Virus record (IMG/VR): IMGVR_UViG_3300031999_000056
Span: 1-43,573 of that record
Reading direction: 5' to 3' (one strand)
DNA: 43,573 nucleotides
Source: a virus
Positions 1 to 43,573 of the stretch are shown here, one piece after another. Below the pieces are notes generated by a model. The model worked only from the letters and a program-made list of their open reading frames with translations. It ran no database searches and was not told the origin of the DNA. Position 1 is the stretch's first letter. Each line of letters opens with the position of its first letter. A program made the translations under genes and the position numbers.

Positions 1-139
1 GCACTTCCTTCCCTTCCTTTCCTATCTTATCCTTTCCTATCTTATCCTTTCCTATCTTATCCTTTCCTATCTTATCCTTTCCTATCTTATCCTTTCCTAA
101 CAGTAATGTTATTTCTTGAGATATAACATTCTCTAACAA
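1..139. repeat. Terminal direct repeat, left copy (5 tandem units)
   Basis: The first 139 bases recur at 43450-43573. The copies align end to end except that this one has one extra 15-bp tandem unit. The repeat lies inside the replication-protein gene, whose frame continues correctly from position 1 into 43449. The window is thus a circular or circularly permuted molecule whose ends overlap, or a genome with a short direct terminal repeat. Assembly overlap at a tandem repeat is the simpler reading. Confidence 0.95.
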
Positions 140-832
140 ATTATCTATCCCCTCAAAATTATCCGTAAATGTAATAACCCCAATATGTTCTTTATTAGCA
201 AGTTTAATATCAAATTCTGTTGTTATCCCCCGACAAATTAAAAGAGTGTTAAGTTGTGTTAAGTTGCGCGATTTAACAAGTAAAGCTTTATAATTGATTA
301 TTTGTTCAAGTGCTGGTTGACCGGCCTTTAATCGTTTTATTTCAAGAAGCGTATAGACATTATCCTTGTCCAACAAAAGTAAATCGATGTAACTATTTTC
401 TATTCTTATTTGTCTTTCAATAGTCTTAAATTTTTTACTTCTTTCTAATTTAAGATAGATATAATCTTCTATTAAACTTTCGTCTGAACATTCGGTAATC
501 GGACACATAGTGGGGGGTAGAGGTAATTTTGTGGTATGAGGCTTACCAATAAACTGATGATTAGAAAAGTTTTTGATATACAGGTATCTTTTATTTTCAA
601 ACTCATAAGGCAAAATTTTTCCTAAATCCGTCAATTCCCTTATCAATAACTCTACATTAAGATTGTCATTAGGAAATATTTTACATTTTAAGGCAATAAT
701 ATCATACTCCATAACTCCATTATCATCAGAGAAATTCCATAATCCTATGTAAAATAACCGCGCATTAAGGCTGATTTTTAACATATCCCCATCTGTCCAA
801 AACTCCGGCTTAATCGTTCTAATCCTTGCCAT
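1..832 (-). CDS. Phage replication initiator-like protein with embedded NucS-like nuclease domain (N-terminal part)
   Basis: The gene starts at ATG 832 and runs off position 1, continuing at 43449-43169 in frame; joined, it encodes about 370 residues. Residues 1-135 (MARIRTIKPEFW..., then LFYIGLWNFSDDNG) resemble the N-terminal domain of phage replisome-organiser proteins. Residues about 140-225 look like a PD-(D/E)XK nuclease of the NucS/DUF91 type, with Asp150, Glu164-Ile-Lys166, Gln177 and Tyr181 in the expected order. A KDKIG repeat linker follows, then the C-terminal replication domain. The likely role is origin recognition or helicase loading, with the nuclease acting on branched or mismatched DNA. 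The initiator call is family resemblance and the nuclease call is motif-based. The gene starts 2 bases after the methyltransferase stop. Confidence 0.75.
   Translation of the reverse strand, partial: MARIRTIKPEFWTDGDMLKISLNARLFYIGLWNFSDDNGVMEYDIIALKCKIFPNDNLNVELLIRELTDLGKILPYEFENKRYLYIKNFSNHQFIGKPHTTKLPLPPTMCPITECSDESLIEDYIYLKLERSKKFKTIERQIRIENSYIDLLLLDKDNVYTLLEIKRLKAGQPALEQIINYKALLVKSRNLTQLNTLLICRGITTEFDIKLANKEHIGVITFTDNFEGIDNLLENVISQEITLLLGKDKIGKDKIGKDKIGKDKIGKDKIGKEGKEV
22..96. repeat. 15-bp tandem repeat, five copies
   Basis: Five perfect copies of ctatcttatcctttc occupy these 75 bases. On the coding (minus) strand each unit encodes Lys-Asp-Lys-Ile-Gly. The units form a charged linker between the nuclease-like part and the C-terminal part of the replication protein. 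Confidence 0.95.
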
Positions 833-834
833 CC

Positions 835-1903
835 CTACACCCCCCTATCCCCATATAACTTCTCAACTATCATTTTAACTATCGGCACGGATACCGCGTT
901 GCCTAAGGTCTTATATCTTTGCGTAGAGGCAACCCCTTGCGTCCAATTGTCTGGAAAACCCTGTAATCTTTCGCATTCTATTTCGGTAAGACGGCGGATT
1001 TTTTTGTCTTGTATAATTCCATTCGGTTCACAACTTCTTAAACACATAAAATTTTTCTCTGATGTAGCATTGCCATATTTTTTAGAGTTTCCTATTTGTG
1101 TTGCGATTACTCTCTCTCTCTATTTTTGACATATCAATAAATCCCTTCCACAAGTTCCATCAAGAGTAAAAGATTTTTCTTCTTTAATTCCGTTACCAAA
1201 TTTGCCTTTACGCATTACCCCCCCCTGAACCATTACCAAGTCGTTCGCCTGCCCCCCCCCTACACACAGGGATGACATTTTCTTTTCGGGTTCGTGGAAT
1301 ATCGCCTGAAATCCGTTGCCCCGTTCTTTCATTCTCTCGGAGTATTCCATTAACTTGTTTACTGCCTTCTCCGACAGGAAATACTTTTTGTCCACCTCCT
1401 TTTCCAAAATGTCCGATAAAGTAAACCCGCTCTCTATTTTGGGGTAATACCCAAGAAGTATTAACAAGTTGCCATTCGCACTCATAAAGCCCAATGTCGG
1501 CAATCTCTCGCAATACGATTTCAAAGTCTTTTCCTTCGTTGCTTGTAAGAAGCCCTTTGACGTTTTCAAAGATAAATATATTGGGCCGCAGTTCCTTAAT
1601 AATCCGCATCGCTTCAAAGAACAAACCGCTTCGTGTGCCTCCAAGCCCTGCCCGTTTTCCAGCGATTGATAAATCCTGGCAAGGGAAGCCGAAAGTAACG
1701 AGGTCAATTTCCCCGAGTTCTTTTGGGTTGATTGTTCTGATGTCGCCAAGTTCAACTGCATCTGGGAAGTGTTGTTTGTAAATTTTCGTGGCATTTTTAT
1801 CTATTTCCGAGAAGTAACATTTGTCTATTTTTACCCCTGCCTGTAAAATCCCTGAATGGAAACCACCGATGCCAGAGAATAAATCAAGATATTTTATCCC
1901 CAT
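835..1903 (-). pseudogene. C5-cytosine DNA methyltransferase, reading frame broken
   Basis: This Dcm-type enzyme would methylate cytosine C5 in phage DNA. From ATG 1903 one frame carries motif I (DLFSGIGGFHSG), the catalytic motif IV (GFPCQDLSIAG, Cys75), ENV (motif VI) and QNRERVYFIG (motif VIII). That frame closes at 1208, just past runs of nine G and eight G on the coding strand. The recognition domain continues in a second frame (FGNGIKEEKSFTLDG), hits TAG at 1120-1122 beside an (AG)6 run, and resumes in the same frame after it through RRLTEIECERLQGFPDNW (motif IX) and LGNAVSVPIVKMI (motif X) to 835. All conserved motifs survive. The lesions sit at simple-sequence tracts, so the gene may be phase-variable, a sequencing error or a real pseudogene. 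Confidence 0.85.
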
Positions 1904-2076
1904 ATAATCAGCGCTAGGCCCAATATCATTCTTATTGCTCTTATATAATGGTCTCGCCAAAAGGTTTGCTGTCTTTCCCCTGCTTTTAGTCCCCAATAGA
2001 GAGACATAGAAAACCAACCATCCGTTATCCCCCACATCCCCACTAACTTTATCCAACAATGCGGGCAGAAGTTCAT
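1894..2076 (-). CDS. Small Trp-rich protein of unknown function
   Basis: This 60-residue gene starts at an ATGA overlap with the stop of the upstream methyltransferase. Its own stop overlaps the start of the cytosine methyltransferase at 1903. Such end-to-end overlap on both sides suggests translational coupling and a real gene. The N-terminus has one Cys-x2-Cys pair (FCPHC), and the C-terminal third is hydrophobic (ILGLALIIWG). No family is recognised. Confidence 0.5.
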   Translation of the reverse strand: MNFCPHCWIKLVGMWGITDGWFSMSLYWGLKAGERQQTFWRDHYIRAIRMILGLALIIWG

Positions 2077-2843
2077 TTAACAACTCCTTCCATACAGAAC
2101 ATATCTGTCGTTGTATTTTGTATTCTACGCTTTGCTATCTCGTAATACTTTGGCTCAATCTCAATCCCGATAAAGTTGCGCCCAAGTTCTTTGCAGGCTA
2201 CACCTGTTGTGCCTGAACCCATAAAGGGGTCAAGGATAAGATGGTCTTTAATGCTATGTATTTCTATAAGTTTTTTCATTAAGGCAATAGGCTTTTGCGT
2301 AGGGTGTTCGTCGTGAAACCCCGCTTCCCCCCCCCTGTATTGCGGGATGTCCTGATTTATTCCCTCAATAACATTTGAACATTTTTTAGTAGTATCGTAG
2401 AAGTTATAATCTTTGGGGTCTTTGCTTAAAACCACCATATTCTCATAACTTGGTCTATATCGCCAACCCAGTCCGATAAACTTTTTCCATACTAAAGTTT
2501 GTATAAGGTTAAAATGTTTTATAGCTTCAATAGTGAAAATTGCGGTTACGGGAGTTTTACCACCACCACCACCACAACAACAACAACAACAACCCGTATC
2601 CGTCAAAATCCTTTTAAATTCTTGCAACATCGGAATAATCATTTCTTGCCAATCATCTAATTTATCATTTTGCAACTTTTCTTTTCGTTTCGTCCAGGGC
2701 GAAACGAAATTTATCCCATACGGCGGGTCAGTCAGCACAAGGTCTATTGACTTATCTGGTATCGTTTTCATCACTTCCAAACAGTCGCTAAGATATATTT
2801 CACTTCTCGGCTTTTCGCAGATGATTTCTGGGGTCATATTCAT
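2073..2843 (-). CDS. DNA methyltransferase, beta class (N6-adenine/N4-cytosine)
   Basis: This 256-residue amino-methyltransferase of the N4/N6 family (PF01555 type) transfers methyl from SAM to an exocyclic amine of DNA. Motif IV, DPPY, is at residues 39-42. Motif I, DPFMGSGTTG, comes near the C-terminus, and that order defines the beta class. DPPY favours adenine. An odd Cys6-Gly5 run (residues 85-95) is encoded by TGT and GGT trinucleotide repeats; I recall similar Cys/Gly runs in other phage methyltransferases, so it is probably native. The start overlaps the upstream stop (ATGA). No endonuclease partner is nearby, so self-protection against host restriction is the likely role. Confidence 0.9.
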   Translation of the reverse strand: MNMTPEIICEKPRSEIYLSDCLEVMKTIPDKSIDLVLTDPPYGINFVSPWTKRKEKLQNDKLDDWQEMIIPMLQEFKRILTDTGCCCCCCGGGGGKTPVTAIFTIEAIKHFNLIQTLVWKKFIGLGWRYRPSYENMVVLSKDPKDYNFYDTTKKCSNVIEGINQDIPQYRGGEAGFHDEHPTQKPIALMKKLIEIHSIKDHLILDPFMGSGTTGVACKELGRNFIGIEIEPKYYEIAKRRIQNTTTDMFCMEGVVK

Positions 2844-3115
2844 TTCAAATAATCACTCTCCGTTACGCACAACTCCCAAATCTCCTCCCTACACTCCGGG
2901 AATAAAAACTTCTTCCTCCCCTCGTCCATACGCTTGATTTTGCCTTCTTCAGCGAGCTGGCGCGCATCCCTGTCGCCGCGATTTGAATAGTTATTTGAAG
3001 CAAACTTTATACAGTCGGATGTTTTGACTACCTTTCTTACCCGTATAAAATCCAGCAGTTTTTCTTTAGAGGTGCGGTGGTCAAATAAGGTTTCTTGCAT
3101 TTTTTCTCTCTTCAA
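2840..3115 (-). CDS. Small winged-helix-like protein
   Basis: The protein has 91 residues, or 86 if translation starts at the second Met (3100). The pattern of a helix-rich N-terminus, a possible recognition segment (TSDCIKFASNNYSNRGDRDA) and a small beta hairpin (GKIKRMDEGRKKFLF) suggests a winged-helix DNA-binding fold. That is inferred from pattern, not from a recognised family. It overlaps the HNH gene upstream by 35 bases and the methyltransferase downstream by 4. Confidence 0.6.
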   Translation of the reverse strand: MKREKMQETLFDHRTSKEKLLDFIRVRKVVKTSDCIKFASNNYSNRGDRDARQLAEEGKIKRMDEGRKKFLFPECREEIWELCVTESDYLK

Positions 3116-3593
3116 CTTGAATGTTTTCAGGTATTTTTATCATATTACGATGAACTTCCATATGATGATTAGGACATAATGCTACCAAATTGGTAGACTC
3201 ATCATTACCACCTTTTCCTTTTGAAATAATATGATGAATATTAATTATTTTAGAATAACCACAAATTACACAACTTTTTTGTTTACAATTTTTTCGGTAA
3301 GGAAAATTTTTATTTATATACCATTCATTATAATGTGCTATACAAATTCCTCTGGCACGAACGGTATTCTTACAGTTTGGGATTGAACATGTTTTTTCAT
3401 TGTTTTTCATATAATGACTATGGCAAAAACCATGAGCATGATGTGATTGATTACAACCAGAGATAGAACACTTACGAGGATTGACATTATAATCTCTTTT
3501 TCTATTACGATTATAATGAAATAAACATAAACCCTTTGCGTAGTGTTTGTTAGAACACTTGTATTTAGAACATATAATCATGGTTTTTACCAT
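3081..3593 (-). CDS. HNH endonuclease with three zinc-knuckle repeats (homing type)
   Basis: The 170-residue protein has three tandem Cys-x4-Cys...Gly-x-Cys-x2-His-Tyr repeats (residues about 8-100), each likely to bind zinc and DNA. A C-terminal HNH nuclease follows: CVICGY, the catalytic pair in INIHHIISKGKGG, an Asn (ESTNLVALC) and CPNHH. It is more AT-rich than the SSB and exonuclease genes beside it, and its 3' end overlaps the next gene, as expected of a free-standing mobile HNH element. The start is ambiguous between Met1 and Met5. Confidence 0.85.
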   Translation of the reverse strand: MVKTMIICSKYKCSNKHYAKGLCLFHYNRNRKRDYNVNPRKCSISGCNQSHHAHGFCHSHYMKNNEKTCSIPNCKNTVRARGICIAHYNEWYINKNFPYRKNCKQKSCVICGYSKIINIHHIISKGKGGNDESTNLVALCPNHHMEVHRNMIKIPENIQVEERKNARNLI

Positions 3594-3618
3594 AACGCCT
3601 TGACCTGACTGCGCGGGG

Positions 3619-4023
3619 TTATTGTTCTGGTGTAAAAAATTCTTCTTCTTGTGTTGGCTCTACTACTGTTGCCGATGTTTCCGGGCTTGTGCCTTCTTTG
3701 GTGCGATTTAAAAACTGGATATTTTCGGCAACAATTTCAGTTGCATATTGCTTCTGCCCTTGCGCATTTTCCCAAGAGCGCGATTGCAGGCGGCCATCCA
3801 CAAGGATCGGATTACCCTTTTTGAGATATTGGTTACAGTTCTCGGCCCGCTTGCCCCATACCACAACATTGACAAAGCAAACATCCTCTTTTTTCTCGCC
3901 TGCCTTGTTTTTCCAGATGCGATTAGAGGCAATGCGTAGATTAACAACTGCTTCACCATTTGGGGTATAGCGCAATTCCGGGTCTTTTACTAAATTGCCG
4001 ATAATTATTACTTTATTAAGCAT
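3619..4023 (-). CDS. ssb: Single-stranded DNA-binding protein
   Basis: The 134-residue protein has a bacterial-type OB fold: MLNKVIIIGNLVKDPELRYT, then FVNVVVWGKRAENCNQYLKKG and VDGRLQSRSWENAQG. It coats single-stranded DNA during replication and recombination. The tail is acidic (QEEEFFTPEQ) but lacks the canonical DDDIPF end, so contact with host SSB partners may differ. It lies directly downstream of the exonuclease and ERF genes, giving a compact recombination module. Confidence 0.95.
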   Translation of the reverse strand: MLNKVIIIGNLVKDPELRYTPNGEAVVNLRIASNRIWKNKAGEKKEDVCFVNVVVWGKRAENCNQYLKKGNPILVDGRLQSRSWENAQGQKQYATEIVAENIQFLNRTKEGTSPETSATVVEPTQEEEFFTPEQ

Positions 4024-4024
4024 A

Positions 4025-4621
4025 CTATCTCTCCTTTAATTTTTCGGCGGTGTTTTTTAAGTCTTTGCAAAATACATCAAGTTCCGCCTTTAATGCTTTT
4101 AGAAAATCCTTGTCGGGCTTTACCCTGATAATGAAGGGTTTAATCGCCGGGTAATAACTCATAAAATCAACCCACTTGCGGCCCGTAACAAGCAACTGCC
4201 CCTGTATCTGTTGAAAATAATCGGATGGCAGCTCACCTTTAAGCAAATAGCAAACATGGGTCGCTAATGTCGGGCATTTTATCTCAATCAAACCATCATC
4301 ATCGACCAACCCGTCCGGGCTTGCGGCATAATTACCCTCAACGCATAAGCCCACCTGTTTTACTACCTTGCCCGTGATTAACTCGTATAATTGTCTTGCC
4401 TCAACTTCCATTTCCTGCCCGCGTTGCATAACATCATTTTTATATGTTTCTTCGGGTTTGCCGATTATCTTTTCCCCTGCGAGTTGGTAAAGGTATTTTT
4501 CCCTCTGCCTTGAGGGTTTACCATCCATGGTAATTATTTTGTCAAAGTTGCTTGCTGTGGGCATACCACACCGGGCAACAAGCCATTCTTGCGTGCCTTG
4601 AATGCAGTCTATAATGTTCAT
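4025..4621 (-). CDS. YqaJ/lambda-Exo-type exonuclease
   Basis: This 198-residue PD-(D/E)XK exonuclease matches the YqaJ viral recombinase family. N-terminal features are GTQEWLVARCGMPTASNFDKI. The catalytic set is Asp103 (SPDGLV) with Glu113 and Lys115 (IEIKCP), and a QQIQGQL helix follows. It should resect double-stranded ends 5' to 3' to give single strands for the annealing protein upstream. It overlaps the ERF gene by 4 bases, as two-component phage recombination pairs often do. Confidence 0.92.
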   Translation of the reverse strand: MNIIDCIQGTQEWLVARCGMPTASNFDKIITMDGKPSRQREKYLYQLAGEKIIGKPEETYKNDVMQRGQEMEVEARQLYELITGKVVKQVGLCVEGNYAASPDGLVDDDGLIEIKCPTLATHVCYLLKGELPSDYFQQIQGQLLVTGRKWVDFMSYYPAIKPFIIRVKPDKDFLKALKAELDVFCKDLKNTAEKLKER

Positions 4622-5346
4622 TTCTTGTCCGGCCCTTTCTTTTTCTTGGCGGCTTCAAGCGCGGCGATGGCTTTTGGATAATCCGATTTGAGCATTTTTT
4701 CAAGGCTCTCTACTTTCATATAAGCAAGAAACTTACCCAGGTTGGCATTTAATTCGGTTATCCTGTCTAATATCTCGTTGCCTTCTTCTGTGTTGATATA
4801 TTGGCTTCCGGCGGCTATGCCATCATCATCTTGATCATAAGTAGCCAATCCCGTTAATCCAAGCAAGGTATAGCGCTCAAGGTAGGTAATGGTAGAGCCT
4901 ATCGCTTGAATGGAGTTTTTAGACCCGCTATTATCTGCCGCAGCCGCAAGTGTGGTTTCCTCGCTATGCCCTTTAATGTGGGTTATCCGGCAAGTTACCA
5001 TAATATTGCCGTTCTGCTTGGTAGTCCAAGAAGCTGACAACCCATGCTTGCTTAATTCGGCACTAATCTTCTCTGTAACATTCCCCAAAGAAGCGTGATT
5101 ATATTTCGTATTGCCATAGGCAACCTGTCTATCTTTATCTATCTTTGGCGCGTTGGCTTTAAAAGCCGCCATGGCTACATGATAGGCTTTCTTTGCCTCA
5201 TTTGCTTCCCATCTTTCCTGTAAAGCTAACAACTTCTCTAACTTTTCTAAATCCGCCCCGCCGGAAACCGCCATCCTTATCATATCCGCAGGGGTATTGC
5301 CTGCTTTTGCTAACTCTATTTCGTTAACCTTTGGTTTATTTTCCAT
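4618..5346 (-). CDS. erf: ERF-family single-strand annealing protein
   Basis: The 242-residue protein matches the ERF recombinase family (P22 Erf type). The core AMAAFKANAPKIDKD, the segment YNHASLGNVTEKISAELSKHG, and YLERYTLLGLTGL with a DQDDDG acidic loop are characteristic. It anneals complementary strands and would work with the exonuclease downstream and SSB. The C-terminal 60 residues are variable and end in a basic tail. Confidence 0.9.
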   Translation of the reverse strand: MENKPKVNEIELAKAGNTPADMIRMAVSGGADLEKLEKLLALQERWEANEAKKAYHVAMAAFKANAPKIDKDRQVAYGNTKYNHASLGNVTEKISAELSKHGLSASWTTKQNGNIMVTCRITHIKGHSEETTLAAAADNSGSKNSIQAIGSTITYLERYTLLGLTGLATYDQDDDGIAAGSQYINTEEGNEILDRITELNANLGKFLAYMKVESLEKMLKSDYPKAIAALEAAKKKKGPDKK

Positions 5347-5506
5347 TCATACACTCCTTATAATCCGTCATTGTAACGGGTATCACTTGCCTGAATTTTC
5401 CTCTTTTATACTGCACTTGCAAACTTGAACATCTGACAAGCAAACAGAATTTATTTGCTTTACCGATGTTTGTAACTTTACCTCTGGCGCAACTGTAACG
5501 CCCCAC
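5336..5506 (-). CDS. Small protein of unknown function upstream of ERF
   Basis: This 56-residue gene starts at GTG 5506, preceded at 4 bases by a strong Shine-Dalgarno stretch (AAAGGGGGTG). It ends inside the first codons of the ERF gene, so the two are coupled. The sequence is basic with three Cys in the first half and one near the end (CLLVRCSSLQVQYKRGKF), probably a small beta protein. No family is recognised. Confidence 0.5.
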   Translation of the reverse strand: MGRYSCARGKVTNIGKANKFCLLVRCSSLQVQYKRGKFRQVIPVTMTDYKECMNGK

Positions 5507-5519
5507 TGTTCACCCCCTT

Positions 5520-5954
5520 TCAGTTTAATATTTTAATCTCTACCTTGATAACACCTTTTGCCAATACAGAGATACGCTCAAAGGCAGCGCGGGATAAATC
5601 AATCCTTGTCTTGGCGAACCTTTTACTAATCCTGTCGGTAACAATGACTGTAATGCTTTTATTATTAGCGCGATTGGTAACCCTAATAATGCTACCAAGA
5701 GGAAACAAGCGAGTAGCACAGGTAAAATTATCATCCCTAAAATATTTACCATTAGCCATTTGACCTTTTGAATAAGCATATGTGCCTTCTTTCTTCAGGC
5801 TTTCTATCGAATACCAACTCGCCTGTAAAGTTTCCGCGTGCGCCACGCTCAAGCTAATCGTTATCGCCACCAGCACCGCTATTATCACGGCGAGAATAAA
5901 ATAAATAGGGTTGCGGGGTAATGGCGGTTCGTAAAAGTCTACTGTATGGCACAT
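5520..5954 (-). CDS. RlpA-like double-psi beta-barrel protein, membrane-anchored or secreted
   Basis: The 144-residue protein has one hydrophobic segment (residues 17-36) ending in AHA, either a signal peptide cut near 40 or an anchor. Residues 43-135 match the RlpA-like barrel: QASWYS, MANGKYF, PLGSIIRVTN, VTDR (Asp107) and RIDLSRAAFERI. RlpA proteins bind or cleave peptidoglycan. The His usually found before the central PLG segment is replaced (TCATRLFPLG), so activity is doubtful. It is the only cell-wall-related protein I recognise here, so a role in entry, lysis or envelope change is possible. Confidence 0.8.
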   Translation of the reverse strand: MCHTVDFYEPPLPRNPIYFILAVIIAVLVAITISLSVAHAETLQASWYSIESLKKEGTYAYSKGQMANGKYFRDDNFTCATRLFPLGSIIRVTNRANNKSITVIVTDRISKRFAKTRIDLSRAAFERISVLAKGVIKVEIKILN

Positions 5955-5957
5955 ATT

Positions 5958-6668
5958 TTATTTCCTTTCTGCTAATTCTTGTCTTACTTTTGCGCCCAAA
6001 TCCAAATACCTGCCAACCTTGGCAGGCAGCTTCAACCCTTGAGCCGAGGTAAGGCCGTTCAAACCCAAAGACCCCTCAACCTTGGCAGGCAGCTTCAACC
6101 CTTGAGCCGAGGTAAGGCCGTTCAAATACAAAGACCCGTCAACCTTGGCAGGCAGCTTCAACCCTTGAGCCGAGGTAAGGCCGTTCAAATACAAAGACCC
6201 GCCAACCTTGGCAGGCAGCTTCAACCCTTGAGCCGAGGTAAGGCCGTTCAAATCCAAATACCCGCCAACCTTGGCAGGCAGCTTCAACCCTTGAGCCGAG
6301 GTAAGGCCGTTCAAATCCAAAGACCCGTCAACCTTGGCAGGCAGCTTCAACCCTTGAGCCGAGGTAAGGCCGTTCAAACCCAAAGACCCGCCATACACAC
6401 CATCTTTTACTATTTTACTCAAAGCCCAATTTAAAAAACTAATGAATGTAGGAAACCTATTTACAAAAGCAGTTTTATACTCTGTCTGGTCAACCCTATC
6501 ATCATCAGTAAACCTTAACTCTATTTCACCCGCTGGCGTATAATGCCCCTCACGCCAGATTTTAGGGTCAAGTTTGAGATTTTTCTCGGTATTGCCGTGG
6601 CTATCTAAATCTGCCACCTTGATTTCTTTTGTAAGTGGATTATGTAAAAATGAAGCAAATTTGCACAT
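5958..6668 (-). CDS. Repeat protein with six 21-residue LRR-like units
   Basis: The 236-residue protein has an N-terminal domain of about 90 residues (MCKFASFLHNPLTKEIKV..., WREGHYTPAGEIELR). Six near-identical 21-residue repeats of the form GSLDLNGLTSAQGLKLPAKVG follow, and then a short charged tail. The regular Leu positions suggest a leucine-rich-repeat-like solenoid or beta-helix. The repeats differ mainly at one or two surface positions, as expected of recent duplication. The function is unknown; binding to a host factor is an inference. Confidence 0.8.
   Translation of the reverse strand: MCKFASFLHNPLTKEIKVADLDSHGNTEKNLKLDPKIWREGHYTPAGEIELRFTDDDRVDQTEYKTAFVNRFPTFISFLNWALSKIVKDGVYGGSLGLNGLTSAQGLKLPAKVDGSLDLNGLTSAQGLKLPAKVGGYLDLNGLTSAQGLKLPAKVGGSLYLNGLTSAQGLKLPAKVDGSLYLNGLTSAQGLKLPAKVEGSLGLNGLTSAQGLKLPAKVGRYLDLGAKVRQELAERK
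6001..6391. repeat. Six 63-bp direct repeats
   Basis: Six almost identical 63-bp units share the core ggcaggcagcttcaaccctt and encode the 21-residue repeats. Near identity at DNA level, including silent sites, points to recent expansion and makes copy number likely to vary by recombination or slippage. Confidence 0.9.
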
Positions 6669-6693
6669 TAAATCACCCCCTTATGGTTATAGT

Positions 6694-6909
6694 TTAATAT
6701 ATCGCGCATCTTAACTCTCTTGTTTGCCTGGCGGTAAACTCGGCGCATTTCCGCATTACATAATTAAACAACTCCGCTTTTTTCTCGGCTTCTGCGCGGG
6801 TCTTGAAGCGATCTGCGACCTCTAACTTAACTAAACCGTAGGTGTCGCTTTTTGTTCCCAGTATTACTAACCAATTACCAAACCCTTGACGGATGATTGC
6901 TTCACGCAT
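6694..6909 (-). CDS. Small early protein of unknown function
   Basis: I choose ATG 6909 (71 residues) because a perfect AGGAGG lies just upstream. The frame is also open from ATG 7029 (111 residues), but that extension covers a nested terminator-like structure and may be leader RNA rather than protein. The protein is mixed alpha/beta (FGNWLVILGTKSDTYGLVKL, then a helical FKTRAEAEKKAELFNYVM). It is the first gene after the promoter at 7065-7093. No family is recognised. Confidence 0.6.
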   Translation of the reverse strand: MREAIIRQGFGNWLVILGTKSDTYGLVKLEVADRFKTRAEAEKKAELFNYVMRKCAEFTARQTRELRCAIY

Positions 6910-6924
6910 GGCGGGCCTCCTAAC

Positions 6925-6999
6925 AAAAAGACCCCGGTGCCTTGCAAGCATTAAAAAAGACGCATTTAATTGCGCCTCTTTTACCGGGGTCTCTGTTAG
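6925..6999 (-). terminator. Nested intrinsic terminator-like structure in the leader
   Basis: On the minus strand, AGACCCCGGT (6983-6992) pairs with ACCGGGGTCT (6929-6938), followed by a U tract (6929-6925). The stem is extended by CTAACA with TGTTAG. Its loop holds a second hairpin, GGCGCA (6971-6976) with TGCGTC (6959-6964), followed by six U. Each alone would be a credible rho-independent terminator. The structure ends right at the ribosome-binding site of the gene at 6909. Confidence 0.65.
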
Positions 7000-7058
7000 T
7001 AATTTTTTTCCGCTTGCAAGGACGCTCATTTCGTCTATTCCCTTGTGTTTGTATTCAT
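6925..7058 (-). ncRNA. Candidate structured leader / small RNA 1
   Basis: The promoter at 7065-7093 predicts a start near 7058, and the nested terminator ends near 6925, giving an RNA of about 134 nt. Besides the terminator stems, a perfect 10-bp pair GCTTGCAAGG (7012-7021 on plus) with CCTTGCAAGC (6940-6949) interleaves with the terminator stem (order X-Y-X'-Y'). That is the topology of a pseudoknot or attenuator. It may be an attenuator for the gene at 6909 or a free small RNA. Confidence 0.4.
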
Positions 7059-7064
7059 GGGTAA

Positions 7065-7093
7065 AGTATAAGCCTATATTTCTGTTTTGTCAA
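7065..7093 (-). promoter_or_regulatory. Strong sigma70-type promoter (early)
   Basis: On the minus strand, TTGACA (7088-7093) is followed after 17 bases by TATACT (7065-7070). This is a near-perfect consensus promoter pointing at the early genes. The predicted start is near 7058. Confidence 0.85.
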
Positions 7094-7149
7094 CTAAAAT
7101 TATTGAACTATTTTTTGCACATCTTCAAGGCAATAAACGAGCAGGTAAT

Positions 7150-7374
7150 TCACCGACGAGGAAAGGCAATTTTAAGGTTATCTTTAATAAAGAATTTTCT
7201 CCAATATTTTCTATTTCCATTAGTTTTTAAATGACAATTAATACAAAGGCTTATTAAATTATCTTCTTTGATAGATGCACAATCCATAGAACAAAATATT
7301 CTATGGTTAGATGGATAACTTTTAAATTCTCTACCACATTTTTGACATTTTACTATTATCATATCTTCTCTCAA
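7150..7374 (-). pseudogene. HNH endonuclease remnant with internal deletion
   Basis: The 74-residue frame joins the N-terminal zinc motif of an HNH protein (CQKCGREFKSYPSNHRIFCSMDC) directly to its C-terminal end (DNLISLCINCHLKTNGNR). The central segment with the paired catalytic His is missing. This looks like an in-frame internal deletion of a formerly longer homing-type HNH gene, so it should be catalytically dead. It lies between two promoters and is AT-rich. Confidence 0.7.
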
Positions 7375-7375
7375 T

Positions 7376-7435
7376 AAAAAGGCGCTGTTCGGGTGTCATC
7401 GGTTTACGGTTAAGTAATCCGCCCTACTAAGCGCC
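7376..7435 (-). terminator. Intrinsic terminator of candidate RNA 2
   Basis: The GGCGCT/AGCGCC stem is followed directly by UUUUU on the minus strand. The loop is long (43 nt), so efficiency depends on how the rest of the RNA folds. Confidence 0.45.
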
Positions 7436-7468
7436 GATATAGGCATAAAAAATCCGTATCCCGATGAC
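7376..7468 (-). ncRNA. Candidate structured small RNA 2 (interleaved stems)
   Basis: The promoter at 7475-7502 predicts a start near 7468. The RNA would begin in TGTCATCGG (7461-7469), which pairs with CCGATGACA (7394-7402). GGCGCT (7430-7435) pairs with AGCGCC (7381-7386), followed by five U (7376-7380). The two stems interleave (a-b-a'-b'), so they form a pseudoknot or compete. The element is about 93 nt, bounded by a promoter and a terminator, with no open frame of note. It is not a tRNA, because no T-loop consensus is present. Confidence 0.5.
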
Positions 7469-7474
7469 ATTAAA

Positions 7475-7502
7475 AGTATATCATAAAAATACGAAATGTC
7501 AA
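7475..7502 (-). promoter_or_regulatory. Strong sigma70-type promoter
   Basis: On the minus strand, TTGACA (7497-7502) is followed after 16 bases by TATACT (7475-7480). It overlaps the last codons of the VRR-NUC gene and points toward candidate RNA 2 and the HNH remnant. Confidence 0.8.
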
Positions 7503-7822
7503 TGTATTATATCAATAACATCCTGTAAACAATGTGCCTCAATAAAAATTCTATCGGGTGGTTTGTGGAATGCTTCTTTATAGCGGATTTGTTCGGGGCT
7601 TAATTTTCCTGTTGCAGATTTTACTTCTATTCCATACATAATACCATCTTTAAATGCTTCTAAATCACACTTGCCTCGTAAGGTAAAAGGATCGAAGCAG
7701 AATGTCCCACCGCGCTTAACCCCCATAGTTTTTACCTTACCACAGTAAGCGCCAATGGCCCGCAGATACCCCAAAATCTGCCTGACGATCACCTTTTCGG
7801 GTAGTTTAATCTGGTATATCAT
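7499..7822 (-). CDS. VRR-NUC domain nuclease
   Basis: The 107-residue stand-alone VRR-NUC (PD-(D/E)XK) protein is of the phage type. Asp53 (GKCDLEAF), then Glu66-Val-Lys68 (YGIEVKSATGKLSPEQ) and a C-terminal strand (DRIFIEAHCLQDVIDII) match the family. Family members cut structured DNA such as Holliday junctions, so a role in resolving replication or recombination intermediates is likely. Its ATG overlaps the stop of the small gene upstream. Confidence 0.88.
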   Translation of the reverse strand: MIYQIKLPEKVIVRQILGYLRAIGAYCGKVKTMGVKRGGTFCFDPFTLRGKCDLEAFKDGIMYGIEVKSATGKLSPEQIRYKEAFHKPPDRIFIEAHCLQDVIDIIH

Positions 7823-7980
7823 ATCAAATCCTTGTCAAACCCTAATAAAACCTGCTCGTGTTCAGGGCAGTATATCCTAATTATTCCGTCATCGCCGGTT
7901 AACCAGAGGCAGAGGTTGACCGCGAGCCACTTGAGGCAGCAATGCAGGTAGACTTCTGATTTGTCGTCATTTAAAAGCAT
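7819..7980 (-). CDS. Small Cys-containing protein of unknown function
   Basis: This 53-residue gene (ATG 7980) ends in TGA overlapping the ATG of the VRR-NUC gene, a typical coupled arrangement. It has four Cys and two His (LHCCLKWLAVNLCLW; IYCPEHEQVLL) and could bind zinc. It is the first gene after the regulatory dyads at 7994-8051. No family is recognised. Confidence 0.5.
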   Translation of the reverse strand: MLLNDDKSEVYLHCCLKWLAVNLCLWLTGDDGIIRIYCPEHEQVLLGFDKDLI

Positions 7981-7993
7981 ACAATTCTTTTCT

Positions 7994-8018
7994 GTTAATC
8001 GTCAATACCTCGGTTAAC
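7994..8018. promoter_or_regulatory. Operator-like inverted repeat
   Basis: GTTAATCG (7994-8001) and CGGTTAAC (8011-8018) form a dyad with one mismatch around a 9-bp spacer. It sits where transcription from the promoter at 8021-8050 would begin, a usual place for a repressor site. No repressor gene is recognised in the window. Confidence 0.4.
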
Positions 8019-8020
8019 AC

Positions 8021-8050
8021 AATATAAGTTGTAATTTAGCCTTATTACAA
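8021..8050 (-). promoter_or_regulatory. Putative promoter overlapping a dyad
   Basis: On the minus strand, TTGTAA (8045-8050) and TATATT (8021-8026) are 18 bases apart, a moderate sigma70 match. A perfect 8-bp dyad, GTTGTAAT / ATTACAAC (8028-8051), spans the spacer and the -35 box, so the promoter may be controlled. It would serve the small gene at 7980 and VRR-NUC. Confidence 0.4.
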
Positions 8051-8067
8051 CCCCAATGTAGTAAAAT

Positions 8068-8223
8068 CTAACCTATCGGATGCCCGTCATAGTCGGCAAC
8101 CCGCTTAGGCAAGGATATTTTGCCTATGCCCGGATTTACCCCGAAGCAATCAAGGGTTACCCTACTGTGGCGCTTTCTCGGTGTTTTGTAGTGTAACTTC
8201 TTTTTCTTTTTACTTTTAGCCAT
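8068..8223 (-). CDS. Small basic protein of unknown function
   Basis: This 51-residue gene (ATG 8223) overlaps the 3' end of the neighbour at 8157 by 67 bases in another frame. The N-terminal third is very basic (MAKSKKKKKLHYK), so nucleic-acid binding is plausible. The rest reads like a folded segment (VTLDCFGVNPGIGKISLPKR). No family is recognised. Confidence 0.45.
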   Translation of the reverse strand: MAKSKKKKKLHYKTPRKRHSRVTLDCFGVNPGIGKISLPKRVADYDGHPIG

Positions 8224-8540
8224 TTTCCCAATGCCCTGCTGACCGCGTCAAAACAAGAAGTAGCCTCTGCGGTAACATTATATTTCTCACAATAATGCGC
8301 CTTATTCCCCCTTAAATCCTTGATTAACTGGCGCATACTTCTTTTGCCCTGAAAAGTTCCCATTTTGGCGATGGCATCCCGGGTCGTTAAGGGGCAGTAG
8401 AATTTAGAGTTCCTCGGTATAAAAATGCGCCGGAAGCGCCGCTTGTCGTCGTAGCAAATAGTTACATATAAATTGCCGCATCCTACCTTGACTTTATAGG
8501 TAGCGCCTGGGGTAACTTCCCACTCTGTTTTTTGTATCAT
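8157..8540 (-). CDS. Hypothetical phage protein
   Basis: The protein has 127 residues. The N-terminal half looks like a small beta barrel (TYKVKVGCGNLYVTICYDDK, FRRIFIPRNSKFYC). The second half is helical with a conserved-looking TSCFDAVSRALGKWL and a basic tail. It overlaps the metallophosphoesterase stop by 4 bases. The function is unknown. Confidence 0.65.
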   Translation of the reverse strand: MIQKTEWEVTPGATYKVKVGCGNLYVTICYDDKRRFRRIFIPRNSKFYCPLTTRDAIAKMGTFQGKRSMRQLIKDLRGNKAHYCEKYNVTAEATSCFDAVSRALGKWLKVKRKRSYTTKHRESATVG

Positions 8541-9286
8541 TTATATTCTTTCCCTAACGCCGTAAACTTACCCTTTATAATCGGGCATTGATGCACTTCA
8601 AAACGATCCGGGTAATAATAAATATAAGAGAAACCCTGCTGCCAATCAGCTAAATCCATACGCCATTCTTTGGCGAGTTTAAAGTCGCAAAGGCAATAAT
8701 TCTCCCAACTTCCCCTTGTTCCCAACAGATCTGTTTTGTAGGTAGAACCACCCCGATGAGAATGCCCACATATTACAGAAAGACCATATTTCTCAAGATT
8801 TGCCTTGGCGGTATCCCCGGCCTTCTTTCTGATTATGGTTCCATGTAATAAAACTAATTTGCCCCTTATCCTATAATCCTCTGCGCCTTTAAGGAATTTT
8901 ATATTCAATTTCTCTAGCCCCAATAAAAACTCCAAACTCATGGATCGTAAACAAGCAAGTTCTCTGGCTTTTCTCCAAATATACTTCCTCATCCGGTCAA
9001 TGTGATTACCGGCATGAAGTTCAATTTCTGCGGTAGGACATATATCCCGTAAGTCTTTAAGATAAATATGTGTTTTGTCTATATCTTGTTGGAGGGTATT
9101 TATTCTCTTGGGGTTTTTATCAAAGTCGGATATTTGCCAGAAGTCGGTCAGGTCGTCGAGGATGTCTACGATGTCAGGTTTGAAGTCGCGGATGAAGTCA
9201 AATACAAGAGGGTTGATTTTTTTGTCTTCGTATGGGATGTGCTGGTCATTTAAGACTATTGCCTTTTTAACGCCAGTTTCTATCGT
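8537..9286 (-). CDS. Calcineurin-like metallophosphoesterase with a non-standard start codon
   Basis: The protein has about 249 residues. Metal-binding motifs are in order: DxH (VLNDQHIPYED), a degenerate GD motif (DILDDLTDF), GNH (LHAGNHIDRM), an internal His (LVLLHG) and GHSH. The first in-frame ATG is 8992, but coding similarity clearly begins near 9283. A strong AAAGGAGGT (9292-9300) is followed at normal distance only by ACG (9286) or ATA (9283). Either a rare start codon is used, or an ATG has mutated or been misread as ACG. Phage enzymes of this family are phosphodiesterases or phosphatases; the substrate is unknown. Confidence 0.82.
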   Translation of the reverse strand, partial: TIETGVKKAIVLNDQHIPYEDKKINPLVFDFIRDFKPDIVDILDDLTDFWQISDFDKNPKRINTLQQDIDKTHIYLKDLRDICPTAEIELHAGNHIDRMRKYIWRKARELACLRSMSLEFLLGLEKLNIKFLKGAEDYRIRGKLVLLHGTIIRKKAGDTAKANLEKYGLSVICGHSHRGGSTYKTDLLGTRGSWENYCLCDFKLAKEWRMDLADWQQGFSYIYYYPDRFEVHQCPIIKGKFTALGKEYK

Positions 9287-9306
9287 ATAGCACCTCCTTT
9301 TTTAGT

Positions 9307-12300
9307 TTACCATTTCAATTTTTTTGAACTATTTTTTCCTCCGCCAAGTTTCCATGTAGAACCACTCTCTGTTTTTGGAATAATATCCCGGGCTATTTGT
9401 GAAATTTGTGAACTTCCCGGAATACCTATCAATGAACCACCTGCCCCAATAGTTTTTATTGCTCCCTTAAGTTTAGTCTCTGCCCTTTTTCCTGTCGCAA
9501 CCGAACCCACACCTGTTAATAATTCCTCAAAAGCATTGATTATTGGAACGGGATTAGAAGAATATACAATAGCAGATACTAATTGCCCTGCAAGAGGAAC
9601 ACTTTGAAGCACATTTAATAATGTATTTTCCGTAAAACCTTTTTCTATTCTCTTAGGTTGAGTTATTTTTCTTGATACTCTGCGTATACCTTCTTCAACC
9701 GCACCGGCAAAAACAAGAAGCCAAAAGGCAGAAAATATGGCTTTCTTGTAATTTTTCTCTTTTATCCCTAACCGCCATATTTGCCTGTTGATATTATCCC
9801 ACCTGTTAAGCATAAAACTTTGAAATGTAAGTATGGTTTTGTTAATAGAACGATTATCTGTTAAACCATACCCCGCAGTAATAGCAAGAGGTTGGTCTTT
9901 AAAAAAAGAGGAACCCTGACTTTGTCGCATTAACTTCGTAGCTTCAATTAGCAACTCAGGATCAGAATTTTTCAAGTCTATGGTAATACCTTTATCTGCG
10001 GCAAGTTTTTGGTAACTTCCGCAAGCAGCGGTTGAGCGCATAAGCCCATCCAAGACTTGCAGGGGTTTTAACCCTTTTTTCGTAAGATTAGCTAAAAATC
10101 CCTCGCCAAACTCCCTAAATGCAATATCATCACCAACCGCTTTCTTTATTTCGGGAAAATTATCCATTATGAAATTACGCCATTCCTTTGAAGTAGCTAT
10201 TGAAGAGGCCCCTTTGGTAGCCCACTCTGCGCCTATTGTGGCTATTGTATCGGCGAATGATGAAAACTGCACTAATGCAGAAGATAATCTGAATGACAAT
10301 ACCCCTGCTCCGATATTCTTGCGCAATATATCCAACGCGGCAATCCTCTTAGCCCCCTCTGCACCGCCCTTGCGAGCCATTAAATCAAGCCATTGTAGCC
10401 AGGCAAGCGCCCCAACATCACCTAATTTTTCTTTCATTTCGGGAGAATTTACTATCTCAAAATACATTTTGATATTCTTGCCTGTATTAAGCATATATGC
10501 CACATCATCCATATGCCGACGGAAAATCTTGTCTATATTCAATTCCAGTTTTATATTGCTTGCCCTGGCGCGTTCTTTGGTAAAGCCCTGTTCAACAGTC
10601 TTGGTTTTTCTATTTGCTATCTGTTCAGGAGTTTGCCCGAAGCGTTCGTATATCTCAAGATCACTCATTAAATCATAATCGGACATAAAGGATACATAAT
10701 TATCTACCTTTCCCACATCCGCATTATAGACTTCTTTTGCATATTGCTTTACCGCGGGATATTCTTTATTGAATGTATCTATAACAAATTTATAAACTTT
10801 TTCTTCCTGAGGAGTAAGTTTTATCGCGGCAATTTCTTCTTCGGTGATACCGCTATTAAGTAATCTTTCTAAACCACCCTCTTGCCTTGAGATGGCTACC
10901 GCGCCAATACGCTCGAACTCCTTATCGGTAAAATCTTTAGTTAAATTATACCATTGTTTTATTGTTTCGTCATTATGGGTAAGGTATTTTGAGAAGTCTT
11001 TATCTAACACCATTTTCATCTGTTTCATGCCAGTTATATCAGCAATCCCGTCAATAGGAGTAAGCCCAACACCTGTCTTTTGAGCATAATTCTGTAAGGC
11101 GATAGCGCGTTTCGCCCAGGCACTCGGTTTATCCCCTATGGGGAGTTTGGGCAACGCCTTGGATTTTATAGGTGTAGCCTCTTTTAATAACCCCTGTTTT
11201 ATTCTTTCTTTTTTAGCTTTATAGACTTCTGTCCGCGCCCTTAGTTTAACTTGCCCCAATTTTTCTAAATTATTGACTTGTTTTGCTAATTGCCTTAATT
11301 GTTCCAAGGTCATATCTTTTAGTTCAACCTTGTCCAATATATCTAATTTTTCTTTAGGTATGCCTATCGGACGACCCTCTACTTTCATCCGTTCAATAAA
11401 AGCTTTCATACTTTCGCGCTTGGCGGTAGTCGCCTCGGTGCGCTTTTTAAGGTCAAACTTATCCCTTAATTTATCTATCGCCTCTTGATATTCAACCGCT
11501 ATACCCTTTTCGCCTGCCGATTTAATGTTTTGGATTAAACCTGCAACTTCATCACGAATGGCTTTTTTCTGTTGCTTAGCCTCTGTTATCTCGGCATATT
11601 TTGTCTTCAAGGTTTCTAATTTTGTTTGCGCCTTGGCTTTTTCTGCCTCAATCTGGTATCCCCCTAATTCTATCTGCCGTTCTAATTTAGTGATTTCATT
11701 TTCGTAAGTCCTAATAAGAAAATCCTCGTTGGCAAGTTCTTGTTTTATTGCCTGTGTTTTGCTGATTAAATCACCAATGGGTGTGGCTCTGACATAATTT
11801 TTATGTAGTTTGTTAAATTGTTCTTCCGGCATTTCTTCCCCGCCCCCCACCGCAGTCTTAGGCGGCTCTTTCGGGGGTTCACCTGTGGGTTGGACAATAT
11901 TAAATCTTTCCCCTACCCTTTTACCGGTAACAGTTTCAACAGTTCCTCTACTTTTTAATTGAGATACAGGAATTTTTAATTCTATAACTTCCACATCTTT
12001 ATTACCTCTATTCCTCAACATTTGAGCGTATTCTTCAGCATCGGCCTTAGTATCACTTACCATTCCTTGTGTTATACCTTCTTGCCTAATTTTGTCTACA
12101 TTCTCTTTAGTAGTAGCGTGATATACTACCTTCCCCTCACCTGTGGGAAAGGATAAATCTGATAATTTTCCTTGGATTAGTCTCCCGGCAGCGCTGATGA
12201 TTATACTATCTCCTTCCCTCTGGACTAATTTGCCTACTTCTTCTCCTAATTTTACCATATCACCAATGTTAAATTGAGGAATAATCGCCTGGCCTTTTTG

Positions 12301-13431
12301 AGATTCCAGTAACGGTGTGGATGGTTTTGCGCTAATTGATTCTACCGTCTCAGTTTTTAACATTCTATTTATTGGTTTTATATTTAGACTTTCTTTTAAT
12401 TTAGCCCAATATGGTTTATCTACTATGGATGTAATTTTTTCTACTGGTATTGCTATATCTACCGGCTTACCCTGTCTCCTGGCGAGTATAACACTTTTTA
12501 GGTCTTTAATAGATAAACCCATATCCCTCTGGAAAAAATCCCTGAATTCTCCCTCACTCATTCCTCCGAGTTTTTCAGAAGATAAATATAAATTTTTAGG
12601 TAGATTATATTCAGTAATAATATCTTTAGTAAAACGCTTTGCTAAAACAGGCGCTGTTTTATAAATTCCGCCCAAAATAAGTCCTTTGCCTACAAAATCC
12701 AAAAGGTCAACCATATCTTTGGTGCTTTGATTTGCTTCTTCTGGAAGTAAGTCTTTGACATTTCTTCCTTTTAAGAATTGATAGTTTTCCCCTTTAATTT
12801 TACTGATTGCTGCATTTTCTATTTCAGAAAGAGTTTGAAACCCTGCTAATCCCAAAGCGGTTGCTGCTGGATGGGTGGCTAAACCAGCCACAATCGGGGG
12901 AATAGATAAAGCCCCCAATAATTCTGCATAATTAGGATCACGGGTAAAAGTTTGCCTAGATAATGTATCATAATTCTTTTGTATTGTTTTGGTTGGCAAA
13001 TCATAAACTTTTGAAAGAGCATAAACATTCTGGTCGTGCGCCTTTTGCTCTTCCGGGGACATCATAAAAGGTTTTGTAATAATTGATTTAATCGCATCTT
13101 TAAGCGTTGCGGGGGGAGGATTTCTAATTTCTCCCTGCATTTTTTCAAGGGTTGTTTTTTTCTCTTTTAGAAACAACTCCCTTGCCGCCTCATCCTGTAA
13201 TGTCTGTGCGGGATTATTCTTAAAATAATCCACACTCTGCTCATAAGTCCAATTCTTCGGGTCTTGTTTTTCCTTGTGCGCTATCTGTTGGCGAAGGAAC
13301 ATAACCCTGTTATCTATCTCTTTTTGGGTTTTCTCGGTCTCAAGGCGCATCTCAAAATCATCTACCTTTGGTTCTCCCCAATTCAACGCTTTGGGGGGAT
13401 TTATGGGTTCAAAATTCCAATTTAAAGGCAT
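9307..13431 (-). CDS. Giant internal virion (ejection) protein with ADP-ribosyltransferase-like domain
   Basis: The 1374-residue protein is the largest in the genome and lies downstream of the tail genes. Internal virion proteins that are injected with DNA are often found there in podoviruses. Residues about 432-515 (VVYHATTKENVDKIRQEGI...) resemble an ADP-ribosyltransferase-like fold. Residues about 560-760 are a long charged coiled coil. The C-terminal third is helical, with a probable membrane segment near 1235-1250 (AIFSAFWLLVFAGAVEEGI). The mix of an enzymatic module and long helices fits the polyvalent-protein idea, in which the protein enters the host with the DNA. The ART call is by pattern only. 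Confidence 0.6.
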   Translation of the reverse strand: MPLNWNFEPINPPKALNWGEPKVDDFEMRLETEKTQKEIDNRVMFLRQQIAHKEKQDPKNWTYEQSVDYFKNNPAQTLQDEAARELFLKEKKTTLEKMQGEIRNPPPATLKDAIKSIITKPFMMSPEEQKAHDQNVYALSKVYDLPTKTIQKNYDTLSRQTFTRDPNYAELLGALSIPPIVAGLATHPAATALGLAGFQTLSEIENAAISKIKGENYQFLKGRNVKDLLPEEANQSTKDMVDLLDFVGKGLILGGIYKTAPVLAKRFTKDIITEYNLPKNLYLSSEKLGGMSEGEFRDFFQRDMGLSIKDLKSVILARRQGKPVDIAIPVEKITSIVDKPYWAKLKESLNIKPINRMLKTETVESISAKPSTPLLESQKGQAIIPQFNIGDMVKLGEEVGKLVQREGDSIIISAAGRLIQGKLSDLSFPTGEGKVVYHATTKENVDKIRQEGITQGMVSDTKADAEEYAQMLRNRGNKDVEVIELKIPVSQLKSRGTVETVTGKRVGERFNIVQPTGEPPKEPPKTAVGGGEEMPEEQFNKLHKNYVRATPIGDLISKTQAIKQELANEDFLIRTYENEITKLERQIELGGYQIEAEKAKAQTKLETLKTKYAEITEAKQQKKAIRDEVAGLIQNIKSAGEKGIAVEYQEAIDKLRDKFDLKKRTEATTAKRESMKAFIERMKVEGRPIGIPKEKLDILDKVELKDMTLEQLRQLAKQVNNLEKLGQVKLRARTEVYKAKKERIKQGLLKEATPIKSKALPKLPIGDKPSAWAKRAIALQNYAQKTGVGLTPIDGIADITGMKQMKMVLDKDFSKYLTHNDETIKQWYNLTKDFTDKEFERIGAVAISRQEGGLERLLNSGITEEEIAAIKLTPQEEKVYKFVIDTFNKEYPAVKQYAKEVYNADVGKVDNYVSFMSDYDLMSDLEIYERFGQTPEQIANRKTKTVEQGFTKERARASNIKLELNIDKIFRRHMDDVAYMLNTGKNIKMYFEIVNSPEMKEKLGDVGALAWLQWLDLMARKGGAEGAKRIAALDILRKNIGAGVLSFRLSSALVQFSSFADTIATIGAEWATKGASSIATSKEWRNFIMDNFPEIKKAVGDDIAFREFGEGFLANLTKKGLKPLQVLDGLMRSTAACGSYQKLAADKGITIDLKNSDPELLIEATKLMRQSQGSSFFKDQPLAITAGYGLTDNRSINKTILTFQSFMLNRWDNINRQIWRLGIKEKNYKKAIFSAFWLLVFAGAVEEGIRRVSRKITQPKRIEKGFTENTLLNVLQSVPLAGQLVSAIVYSSNPVPIINAFEELLTGVGSVATGKRAETKLKGAIKTIGAGGSLIGIPGSSQISQIARDIIPKTESGSTWKLGGGKNSSKKLKW

Positions 13432-13440
13432 AGGTGCTCC

Positions 13441-14181
13441 TTATTTACGCTTGCCGAAATATTCTAAAACTTGGTTTTTCTCATCCTCTGTGAAAAGACC
13501 CTTTTTTATCATCGCATCCACATCATCCATAAATTCATCGAAAGCCAACTCATCCGTTATCTGACCGATCATCCCTTTAGCCCGCGAACTTAAAGGAGAA
13601 ATATCGGGGTTTTTAAATGCTTTGAATGTAGACAAACCGCCAACTTCCTTAAAATTAGGATTTTTGCTTATGGGTGTTAATTGTTTTTTAACTTTTTCTA
13701 TTTCTTTTATCTTTGTCGGAAACTTCTCGGTTACATCATCCCAGGTTATCTCCCCGGATTGCGCTTTCTTCACCGCTTCGTTCAAAGTTATCTTTACCTC
13801 GGTATCGGGTTTATTGGCCCGGCTGGTATAGTATGCTTCTTTTGCCTTTGACTCGGATATATCCTGTTTTTCTTTCTGTTCTTTAAGTGCTTCCCCCCCC
13901 GCCTGCGTCGGCATCTTCCTCTTCATCACCGCATCAAAAGCCGACTGCGAGTCATACCCCGCTTCCCGCAAACTCTTATACATGTCGGACTGCGTCTTCA
14001 TTTCCTCTTGCTGTTTCTTCTGCTCTTTTTCTCGCGCAAGTAAGAAACTCGTCAACCCTTTTGCGATAGCGCCCATACCGGATTGTTCATATCCGACTTC
14101 ACCGGTATCGGTATTTATTTCCTTCCGGGGCATCCCCGGTAAAGTAAATCCCTGTTCTAATAAAGTGCTTACTCCTGGCAT
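13441..14181 (-). CDS. Probable internal virion or tail protein
   Basis: The 246-residue protein has a short N-terminal segment with GMPRKEINTDTGEVGYEQSG, then a long helical, Lys/Glu/Gln-rich middle (about residues 45-115). The C-terminal part has acidic helices (FDEFMDDVDAMIKKGLFTEDE) reminiscent of EF-hand-like loops. It sits 9 bases upstream of the giant virion protein, so it is probably part of the same particle subassembly. No family is recognised. Confidence 0.55.
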   Translation of the reverse strand: MPGVSTLLEQGFTLPGMPRKEINTDTGEVGYEQSGMGAIAKGLTSFLLAREKEQKKQQEEMKTQSDMYKSLREAGYDSQSAFDAVMKRKMPTQAGGEALKEQKEKQDISESKAKEAYYTSRANKPDTEVKITLNEAVKKAQSGEITWDDVTEKFPTKIKEIEKVKKQLTPISKNPNFKEVGGLSTFKAFKNPDISPLSSRAKGMIGQITDELAFDEFMDDVDAMIKKGLFTEDEKNQVLEYFGKRK

Positions 14182-14191
14182 ATTGACCTCC

Positions 14192-15169
14192 TTAATTTAA
14201 TAAATTAAAGAAATTACTCATTTGAGATGTATCACTACCAAACCCGGATGTAGATGTATTGCCTCCCTTAAAAAATCCTTGAAGCAAACTTGACAGTTGC
14301 GGTATTTGACTGAATAAACTTGCCAATGGGTTGCTTGTCGTAGTAGGCGCGTTCATCGTGCCGCCTGTGCCCCATTGCCCGCCCATAAGCATACTGGCCG
14401 CATCCAAAGGCATAGCCATTTCCTTGCGTTGCCTTACGAAATCAGTATATTGTCTTTCAAGGTTCCCCTGTTCTATCGTCCTCTGCAACGAACCTAAAGT
14501 TTGAGACGCGCCTATCTTCTTTAAAGGCGCTAGTGCCTGTTCGTATTCATCCATTTGCGCTGCCTGTGGAACCATATTTACCTGCCGACCGCGTTCTTGA
14601 TTGATGAATTGACCTATCAAAGCGTTCAAGTCCGCTTGGTTGCGCCTGACTAAGTCGCCTTCCTGCGCGCCTGTCTCTGTTGAGAAATACTGGTTGCGGC
14701 TTCCTCTGCTTGCCCTCAACTTTGACATCTCATCCCCAAGATTTAAAGAAGCCAAATCTTTCCAGGATTTGATGACGGGCGAGGTCATCGGATTGGCATA
14801 ATCTCCCCTTAAAGTATCTAACGCCTGTTGCCTGCCCGCGCCAAATAACTCTCCTGTATTTGGAGCGTTTAGGTATTTACCTAATATGCCGAGCCCCGTT
14901 TCTTCAAACGGTGTCGCCTGTGTGGTTAATTTACCACCGTAACTCGCGCCTGGCTGGAACTGTGGTAGGTATTTCTGAACCCAGGGCGCCAAGGTGTTAG
15001 CGGTAGTCTTCATCCAACTCGGGTAGTAATCCTCGAGGTTGACTGAACCACCACCCTCTTTTTTCTTACCACCACCGAATATGGACATAATTCCACCGGC
15101 TGCACCTGCAGCATTTGCTGCACCCCCCCAAAATGCTGGATTTGCTAAAAATGCTAATGCTGGTAACAT
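14192..15169 (-). CDS. Probable internal virion protein with hydrophobic N-terminus
   Basis: In this 325-residue protein the first 35 residues are Ala/Gly-rich and hydrophobic (LANPAFWGGAANAAGAAGG), a frequent feature of phage internal proteins that enter the membrane during DNA ejection. The middle is helical, rich in Gln and Arg. The C-terminus is rich in Gly, Ser and Thr. Its place between the small membrane genes and the two other virion proteins supports a structural role. Confidence 0.6.
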   Translation of the reverse strand: MLPALAFLANPAFWGGAANAAGAAGGIMSIFGGGKKKEGGGSVNLEDYYPSWMKTTANTLAPWVQKYLPQFQPGASYGGKLTTQATPFEETGLGILGKYLNAPNTGELFGAGRQQALDTLRGDYANPMTSPVIKSWKDLASLNLGDEMSKLRASRGSRNQYFSTETGAQEGDLVRRNQADLNALIGQFINQERGRQVNMVPQAAQMDEYEQALAPLKKIGASQTLGSLQRTIEQGNLERQYTDFVRQRKEMAMPLDAASMLMGGQWGTGGTMNAPTTTSNPLASLFSQIPQLSSLLQGFFKGGNTSTSGFGSDTSQMSNFFNLLN

Positions 15170-15185
15170 AGTTTCCTCCCTTGTT

Positions 15186-15440
15186 TTATGAAGTCGATAA
15201 AATCCCTATATTTTCCAATGCCACTAATATAGCGTTAATTCGGCTCGTAGCGCTTGCCAAAGTTCCGTCCGCGTCGGTAATGTGCGCTTGTGCCGTTGTC
15301 GCAAAGTTATCTGATATTTTAAGACCGTTATTTATAATGGATGCCAGTTTAAAGGTATATTTAAGCAAGTCCTCTTCCAATGCTTTATCGAAGGCGCTTT
15401 CGGGTTTTGCTGTTTTTATGCGTTTGTCTATCTGTGCCAT
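15186..15440 (-). CDS. Small helical protein of unknown function
   Basis: The 84-residue protein is mostly helical and Ala/Ile-rich, with no transmembrane segment (DNFATTAQAHITDADGTLAS). It directly follows the membrane-protein gene with no gap, so they are probably co-translated. It is perhaps a small virion or assembly factor. Confidence 0.55.
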   Translation of the reverse strand: MAQIDKRIKTAKPESAFDKALEEDLLKYTFKLASIINNGLKISDNFATTAQAHITDADGTLASATSRINAILVALENIGILSTS

Positions 15441-15878
15441 TTAAAATAAAAGCAAGGGCAAGGTTGAACCGATAATCACTCCCCGCCCAAACTCCTCCCT
15501 GATGTCGTTGCCGACATATATTGACCAATAAGCTATTCCCAATGAAACTACTAAACATCTTATAATAAAGCCGATATAATGATGCATAGAGATAGCATAG
15601 GGCAACATAGCAACCGCCACGCCCAACCCATGCAGAAAGTAATTAAGAAAAGTTTTATCACTTCCCTTTTTACCCCAATAAGTAGTCAATGCCCCGAACA
15701 TAAGCCCGAAACATAATACAAGCCACCAGCTCCAGCCTGCCCATAGGCTTAAAGATAATATAAAGACAAAAGGAACACCTAAATCCCTTACCTTTGTGTT
15801 ATATTTATCAGAACCCCCCATGCGATAAAGAACACCACAAGCGATAGAACAGATTAACCAAAGTAGTAATTTTACCAT
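15441..15878 (-). CDS. Integral membrane protein, four to five helices
   Basis: The 145-residue protein is strongly hydrophobic, with predicted helices near residues 2-18, 32-50, 53-68, 86-100 and 103-122 and a conserved-looking RMGGSDKYNTKVRDLGVPF loop. It is one of several small membrane proteins in the 15.4-17.1 kb stretch. A holin is expected somewhere in the genome and this is a candidate, but nothing in the sequence proves it. Confidence 0.65.
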   Translation of the reverse strand: MVKLLLWLICSIACGVLYRMGGSDKYNTKVRDLGVPFVFILSLSLWAGWSWWLVLCFGLMFGALTTYWGKKGSDKTFLNYFLHGLGVAVAMLPYAISMHHYIGFIIRCLVVSLGIAYWSIYVGNDIREEFGRGVIIGSTLPLLLF

Positions 15879-16195
15879 TCAAACCTCATTCCTACGCGCA
15901 CCCCAAAACCTAAACCTTCAACTTTGCTTTTCTGCTCCGTATATACTTCTGCAAAAGGTATTAGGGTTTTCTTACGCTCGTATATATGCTGAACCTGCAC
16001 ATTCGACCCTGCCTGTGCCTGGATATTCTGCGTGTTCGTCGGCTCGGGTTTTTTAAAATACGCCTTCCAAAAAGTGAACCCGACGAATAGGAGTGCGGCA
16101 AGCCCGAGCCCAAACATACTAGTTTTCGTCCAGTAGAGTCCTGTAAACGGGCTCGCCACAAGTTTCTTTATGTCAAACTTTTCTCCCGCAGCCAT
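15872..16195 (-). CDS. Single-pass membrane protein of unknown function
   Basis: The 107-residue protein has a cytoplasmic N-terminus of about 27 residues and one helix (residues about 28-44, FGLGLAALLFVGFTFW). A Gln/Asn-rich linker follows, then a C-terminal part that ends in VRVGMRFEW. It overlaps the next membrane gene by 7 bases. The N-in topology and periplasmic tail would suit an envelope or lysis factor, which is inference. Confidence 0.55.
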   Translation of the reverse strand: MAAGEKFDIKKLVASPFTGLYWTKTSMFGLGLAALLFVGFTFWKAYFKKPEPTNTQNIQAQAGSNVQVQHIYERKKTLIPFAEVYTEQKSKVEGLGFGVRVGMRFEW

Positions 16196-16196
16196 A

Positions 16197-16280
16197 TTAT
16201 TTCTTCTCTTTCAAAATGAAAGTCAGGTAAAAATACATCCCTAACCCACCGACGATAATTCCGATGATAAAGTTAATCAC
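16197..16280 (-). CDS. 27-residue single-helix membrane peptide
   Basis: It starts at GTG 16280, six bases after a perfect AGGAGGTG. The product is one hydrophobic helix (INFIIGIIVGGLGMYFYL) with a Lys-rich end (LKEKK). It ends 1 base before the next membrane protein's start. Size and layout resemble very small phage holin-like or lysis-accessory peptides, but the role is unproven. Confidence 0.55.
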   Translation of the reverse strand: MINFIIGIIVGGLGMYFYLTFILKEKK

Positions 16281-16294
16281 TTCTGCCACCTCCT

Positions 16295-16462
16295 TTAACT
16301 GTTAAAAGCTTCTTTAATTTCATACCACTCTTTCCTGTCTACTATTTTGCCATCTGGCAACTTATAATATTCCTTATGGCATTCCCGGCAAAACCCAACC
16401 ACCTGAAAGCGGATATTGATTTGCTCTAACGGCTTGTTGTGAATAGGGCATTGTTCGTTCAT
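16295..16462 (-). CDS. Small zinc-ribbon-like protein
   Basis: The 55-residue gene overlaps its upstream neighbour by 4 bases (ATGA) and is followed by a strong ribosome-binding site for the next peptide. A CPIHNKPL motif and a CRECHKEYY motif give a likely zinc site. The function is unknown. Confidence 0.6.
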   Translation of the reverse strand: MNEQCPIHNKPLEQINIRFQVVGFCRECHKEYYKLPDGKIVDRKEWYEIKEAFNS

Positions 16463-16818
16463 TTATAAAATATCCCGATTATGCCGACTAAAATCCCTAA
16501 TCCTGCTATAACATACGCCCCTACTACGCTCTGCATTGAAGCTTTGCCTTGCAGTTCAGCCCTTGACTCCCTTAATTCCCTTATGTCTTTCGCAATATTA
16601 GAAAATGCTGCTTCCCAAGTTTCCCTCGGAAGATAGGTTCTTTGCATTTCTTTTAATTGGCGGGCTTCATTGTTTAAATTTTCCAACCGCCTTTCATATT
16701 CTCTCGCCTGTAATTCAAGGGCTTTGTTTTGGGCTTCTAATTTAAACAGAAAAAACTCTTTAAGGCTTATTCCGTCTTTATAGTTGAAACCATTGTCAAT
16801 TTGGCTCATTTTTTCCAC
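16459..16818 (-). CDS. Coiled-coil protein with C-terminal membrane anchor
   Basis: The 119-residue protein has a long charged coiled coil (residues about 25-90). One C-terminal helix (residues about 98-117, VVGAYVIAGLGILVGIIGIF) would anchor it in the membrane. The true start may be Met4 (MSQIDNG). The shape is seen in phage holin-accessory or anti-holin-like proteins, so this is a candidate lysis gene. Confidence 0.55.
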   Translation of the reverse strand: MEKMSQIDNGFNYKDGISLKEFFLFKLEAQNKALELQAREYERRLENLNNEARQLKEMQRTYLPRETWEAAFSNIAKDIRELRESRAELQGKASMQSVVGAYVIAGLGILVGIIGIFYK

Positions 16819-17069
16819 CCAAGTAATAAATCTAATTTGCTATTTACGCTGTCAAAACTTTTGTTTATCGCCACAACTGCGCTTTGCAATACGGCAATAT
16901 CTTTTTTGCTTTCGCTTAACCCTGATACCGCTGCTTCCGCTTTCCTGTAAGTTTCAAAAAAAGTAACGGATAAAAGGAAGGTAATAATGGCGGTTAAAAT
17001 TACATACACCATTTTTAATCCCACATCATTACGGCGTTCTTTTTTATACTCTGCACCCTCGTTAGCCAT
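16806..17069 (-). CDS. Single-pass membrane protein with helical tail
   Basis: I choose ATG 17069 (87 residues, MANEGAEYKKERRND) because AAAGGG lies at good distance; an upstream ATG at 17108 lacks such a site. A charged N-terminus is followed by one helix (residues about 21-38, MVYVILTAIITFLLSVTF) and a coiled-coil tail. It is a mirror-image arrangement of the next gene, and the two may act as a pair. Confidence 0.6.
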   Translation of the reverse strand: MANEGAEYKKERRNDVGLKMVYVILTAIITFLLSVTFFETYRKAEAAVSGLSESKKDIAVLQSAVVAINKSFDSVNSKLDLLLGWKK

Positions 17070-17071
17070 AG

Positions 17072-18616
17072 TTAGCCCTTTCGTTCCTCGCGTGCTAAAT
17101 AATAACAAAAGAAGTTCCTTAAATAGAATATCTCGCCACTCTCGGCGTTTCTAAATCTAAAGCGTATATGATCAGCGACTATGTCAAAATACAACCTGAA
17201 CAGTTGAGTAGCCGCGGATAGGGTGATATAGGCGGCAGATGAACTATAAGGAATATTCGTCCAGGTATCTCCGTAATCATCTGAATAATCCACATAGAGT
17301 TTTGCGCCCACACTTCCCCTTGCCCACAAATCTAATTGCAGCCAGCGTTTATAAAACTCTAAAACATCCACCGTATAATCTTTGGTTTCAAAAATAGAGG
17401 ATACCGCAATCCCTAAATCATTGGTAGTCGAGTAGTCAAGTTTAGCGGTATTGCCTGCGGAGTTACCGAACATTACCTCTTCCCAATCCTGGATAGAGTC
17501 TCCGGCATCCCATGTATCAAGCGCCTCATCCCACGACCCCGGCGTATCGTCATTCCAGCTTTGCGTCGCTATCTTCTTCCAGGCAACCGCTGCCGTAATA
17601 CTCGAGCAGGTATCATAATACCAAAATCCTGTCCGGTAGTTATATTTCCATACCTGCGAGGGCCAGGTTTCGCCGGTTACCAGGATAAAAAACCATATCT
17701 CGGTTAAGTTTTTAATATGCAACCCAAAGCATCTTTTTATCTTGCTGCGGTCAATGGTAGAAAATACCCTGTCCCTTACGGCAGCACCAATAGGCTCTTC
17801 CCTTATCCCGTTCCATACATAGAAATCCGTATGCCCCATAAAGAAGTGTTTGCCCTCGGCGTCCACTACTGCCCTGGGAGAAGCAAGCCCGATGCCTGTC
17901 TTCATACAGTTGAATTGGAATATATCAGTAGTATCAACCTTAACCCCAAGCCATAAAGACTCTTCTTTGTATGCCGCGATATATTCGTTTAACTTCATTA
18001 TGTTTTGTATGGCGGACGGTTCGCTGCTTATCAATGCAGAACCGGCATTGCCGCCCGTCCATGTCTCGGGCGCATCCGTATCGCACCACCTTATCTTCCA
18101 GGGTTTGATGTCGCCGCCCTCTGTAACATAGGCAAGGACTAAATAAGGCGAAAGATAAGTCATATATTTGGCAAGCGGGGGGCTGCCGCCTAACGCCGTA
18201 TTGTTGCCCGAACCCGTCCATTTCCTTATCCTATCTATCCCGTTTGTAAATGCGATGAATTGACTTTCAGTAACATTGGCAAACGACAAGAAATCTTCAT
18301 CCCCGCCGGAAAGCACCGTTGTCAATATACTATCCCATACCAAAGTCGTTGTATTATATCTCTCTAGTTGTGTCTTTGATGCGCGGATGAGGTATTTTAT
18401 CGACGGTAACTCTAAAACTCCCAACCCCATAATCTGCGTTGCGTCCGATATTGCGGAAGCCCCATACAAGGACTTGCCCGGGCGTTTGCAAATCTCATTC
18501 GCCAAAAAGCGCATATTCTGTGGATAGCCTGAAGTATCGCTGATAAAGGTCGAGGGTTTGCTCCAGTCTACGCCCTCGACTGGCATTAAAATCCCTTTTC
18601 TAAGTAAAGCAGACAT
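17072..18616 (-). CDS. Phage tail/neck structural protein
   Basis: The product has about 514 residues from ATG 18616 (MSALLRKGILMPVEG). The frame is open further upstream to 18838, but that stretch lies inside the HNH gene and encodes AT-rich Ile/Lys filler, so I reject the longer start. The protein is beta-rich with many aromatic residues (HTDFYVWNGIREEP, WKYNYRTGFWYYD), which suggests a propeller-like or tail-tube-associated structural protein. Its place next to the adaptor and collar-fibre genes supports a tail role. Confidence 0.65.
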   Translation of the reverse strand: MSALLRKGILMPVEGVDWSKPSTFISDTSGYPQNMRFLANEICKRPGKSLYGASAISDATQIMGLGVLELPSIKYLIRASKTQLERYNTTTLVWDSILTTVLSGGDEDFLSFANVTESQFIAFTNGIDRIRKWTGSGNNTALGGSPPLAKYMTYLSPYLVLAYVTEGGDIKPWKIRWCDTDAPETWTGGNAGSALISSEPSAIQNIMKLNEYIAAYKEESLWLGVKVDTTDIFQFNCMKTGIGLASPRAVVDAEGKHFFMGHTDFYVWNGIREEPIGAAVRDRVFSTIDRSKIKRCFGLHIKNLTEIWFFILVTGETWPSQVWKYNYRTGFWYYDTCSSITAAVAWKKIATQSWNDDTPGSWDEALDTWDAGDSIQDWEEVMFGNSAGNTAKLDYSTTNDLGIAVSSIFETKDYTVDVLEFYKRWLQLDLWARGSVGAKLYVDYSDDYGDTWTNIPYSSSAAYITLSAATQLFRLYFDIVADHIRFRFRNAESGEIFYLRNFFCYYLAREERKG

Positions 18617-19076
18617 TTTTTTTAACTCCCATTTTGGCTTCACTAATTTTTTTCCGATGTTCTTCTGAAAATATTTTACCTTTTGTATGTAAATGCATAT
18701 GACAACTCCTACATAAAGGTTGTAGATTATCAATGTTATTATTTCTTCTATTTCTATCTTTATGGTGAATACAAATATCTTCAGTAGCTCCACACTTATC
18801 GCAAAGTATATTAATATTAAATTCTCTATAAACCGCATTTGCTATTTTACTTAAATAATTTTTTAATCCACCTTTCCATCGAGGATGTTTTTCCCTACAC
18901 CTACCAAACATAGGATTTTTTTCTCCTGCTAATCCAATCTTACCTAAATGTGTAAGGCGATATTTATTTCTTTGCTCAATAGTTCTTTTAGCACCAAGAG
19001 CATTTTTATTATTTAACATCCCTATACAATTTTTTTCCCTAATTTCCAATGTTCTAATGTATTTTCCTCTAGGCAT
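18600..19076 (-). CDS. HNH endonuclease, homing type, inserted among tail genes
   Basis: The 158-residue protein has the HNH core CDKCGATEDICIHHKDR, NNIDNLQPLC and CRSCHMHLH (catalytic His pair, Asn, His). A NUMOD3-like C-terminal motif (SEEHRKKISEAKMG) is typical of intron- or intergenic-homing nucleases. It is markedly more AT-rich than the tail genes on both sides and overlaps the start of the next gene by 17 bases. It is probably a selfish insertion. Confidence 0.88.
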   Translation of the reverse strand: MPRGKYIRTLEIREKNCIGMLNNKNALGAKRTIEQRNKYRLTHLGKIGLAGEKNPMFGRCREKHPRWKGGLKNYLSKIANAVYREFNINILCDKCGATEDICIHHKDRNRRNNNIDNLQPLCRSCHMHLHTKGKIFSEEHRKKISEAKMGVKKNVCFT

Positions 19077-19090
19077 ATTTACCTCTTATG

Positions 19091-19864
19091 TTATGTTTTG
19101 ATAATATACATCACACTTTCATAAACTGGAATATTGTCCGCGGCATCGTGAGTATGACCATTACCACCACCAGCATTAGCAGATGCGATTTCTGGAGCTG
19201 CAACTGCTCCACCGATAGAATATAAAGCTCCTCCAACTACCGCAACAGATATTCCTAAATTATGATTGTGCGCCGGTATTTCATCAGTAGTTAATATGTG
19301 ACTCGGGGTTGTATGAGTATCTGATCCTGCACCTGTTCCTGGTGTCGCTGAACCTCTCGCAAACTTATTGACCAAACTTGGCAGATTAAATGTGGTTACT
19401 GTATCGCCTGCCCCATAAGCCGTGCCTATTACGGCAAATAATGCCGCATAAGTTACCCTTGAAACTGCCGTTCCTGCGCAAGCAAGCCATCCTGTCGGCG
19501 CAGCCGCTCCGCCATACATCCTGATTTCACCGACGATATAAGCGTTTATAACACCAGATTTAGTAAGTTGAATATCATTGTTGTCTTCGTCGGTAAAAGT
19601 CAATTCTGGTTTACCTGATACGGTCTGCGCCCCCAATATCGGCAGTCCTGTTGCGCCTACCCCTATATCCGCAGCCTCAATCAAAGTTACCTGTTTATGA
19701 TAACCTATTTGGGTATCGCCCGTCTCATCTGCCTTAAAGTTATGGTCAGTAGCAAGGCGCTCTCTGATAGCGCGCTTAAACTCTCTTATATCATCATCGC
19801 CTAAACTTCTCGCCCTGTTTCCGGCGGGTTTGGTTTCGTCGTGAACCTCAACATAAACTGGCAT
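19091..19864 (-). CDS. Tail fibre protein with phage collar domain
   Basis: The 257-residue protein has an N-terminal helical attachment region (residues 1-50) and a middle shaft. The phage tail-collar domain follows (residues about 112-170: VGEIRMYGGAAAPTGWLACA, FAVIGTAYGAGDT, FNLPSLVNKFARG). A C-terminal His-rich region (IPAHNHN, GHTHD) is common in trimeric fibre tips that bind metal. It probably contributes to host recognition. Confidence 0.88.
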   Translation of the reverse strand: MPVYVEVHDETKPAGNRARSLGDDDIREFKRAIRERLATDHNFKADETGDTQIGYHKQVTLIEAADIGVGATGLPILGAQTVSGKPELTFTDEDNNDIQLTKSGVINAYIVGEIRMYGGAAAPTGWLACAGTAVSRVTYAALFAVIGTAYGAGDTVTTFNLPSLVNKFARGSATPGTGAGSDTHTTPSHILTTDEIPAHNHNLGISVAVVGGALYSIGGAVAAPEIASANAGGGNGHTHDAADNIPVYESVMYIIKT

Positions 19865-19873
19865 ATTTCCTCC

Positions 19874-20542
19874 TTATAATAAATTACTCTTTACTTGCCT
19901 TATCGCCCTACCTTCTTTGTCTTTTTCTATCGCTAATAAATCGGCATACAACCCTGTTGGATTTCCGCCGGTGTCCTCATACATCGACCGCCAATACTGT
20001 GCCTCTTGATATAACCCTATTCCTTGATTAAGCCGGTATAAAGTCATCTGTTTCAACACTTCCCGCCAATGGTCAGGCAGGGCTGGGGTGTCGGCGTCCG
20101 CGCTTTGGTCTGTCGGCGCCTTCGTCCAGTTTATCTCAAGCAAGTGCGTTGCGTCATCCGGTATGGGCCAGGGAAGTATTGAACCGGAGTAAACAGTGTA
20201 TTTGACCGGATCCGCTTTAGTATCAGGGTTTGTCCTGAATGGGTTTGGCTCTAACTCGTCATATTCTTCTTTGGTGATATGCTCTAACTGCCAACCGCTA
20301 TCCCCTGATGCCGTCCCCTCTAATAGTTTAATCGGGTGTATCAGGTGCATAATCGTAGTCGGCAGGCGGTAATCGGGCTGGCCACTCACCGTCGGCACAT
20401 ATGAGGTGTATTTATACGCGCCATGCGACATTTTAAGGGCGACTGCGAGGATAGAGTCATTGTAAGCTTGAACCAACTCTGTATCCTTATCTGTCCTTTT
20501 TAGGTCATATTTTACATAAGTCTTGAATGAAGATAAAATCAT
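19874..20542 (-). CDS. Head-tail adaptor-like protein
   Basis: The 222-residue protein begins with a helical bundle (YDLKRTDKDTELVQAYNDSILAV). A beta region follows (YRLPTTIMHLIHPIKLL) and then helices at the C-terminus. This architecture fits the tubular or adaptor proteins that bind under the portal in short-tailed phages (P22 gp4 / T7 gp11 style). The family is inferred from architecture and position, not certain. Confidence 0.55.
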   Translation of the reverse strand: MILSSFKTYVKYDLKRTDKDTELVQAYNDSILAVALKMSHGAYKYTSYVPTVSGQPDYRLPTTIMHLIHPIKLLEGTASGDSGWQLEHITKEEYDELEPNPFRTNPDTKADPVKYTVYSGSILPWPIPDDATHLLEINWTKAPTDQSADADTPALPDHWREVLKQMTLYRLNQGIGLYQEAQYWRSMYEDTGGNPTGLYADLLAIEKDKEGRAIRQVKSNLL

Positions 20543-20550
20543 AATTCCTC

Positions 20551-21336
20551 CTATACAGGCCTGTCTATCCAGGAGCCTGCGGTTTCTACTCTATCTGTCC
20601 AGGTCGCGGCATGTTCCGACCTATCCGACCAAGCCGTTGAATGTTCGACTGTATCTGTCCAACCATAAGATGAAGACGAACTGCATGACGATGAACAACT
20701 GCTGCAACTACTACAAGAACTGCAACTCGAGCATGATGAGCTGCTGCAAGATGAAGATGATGACCTAGAGCTGCTTGATGAGCATGACGAACAACTACTG
20801 CAACTACTACATGACGATGAACTACAAGATGATGATGAACAACTACTACAGCTTGAGCAAGAACTACTAGAACATGACGAACACGATGAACAAGAAGAAC
20901 TACTACAAGAACTGCAACTCGACGAAGAACAAGAAGAACATGACGAACTGCTACAGCTCGAGCAAGAACTACAACTTGATGAACTGCTGTATGAAGACGA
21001 TGATGAGCAGGACGAACAAGAACTGCTTGACGAACTACGGGACGAAGAACTACTACAGCTACTACAAGAACTACTCGATGATGACCTACTGGAACTGGAA
21101 GAACAACTAGAACAACTACTTGACGATGACGAACGGCTAGATGAACTAGAACAACTGGAACAAGAACTACAACTCGATGATGATGAAGACCGTGAGCTTG
21201 AAGAGGAACAAGAACTAGAGCTCGAACTACTAGAACTGCGCGAACTTGAAGATGAAGAACTTAATAAATCCCCATCATATTCTAAGTTGGTATTTCCATA
21301 TGTATACGCACTATCGTCGTATTGTTTAATGGCCAT
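20551..21336 (-). CDS. Ser/Cys-repeat virion-region protein A
   Basis: The 261-residue protein has a 26-residue N-terminus (MAIKQYDDSAYTYGNTNLEY). A run of about 195 residues made almost only of Ser and Cys with a few Arg and Tyr follows, in patterns such as SSSSSRSSSSSSCSSC. A C-terminal 10-residue repeat ends it, with Trp-(Ser/Thr/Ile)-Asp-Arg in four turns (STAWSDRSEH, ATWTDRVETA). Such a tract could be a disulfide- or metal-linked stalk or a heavily O-glycosylated linker. It lies beside the fibre proteins and one end of the sugar cassette. Confidence 0.75.
   Translation of the reverse strand: MAIKQYDDSAYTYGNTNLEYDGDLLSSSSSSSRSSSSSSSSSCSSSSSRSSSSSSCSSCSSCSSSSSRSSSSSSCSSCSSSSSRSSSSSSCSSCSSSSSRSSSSSSCSSCSSSSSYSSSSSCSSCSSCSSSSCSSCSSSSCSSCSSSSCSSCSSCSSSSCSSCSSCSSSSCSSSSCSSCSSCSSCSSSSSRSSSSSCSSSSCSSCSSCSSCSSCSSSCSSSSSYGWTDTVEHSTAWSDRSEHAATWTDRVETAGSWIDRPV
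20672..21258. repeat. Low-complexity Ser/Cys-coding tract A
   Basis: The minus strand mixes TCN, AGY and TGY codons almost without exception. Silent positions vary so much that there is no long exact DNA repeat, although the protein is nearly monotonous. The opposite strand shows only low-complexity Asp/Glu/Leu/Gln or Lys/Asn shadows, which are not genes. Confidence 0.85.
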
Positions 21337-21337
21337 A

Positions 21338-21787
21338 TTAGTTTAAGTAGATCAACTTCTCTCCGCTTAATTCTTCTACTGCCTTAACAAACCCAAACAT
21401 ATCCACATTGATAATATAATTACCTCTCTCCGAATAATAACTCCAAGCTAAAGGGTGTGGTTTTTTAAAGAGTTTAAAAACATGGGGGCCTAATGCTGTT
21501 ATATTTCCTGCTTCATCCCTAACCTTTAATTCTGAACTTGAGGATACATCTACGGCATATAACTGGATTGAATCCGCAGGACTAGTTGAAGGAACTGTTC
21601 CATTAGGAATAGCCAATACTTTCGCTGCGGAAGTGCCAAATGTTTCCGTTCCAATCCCTACATTTCCATTAGCATCTACCACTAAAGATTTAACCGCAGC
21701 AGCAACATCAGCAGCGATTATTCTATGCAAAAGCGAATGGTCAGGGCTACTTAATATATTCGTCGTGCCAGGTTGAGATATAGCCAT
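21338..21787 (-). CDS. Fibre-like protein, short paralogue
   Basis: The 149-residue protein shares its N-terminal module (SLLHRIIAADVAAAVKSLVV, GNVGIGTETFGTSAAKVLAI), its ELKVRDEAGNIT segment and its C-terminal module (HPLAWSYYSERGNYIINVDM) with the longer gene upstream. It lacks the inserted domain found there. It is probably a fibre or appendage component; the end modules may serve trimer formation. Confidence 0.7.
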   Translation of the reverse strand: MAISQPGTTNILSSPDHSLLHRIIAADVAAAVKSLVVDANGNVGIGTETFGTSAAKVLAIPNGTVPSTSPADSIQLYAVDVSSSSELKVRDEAGNITALGPHVFKLFKKPHPLAWSYYSERGNYIINVDMFGFVKAVEELSGEKLIYLN

Positions 21788-22671
21788 TATTTCCTCCCGA
21801 TATGGATAAACTTCTTGCCCGTTATTTTCTCTACCTCTCGGATAACCCTAAACATATCCACATTGATTTCACCGTGAGCATTTTTAGAGTGAAAAGCCCA
21901 AGCTAAAGGATGAGAAGGATTTATCAAAGCGAAGTTGTGAGGGGATAAAGTAGTAATGTTTCCAGCCTCATCTCTGACCTTGAGTTCAGATGAATTTGTG
22001 CCTATAACCATCTCCACTTCTGCGATAGAATTATACCCACCGCCATCAACTGCAGTAACATCAATTTTTATATATCTGTAAGCGGTTGAATTGGTAAAAG
22101 TAAATTCTCGCCATACTCCAATCGACCATCCTGTTTGTCCAGTTACAGTCGCTAATGTAGTCCAAGTACTATCGTTATTTGAGCCTTTGATAGTAAATGT
22201 TTTAGGAGCATAAGTTAATCCATCAGTTCTTGGAAGAATACGCACTTTATTTATGGCCCAAGAAACACCTGACCCAAAATCATATTCCAGATAATCAATA
22301 CCGCCAGTTGAAGAAGACATCCAAAAACTGCTTGAGGCATCATCAGCAAAAGCCCATGATGGTAAGTTACCGTTAGTTGAACCACTACTAGCAGTTCCGC
22401 CAGAACATTTATCAGCACCATAAAGCAAAGCATCTTCCGCATACAACTGCACTTCATCCGCAGGAGAGGATGAAGGGGGAGTGCCATTCTTTAAAGCAAG
22501 GACTTTGGCAGCTGAAGTGCCGAAAGTTTCTGTGCCTATGCCGACATTACCGCCAGCGTCAACTATTAAAGATTTAACTGCTGCCGATAAATCAGCAGCT
22601 ATGATTTTGTGCAAGGTTGAATGACTTGGGCTGTCTAATGCGTCACTTGATGCTGGTTGTGCGATTGCCAT
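21787..22671 (-). CDS. Fibre-like protein with inserted discoidin-type domain
   Basis: The 294-residue protein is a paralogue of the gene at 21338, with about 135 extra residues inserted between the end modules. The insert (SWAFADDASSSFWMS, IDYLEYDFGS, TFTIKGSNNDSTWTTL, YRYIKIDV) reads as an F5/8 type C (discoidin) jelly roll, a fold that often binds sugars. It probably mediates contact with host or virion glycans. The gene overlaps its paralogue by 1 base. Confidence 0.78.
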   Translation of the reverse strand: MAIAQPASSDALDSPSHSTLHKIIAADLSAAVKSLIVDAGGNVGIGTETFGTSAAKVLALKNGTPPSSSPADEVQLYAEDALLYGADKCSGGTASSGSTNGNLPSWAFADDASSSFWMSSSTGGIDYLEYDFGSGVSWAINKVRILPRTDGLTYAPKTFTIKGSNNDSTWTTLATVTGQTGWSIGVWREFTFTNSTAYRYIKIDVTAVDGGGYNSIAEVEMVIGTNSSELKVRDEAGNITTLSPHNFALINPSHPLAWAFHSKNAHGEINVDMFRVIREVEKITGKKFIHIGRK

Positions 22672-22680
22672 AATGTTCTC

Positions 22681-23601
22681 CTATTCTTTTATCCACCATC
22701 CCTTTAATACTTCTATATCCTTCATCTCTTCAAACTTCTTAAAAATATCCACTTCCCATGTATTCATATATCTTGTATCTAAATATTTTAATTCCGGCGG
22801 CAACCATTTATTTTTATACGCCCTGTTTAACTCCGCATGCAGGTGCCGGTAGCCAACCAAGTCATACCAAGCGCCCTTAGCCGGAGCCCATTGTTCATCA
22901 TCAGCGCTCTCAACTATTTTATGCTTTAATCCTAAATCCTTTATCGCCCTGCCGAACCTGCCCTCTGCGTTGCCTATTTCCTGGGTGTATTTCTCATAGA
23001 CCTCAAAAGGTATAAAATGGTCTTGGAAATGCTGGACGATTGCCTTGACCGCTTTAGTCTTGCCGATAAAGCCGCAAGTGTTGACTGAACGCTCTCTTAC
23101 CGGCCCGCAACTCATGATGTCGTCATCGCCTAATAACTCAAGCAGTTTAGGGAACCCTTCAGGTTTTTCCATGATAAAGTCGCCGTTTGAACAGTAGATA
23201 TATTCAAAATCCTGCAATACGGTAATCCCCCACTTCAAAGCCCAGAAGTAAGGGTATAACACGCCGCCCCAAGTCTGCCAATGTCCCATTGTAAAGACAT
23301 CAATATTATCCATTACATCTTTCCCCGGCATGATCGAATTGTAGTCAACCGCCTCGTGCTCGGGGTTGATGTAGTTATCATAGTAAAGGCAGATTAAATA
23401 CCCTAATTTCCTATGGCTTTCAACCGACGCGCGCAAGAAAACCCTGTTGCCCGGGTGCGAGGTAAGCAATATCCCTACCTTGCCGAATATCCGGTTAGCC
23501 CAGGTGTCATTAGCCATAAAATTCTTAATGACCTGTTCGCCGTCTTTGCGGTCTTGCTCGCTTAATTTCGGGTCTAATAAATCAGCCCTTGTCCAACCCA
23601 T
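22681..23601 (-). CDS. GT-A-like glycosyltransferase-related protein 1
   Basis: The 306-residue protein has a Rossmann-like start (GKVGILLTSHPGNRVFLRASV), a central YIYCSNGDFIMEKPEGFPKL and a conserved tail (YDLVGYRHLHAELNRAYKN). In classical GT-A enzymes a DxD motif binds the metal and nucleotide sugar; here the equivalent site appears to be SNGD. It is homologous to the protein at 23704. It probably transfers a sugar in the cassette, but no known family can be named with confidence. Confidence 0.6.
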   Translation of the reverse strand: MGWTRADLLDPKLSEQDRKDGEQVIKNFMANDTWANRIFGKVGILLTSHPGNRVFLRASVESHRKLGYLICLYYDNYINPEHEAVDYNSIMPGKDVMDNIDVFTMGHWQTWGGVLYPYFWALKWGITVLQDFEYIYCSNGDFIMEKPEGFPKLLELLGDDDIMSCGPVRERSVNTCGFIGKTKAVKAIVQHFQDHFIPFEVYEKYTQEIGNAEGRFGRAIKDLGLKHKIVESADDEQWAPAKGAWYDLVGYRHLHAELNRAYKNKWLPPELKYLDTRYMNTWEVDIFKKFEEMKDIEVLKGWWIKE

Positions 23602-23714
23602 TAGAACTTTCTCCTTAAAATCCTGAAAGCCACCTTTAACCTCTCGAAAAAACCTAACCCGTTTATAAAAGACTTCAGCTCGGGCAATATTAACTTATCT
23701 CTCTCACGCGCCAA
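23601..23714 (-). CDS. 37-residue basic helical peptide
   Basis: It fills the only gap in the cassette. It starts at TTG 23714 inside the end of the upstream gene and stops in a TAATG overlap with the next. The sequence (LPELKSFINGLGFFERLKVA, then FRILRRKF) is a strongly amphipathic, basic helix that may sit on the membrane. No homologue is recognised. Confidence 0.4.
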   Translation of the reverse strand: MARERDKLILPELKSFINGLGFFERLKVAFRILRRKF

Positions 23715-24789
23715 TTTCCGTAGTTTTTTCGCCAGGCGTCCATTCATATATCGGCTTTTCTCCGTAGTGTTCTATCGGGTAATACTTGCGGTTATAGTCG
23801 GAGTCCTCGCTCTGATCCCAATACTGGTATAAATACCGCCTATCGCCCGTTAGATAAAACTTACATATGGTGTTGCGTTCATAATCCGAGAAATACAAAC
23901 AATCATCATAAAAATCAAAATACTTTGACTCTATCGGCTCTATCTGTTCCTCTGATTTATACTCTAACTCCGCGCCTAAATTACGGTATCCTAACACATC
24001 TTTCCATGTTGACGGTTGGTTGAAGAATGTGTAGTGGTCGATAGAACCGTCCAAAGGATAAAGGGGTTGTATCGGGGCAACGGTTTCCTTTAACCCTAAT
24101 TCATATACAGCATCCCTTAAATTCTGCTCCGGGTGGTTTGGATAACCCTTTGCCGGATGTTTCATCTTTTCATTCATCCAGTCTATAATCTTATTAAAGG
24201 CATCTATCTTATACAAGACGCTTGCGGTATGTATTACGCCGTTGGGTATCTCCGGCGAAGTAGATGAGGAGTTGCCCATTAAATCTCCGCCGCCTAAAAT
24301 CTCTTTTAACTTATGTAACCCTTCCGGCTTATCCCATATGCAGTCGCCGTTGGTGCAGAACACATACTTAAAATCAAACTGCTTTAACACCCCTTGCGCG
24401 TAACGCACATTCCAGAACCAACCATCTCTCTTGTCGTTGTCATAAGTGCCGTGCTTGAATACCCACGCATGCGCCAGGGCGAGGTGTTCGGGCCTCAAGA
24501 AAAACTGCCTCATTGTCGCCTGCTCCAGTATGTTATCCGCCCGGTAGTGCGAGTCATAAGCGCCTAAAATAAAACAGTTGGCTTTACGGTAATTAGCCAG
24601 GGTTGCTTTCAAGAATTTAAGGTGCGCGTTATAGGTAGTTACGATTATGGCGGTGTCATACTTGTAAGGTATGGCGTTATAGTTCTCAACCAAATCATAC
24701 CAATCCATGCCCAAATCATTATTGCGGCTTGAGAAGTCGTTGTTCAATAACTTCTTTTCACCTGTCAAAATCCTGTCTAAATCGTTCAT
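23704..24789 (-). CDS. GT-A-like glycosyltransferase-related protein 2
   Basis: The 361-residue protein is a paralogue of the protein at 22681. The shared blocks are an N-terminal strand with TTYNAHLKFLKATL, FKYVFCTNGDCIWDKPEGLH with NGD in the expected DxD place, and DVLGYRNLGAELEYKSEEQI. The C-terminal 60 residues are extra and aromatic-rich. It overlaps the methyltransferase upstream by 4 bases, so it is co-translated with the cassette. Confidence 0.6.
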   Translation of the reverse strand: MNDLDRILTGEKKLLNNDFSSRNNDLGMDWYDLVENYNAIPYKYDTAIIVTTYNAHLKFLKATLANYRKANCFILGAYDSHYRADNILEQATMRQFFLRPEHLALAHAWVFKHGTYDNDKRDGWFWNVRYAQGVLKQFDFKYVFCTNGDCIWDKPEGLHKLKEILGGGDLMGNSSSTSPEIPNGVIHTASVLYKIDAFNKIIDWMNEKMKHPAKGYPNHPEQNLRDAVYELGLKETVAPIQPLYPLDGSIDHYTFFNQPSTWKDVLGYRNLGAELEYKSEEQIEPIESKYFDFYDDCLYFSDYERNTICKFYLTGDRRYLYQYWDQSEDSDYNRKYYPIEHYGEKPIYEWTPGEKTTEIGA

Positions 24790-25391
24790 GTTTGATAATA
24801 CTTTAAGTTATCCGGTTTGCGCCTGACCATAGTCAACCCGACATCCATAGCCGAGTGCGGAAAGGTAAACACATCAAACCGCTTGTCTTTTTCGAGTTCC
24901 TGCCTTAGCTGATAGACCGTGCCGCACCTGTTCAAATCCAAGAACTCATCGCTTAGCGGCAAGGTATCATGCAATAAAATAAGCCCGTTCGTATCTATTA
25001 AACGCAGGACATTATAAAAATCTTTCCACGCCTGCTCGTAGGTATGTTCTCCGTCGATGAACACAACCGCCAATTCCGGTATCTTGACATCCTTAAAAAA
25101 GTCATCTGACTTGCCGGTATAGACTGTGGCGTAATTGCCGAAGTATCCGGGGACTGTCTTTGCGTTCGTGGTAACGCTTTGCTGAAAATCGCAGAAGTAT
25201 GCAGGGCGGTTATACTTGTTTGATAATAACCCTAAGAATACCGAACTCTCCCCGCAGCCGATTTCAAGTATTGCACCCTTAGAAAAAGTCAAAGCATAGT
25301 CGGCAAGGGTATAGACTATCCTCATCCTGTTCCAACCGGATGTTTCTTTGGTTAGTGAATTATAAGTATCTAACGCGCCTGGATGTATCAT
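24786..25391 (-). CDS. Class I SAM-dependent methyltransferase (Methyltransf_24 type)
   Basis: The 201-residue protein has motif I AILEIGCGESSVFL and an acidic strand-2 end (AYFCDF). The family hallmark VVFIDGEHTYEQAWKDF is followed by GLILLHDTLP. Enzymes of this type modify small molecules or sugars in glycan gene clusters. It overlaps both neighbours by 4 bases, a tightly coupled set. Confidence 0.82.
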   Translation of the reverse strand: MIHPGALDTYNSLTKETSGWNRMRIVYTLADYALTFSKGAILEIGCGESSVFLGLLSNKYNRPAYFCDFQQSVTTNAKTVPGYFGNYATVYTGKSDDFFKDVKIPELAVVFIDGEHTYEQAWKDFYNVLRLIDTNGLILLHDTLPLSDEFLDLNRCGTVYQLRQELEKDKRFDVFTFPHSAMDVGLTMVRRKPDNLKYYQT

Positions 25392-26029
25392 CTAACTCTC
25401 TTTAGGTAACCATTCGGGTGAAAAGTGAAACCTAACCTTTCACACTCCTTATCTATCATAAAATTGGTATGCGTCCTTAAAAACTCAGTTATCGCCTCGT
25501 AAGGCCCCTCGCCCCACTTCCAGGGAACGGGATGCCCGTTGACATGGCTGTCTTCGATTATCAGGTAAGAACCGACAGGAACTAATGTATGATAAAGCTC
25601 CATTTCTTTTAAGACATGGTCTTTTGAATGCCATGAGTCAAGGATAACGATATTGTTTTTACCTTTTGTAACCGAGTTAATATAATTAAATACTTTAGGC
25701 TCTACGCTTGAACCCTCTATATCTATCACCCTTTGCTGTTTTATCCGCCTTGCGATAGAGTCAAGTTCTGTTTCCCTTTTCTCAATATCTACCGTCAATA
25801 CCTCACCCTTGCCTATCAGCTGCATTATCGCGGCATAGAATAAAGACGAACCGCCGTATCCTGTGCCGGTCTCAATGATATAATCCGGTTTAATCTTAAA
25901 TATCAAATCCTGTATTATAAAGACGTCGAAGGGTGAAGTTAATAAAGGCACACCCAGCCAGTTTAATTTTTCCCACATCCTCTCATTCTCGAACTCTATA
26001 TGAAAATCGTTGACTACCTTACAATTCAT
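25388..26029 (-). CDS. CmcI-family (cephalosporin hydroxylase/sugar O-methyltransferase-like) protein
   Basis: The 213-residue protein contains PDYIIETGTGYGGSSLFYAA (SAM-binding), VLTVDIE, VILDSWHSKDHVLKEMELY and SYLIIEDSHVNGHP, the pattern of the CmcI / rhamnosyl O-methyltransferase family. In sugar clusters these enzymes O-methylate sugar rings, so capping or decorating the phage glycan is a fair inference. The Asp-x-His pair (DSWHSKDH) fits a metal-dependent methyltransferase. Confidence 0.82.
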   Translation of the reverse strand: MNCKVVNDFHIEFENERMWEKLNWLGVPLLTSPFDVFIIQDLIFKIKPDYIIETGTGYGGSSLFYAAIMQLIGKGEVLTVDIEKRETELDSIARRIKQQRVIDIEGSSVEPKVFNYINSVTKGKNNIVILDSWHSKDHVLKEMELYHTLVPVGSYLIIEDSHVNGHPVPWKWGEGPYEAITEFLRTHTNFMIDKECERLGFTFHPNGYLKRVR

Positions 26030-26655
26030 TTAAGTATTTCTCCGTCTATGATAGCCAGGATATTAGGGTTATTCTTTATCGCCTCTTTTTGTTCAGGGTC
26101 TAAATGAACAACATTCCCAAGCAGTATTGCCTTAAAATCCACTCCTGCGTAACCTTTCAGGTTAAGGTGTAATTTATCGTAACTCCAAGACGGGTTCATT
26201 GCCGCCTCAATAGGAAGACCTAACTTATCCCTAAAATACTTATTGACTTCGTTTATAACCAAATCGTTATGGTCATAACAATAAATCTTCTTCCAGGGTT
26301 TTACCATATTAGCTAATAAAATATCCATGCCCCTGCCGCATTCGCAAACTATCAGGGTATCGGAATAATCCTTATGTTCTTTCAAAAGTTTAAGCATATT
26401 CAGCTTAAAGTTGCCCGTAGTAACCTGGTATTCATGAGTAAATAAATGGTTATTTTTAAGCACCCTCGGCAAAGGATCGAGTTTATAGGCATCTTCTCCA
26501 TAAATCAAAATTTTACCCATTTCTATTGTCCACCAGTCCGCACACCAAATATGCCCTTCTTTTATGACGGCTTCCTGCTGGTCAACGGGAATAAGATTGC
26601 TATTAACCGACTGGATAAAATTCCTGATTTCCAATATCTCTTTTTCTGAAAACAC
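26026..26655 (-). CDS. Rossmann-fold protein, possible methyltransferase-like
   Basis: In this 209-residue protein the central part (TLIVCECGRGMDILLANMV, then KIYCYDHNDLVINEVNKYF) resembles the first two strands of a SAM methyltransferase, with CGRG in the glycine-rich loop. The C-terminal strand (NILAIIDGEI) resembles the IDGEH site of its neighbour. No family can be assigned. It overlaps the CmcI-like gene by 4 bases and belongs to the cassette. Confidence 0.55.
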   Translation of the reverse strand: MFSEKEILEIRNFIQSVNSNLIPVDQQEAVIKEGHIWCADWWTIEMGKILIYGEDAYKLDPLPRVLKNNHLFTHEYQVTTGNFKLNMLKLLKEHKDYSDTLIVCECGRGMDILLANMVKPWKKIYCYDHNDLVINEVNKYFRDKLGLPIEAAMNPSWSYDKLHLNLKGYAGVDFKAILLGNVVHLDPEQKEAIKNNPNILAIIDGEILK

Positions 26656-26856
26656 TTAACTTACCTTTCCGTCTTTAAACCAATAAGTTGCTTTTGCTTT
26701 CGGGTATCCTGTCGCCCAATAATCGCCCTTAAAATGTTCCCTGTTCCCCGATGGCTTCCAACAGGTGGTACTTCTATTATCTTCTGCCAATTCCCGATGA
26801 TACCACTCATGGGGGCGCTGGTTGGGAATAACCCAAAATTCGGATTTAAGAGGCAT
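26656..26856 (-). CDS. Small aromatic-rich protein in the sugar cassette
   Basis: The 66-residue protein is rich in Trp, Tyr and His (PNQRPHEWYHRELAEDNRST, FKGDYWATGYPKAKATYWF). It overlaps the end of the 932-residue glycosyltransferase by 11 bases. It is perhaps an accessory or carbohydrate-contacting factor; no family is recognised. Confidence 0.55.
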   Translation of the reverse strand: MPLKSEFWVIPNQRPHEWYHRELAEDNRSTTCWKPSGNREHFKGDYWATGYPKAKATYWFKDGKVS

Positions 26857-29644
26857 CTGTCAATTCCCTGATATAATTATCGACGATAAACTCTTCCTTC
26901 GCCCTCTCGCGGGCGTTAGCACCCTTATTAAGCAAATCCTCATAAGTAACATTTTTGATAACTTCCTGCATTTGCTCTTTAGTGTCGCATAACCAACCGC
27001 ACTCGGGTGTCACCCTGTCGATTGCGCCACCCCAGTTATCCGCTATGACCGGCAACCCTGCCGCCATGGCTTCGATGATAACCCGCGGACCTTGATCCAT
27101 ATACCCTTGGGGCAAAGAATACCAGAATAGATTTCCTGTGCCTAAAAACTCGGCTATAACCTCGAGCTTATCTGTCCGGGGTTGTTTGCTAAACCTTTCG
27201 CTTGGCTGGATAAAGCTTGGCCCGGGCAACATACTTATTTGAACATCTGTTCTACTATTGAGAACATTATTCAGTTCGCTATCGAAGTCTTTAGCAAATT
27301 TGACATCCCCCTGCGAACTATGCCTGACTATGCGCAAACACCTGTTATAATCCGGCTGCACCTTAAAGAATGGCGTCAAATCCGTGCAAGGCGCAAGCAC
27401 CCTTGTCTTGGCGTTTGGCTCGTGTTTAAGCAATTCTTTCTCTTGCGTTGAGTTTAAAAACATATACTTATCCCAACCCTTTGTCCAGGGGATTTCGCCA
27501 ACACTCCCCCTGCGGTAGTTGAGCATCATGATTTTACGGCCTGCGTTAATATTAGAAAACACATCCGATATTTCAGGTTTGCCAAAATCCCAAATATAAT
27601 CATCCCCATAAACAAATATCACATCACATTGTTCATTCAGGGTATCGTAGCTTTCGGTTACTTTTAAATCAGGCATTTCATTCTTGATGCACTCCTGAAA
27701 TTCATGGCTTGCGACTTTATTTCTGAAAGGGATAAACTCAACCTTATGACCGTTATTTAAGAGCAGTTTCATTATGGTAGTGATTGACCTTGCGCACCCG
27801 CCCCAACCCCTTGCGGTTGATACAACCTTGATATGCTTAGTAGGGTTGCCCGTTTGAGGGCAAATCGTGGCTTGTGGGGGCGTTTCTGGCGAAATTAGGG
27901 GTATTGTGGCGTTCTCTGCCACCTTCTTAACCCAAGTATGGCAACGCCTGCCGCCCTTTACCGGCCCATCAAACCTATCTTTGACATATTTATCCTGCGC
28001 TGACCTCTCCCCCGGCCTGCCTGCATCATGGATAATAAGCACTTTGCCCAGCTCGGAAGACATCTTAATGGCGTCATCTCTTTTAGCCCCGCCAGAGTAA
28101 GATGAAGCCGGGCCATCGCAAAAGACTAAATCAAATTGCCCAAGTGCATGATAGCCGGGTATTTCCTTGCCATCCCAAGGGCGAATATCCAGATTAGGAT
28201 TAATCTTCCTTATCTTGTCCGCCCACTCCGGCATAACCTCATAAGCTATGACTTTGCACCCTAACTCCGCCATTTTAAGGGTAGATAACCCGCAGCCAAA
28301 CTCAAGGACTGTTTTGACTTTATATTTTCCAATGACCTCTTTAATGACATCCCAATCTTCTTTTTCTATACAGGTATTGCCAAACTCAAGGGTATCGCTA
28401 CTCTTGCACGCGCAGGGCTCTTTCTTTATCTCTACGGCAGGCGCAGCCACCTGGGTTTTCACAATGTTCTTGAACTGCTTGGGTTTCTCCGACACCACGC
28501 CTTTTTTCAATCTGCCACCAATATAATACTGGTTCAGGGCTCGCGTCAGGTCTTCCGGCTTTATCATATCCACACATTTAGGCACCTTCTCCCCGTTTAT
28601 ATCTATCAAGTCTTTGCAGGCGTTAATATCGCAATGCCAGCAAGCGTTAATCCCACAAGGCAGGCAACCGTCGTTTGCCAGGTATTGATGGCCATGGTAT
28701 CTTGTGAATGATACCGGCTCCCTTGCCCCCGCTATGACTAAGGCAGGTTTGTATAAAGCGCCTGACAGGTGCATGTGGAAACTCACCAAACCAATCGAAC
28801 CTTCAGCATTAAGAAAAATCTTGAGCAAATCCCTTAAACCAGTATTTTTATCTTCCGTCTTGCCGACATAATCTATGATATTCGCGCCTTGCAACCTTGG
28901 ATGGTTATCATTGGCAGCGCCTAACTGAACAAACATCACATCTTTATTCTGATTTACAAACTCCTGCCACCTCTCAAACGGATACATCTTGCAACCCCAA
29001 CCCTTTTCACCGCCGATTATTATCGGCCAATAGGGTTCTTTGAACATCCTCGGCGCGTTATATTCTTCTTCTGTCAACCAGATGTCGCCGCGGGATATGC
29101 CTTGCTGAAAGTTTATCTTTAATGAATCTTCTATCGAAACCCTGAAGGCATTGGCAAAATGCCAATCAAGGCGGTTACTCATATTCGTCAACTTGCCCGG
29201 GCCTATCTTTAAAACATTAGTATCCCCCGATAATAAATCCGCGGGAACTATCGTCTCAAGTGCTTTACCATTGTTGTAATATGGCTTGATACTCTTATCT
29301 ATATATGGGTTGTTATCCCAGATGTGCATAGCGGTGGATAATACATTGACCTTGATGTTTGGGAATGCCGCCTTGAAATCCCTCACGGCGCAGGTATACA
29401 TGAACATATCCCCTATGCGCTGGCGGTTGTGGAAGATAATCTCTTTTAAGTTCAACCCCTGGTGCGCCTTTGTAGTGATATTCAATTCATCTTCCGCTAC
29501 TTCCAATAATTCTTTCATCAGGTCTTTTTGCTCTATGTCGCCATGAACATGGATGTGGCTGTCGGCAAAACTTTTGGTAACAACTAAGTGCTTATCCCTT
29601 GCCTTTATCTGTTGGTCTTCATTGCCGCAAATAAGACATTTCAT
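26846..29644 (-). CDS. Three-domain GT9-like / methyltransferase / GT4-like fusion
   Basis: The 932-residue protein starts with a Cys pair (CLICGNE). Residues about 65-370 resemble a GT9 heptosyltransferase-type GT-B enzyme (IIFHNRQRIGDMFMYTCAV, then WPIIIGGEKGWGCKMYP), with a Cys-rich insert (CLPCGINACWHCDINAC). Residues about 410-590 look like a SAM methyltransferase (VKTVLEFGCGLSTLKMAELG, FDLVFCDGPASSYSGG). Residues about 600-932 are a GT4-like GT-B domain (STARGWGGCARSI, GPRVIIEAMAAGLPVIADNW). One polypeptide could add two sugars and a methyl group. It starts 1 base after the aminotransferase stop. Confidence 0.8.
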   Translation of the reverse strand: MKCLICGNEDQQIKARDKHLVVTKSFADSHIHVHGDIEQKDLMKELLEVAEDELNITTKAHQGLNLKEIIFHNRQRIGDMFMYTCAVRDFKAAFPNIKVNVLSTAMHIWDNNPYIDKSIKPYYNNGKALETIVPADLLSGDTNVLKIGPGKLTNMSNRLDWHFANAFRVSIEDSLKINFQQGISRGDIWLTEEEYNAPRMFKEPYWPIIIGGEKGWGCKMYPFERWQEFVNQNKDVMFVQLGAANDNHPRLQGANIIDYVGKTEDKNTGLRDLLKIFLNAEGSIGLVSFHMHLSGALYKPALVIAGAREPVSFTRYHGHQYLANDGCLPCGINACWHCDINACKDLIDINGEKVPKCVDMIKPEDLTRALNQYYIGGRLKKGVVSEKPKQFKNIVKTQVAAPAVEIKKEPCACKSSDTLEFGNTCIEKEDWDVIKEVIGKYKVKTVLEFGCGLSTLKMAELGCKVIAYEVMPEWADKIRKINPNLDIRPWDGKEIPGYHALGQFDLVFCDGPASSYSGGAKRDDAIKMSSELGKVLIIHDAGRPGERSAQDKYVKDRFDGPVKGGRRCHTWVKKVAENATIPLISPETPPQATICPQTGNPTKHIKVVSTARGWGGCARSITTIMKLLLNNGHKVEFIPFRNKVASHEFQECIKNEMPDLKVTESYDTLNEQCDVIFVYGDDYIWDFGKPEISDVFSNINAGRKIMMLNYRRGSVGEIPWTKGWDKYMFLNSTQEKELLKHEPNAKTRVLAPCTDLTPFFKVQPDYNRCLRIVRHSSQGDVKFAKDFDSELNNVLNSRTDVQISMLPGPSFIQPSERFSKQPRTDKLEVIAEFLGTGNLFWYSLPQGYMDQGPRVIIEAMAAGLPVIADNWGGAIDRVTPECGWLCDTKEQMQEVIKNVTYEDLLNKGANARERAKEEFIVDNYIRELTDAS

Positions 29645-30706
29645 TTACCATCCCTCTTCTATCTTGTCGCAGATATATTCGACATCTTCTTCGAGAACAT
29701 GCATCCCGATAGGTAAGGATACATATTTGTCTTGGATACGATCCAACACCGGTAACCCTGCGTTTATACCCCCGAATATTTTATATTGGTCATTCCTGAC
29801 CTGCACCACATTGCACTCAACCCCCGCGTCAAACAACATCCTCGCGAAATCATCCCTGCGGTAGACAAGCACGGTAGCAAGCCAATAGACATTGGTTTTT
29901 CCGTCGATGAGTTTAATATCGCATATATCTTTTAATCTCTTTTTATATATATCAAACAATTTCTTGCGGTATGCCAGCGTTGTTTGGTAATGTTTCAACC
30001 CCTCTATGCCCATAGCCGCCCCTATATCATTCATGTGGCGCTTGGTGCCCGGGTATTCAATATCAAAACACATCATTCTGGTGCGGTAAGACTCATAGTT
30101 ATTCTCTATTTCTCTTTCCCTATTTACCCCGAACCAACGCAGAAGTTTTGCTTTCTTATAATCCAATTCATTATTTACAACCAGCATCCCGCCGTCGCCT
30201 GTCGTGATATGTTTTATAGCTTGGAAGCTATAACAATTATAGTCTCCATTACATACCCCTAATGCCTGGCAGGCGTCGGAGACAACCGGTATATGCAACT
30301 TGCCTACATCCGCTCCAACACCGCCAAGATGAACCTGGACTACTGCCGCGGTTCTCTCTGTGAGTTTGGCTTTTACATTCAACGGATTTATGCAAAGGGT
30401 ATCATCTAAAATATCCGCCCATACTATTTTTACACCCCTGCGTAACAATGGCAGGTTTGTGGCAACGCAGGTCAAGGGCGTGGTTATTACCTCATCGCCT
30501 GGCTTTAAGTTTATAAGCTCATACGCCAGCTCAAGCGCCGATGTGCCGGAGTTAAGCGATACGGGATATTTGACTTTGAATAATTTTGAGAAATTATATT
30601 CAAACTCATCAACCTTTTGCCCTTGCGCCAGTTGCCCGGAAGACAAAACTTTCTCTACCGCTTTATAAGTTCCTTTCGGGATGTATGGAGAAAAGAGCTT
30701 AATCAT
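29645..30706 (-). CDS. DegT/DnrJ/EryC1-family sugar aminotransferase
   Basis: The 353-residue PLP enzyme aminates keto-sugars on nucleotide carriers. SLNSGTSALELAYE lies in the cofactor pocket. SDACQALG has the PLP-ring Asp144, and the Schiff-base Lys165 is in FQAIKHITTGDGGM. N-terminal LSSGQLAQGQKVDEFE is also characteristic. With the dehydratase upstream it would turn a 4-keto-6-deoxy sugar into an amino sugar for the transferases downstream. It abuts the dehydratase with no gap. Confidence 0.93.
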   Translation of the reverse strand: MIKLFSPYIPKGTYKAVEKVLSSGQLAQGQKVDEFEYNFSKLFKVKYPVSLNSGTSALELAYELINLKPGDEVITTPLTCVATNLPLLRRGVKIVWADILDDTLCINPLNVKAKLTERTAAVVQVHLGGVGADVGKLHIPVVSDACQALGVCNGDYNCYSFQAIKHITTGDGGMLVVNNELDYKKAKLLRWFGVNREREIENNYESYRTRMMCFDIEYPGTKRHMNDIGAAMGIEGLKHYQTTLAYRKKLFDIYKKRLKDICDIKLIDGKTNVYWLATVLVYRRDDFARMLFDAGVECNVVQVRNDQYKIFGGINAGLPVLDRIQDKYVSLPIGMHVLEEDVEYICDKIEEGW

Positions 30707-31690
30707 TTACCACTCCAGCCATTTCGGATTATCTAAATACCACTTTATTGTTTTGACTAAACTCGCCTCAAAGGTCTTTGGTATTTGCCAACCCATCTCT
30801 TTCATCTTTGTCCCGTCTAACCCATACCGGAGATCGTGCCCGGGTCTACTCGAGTGGAAATCCACCAGTTCATATTTCAACGGCTTGCCTATGACTTCCG
30901 CTATGAATTTTGCCATATCTAAATTGTCGACTTCTCTTTCACCGACGATATGATATGCTTCCTTTATGCAACTCTTATCCAGTAAAAACAACAGGGCAGC
31001 GGCTACATTACGGCTATGGATATAGAATCTTGAGCCCGCCTTTGTCCTGGTCGCATCGCTATGTATGATTACGGTTTGGTTATTTAATACTTTCCTGATT
31101 GTCGAAGGAACATATTTTTCCGGGTGCTGTCGTTCGCCAAAGCAATTCATCGTCCGGGTTATCACAATGGGCATCCGGTAAGTGTTCGCATACGCCACGC
31201 ATAACTGCTCGGCTCCCGCTTTTGTCGCGGAGTATGGGTTAGTCGCGTTATACCTGTCGTTTTCTTTGAACGCTACTGTGCCCGGCGCTGGCCCAAAGAC
31301 TTCATCAGTCGAAAAATAAAAGAACTTTTTTAAATTAGGCAGGTGTTTGGCAAAATCAAGCATGTGCATTGTGCCTAAGATATTATTGATTACAAACGGT
31401 TCAGGATTTTCTATCGAACGGTCGACATGGCTTTCAGCGCCTAAGTGCAGGATATAATCTATATCGCCTATCTCTTTGACTAACCCGGGAGGGATAGCGT
31501 AAGCGAAGTCCGCTGAAAACAATTTAAGCCTCGGACTGTCGATATAACCCGTATCTCTTAACCGGTTATACCCGTTCGAGGCATAGGTGAGCTTATCTAT
31601 ACCAACGATGTCGAAGTCGGTATTAAGAATTAAATGTTCAAATATATGGGAGCCGATAAATCCGCAGATCCCCGTTAAAAGCACACGCAT
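30707..31690 (-). CDS. dTDP-glucose 4,6-dehydratase-like enzyme (extended SDR)
   Basis: The 327-residue protein has an NAD-binding GICGFIG near the N-terminus, STDEVFG (Asp129-Glu130, the dehydration acid/base pair of RmlB-type enzymes) and the catalytic Tyr153-x3-Lys157 in NPYSATKAG. It should form a 4-keto-6-deoxy nucleotide sugar. It is the first gene of the sugar cassette. RmlB is the closest well-known relative, but related 4,6-dehydratases using other nucleotides cannot be excluded, so I give no symbol. Confidence 0.92.
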   Translation of the reverse strand: MRVLLTGICGFIGSHIFEHLILNTDFDIVGIDKLTYASNGYNRLRDTGYIDSPRLKLFSADFAYAIPPGLVKEIGDIDYILHLGAESHVDRSIENPEPFVINNILGTMHMLDFAKHLPNLKKFFYFSTDEVFGPAPGTVAFKENDRYNATNPYSATKAGAEQLCVAYANTYRMPIVITRTMNCFGERQHPEKYVPSTIRKVLNNQTVIIHSDATRTKAGSRFYIHSRNVAAALLFLLDKSCIKEAYHIVGEREVDNLDMAKFIAEVIGKPLKYELVDFHSSRPGHDLRYGLDGTKMKEMGWQIPKTFEASLVKTIKWYLDNPKWLEW

Positions 31691-31696
31691 TTAAAG

Positions 31697-31724
31697 ATGG
31701 GCCGGGGGGTTAGCCCCAGCCCAT
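31697..31724. terminator. GC-rich hairpin before the sugar cassette
   Basis: ATGGGC-plus-GGGG arms form an 11-bp stem with one G-U pair between the structural genes and the dehydratase start. On the minus strand only a short U stretch (CUUU) follows, so it may be a weak terminator or an RNA-processing/stability hairpin that lowers expression of the cassette relative to virion genes. Confidence 0.5.
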
Positions 31725-31733
31725 TCCGTTGTG

Positions 31734-32027
31734 TTACTTATAAGTGATCTCGGTAAATACCTCTGCTCCGCCTTCACCATACCAAATGCCGGTGTCAAAT
31801 TCCTTTCCTTGCGGCCATTCTTTGGTAATAGTTCCACTTGCCGTGGGTAAAGCAAACAACGCCTCAATCGGCGCCGTTCCATCCAAGCCATCTCTCAGAT
31901 AGACCAATGAGCCTGCCGTCTGGCCTGCCCATGCGATAGTGATAGAGAAGACATAACCATGTCCAGTCTTTATCAGCTGGTCTTCTGTGAGTAGGCCTGT
32001 TTCTGCTAAGCCTTGTATCCTACCCAT
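31734..32027 (-). CDS. Small structural protein
   Basis: The 97-residue protein is mostly beta (HGYVFSITIAWAGQTAGSLV) and rich in Gly and Thr, with no membrane segment. It sits directly after Ser/Cys-rich protein B and before the hairpin that precedes the cassette, so a small virion decoration or fibre-associated role is likely. No family is recognised. Confidence 0.6.
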   Translation of the reverse strand: MGRIQGLAETGLLTEDQLIKTGHGYVFSITIAWAGQTAGSLVYLRDGLDGTAPIEALFALPTASGTITKEWPQGKEFDTGIWYGEGGAEVFTEITYK

Positions 32028-32040
32028 TGGTTATATCCTC

Positions 32041-32979
32041 CTATGCTACTGCCTGTGAACTCGAACTAGAACAACTTGAACAGCTCGAGCTTGAACGAGA
32101 TGAACATGAACTTGAACTGCACGACGAACAACTTGAACAGCTAGAGCTGCAAGAACACGATGAGCAACTTGAGCTGCAAGATGAACAGCTGGATGACGAG
32201 CTCCGTGAAGAACTTGAGCTGCAAGAACTCGATGAGCTTCTGCTAGATGAACTTGAACAACTGGAAGATGAGCTCCTCGAAGAACTTGAACTGCAAGAGC
32301 TACAGCTAGAGCTGCAAGATGAACTCGAACAGCTTGACGAACTACTACGCGAAGATGAGCAAGAACTGGATGAACAACTTGAACAACTGGATGAACAGCT
32401 CGATGAAGAACAGCTTGATGAAGATGAACAGGATGAACACGATGACGAACTTACCTCGGTTACTATGTCAGTTATGGCATAGGTCGAGTAATAATCCACA
32501 TCTGTTACCCCGGTATCAATATCAAGTGTTTTCAGCAAGGTGTTCCACTTGTCATTTATCGCATCCAGAAAATCCACAAAATCGCCTTGGTGCGCGCCTA
32601 AAGGCTTGACCTCGGCGTTTGCCGCATCGATGACATAAGCTGTCGAGGCAAAATTCAGGCCTGTATAAACTGTCGTCCCTGATACTGTCGCATCCGCGGC
32701 TAACTTCGTATTTAATAAATTAAAGTTAGTGCGCAGTTGTTTCATCAGGGATACCACATCATCAAGATATAATCCATCCGGCTTGACATCTTTACCATAA
32801 GTCGAACCTATGGTAGGCGAAGTGATAGCAAGGGTAGAGTTATAATTTACATCAGTCACCCCGCCATCATTATCAAGTTTTGTTAGAACCAGATTAAAAT
32901 TGGTAATGTGGGCATATACCAGGTCATACAAACCCTTTTGCCAAAAACCACGCGGGTTAATATTTTCTGACCATCCCAT
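32041..32979 (-). CDS. Ser/Cys-repeat virion-region protein B
   Basis: In this 312-residue protein the first about 175 residues are a helical/beta domain with two related halves (MTNLVLTKLDNDGG-like: TNFNLVLTKLDNDGGVTDVN and TLLKTLDIDTGVTDVDY). The last about 130 residues are almost only Ser and Cys with some Arg (SSSCSSSSCSSRSSSS). It is a non-identical partner of protein A and lies at the other end of the sugar cassette. Possible roles are a fibre or head decoration with a Cys-linked or glycosylated tail. Confidence 0.75.
   Translation of the reverse strand: MGWSENINPRGFWQKGLYDLVYAHITNFNLVLTKLDNDGGVTDVNYNSTLAITSPTIGSTYGKDVKPDGLYLDDVVSLMKQLRTNFNLLNTKLAADATVSGTTVYTGLNFASTAYVIDAANAEVKPLGAHQGDFVDFLDAINDKWNTLLKTLDIDTGVTDVDYYSTYAITDIVTEVSSSSCSSCSSSSSCSSSSCSSSCSSCSSSSCSSSRSSSSSCSSSSCSSSCSSCSSSSSRSSSSSCSSSSSRSSSSSCSSSSSRSSSSSCSSCSSSCSSCSCSSSCSSCSSCSSSSCSSRSSSSCSSCSSSSSQAVA
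32056..32448. repeat. Low-complexity Ser/Cys-coding tract B
   Basis: As in tract A, TCN, AGY and TGY codons are shuffled so that the protein is monotonous but the DNA has few long exact repeats. The plus strand reads as a Glu/Leu/Gln shadow that is not a gene. Confidence 0.85.
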
Positions 32980-32998
32980 AATTCCTCCTGTTAATTCA

Positions 32999-33036
32999 GG
33001 GCTGGATAACCTACGCTACCCAGCCCCTCTTTTTTT
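32999..33036 (+). terminator. Hairpin with U tract in the antisense direction
   Basis: GGGCTGG (32999-33005) pairs with CCAGCCC (33020-33026), followed by TCTTTTTTT on the plus strand. The orientation is opposite to all genes, so it would stop antisense transcription; in the sense direction it may only act as a processing or stability hairpin. Confidence 0.4.
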
Positions 33037-33039
33037 AAC

Positions 33040-33342
33040 TTAGTCGACAATACAAAGAACTTCTATCGTCGCACTATCCCAATTTGTTGATGCTGTTCCT
33101 GCTGGGACTTGTGATGCAATGGTTATTGCTAATCCTGAATGGCTGACCGTCAAACCACCCATTAAGGCAGTATCTTGTCCACCAGTCAACATCGCCGTTG
33201 CGGCGTAGAGAGTTCTTACACCATGAGATGCAAGGCTTAAAGTAATAACATCAGATGCAGTTAATAATGTAGCAGTAAGGACTAACAACCTCTTACCTGC
33301 CAATGGTGTTGAATATGCTACTGTTCCGGTGATTGCACCCAT
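33040..33342 (-). CDS. Probable head decoration or minor structural protein
   Basis: The 100-residue protein is beta-rich and Ala/Thr-rich (AGKRLLVLTATLLTASDVIT, LTVSHSGLAITIASQVPAGT), with few charges. It lies directly downstream of the major capsid gene, the usual position for head decoration or cement proteins. The role is inferred from position and composition. Confidence 0.6.
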   Translation of the reverse strand: MGAITGTVAYSTPLAGKRLLVLTATLLTASDVITLSLASHGVRTLYAATAMLTGGQDTALMGGLTVSHSGLAITIASQVPAGTASTNWDSATIEVLCIVD

Positions 33343-33406
33343 TTGTATTTCCTCCTGTTAATCTCCATGTCGGTAATTGTGCCGCATGGCTAATTAGTTA
33401 ATAATC

Positions 33407-34417
33407 TTACGCTGTTGACGCTGCCGCTGAAGCGGTAAACATCGTAACCACACCATAATCAAGCGCGTTGAATATAGGCTTGATCGTGCCGAATATAGCA
33501 CCTACTGAAAAACCCCAGCTGTTGCCGTAGTCAAAAGATTTCTCAACCCATTTGACCGGCTGGCCCCAAGCGAATAAACCTGCCTGTTGGCCGCAGAGAA
33601 TATTACGCGCTACATAAGCAGCACCTGAACCGTCATTGGTGCGATAGACATATTCGTGTTCGTGAATAACTATCCCGTTGTAGATGCCTAATGAGCCATC
33701 GAATATCGGGTTAGTTTCGCCTCTTACATTTGCTTCCCTCTGCGCCTGGTTCCAAACAGGATCCTGGCGTAAGTTGGTCGCATCGTAAGGGTGGAGTATA
33801 GCCACATAAGTTTCCTTGCCGTTTACGCGCAAGGGTTTAATCCTCGGTGTCGCTAACTTTGCCATCTGTTTCGCGGCATCAAGAACTTTGCAGTCTAACT
33901 TCATAGCAGAAGTTACATTACCAACCGCAGACTGTCCGCCAGCAAATATTGAACGGGTCGCAGCCGCTGCCGTGGGTGTGTTGGCAAAAGTAGAAGAAGC
34001 TTTACCGCAGAGCTTGTCGATTATTTCCTGATCGATTCTTTCAGCCCACCAATCAGCCAATCTGTTCTTAGCCGATGTTCGCATATTGTATGCGTTTTTC
34101 TTTTCGTCCATACTGCCGGTCAAGCGCACCGCGTGCCTTAACTGGTCAATAGCGACATCCTCATCGTAATCCGTCATCGCCTCTTCGTTGCCTTCCAACT
34201 CTGAGTCGCCGGTTACGCCTGTGCCTGATAACTTCATGCCGAGCCCAACGCTTACATTGGTTCCGGGTGTTGCTTTTAGATCCTCAATTTCCTGGATCAT
34301 GGATTGTTCGGTTGAACCCATAAAGCGTGTTGCGTATAGGTTATCGCGAACATCCGCGAACAACTGCTTACGCCATAACTCCGGGCGTAGAGCAGATGCA
34401 GATAATGAAACAGCCAT
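33407..34417 (-). CDS. Major capsid protein, N4-gp56 family
   Basis: This 336-residue protein matches the N4-gp56-type HK97-fold capsid family. The N-terminal LWRKQLFADVRDNLYATRFM, the LRHAVRLTGSMDEKKNAYNM helix region, WWAERIDQEIIDKLCG and the C-terminal VKWVEKSFDYGNSWGFSVG are diagnostic-looking blocks. It forms the icosahedral shell. The scaffold-like gene lies 16 bases upstream and the portal before that, the standard head-gene order. Confidence 0.92.
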   Translation of the reverse strand: MAVSLSASALRPELWRKQLFADVRDNLYATRFMGSTEQSMIQEIEDLKATPGTNVSVGLGMKLSGTGVTGDSELEGNEEAMTDYDEDVAIDQLRHAVRLTGSMDEKKNAYNMRTSAKNRLADWWAERIDQEIIDKLCGKASSTFANTPTAAAATRSIFAGGQSAVGNVTSAMKLDCKVLDAAKQMAKLATPRIKPLRVNGKETYVAILHPYDATNLRQDPVWNQAQREANVRGETNPIFDGSLGIYNGIVIHEHEYVYRTNDGSGAAYVARNILCGQQAGLFAWGQPVKWVEKSFDYGNSWGFSVGAIFGTIKPIFNALDYGVVTMFTASAAASTA

Positions 34418-34433
34418 GTGAACCTCCTAATGT

Positions 34434-35546
34434 TTATCCGTATAGCTGGAGGAATTTCTCTCTTGTTTTCTTAGGTAGCTTGGCAAACTGCAAGTCAGAC
34501 ATATTCGTTATGTCATCAACGGAATAACCGTCAACCTTACCAGAATCCTCTGCCGCCCCGCTCTCTCCCCCAGCGTGTCCTGTTGTTTTGGTTTTATCCT
34601 TATTCTTTTCAAGCGCTGCCTCCGCCGCTTGGGCTTTCTTTTCTTTCTCCAGCTCTTCTGGAGTCTTCTCGGGTTTCTTCTCCGCTGGTTTCCTCGCTTT
34701 GACTTTTACCTCAGCCGCGGGAAACAGCTTGTCGAACTCCGCATCTTGTTTTATCAGCTGGTAAACTTTCTCAGCCGGGTTTTCCCCTTTTTGTATTGAC
34801 TCGCCTACTTCGGCAACATACCTATCGTTCGAGTTTATAATCTCGGGCGCCAACTCCATTACCACATCATAGTCTTCGCTATGGTTTGCCTTGCACTCAT
34901 TCTCGCAAAACTGCAAATACTTTTGATGAACAGGATCTAATGTCCTTGCTTTCGGCGCCTCTTCTTTAACAGGAGCCGGTTTCTTTAGCGCTTTCTCAAG
35001 CACCTTGACGGCTTCCGCAACCGTCATAAAATCTTCTTGGTCTTTTGCCTTTAAGTCTTTCAAGGGGTCTTCTTCAGGCTCCTCTTTCTTAGGCAACTCC
35101 TCTTTTTCTTTCTTGAGTTTAGCCGCCGTAAACCTCGCGGCATCCCTGTCTTCTTCGGCTTTCTGCCGTGCTCGCCTGTCCCGGCGCATTGACCAAAAGT
35201 ATGCGACTTCTCTCTTGGTTAATCCTTCAAACGACTCCTTGCCTTCCGGTTTCGCAAGTTCTGTTTCAAGCCGCTCTATATCTAATTTAGTGTCCTCTTT
35301 TTTTTCTTCAGGCTTAGGTTCAGGTTTTTTCTCTTCGGGCTTCTTGTCTTCCGGTTCTTTATCATCAACCTTTTTATCATCCGCCTCAACCGGCCACTCG
35401 ATAACTTCTTCCTCTTCGGCTGGCGGCTTATTGCCGTCGGTTGCGTTCTCAGGCGGCAAACTCATAATGAACTTGCTTTCCTCTTTGGTTAATTTCTCGC
35501 CCTTTGCTAACTTCTCGTCGATTTTCTCAACGGTCAACTCTGGCAT
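34434..35546 (-). CDS. Scaffolding-like protein
   Basis: The 370-residue protein is highly charged and coiled-coil-rich. Pro/Glu/Lys-rich repeats (DKEPEDKKPEEKKPEPKPEE) occupy residues about 50-95, and a basic/acidic helix (KAEEDRDAARFTAAKLKKEK) follows. The C-terminal part has a more ordered FCENECKANHSEDYDVVMEL. The position between portal and capsid plus composition fit an internal scaffold that shapes the procapsid and then leaves. Confidence 0.78.
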   Translation of the reverse strand: MPELTVEKIDEKLAKGEKLTKEESKFIMSLPPENATDGNKPPAEEEEVIEWPVEADDKKVDDKEPEDKKPEEKKPEPKPEEKKEDTKLDIERLETELAKPEGKESFEGLTKREVAYFWSMRRDRRARQKAEEDRDAARFTAAKLKKEKEELPKKEEPEEDPLKDLKAKDQEDFMTVAEAVKVLEKALKKPAPVKEEAPKARTLDPVHQKYLQFCENECKANHSEDYDVVMELAPEIINSNDRYVAEVGESIQKGENPAEKVYQLIKQDAEFDKLFPAAEVKVKARKPAEKKPEKTPEELEKEKKAQAAEAALEKNKDKTKTTGHAGGESGAAEDSGKVDGYSVDDITNMSDLQFAKLPKKTREKFLQLYG

Positions 35547-35556
35547 TTAGCCCTCC

Positions 35557-37428
35557 TTATTGTGTCGGCATCCCTGCCGGTTTGTTCGCAGCTTGTGCTG
35601 CGGCCATTTGCATTTGCTGTTGCTGTTTAATCTTTTGCTTTACTTCTTCCGAGTTGGGAAGATCTAAGTAATCTATGACTAAGTCAATGGGTATCGGCGC
35701 TCCAGCCTTTAATAATTCGGTAAGCGACTGGAATATTTCATACCTGATGGTCGCGTTTTGGTCAGCCTCCGCCACAAAGACATCGTATTTATTATCTTTA
35801 ACCATTGTAAGAAACGCCGCTATATGCCCTTCATTTAATCCTTCAGGGTATTTCTCAGGGTCAAGCGCCTTGCGCATATAGTCCGGGCCCAACACCTTCA
35901 TCATCTTTTTCTCATCAAACAACATCGGCACCATCTCTAAAATAAACTTGCCGATAATCTCTTTTGAATATCTGTAATTAGCGAACAACCTCACCAATGA
36001 AAGCACCGCTTGTTTGATACGCAAACTAATCGCCCTGCCCGATGTCGTGCCCTCTTGAAAACCCATAAGGTCAGGATTGATACCGGCTATCTGCTTAAAC
36101 TCTTCGTCCGCTTTCTCCTCACGCTGTATCATCCCGGCGTTCGGGCCCTTGGGTAATATCTCTCTTATCTCGGAACCCTTTTTCTTCCATACCGTAAGCC
36201 CGGGCTTTGAACCCATCTCTTCCAGCTTCTTTTGCCCTTCGGGAGTCAACGCGTCATCATCACCTATCCACCCGGAGTTCGCTTGTGTATTTAAGATATG
36301 CAGATTCTGTGATTTGGATTTATTCTTTTCTTTCTGCGGATCCTTCAACCCCCTTGTCAACCCTTGCACCCGCAAGGTTTCGCTGTCGGCGTTAGGAGCC
36401 CAGTCAGCCATGAACCTAAAGAATGGATAACCTGAATAATAAGGTTCAAACGGCGATATTTCATCTTCTTGCAATATCCATCCCGCGCAGTAAGCGCTCA
36501 CATGCATCTCTTGGACTTTGCGCTCGATGACCTTGCCTGTCCCCTGCTGCGTTATAAATGCCTGCGCCTCTTCTTCGGTATCGAATTTTCTTGGTTCGCC
36601 CGATTCTATTTCAATCGCGTAATATTTATCCACCATCTTTGTGCGCCAGTATTCTTTGACGGTAAACTTCTCATCTTCGTCAAAATCGCTTTCATCCTGG
36701 TCAGCCAAATCTTTAGTGATAGTCGTGATGTTTGGCTTGCCGCCGTAGTCATCGTCTCCGCCCTCTTGCAACACCGTTCCAAGCACGGATTCCGTAGGGT
36801 CATCTGTATTGTCCTTTAGTAAATTTTCGATTATCTTTTTCTTCTTCGGATATAATTCTAATAACTCGCCCTTTGATAATCTCACCACCTTAAACACATA
36901 GCGCGCGCCTTCGTTTAAATCATATTCTAAAAAGTCGGGGTCAGATAAAATTTGATAAGGCGAACGCTGCTTAAACTTGAGCTCTCCGCGTATCGGGTCG
37001 CTATCATAAGTCAATATCGCCTCAAGCCAACCCTTGCCGCAATATAAGCCATCATCAAACCAATAGCCCATCTTATAAGTCAAGTGCGATACTTTATCCA
37101 CAAACTTGATTGACCTGTCCATCACCTCGGAGAATATCCTGTCCTCGCCGCCTTCGGGGTTGACCTTGATGCGCGATGAGTTCTCTCTCTGATAACCTGA
37201 AACTAAATTTATCAATGGGCGTATGCGGTTAAATGTCAAACACGGGCGCGCCTGGTCTTTAAGAATGTTGCGCTCCTCTTCCGTCCATTGGTCGCCTAAA
37301 GCAAACTGATAATCCTCTTTTGCCTCATCAGTCCAGGGCGAAAAGTGTTCGGATGCGTATTTGAAACGGTCGACTATCTCACCGCGCAACGGATTTGAAT
37401 CTTCAATTTCTGTCAATAGACTTGGCAT
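35557..37428 (-). CDS. Portal protein, P22 type
   Basis: The 623-residue protein resembles P22-like portals. The N-terminal FKYASEHFSPWTDEAKEDYQ and GDQWTEEERNILKDQARPCL, then FNRIRPLINLVSGYQRENSS, are typical. Later blocks include FRFMADWAPNADSETLRVQG and AGINPDLMGFQEGTTSGRAI. It forms the dodecameric DNA channel at one vertex and docks the terminase. The C-terminus has a Gln-rich stretch (KQKIKQQQQMQMAAAQAANK). Confidence 0.93.
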   Translation of the reverse strand: MPSLLTEIEDSNPLRGEIVDRFKYASEHFSPWTDEAKEDYQFALGDQWTEEERNILKDQARPCLTFNRIRPLINLVSGYQRENSSRIKVNPEGGEDRIFSEVMDRSIKFVDKVSHLTYKMGYWFDDGLYCGKGWLEAILTYDSDPIRGELKFKQRSPYQILSDPDFLEYDLNEGARYVFKVVRLSKGELLELYPKKKKIIENLLKDNTDDPTESVLGTVLQEGGDDDYGGKPNITTITKDLADQDESDFDEDEKFTVKEYWRTKMVDKYYAIEIESGEPRKFDTEEEAQAFITQQGTGKVIERKVQEMHVSAYCAGWILQEDEISPFEPYYSGYPFFRFMADWAPNADSETLRVQGLTRGLKDPQKEKNKSKSQNLHILNTQANSGWIGDDDALTPEGQKKLEEMGSKPGLTVWKKKGSEIREILPKGPNAGMIQREEKADEEFKQIAGINPDLMGFQEGTTSGRAISLRIKQAVLSLVRLFANYRYSKEIIGKFILEMVPMLFDEKKMMKVLGPDYMRKALDPEKYPEGLNEGHIAAFLTMVKDNKYDVFVAEADQNATIRYEIFQSLTELLKAGAPIPIDLVIDYLDLPNSEEVKQKIKQQQQMQMAAAQAANKPAGMPTQ

Positions 37429-37437
37429 ATGTTCTCC

Positions 37438-38796
37438 TTACGCTGCCATCGCTGAAACAGCGCCTTTCCCTAACTCTCTTGAGTAGGGTTCGTCTTTCCA
37501 AGCGTCCTTGTGCATCGGCCTTATATCTTTCAACGCCCATATTCCATAGACAAATGCATCTGCCCTGTCCGGCGAACGCCCTAATACATTCTTGGTATCT
37601 GCTTTTGGTTCTAATTGAATTTTGCCGTTTGAGTTTACCACTTTGTATTTAACAAACGACAATTCCCTGCGCAACTCAATATCTTGCGGATATGCTATCT
37701 TCTTATCCCGGACTTGTTCCATCATATACCACCACATCTCTGCCCGGCGGTTATAGAAGCGTTCCTCATCGCCCGCTTTCTCCGCGGAGTTTATACCGAT
37801 AACCCTCTTACCTAGCTCACGCAGCCGGTCATATATGCCTGCCCCTATGCCGATTGAGTCAACACAAGCCGATTCTGCGCGATGTTTATGCATCATCGAG
37901 GCGATTTCGCCCGCAATCACCATTGTATCCTTAACATGCAGTATTTTTGTGTCCCTTATTTCGCTGTTTTCAATGGCATAAATCACGCATTCATCCCCGC
38001 CTTGAGACGGATCGCAGGTTATAATGCGCCGGGTTTCTTTCCAATAATGCTGGACGCCCGCCAAATCCTCGACTGCCTTTGCGGCGATTAAAGTATTCTC
38101 CTCATCCGCTAAGAAAGAACACTCGAACTCCTGATTATACATTTCAAGAGGGATTTCTTTCTGCGCCTTGATAAGCTCATCATTATCTATCAACCTTGAT
38201 TTCGATACCGGCAGGAAAGACTTATACCACTCCGGCCATTGGTCAGCTTTCATCCAATAGTCATAAACAAAGTTTCTGCCCTTTGGGGTAAATGCAAACA
38301 TAGCCCAGCGCGAGACATCCTGGGTAATAATCGGGCGCAAGATTTCTGTCCAGACCATATCTTTCATAAGTGCCCACTCATCTATAAATATGCCCTGATA
38401 GTCTTGGCCTCTAATAGAATCCGGTTCATCCGCGCCCTTGATTACGATTATCGAACCGTTGGTAAGCTCGACATAAAGTTCTGATTCATTCTTGCGGGCT
38501 ACGATTTCAGGAGGGAGATAGCGCATTAACATATTCGGGTCGCGCCAGACGATTGCCTTGGCCTGCTTGTATGTGGGCCCGATGTAACCATATACTTTTT
38601 TGGGGTGTTTGAATGCCTCGCGGATAAGCAAATTCAATCCTAGGGTAGTTTTTCGAGCGCGCCTATGCCAACAGGCAAGAAAGAATCTTGCTGATTGCTC
38701 GTCAAACTTATTAAGGATTTCTGTCTGCCAATGGTGTATCGATTCCAGAAACTCTGGAACTGGTATTGATACTATCTTTTGGTTTGCCATTCCCAT
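37438..38796 (-). CDS. terL: Terminase large subunit
   Basis: The 452-residue packaging motor has an ATPase domain with a Walker A-like ACWHRRARKTTLG (residues 41-53). This has Arg-Ala-Arg where most have Arg-x-Gly-Lys, a known kind of deviation in this group. Walker B is GIFIDE (135-140). The nuclease domain has Asp262 (CDPSQGGDE) and Asp313 (CVDSIGIG) plus SPDRADAF near the end. It cuts the concatemer and pumps DNA into the head. It overlaps the small-subunit gene by 86 bases. Confidence 0.93.
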   Translation of the reverse strand: MGMANQKIVSIPVPEFLESIHHWQTEILNKFDEQSARFFLACWHRRARKTTLGLNLLIREAFKHPKKVYGYIGPTYKQAKAIVWRDPNMLMRYLPPEIVARKNESELYVELTNGSIIVIKGADEPDSIRGQDYQGIFIDEWALMKDMVWTEILRPIITQDVSRWAMFAFTPKGRNFVYDYWMKADQWPEWYKSFLPVSKSRLIDNDELIKAQKEIPLEMYNQEFECSFLADEENTLIAAKAVEDLAGVQHYWKETRRIITCDPSQGGDECVIYAIENSEIRDTKILHVKDTMVIAGEIASMMHKHRAESACVDSIGIGAGIYDRLRELGKRVIGINSAEKAGDEERFYNRRAEMWWYMMEQVRDKKIAYPQDIELRRELSFVKYKVVNSNGKIQLEPKADTKNVLGRSPDRADAFVYGIWALKDIRPMHKDAWKDEPYSRELGKGAVSAMAA

Positions 38797-39121
38797 TAAA
38801 ATTTATAACATGATAAACAGTATCAGCTAAACCCTTGCCTAATATTTCTTGCGCTACCTTGCCATCCATGCGGTCAAAAAACTCTTTGATAGAAGGTAAA
38901 TCTGAATCTTGAGTAGCTTTCAATATAAGCTGGATCGCAACAACAAGCGCAACCGGTGCCTTATCCGGCTTACCTGTAAGCGGATTTTGAAAATCTATTT
39001 TAGTCTTGGCTAATTTACGAAGCCACTCCGTAGGAGATGTCCCCTTAGGACGACCACGATGTAAGGGTTGGTTGGTTGAACTAAATCTGTTTGGCGGATC
39101 GCAATATCCTGGCATAATCAA
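38711..39121 (-). CDS. Terminase small subunit-like protein
   Basis: The product has 136 residues from TTG 39121, or 134 from the ATG two codons later. A basic Gly-rich start (RGRPKGTSPTEWLRKLAK) followed by helices (APVALVVAIQLILKATQDSD, IKEFFDRMDGKVAQEIL) fits small terminase proteins that bind the packaging site. Direct overlap with the large subunit supports the call. It is the first gene after the late promoter. Confidence 0.72.
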   Translation of the reverse strand: MIMPGYCDPPNRFSSTNQPLHRGRPKGTSPTEWLRKLAKTKIDFQNPLTGKPDKAPVALVVAIQLILKATQDSDLPSIKEFFDRMDGKVAQEILGKGLADTVYHVINFNGNGKPKDSINTSSRVSGIDTPLADRNP

Positions 39122-39135
39122 GTTAAGTTCAAGTT

Positions 39136-39199
39136 AAAAAATAGGGCGTGAATGAACGGGCTCTATATTCAATATAAATTATTGTCCCCCACCACGCCC
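39136..39199 (-). terminator. Hairpin with U tract in the late leader (candidate RNA 3)
   Basis: GGGCGTG (39193-39199 on the minus strand) pairs with CACGCCC (39144-39150), followed by UA and six U (39136-39141). An inner hairpin ATATT-G-AATAT lies in the loop. It begins 2-3 nt after the predicted start of the late promoter, so an untreated transcript might stop after about 67 nt. It may be an attenuator before the late genes. Confidence 0.5.
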
Positions 39200-39208
39200 C
39201 ATACATAA

Positions 39209-39238
39209 AGTATACTGATTTCGCAACCACATTGCCAA
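39209..39238 (-). promoter_or_regulatory. Sigma70-type promoter for the late (virion) operon
   Basis: On the minus strand, TTGGCA (39233-39238) is followed after 18 bases by TATACT (39209-39214). The predicted start is near 39202. It is the only clear promoter before the terminase-portal-capsid block. Confidence 0.65.
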
Positions 39239-39240
39239 AA

Positions 39241-39435
39241 TCAACCCTTGAGCAATATCCTATCTATAATAGATATAAGGTGTTGCGTCTTATTTGCTAC
39301 CCCCTCTAAAACCTCTCTATAATAGAGCATTTTTTGATAAGTTTTTTTATCAAGAACCCTATGTGAATTATAGAGCTTGCGCAATAATTTCTGCGGCACC
39401 TTGAACCATATATATTTAAAATTTACGATTGTCAT
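39241..39435 (-). CDS. Small basic protein of unknown function
   Basis: The product has 64 residues from ATG 39435. The frame is open upstream, but there it passes through a terminator hairpin, so the shorter start is preferred. It is basic and helical (WFKVPQKLLRKLYNSHRVLD). It has no clear ribosome-binding site and lies just after a strong terminator, so expression is uncertain. Confidence 0.4.
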   Translation of the reverse strand: MTIVNFKYIWFKVPQKLLRKLYNSHRVLDKKTYQKMLYYREVLEGVANKTQHLISIIDRILLKG

Positions 39436-39441
39436 ATAAAC

Positions 39442-39479
39442 AAAAACCCCACACCCAAGCATAAACTTGGAATGTGGGG
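39442..39479 (-). terminator. Strong intrinsic terminator at the end of the early operon
   Basis: CCCCACA (39473-39479 on the minus strand) pairs with TGTGGGG (39447-39453), with an inner CCAAG/CTTGG stem, followed by five U (39442-39446). This is the best terminator in the window and separates the early small genes from the late promoter. Confidence 0.85.
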
Positions 39480-39505
39480 CCTCAAGACTGACTTGTCGGC
39501 TTAAA

Positions 39506-39655
39506 TTATTTTTCTATCTTTTTAATTATTTCGTTAATTTTAGCCCTCGTTTCCCTAACTAACTTTTTAACAACACTAATATCCCCAAAAGCATTATAAG
39601 GAATACACTCATCCAATAGTCCAATTTTTTTATCCAAGCATTTCCCTTTTTTCAA
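39506..39655 (-). CDS. Small helical protein of unknown function
   Basis: I choose TTG 39655 (49 residues, KKGKCLDKKIGLLDECIP) because AAAGGAGATATAC lies just upstream; the frame extends further only through the neighbouring gene in another frame. The C-terminus is a basic helix (VKKLVRETRAKINEIIKKIE). It is the last early gene before the strong terminator. Confidence 0.5.
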   Translation of the reverse strand: MKKGKCLDKKIGLLDECIPYNAFGDISVVKKLVRETRAKINEIIKKIEK

Positions 39656-39776
39656 GTATATCTCCTTTTGTAATCTTACCATCATGTATCTTAAACTCAA
39701 CAGTAATACTGCCAAACCGAATCTCCTCTGCCCGGCGCTTTAATTCTTTGAGGATTATCTCTTGTTTATCGTCCAA
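39630..39776 (-). CDS. YezD/DUF2292-like small protein
   Basis: The 48-residue protein (TTG 39776, GGAG upstream) reads as a helix (ILKELKRRAEEI) then beta strands (RFGSITVEFKIHDGKITKGD). The pattern of a leading helix, GSI-V and HDGKI matches the small YezD-like family, whose function is unknown. It overlaps both neighbours by about 10-26 bases. Confidence 0.55.
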   Translation of the reverse strand: MDDKQEIILKELKRRAEEIRFGSITVEFKIHDGKITKGDILEKREMLG

Positions 39777-39999
39777 CTTTATTTCTCCGGTAGTATTCGT
39801 AAGCCTTCACCCGGTCATACGCGCTCTTTAACCTCGCCTTATGCTCGCAGGATTTGTAACACTCGGCGAAATCCCAACCGCCATTAGTGCCGTATATCTC
39901 ATTCAACGCCTGCGCTACCCAAAACCTTGACTTGTAAATATCGCAACCCCGGCATAAAACCTCGTGGCTTACCCCCTTTGGCGCAAGCGCAATGCTCAT
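39766..39999 (-). CDS. Small Cys-rich early protein
   Basis: The 77-residue protein has Cys pairs that may bind zinc (LCRGCDIYKS; FAECYKSCEHKARLKS) and a basic helical end (YDRVKAYEYYRRNKVGR). No family is recognised. It belongs to a run of eight or more short, closely packed early genes. Confidence 0.6.
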   Translation of the reverse strand: MSIALAPKGVSHEVLCRGCDIYKSRFWVAQALNEIYGTNGGWDFAECYKSCEHKARLKSAYDRVKAYEYYRRNKVGR

Positions 40000-40002
40000 T
40001 GT

Positions 40003-40233
40003 TCACCCCCTCCCACCATTGCCTTCTACCGCCATAAACAATACCCCTATCTTGAATATAGTTTCACCCACCGGCATCGCGCTGGTTATCTTAAAGAGAT
40101 TATGCTTCTTGTCCCAGTAATGCTGGCAATCGCCCAAATCCTTTGCCTGCCACCCCGGGCCGAACGCCCACTCCATGCAGGTGTCTATTTTATCCGGGGG
40201 CACCCCCGCGCCTGTCAGATATTGGTCATACAT
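40003..40233 (-). CDS. Small protein of unknown function
   Basis: The 76-residue protein is Trp-, Gly- and Asp-rich (TCMEWAFGPGWQAKDLGDCQ), with a hydrophobic C-terminal stretch (TIFKIGVLFMAVEG). It shares a 1-base overlap (TAATG) with the gene upstream. The function is unknown. Confidence 0.55.
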   Translation of the reverse strand: MYDQYLTGAGVPPDKIDTCMEWAFGPGWQAKDLGDCQHYWDKKHNLFKITSAMPVGETIFKIGVLFMAVEGNGGRG

Positions 40234-40496
40234 TATTTATCCAGCCCGGTCAGTTCTTTCTTCCAGTTGTCCAGGTCATCAGTAACTACTCTGACGAAAT
40301 TCTTTAGTGTAGCCTTAAGGTCATCATCAGAAAAATGGTATCTGTTGTAGTCAAACTCAAGCAGCCGGTTGCCTTGTTCGTCCATCTTGTTTGTTAAAAC
40401 CCCGGAAAAAATCACATACCCCTCGACATCCATCATCTTCTTCATCAACTTCTCTAAGGTTGTCTCATTACCCTGCGGAACTAATTCTTCTGCCAT
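40233..40496 (-). CDS. Small acidic protein of unknown function
   Basis: The 87-residue acidic protein has an alpha/beta pattern (EGYVIFSGVLTNKMDEQGNR, then LLEFDYNRYHFSDDDLKA) and ends in a helix with WKKEL. It is closely packed with its neighbours, and no family is recognised. Confidence 0.6.
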   Translation of the reverse strand: MAEELVPQGNETTLEKLMKKMMDVEGYVIFSGVLTNKMDEQGNRLLEFDYNRYHFSDDDLKATLKNFVRVVTDDLDNWKKELTGLDK

Positions 40497-40497
40497 T

Positions 40498-40818
40498 TTA
40501 ACCTCCTTGAAGGATTTTATGCGCTAGTTCCTTTGCCGGAAATAGCGCGGGCTTGGTAGTATTAAGCCCTTTGACGAACTTCTCGATGATCTGGGTAAGC
40601 CGTTCTAAGTGTTTGGCGTCATCCTCTTTGGTTTGTTCCTTTGCCCCCATCGGCACAACCTCAAGGCCTAGCTTCTCCAGGTGCTGCACCACTACCACAC
40701 CCCGATTCAACCATATCGCGACCACATCTGGATCTTGCTTTTCAAACTGTGTCTCTGTTCCCTCTGCCTGGTAATACAGGCAGGCCGCTAACTCTTTGGC
40801 AAGCTTATGCGCTTCCAT
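40498..40818 (-). CDS. Helical protein of unknown function
   Basis: The 106-residue protein is almost entirely helical (EAHKLAKELAACLYYQAEGT, DAKHLERLTQIIEKFVKGLN). It is preceded by a good AGGAGGAGAAAG site, which lies inside the small gene upstream. The function is unknown. Confidence 0.6.
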   Translation of the reverse strand: MEAHKLAKELAACLYYQAEGTETQFEKQDPDVVAIWLNRGVVVVQHLEKLGLEVVPMGAKEQTKEDDAKHLERLTQIIEKFVKGLNTTKPALFPAKELAHKILQGG

Positions 40819-40919
40819 AGCTTTCTCCTCCTCGTGATTGATGAATAATCCTTACACTTATAAATCTTCCTTGGCATAAAACAACTTTCAACACAACTCT
40901 CGCAAAGGGATTTTTTCAT
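40788..40919 (-). CDS. Small Cys-rich peptide
   Basis: The 43-residue gene starts in an ATGA overlap with the zinc-ribbon gene upstream and ends inside the next gene. It has four Cys (LCESCVESCFMPRKIYKCKD) and a basic tail (TRRRKLWKRISLPK), so it probably binds zinc and nucleic acid. This is inferred from composition. Confidence 0.45.
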   Translation of the reverse strand: MKKSLCESCVESCFMPRKIYKCKDYSSITRRRKLWKRISLPKS

Positions 40920-41044
40920 CCGTAAACCCTCCCCATCCGTTTACCCGCCACCTTAACCCGGCAATCCGAGCATACGAAGTTGCCCAGCGTCCGCTTGCCA
41001 CATCTCTTGCATCGCCTATGCTTGTAGTAGGTGATAGGTGTCAT
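40916..41044 (-). CDS. Small zinc-ribbon protein
   Basis: The 42-residue basic protein has a clear Cys-x2-Cys...Cys-x2-Cys ribbon (CKRCGKRTLGNFVCSDC). Its start overlaps the upstream gene and its stop overlaps the downstream start. It probably binds nucleic acid or a host protein. Confidence 0.55.
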   Translation of the reverse strand: MTPITYYKHRRCKRCGKRTLGNFVCSDCRVKVAGKRMGRVYG

Positions 41045-41237
41045 TGTTGAACAGGATATTCTCCGAAGTTATGGACAGTTTGAATTCGCTACAATTATTA
41101 CCAAAAGCCTGATAATAGTCTCGATGGAACAATTCATAACCAGTTGATGGTAAAAATCCTCCTGAATGACTTCCTGAATATGGCTCAGGAACCCAACTAC
41201 ATACTTTAAAGTGCATACATTCTTTACAGGTTTTCAT
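41016..41237 (-). CDS. Small Cys-containing early protein
   Basis: The 73-residue protein has an N-terminal Cys cluster (KTCKECMHFKVCSWVPEPY) and a further Cys (GNNCSEFKLS), a pattern seen in many short phage proteins of unknown role. It overlaps the zinc-ribbon gene by 29 bases. Confidence 0.6.
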   Translation of the reverse strand: MKTCKECMHFKVCSWVPEPYSGSHSGGFLPSTGYELFHRDYYQAFGNNCSEFKLSITSENILFNNDTYHLLQA

Positions 41238-41270
41238 TTCTTCCCCTCCAAGTTTATGTCGCTTTCCACT

Positions 41271-41981
41271 TCATTTCCCCTCCAAGTAGGTGATAATAGA
41301 ATGGGCTAATCTATGTTGCCAATCAGGTCTTGCAGGACAGAAATGTTTATCAAACTCAATAGGTATATGGTGTTCATAAATTATCTTCTCTATCTCCCCC
41401 ACTTCAACCTTGACCAAGCAGTTTTTGAGCTTTAGTATCTCAATGACTATTTCTGCTTTTTCTGGTGGTAATATCTTTTTAATCTCCGCCTCTGTTAAGC
41501 GTGGCAGGTGAGGCTTTCTTTTTAATTTATCAATTTCTTTTTGCTGTTCCAAAATAATCCAGTTACATTTTTCTATGGCTTTATCTAATTCTTCTCCCCG
41601 AAATCCCATCACTACTTTTGAACATATTGAACAACCTCGTAATTCTTCCATTGTTTCGTGGCAATCGTGTTTCTTACTTACTCGCAGGTGAGGATAGAAG
41701 GCGTTGGCACACTTTTGAATTTTCCCATCTCTATCCCAACCCTTTAGCGTTTTCAATGCGTTAACTAAATCAAATAACTCGTTCCTTATTTCCTCTTCGC
41801 TCATCGGCTTGTATATCTCATTGAGTTCCGCTTCGGCTTGCTCTAATAGTTTTGTCATATCCCTTTCTATAATATCCACATCATCTGTGCTACCTGAAAT
41901 TGCTATGCAGTTTGTTTCAAATCTTTCCAACACTTCCATTACTGTCTTATTAGGTTTGTCCGTCATCTTCTTCTCCGCCAT
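41271..41981 (-). CDS. Hypothetical protein with central Cys/His cluster
   Basis: The 236-residue protein has helical N- and C-terminal parts. The centre has HDCHETMEELRGCSICSKVV, a possible zinc site, followed by a coiled coil (EKCNWIILEQQKEIDKLKRK). The C-terminus has a His-rich DWQHRLAHSIITYLEGK. No family is recognised. Confidence 0.6.
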   Translation of the reverse strand: MAEKKMTDKPNKTVMEVLERFETNCIAISGSTDDVDIIERDMTKLLEQAEAELNEIYKPMSEEEIRNELFDLVNALKTLKGWDRDGKIQKCANAFYPHLRVSKKHDCHETMEELRGCSICSKVVMGFRGEELDKAIEKCNWIILEQQKEIDKLKRKPHLPRLTEAEIKKILPPEKAEIVIEILKLKNCLVKVEVGEIEKIIYEHHIPIEFDKHFCPARPDWQHRLAHSIITYLEGK

Positions 41982-42001
41982 AAGTCAGCTCCTATTCTTT
42001 G

Positions 42002-42781
42002 TTAAAATAAATTCTCCATAGTTTGATTTATTCTTCTTTCGGCGATTTCAAAATACTCTGGAGAGATTTCTATGCCGATGAAGTTTCTGTGATTTAACTT
42101 CGCCATTTTCCCTACTGTTCCGCTTCCCATCATTGGGTCTAAAACTAAATCGCCTTCGTTACTCCAAGATAGAATATGGTCATTGGCAAGTTGTGTAGGG
42201 AAAGTTGCTGGATGGTTTAATCTCTCACCACCTGCTCCAGCGACATAATCAAATATATTTCCTTTTATTTTATTATTTTTATAAGTGAGTATCTCGCTTC
42301 TATTATGCCTAATACTATGTCCATCGTATGTCCGGGGTCGCTTAGGGTTATAGGTTTTCCCTGCTAATTTTGTAGGTATTTTTATAGGATTAAATGTTTT
42401 TGGTTTCCCCTTTGATAAAACGAACATATACTCAAATTCTTGCTCATACCGATTGTGTGTTAGTGGAATATAATTTATTTTTCTATAAATCATTGTATCG
42501 TGTAAATTAAACCCGAGTCCCTTGAAATAAAGTGCTTGTCTAAAACTTGTGCCACTTTCACTCCCATTAACAGTTTGGTCTCCTACCACCCAAACAACTA
42601 CCCCCCCTTGTTTTATAATCCGAAATAACTCTTTTGCTATACCCTCAAAATTAAAAGTATATCCTTTATAATCTCGGAGTTTATCATAGGGCGGAGAAGT
42701 AATAACTAAATCCACACTATTGTCCGGTATCGTTTTCATAATCTCCAAGCAGTCGCCTAAAATTAACTTTATTTCACTCAA
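42002..42781 (-). CDS. DNA methyltransferase, beta class, TSPPY type
   Basis: The 259-residue amino-methyltransferase has motif IV TSPPY at residues 28-32 and motif I DPMMGSGTVG near the C-terminus, with GNIFDYVAGAGGERLNHPAT between. TSPPY is commoner in N4-cytosine enzymes, so m4C is favoured but not proved. It is homologous in layout to the enzyme at 2073 and follows the replication gene. It probably protects the phage genome. Confidence 0.9.
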   Translation of the reverse strand: MSEIKLILGDCLEIMKTIPDNSVDLVITSPPYDKLRDYKGYTFNFEGIAKELFRIIKQGGVVVWVVGDQTVNGSESGTSFRQALYFKGLGFNLHDTMIYRKINYIPLTHNRYEQEFEYMFVLSKGKPKTFNPIKIPTKLAGKTYNPKRPRTYDGHSIRHNRSEILTYKNNKIKGNIFDYVAGAGGERLNHPATFPTQLANDHILSWSNEGDLVLDPMMGSGTVGKMAKLNHRNFIGIEISPEYFEIAERRINQTMENLF

Positions 42782-42805
42782 CTCAACTCCTTTTGGTTGT
42801 GGGGG

Positions 42806-43027
42806 CTACTTATCTATATCCTTCAAAACAGATTGTCCAACATTATCTGAACAATTATATTCTATTCCAGACAAAAACCTTTCAGCCCATTCAGAAGCAT
42901 AACCAACTTGGCATTTTATTGCCTCGTCTTGTAAATCGCCCCATCTACGGCTCATATAGACAAGAAATCTTGAGCGAGTCAAACCCTTTAATCCCGCCTT
43001 ATCTGCTACTTCCTCATAAGTTTTCAT
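42806..43027 (-). CDS. Small helical protein of unknown function
   Basis: The 73-residue protein has an AGGAGAGGGAAG ribosome-binding stretch just before ATG 43027. It is helical (TYEEVADKAGLKGLTRSRFL), with an aromatic and charged middle (YMSRRWGDLQDEAIKCQVGY). It is perhaps a small regulator; no family is recognised. Confidence 0.6.
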   Translation of the reverse strand: MKTYEEVADKAGLKGLTRSRFLVYMSRRWGDLQDEAIKCQVGYASEWAERFLSGIEYNCSDNVGQSVLKDIDK

Positions 43028-43187
43028 CTTCCCTCTCCTTTGTTACCCTGCGAGGCTTTGGCAGCCATCATATTCCATAAAGACTGAAGTCGCCTATGTG
43101 GATACCATAAGCGTCTATTTATTCACAAAGCCACACAGGGGTTATGCCTTTTTTCTGCAAGAGCAGATTTATTCCCAACACCAACAT
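43024..43187 (-). pseudogene. Possible small gene split by a frameshift
   Basis: From ATG 43187, inside the end of the replication gene, one frame reads LGINLLLQKKGITPVWLCE and stops at 43119. A -1 shift there would continue RRLWYPHRRLQSLWNMM and end at 43024, overlapping the next start. Both halves look protein-like, so this may be one short gene with a frame lesion or a sequence error. With no frameshift only very short peptides are possible. Confidence 0.3.
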
Positions 43188-43573
43188 TTAGCCTTATCCG
43201 GCAAATATCCACTACCACCGCAAGCTGTGCAGGTTTTGCGCGGCTTAGGATCATTCTTTTTTTGAGTTTCTAAGGGTTTATCTATCTTATTAAGCCAATT
43301 AACTACAAAGCGGCGCGTCTTTTGGCGGCCGGGGTGGGTAGATAGCCAAGTATCCATTTTGCCCAACTCTTGTTCTATGTTGATATGTTTATAAACAGGG
43401 TTTGTTTTTAGGGTTTTTAAAAAATCTTCATCAGAGAGTTTGCCGCCAGGCACTTCCTTCCCTTCCTTTCCTATCTTATCCTTTCCTATCTTATCCTTTC
43501 CTATCTTATCCTTTCCTATCTTATCCTTTCCTAACAGTAATGTTATTTCTTGAGATATAACATTCTCTAACAA
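43169..43573 (-). CDS. Replication initiator-like protein (C-terminal part, wraps to 1-832)
   Basis: This is the other end of the junction-spanning gene. Within this copy the frame is open from the window edge. It shows four KDKIG units, then a segment (LSDEDFLKTLKTNPVYKHI through FVVNWLNKI) typical of the C-terminal region of phage replication proteins. It ends in a Cys-rich tail, CTACGGSGY...CWCWE, that looks like a small zinc-binding knuckle. The stop is TAA at 43169. The apparent TTG at 43573 is only the window edge; the true start is the ATG at 832. Confidence 0.75.
   Translation of the reverse strand: MLENVISQEITLLLGKDKIGKDKIGKDKIGKDKIGKEGKEVPGGKLSDEDFLKTLKTNPVYKHINIEQELGKMDTWLSTHPGRQKTRRFVVNWLNKIDKPLETQKKNDPKPRKTCTACGGSGYLPDKAKCWCWE
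43450..43573. repeat. Terminal direct repeat, right copy (4 tandem units)
   Basis: This is the second copy of the end repeat. It equals positions 1-139 minus one 15-bp unit. The single-unit difference keeps the reading frame, because 15 bp encode five residues. Confidence 0.95.
43471..43530. repeat. 15-bp tandem repeat, four copies
   Basis: This is the counterpart of the array at 22-96, with four units instead of five. The copy-number difference between two reads of the same locus suggests length variation in the population or an assembly choice at the repeat. Confidence 0.95.

Follow-up and report, generated by a model that had tools for sequence, protein, structure and literature searches.

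Control of early operons by RNA alone is known mainly from enteric phages (P1, P4, N15 and Gifsy-1). In phage P4, the CI RNA pairs with sequences up- and downstream of itself, resulting in premature termination (PMC4825925). In prophage Gifsy-1, an antirepressor is controlled by a terminated short RNA together with a leader ORF. There, at the IsrK locus (RF01394), transcripts either end at a promoter-proximal intrinsic terminator, giving the short RNA, or read through it to give an mRNA; a small ORF is translationally coupled to the next gene (PMC4825925). The C4 locus of P1/P7, the CI locus of P4 and the corresponding locus of N15 (RF01695; targets RF03163) carry complementary pairs in co-linear order (a', b', then a2, b2), closely spaced on a single transcript downstream of an early promoter, and the targets of C4 loci lie just before the SD-ATG of the next gene. 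Here, two leaders of similar construction, referred to as modules 1 and 2, were analyzed in a virus of uncultured origin.

The whole stretch of DNA analyzed, referred to as the window, comprises 43,573 nt (IMG/VR record IMGVR_UViG_3300031999_000056, positions 1 to 43,573). Its genes are on the minus strand: those for the terminase, portal and structural proteins have high coordinates and are followed by the gene for a 1374-aa protein (13431-9307), then by small genes and finally by an early block, which encodes an Erf-like annealing protein, a RecE/YqaJ-like exonuclease, SSB, methyltransferases and a replication initiator. Both modules are on the minus strand between these blocks and therefore head the early (recombination and replication) operon. 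A 15-bp tandem repeat, TCCTTTCCTATCTTA, is shared by the two record ends (15-99 and 43464-43533), its left copy lying within a replication-initiator ORF that runs off the end, which suggests that the genome is probably nearly complete or circularly closed. No DNA similarity to known phages was found for the module region. Since no integrase (PF00589) was found in nine virus records, which may be incomplete, and no HTH_3 repressor was found in the window, a role in lysogeny is without support in the window phage. In the search of virus records, PF00239 was found only in genome G003.

The first-pass annotation of this DNA had placed a strong promoter ahead of each leader, and this is borne out. 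Promoter 1 (7475-7502, minus strand) reads TTGACA-16-TATACT with a TG before the -10 and a predicted start near 7470-7468, and promoter 2 (7065-7093, minus strand) reads TTGACA-17-TATACT with a predicted start near 7058. These are the only sites in the whole window with 11/12 matches, scored against a general consensus that may not be that of the host.

Module 2 consists of two interleaved stems placed around a hairpin, all on the minus strand. Its leader ORF starts with an SD (AAGGG, 7040-7044) and an ATG (7027-7029); this start region (7027-7044) aligns with the start boxes of L020 and L004, two loci from related phages that are described below. The ORF (6694-7029, a 111-aa frame) is open across the entire module and continues in frame into the next gene. 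The first arm, X (7012-7021, CCTTGCAAGC), lies 8 nt past the leader ATG and is followed by the second, Y (6983-6992, AGACCCCGGT). Between Y and X' is an inner hairpin, H (6953-6982, AAAAGAGGCGCA-ATTAAA-TGCGTCTTTTTT), which resembles an intrinsic terminator, has a six-T run of its own and covaries with its counterpart in L020. X' (6940-6949, GCTTGCAAGG) is separated by one base from Y' (6925-6938), which comprises ACCGGGGTCT at 6929-6938 and a T-run to 6925. Within ~8 nt after Y' (6929) comes the SD (AGGAGG, 6916-6921) of the gene behind the module (6694-6909, ATG at 6909), whose 71-aa product is without known relatives. The pairing of X with X' and of Y with Y' agrees with the coordinates given in the first-pass annotation; the longer Y arms drawn there (to 6999 and 6919) contain the same 10 bp (6983-6992/6929-6938), to which they add an internal loop and the pairing CTAACA/TGTTAG. 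The two helices cannot nest and have similar predicted energies, and given the single base between X' and Y', a pseudoknot with both helices stacked would be possible. An interleaved score as high as that of module 2 was reached in none of 2000 shuffles of its leader, and the score itself (53) exceeds the best obtained from 40 shuffles of the whole window (44).

Related phages were reached through the 1374-aa protein, and in one of them a homologue of module 2 (L020) occupies the same place. It follows the promoter TTGACA-17-TATATT, again with a TG before the -10, and runs in the order ATG, 9 nt, X (CCAGCAAGACA), 19 nt, Y (CCCCGCTT), terminator hairpin with T6, X', 1 base, Y' and TTTT. The two modules thus share their spacing (ATG to X 8-9 nt, linker 19 nt, X' to Y' 1 nt), and they align with a score of 59, compared with a maximum of 45.5 in 1000 shuffles. 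Covariation in related phages, which the first-pass annotation had proposed as a check on its stems, is observed for module 2: 13 of the 28 pairs are changed on both sides in L020 and none is broken, against 0-2 in slid controls, a comparison that rests on two sequences because only one homologue can be aligned. The arms of these two sequences were aligned with each other by hand, which leans towards the structure, and the slid controls guard against this in part. A neighboring TSCPD gene used as an anchor returned L020 alone again. The tail-fibre-like neighbor gave L016 and L017, with no module in either. No useful relatives of the 71-aa, HNH-like and nuclease proteins were found in viral contigs. 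A relative of the 1374-aa protein is present on a Candidatus Omnitrophica MAG contig (L038, 10001-10177), which hints at the phage host; among 384 genomes from the phylum to which this MAG belongs, a search for prophage relatives gave 2 matches, in which no module was seen.

The layout was also sought through geometry, with a stem-only, promoter-blind descriptor (at least 7 perfect pairs in X and in Y, X' and Y' at most 8 nt apart, and a span of at most 150 nt). A scan of 687 kb on both strands gave 44 hits. Four are within 140 nt of a promoter, and these rank 1, 3, 7 and 8, corresponding to module 2 of the window, L020, L045 (located ~2.7 kb beyond L020 in the same phage, as its second module) and L004. 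Because promoter-proximal sequence makes up 3% of the total, the chance of finding four such hits in the top eight is ~5e-5, with thresholds that were set after these four loci had been seen. A fifth instance, which played no part in setting the thresholds, was found through the stem-only scan alone at rank 2 (L012, in genome G005). It has an ATG with X 7 nt later, a 14-bp Y and a frame that stays open for 40 codons, followed by the SD-ATG of a replication-type gene. When a start codon and an open frame were required, 23 hits remained, and the five instances (one each in the window, G005 and G003 and two in G008) were the top five; a promoter accompanies 5/5 of them versus 2/18 of the other hits. 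The layout of module 2 therefore recurs at four further loci in three related phages.

The instances differ in their details. A good T-run is missing from Y' in L045 and L012 and from H in L004 and L012. Predicted energies of the two folds are near-equal in the window (-38.4/-41.8), L020 (-44.9/-44.3) and L045 (-40.9/-42.1), and they are lopsided elsewhere, with Y:Y' favored in L004 and L012 and X:X' in module 1 and in L006, a related but longer arrangement that is also in G005. When L004, L006 and module 1 were each aligned by sequence to module 2, the scores were not, or only marginally, above those of shuffles, and these three consequently count as layout matches only. No leader peptide matched a Pfam ASH/Icd-like family. 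Near a second promoter in G005 (L006, 18305-18425), a leader ends in GCCTGC...GCAGGC plus eight T, and its local similarity to the L020 module exceeds that of 1000 shuffles.

The same descriptor was applied to phages with described RNA systems. In P4, for which no threshold had been adjusted, the immunity locus ranks highest among the minus-strand hits (X TTCTCAC, Y GCTATCGCC, gap 4 nt), and Rfam places C4 there at 8420-8507, with isrK upstream. In the part of N15 that was fetched, likewise not used for the thresholds, the best minus-strand hit is the C4 locus, as confirmed by an Rfam match. The top hits in lambda carry no promoter flag. The P1 annotation gives the same order, C4 then a2 and b2 and then icd, with a2 and b2 22 nt apart, beyond the limit of the descriptor.

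Like a C4 locus, module 2 has two segments that are complementary, in the same order, to two others just 3' on the transcript, near the next SD-ATG. However, the C4 (RF01695) and isrK (RF01394) models gave no hit in the window, none around the modules at E up to 10 and no match at the loci carrying the other instances. A second, upstream target pair (a1-b1) is absent, X and X' each occurring once in the window, so that there is one set of pairs only; the c4-a1b1 model does not match either. The modules further differ from C4 loci in that X is located at the start codon of the leader and that Y and X' (or X and Y) are separated by a terminator hairpin; in addition, their sequence is unrelated, and no integrase or known antirepressor was found. 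Compared with IsrK, the modules contain terminator-like hairpins and a leader ORF, whose coupling to the next gene and regulatory role are putative and which starts inside the predicted terminated RNA, upstream of the terminator. Ribosome-mediated attenuators of amino-acid operons share with the modules a leader ORF, mutually exclusive stems and a terminator with a T-run, but not the interleaved order, the side-by-side 3' arms or an ORF that spans the whole terminator, and the modules are without an obvious run of regulatory codons. Riboswitches of the H-type pseudoknot class have the same X-Y-X'-Y' topology; in contrast to these, the modules lack an Rfam match, their arms are not conserved, X' and Y' are 1 nt apart, and the large loop holds a hairpin of its own. 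No known riboswitch or other Rfam class reached its gathering score for the modules, and STnc40 and SAM-II (E 0.33 and 3.1) were rejected as far below theirs. With no match to these models, no second target pair and no lysogeny genes found in the window, the modules at most work like the P4 CI/P1 c4/IsrK class and are not members of it.

From the anatomy of module 2, its covariation and the recurrence of its layout, we infer how these leaders might function. On balance, we favor reading both modules as promoter-proximal attenuator leaders of the early operon, well supported in the case of module 2, in which leader translation, X:X' and the terminator compete. Ribosomes starting at the leader AUG would cover X and then block H and Y:Y', allowing RNA polymerase to read on. 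With the start region unoccupied, H and/or Y:Y' would terminate transcription, and an RNA of ~106-134 nt would be released. In the read-through RNA, X:X' (with Y:Y' as a pseudoknot) would be expected to close off the leader start as well as the sequence ahead of the next SD. More speculatively, X' and Y' of the released RNA could pair in trans with X and Y of new transcripts, strengthening the shut-off in the manner of P4 CI RNA. The leader ORF might simply be the gene, since it runs into the next gene in the window and in L020. The first-pass suggestion of a switch (attenuation or antitermination) or of related small RNAs was thus right in kind, given that module 2 covaries and that its layout is found at four more loci in three phages, but it was incomplete: the inner terminator hairpin, the leader ORF with its SD, the place of X'-Y' just upstream of the next SD-ATG, the early-operon position and the closeness to C4, CI and IsrK had gone unseen.

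The main rival to this reading is a device acting purely in cis, either an attenuator coupled to ribosomes or a pseudoknot that senses a ligand or protein, without a small RNA acting in trans. Such a device would suit the presence of all complements on one transcript (X and X', and their module 1 equivalents a and a', are found nowhere else in the window), the near-equal predicted energies of the alternative folds and a window without any sign of lysogeny. Yet the adjacency of X' and Y', the co-linear order and the place before the next SD fit C4 antisense/target pairs rather than the usual riboswitches; the stems have a different sequence in every phage within a constant layout, and a conserved ligand pocket would not tolerate this; and no Rfam riboswitch matches. 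We therefore regard a purely cis-acting device as rather unlikely. The position directly behind early operon promoters, with a terminator following at once, is also what might be seen for an RNA antiterminator site that makes RNA polymerase ignore terminators, like put of HK022 or nut of lambda. Put and nut act through specific sequence, whereas the arm sequences here are not conserved between phages and the terminator lies inside the structure instead of downstream, making such a site very improbable. Finally, the constraint on module 2 could come from protein coding or from a DNA operator, with pairing as a by-product, because no stop codon interrupts the ORF within the module, either in the window or at four other loci, and because the palindrome CTTGCAAG occurs twice, in the window only at X and X'. 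The operator idea was dropped because X of L020 is not palindromic although its pairing is kept. Coding constraint fares no better: across the module, the peptides of the window and L020 have little in common, yet the base pairs are fully compensated, and the leader peptides match no protein family except for a CHAP domain fused in L020. Either form of this explanation appears very unlikely, and the attenuator reading is retained for module 2.

Module 1 is a weaker case than module 2, having a Y of only 6 bp and no homologue that could be found. Also on the minus strand, its X (arm a; 7461-7469, TGTCATCGG) begins within an AUG located at the predicted 5' end of the RNA and is followed by Y (b; 7430-7435, GGCGCT), X' (a'; 7394-7402, CCGATGACA) and a terminator-like Y' (b'; 7376-7386, with AGCGCC at 7381-7386 and TTTTT at 7376-7380). 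Both stems, a/a' and b/b', are present where they had first been placed, and the a helix is extended (9+5 bp) by TACGG (7454-7458) and CCGTA (7405-7409) across a 2x2 loop. The small ORF of this module stops before Y'. Just past Y' is the SD (GAGAGAAG) of a gene (7150-7362, minus strand) for a 70-aa HNH-like protein, which matches PHROG HNH families at E 1e-4 to 6e-4, with Pfam HNH below the cut-off. Another small frame (GLLNRKPMTPEQRLFIERRYDNSKMSKMW, 7335-7425) overlaps both module 1 and the beginning of the HNH-like gene; its product looks like the N-terminal part of a helical protein, and the frame may be the remnant of a gene. Of the topology proposed as common to both modules, the layout is indeed shared, but the sequence is not (alignment score 19 versus a shuffle mean of 21).

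The interleaved score of module 1 (40) was reached in 1 of 2000 shuffles of its leader and somewhere in ~9 of 40 shuffled windows. As such scores are common in shuffled windows, the case for module 1 is strengthened only by its position immediately behind the best promoter. An ordinary promoter and terminator with an accidental long-range helix would be compatible with the short Y, the missing homologue and the shuffled windows that reach a similar score. We consider this possible but doubtful for module 1, which lies directly behind one of the two best promoters, has a score rarely met in local shuffles and carries an SD-ATG after Y', as the other modules do. Module 1 probably represents a simplified form of the module 2 device.

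The recovery of this layout through geometry in several phages, without an Rfam match, suggests that RNA-only control of early operons is more widespread than its enteric examples and invisible to sequence models. A simple descriptor that recovered the P4 and N15 loci could be used to scan viral collections. Tentatively, and with less assurance than for the attenuator reading itself, the modules may represent a self-contained family of RNA immunity or attenuator elements in phages of uncultured bacteria, possibly Omnitrophota. One leader would then combine antisense, target, start codon and terminator and act in cis and in trans, its pairing sequences diversifying to give each phage its own specificity, with two copies in several genomes. 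If the pairing sequences do set specificity, these leaders would serve as small RNA attenuators that can be reprogrammed, and would give access to the control of superinfection in hosts not yet cultured.

Several other features were observed in these phages. A DNA methyltransferase gene of the window contains an in-frame triplet run, (TGT)6(GGT)5, at 2559-2592, in which a change in length would alter a Cys/Gly stretch. At 5997-6390, a 63-bp tandem repeat of 6.3 copies encodes a leucine-rich-like repeat in a tail-fibre-like gene, homologues of which are present in L004, L016 and L017. In L014 (7796-8050), ~200 nt have a very stable predicted fold (-95 kcal/mol, minus strand), with TAGCGCACCGATTGCGCTA-like repeats and facing promoter-like sites on its flanks.
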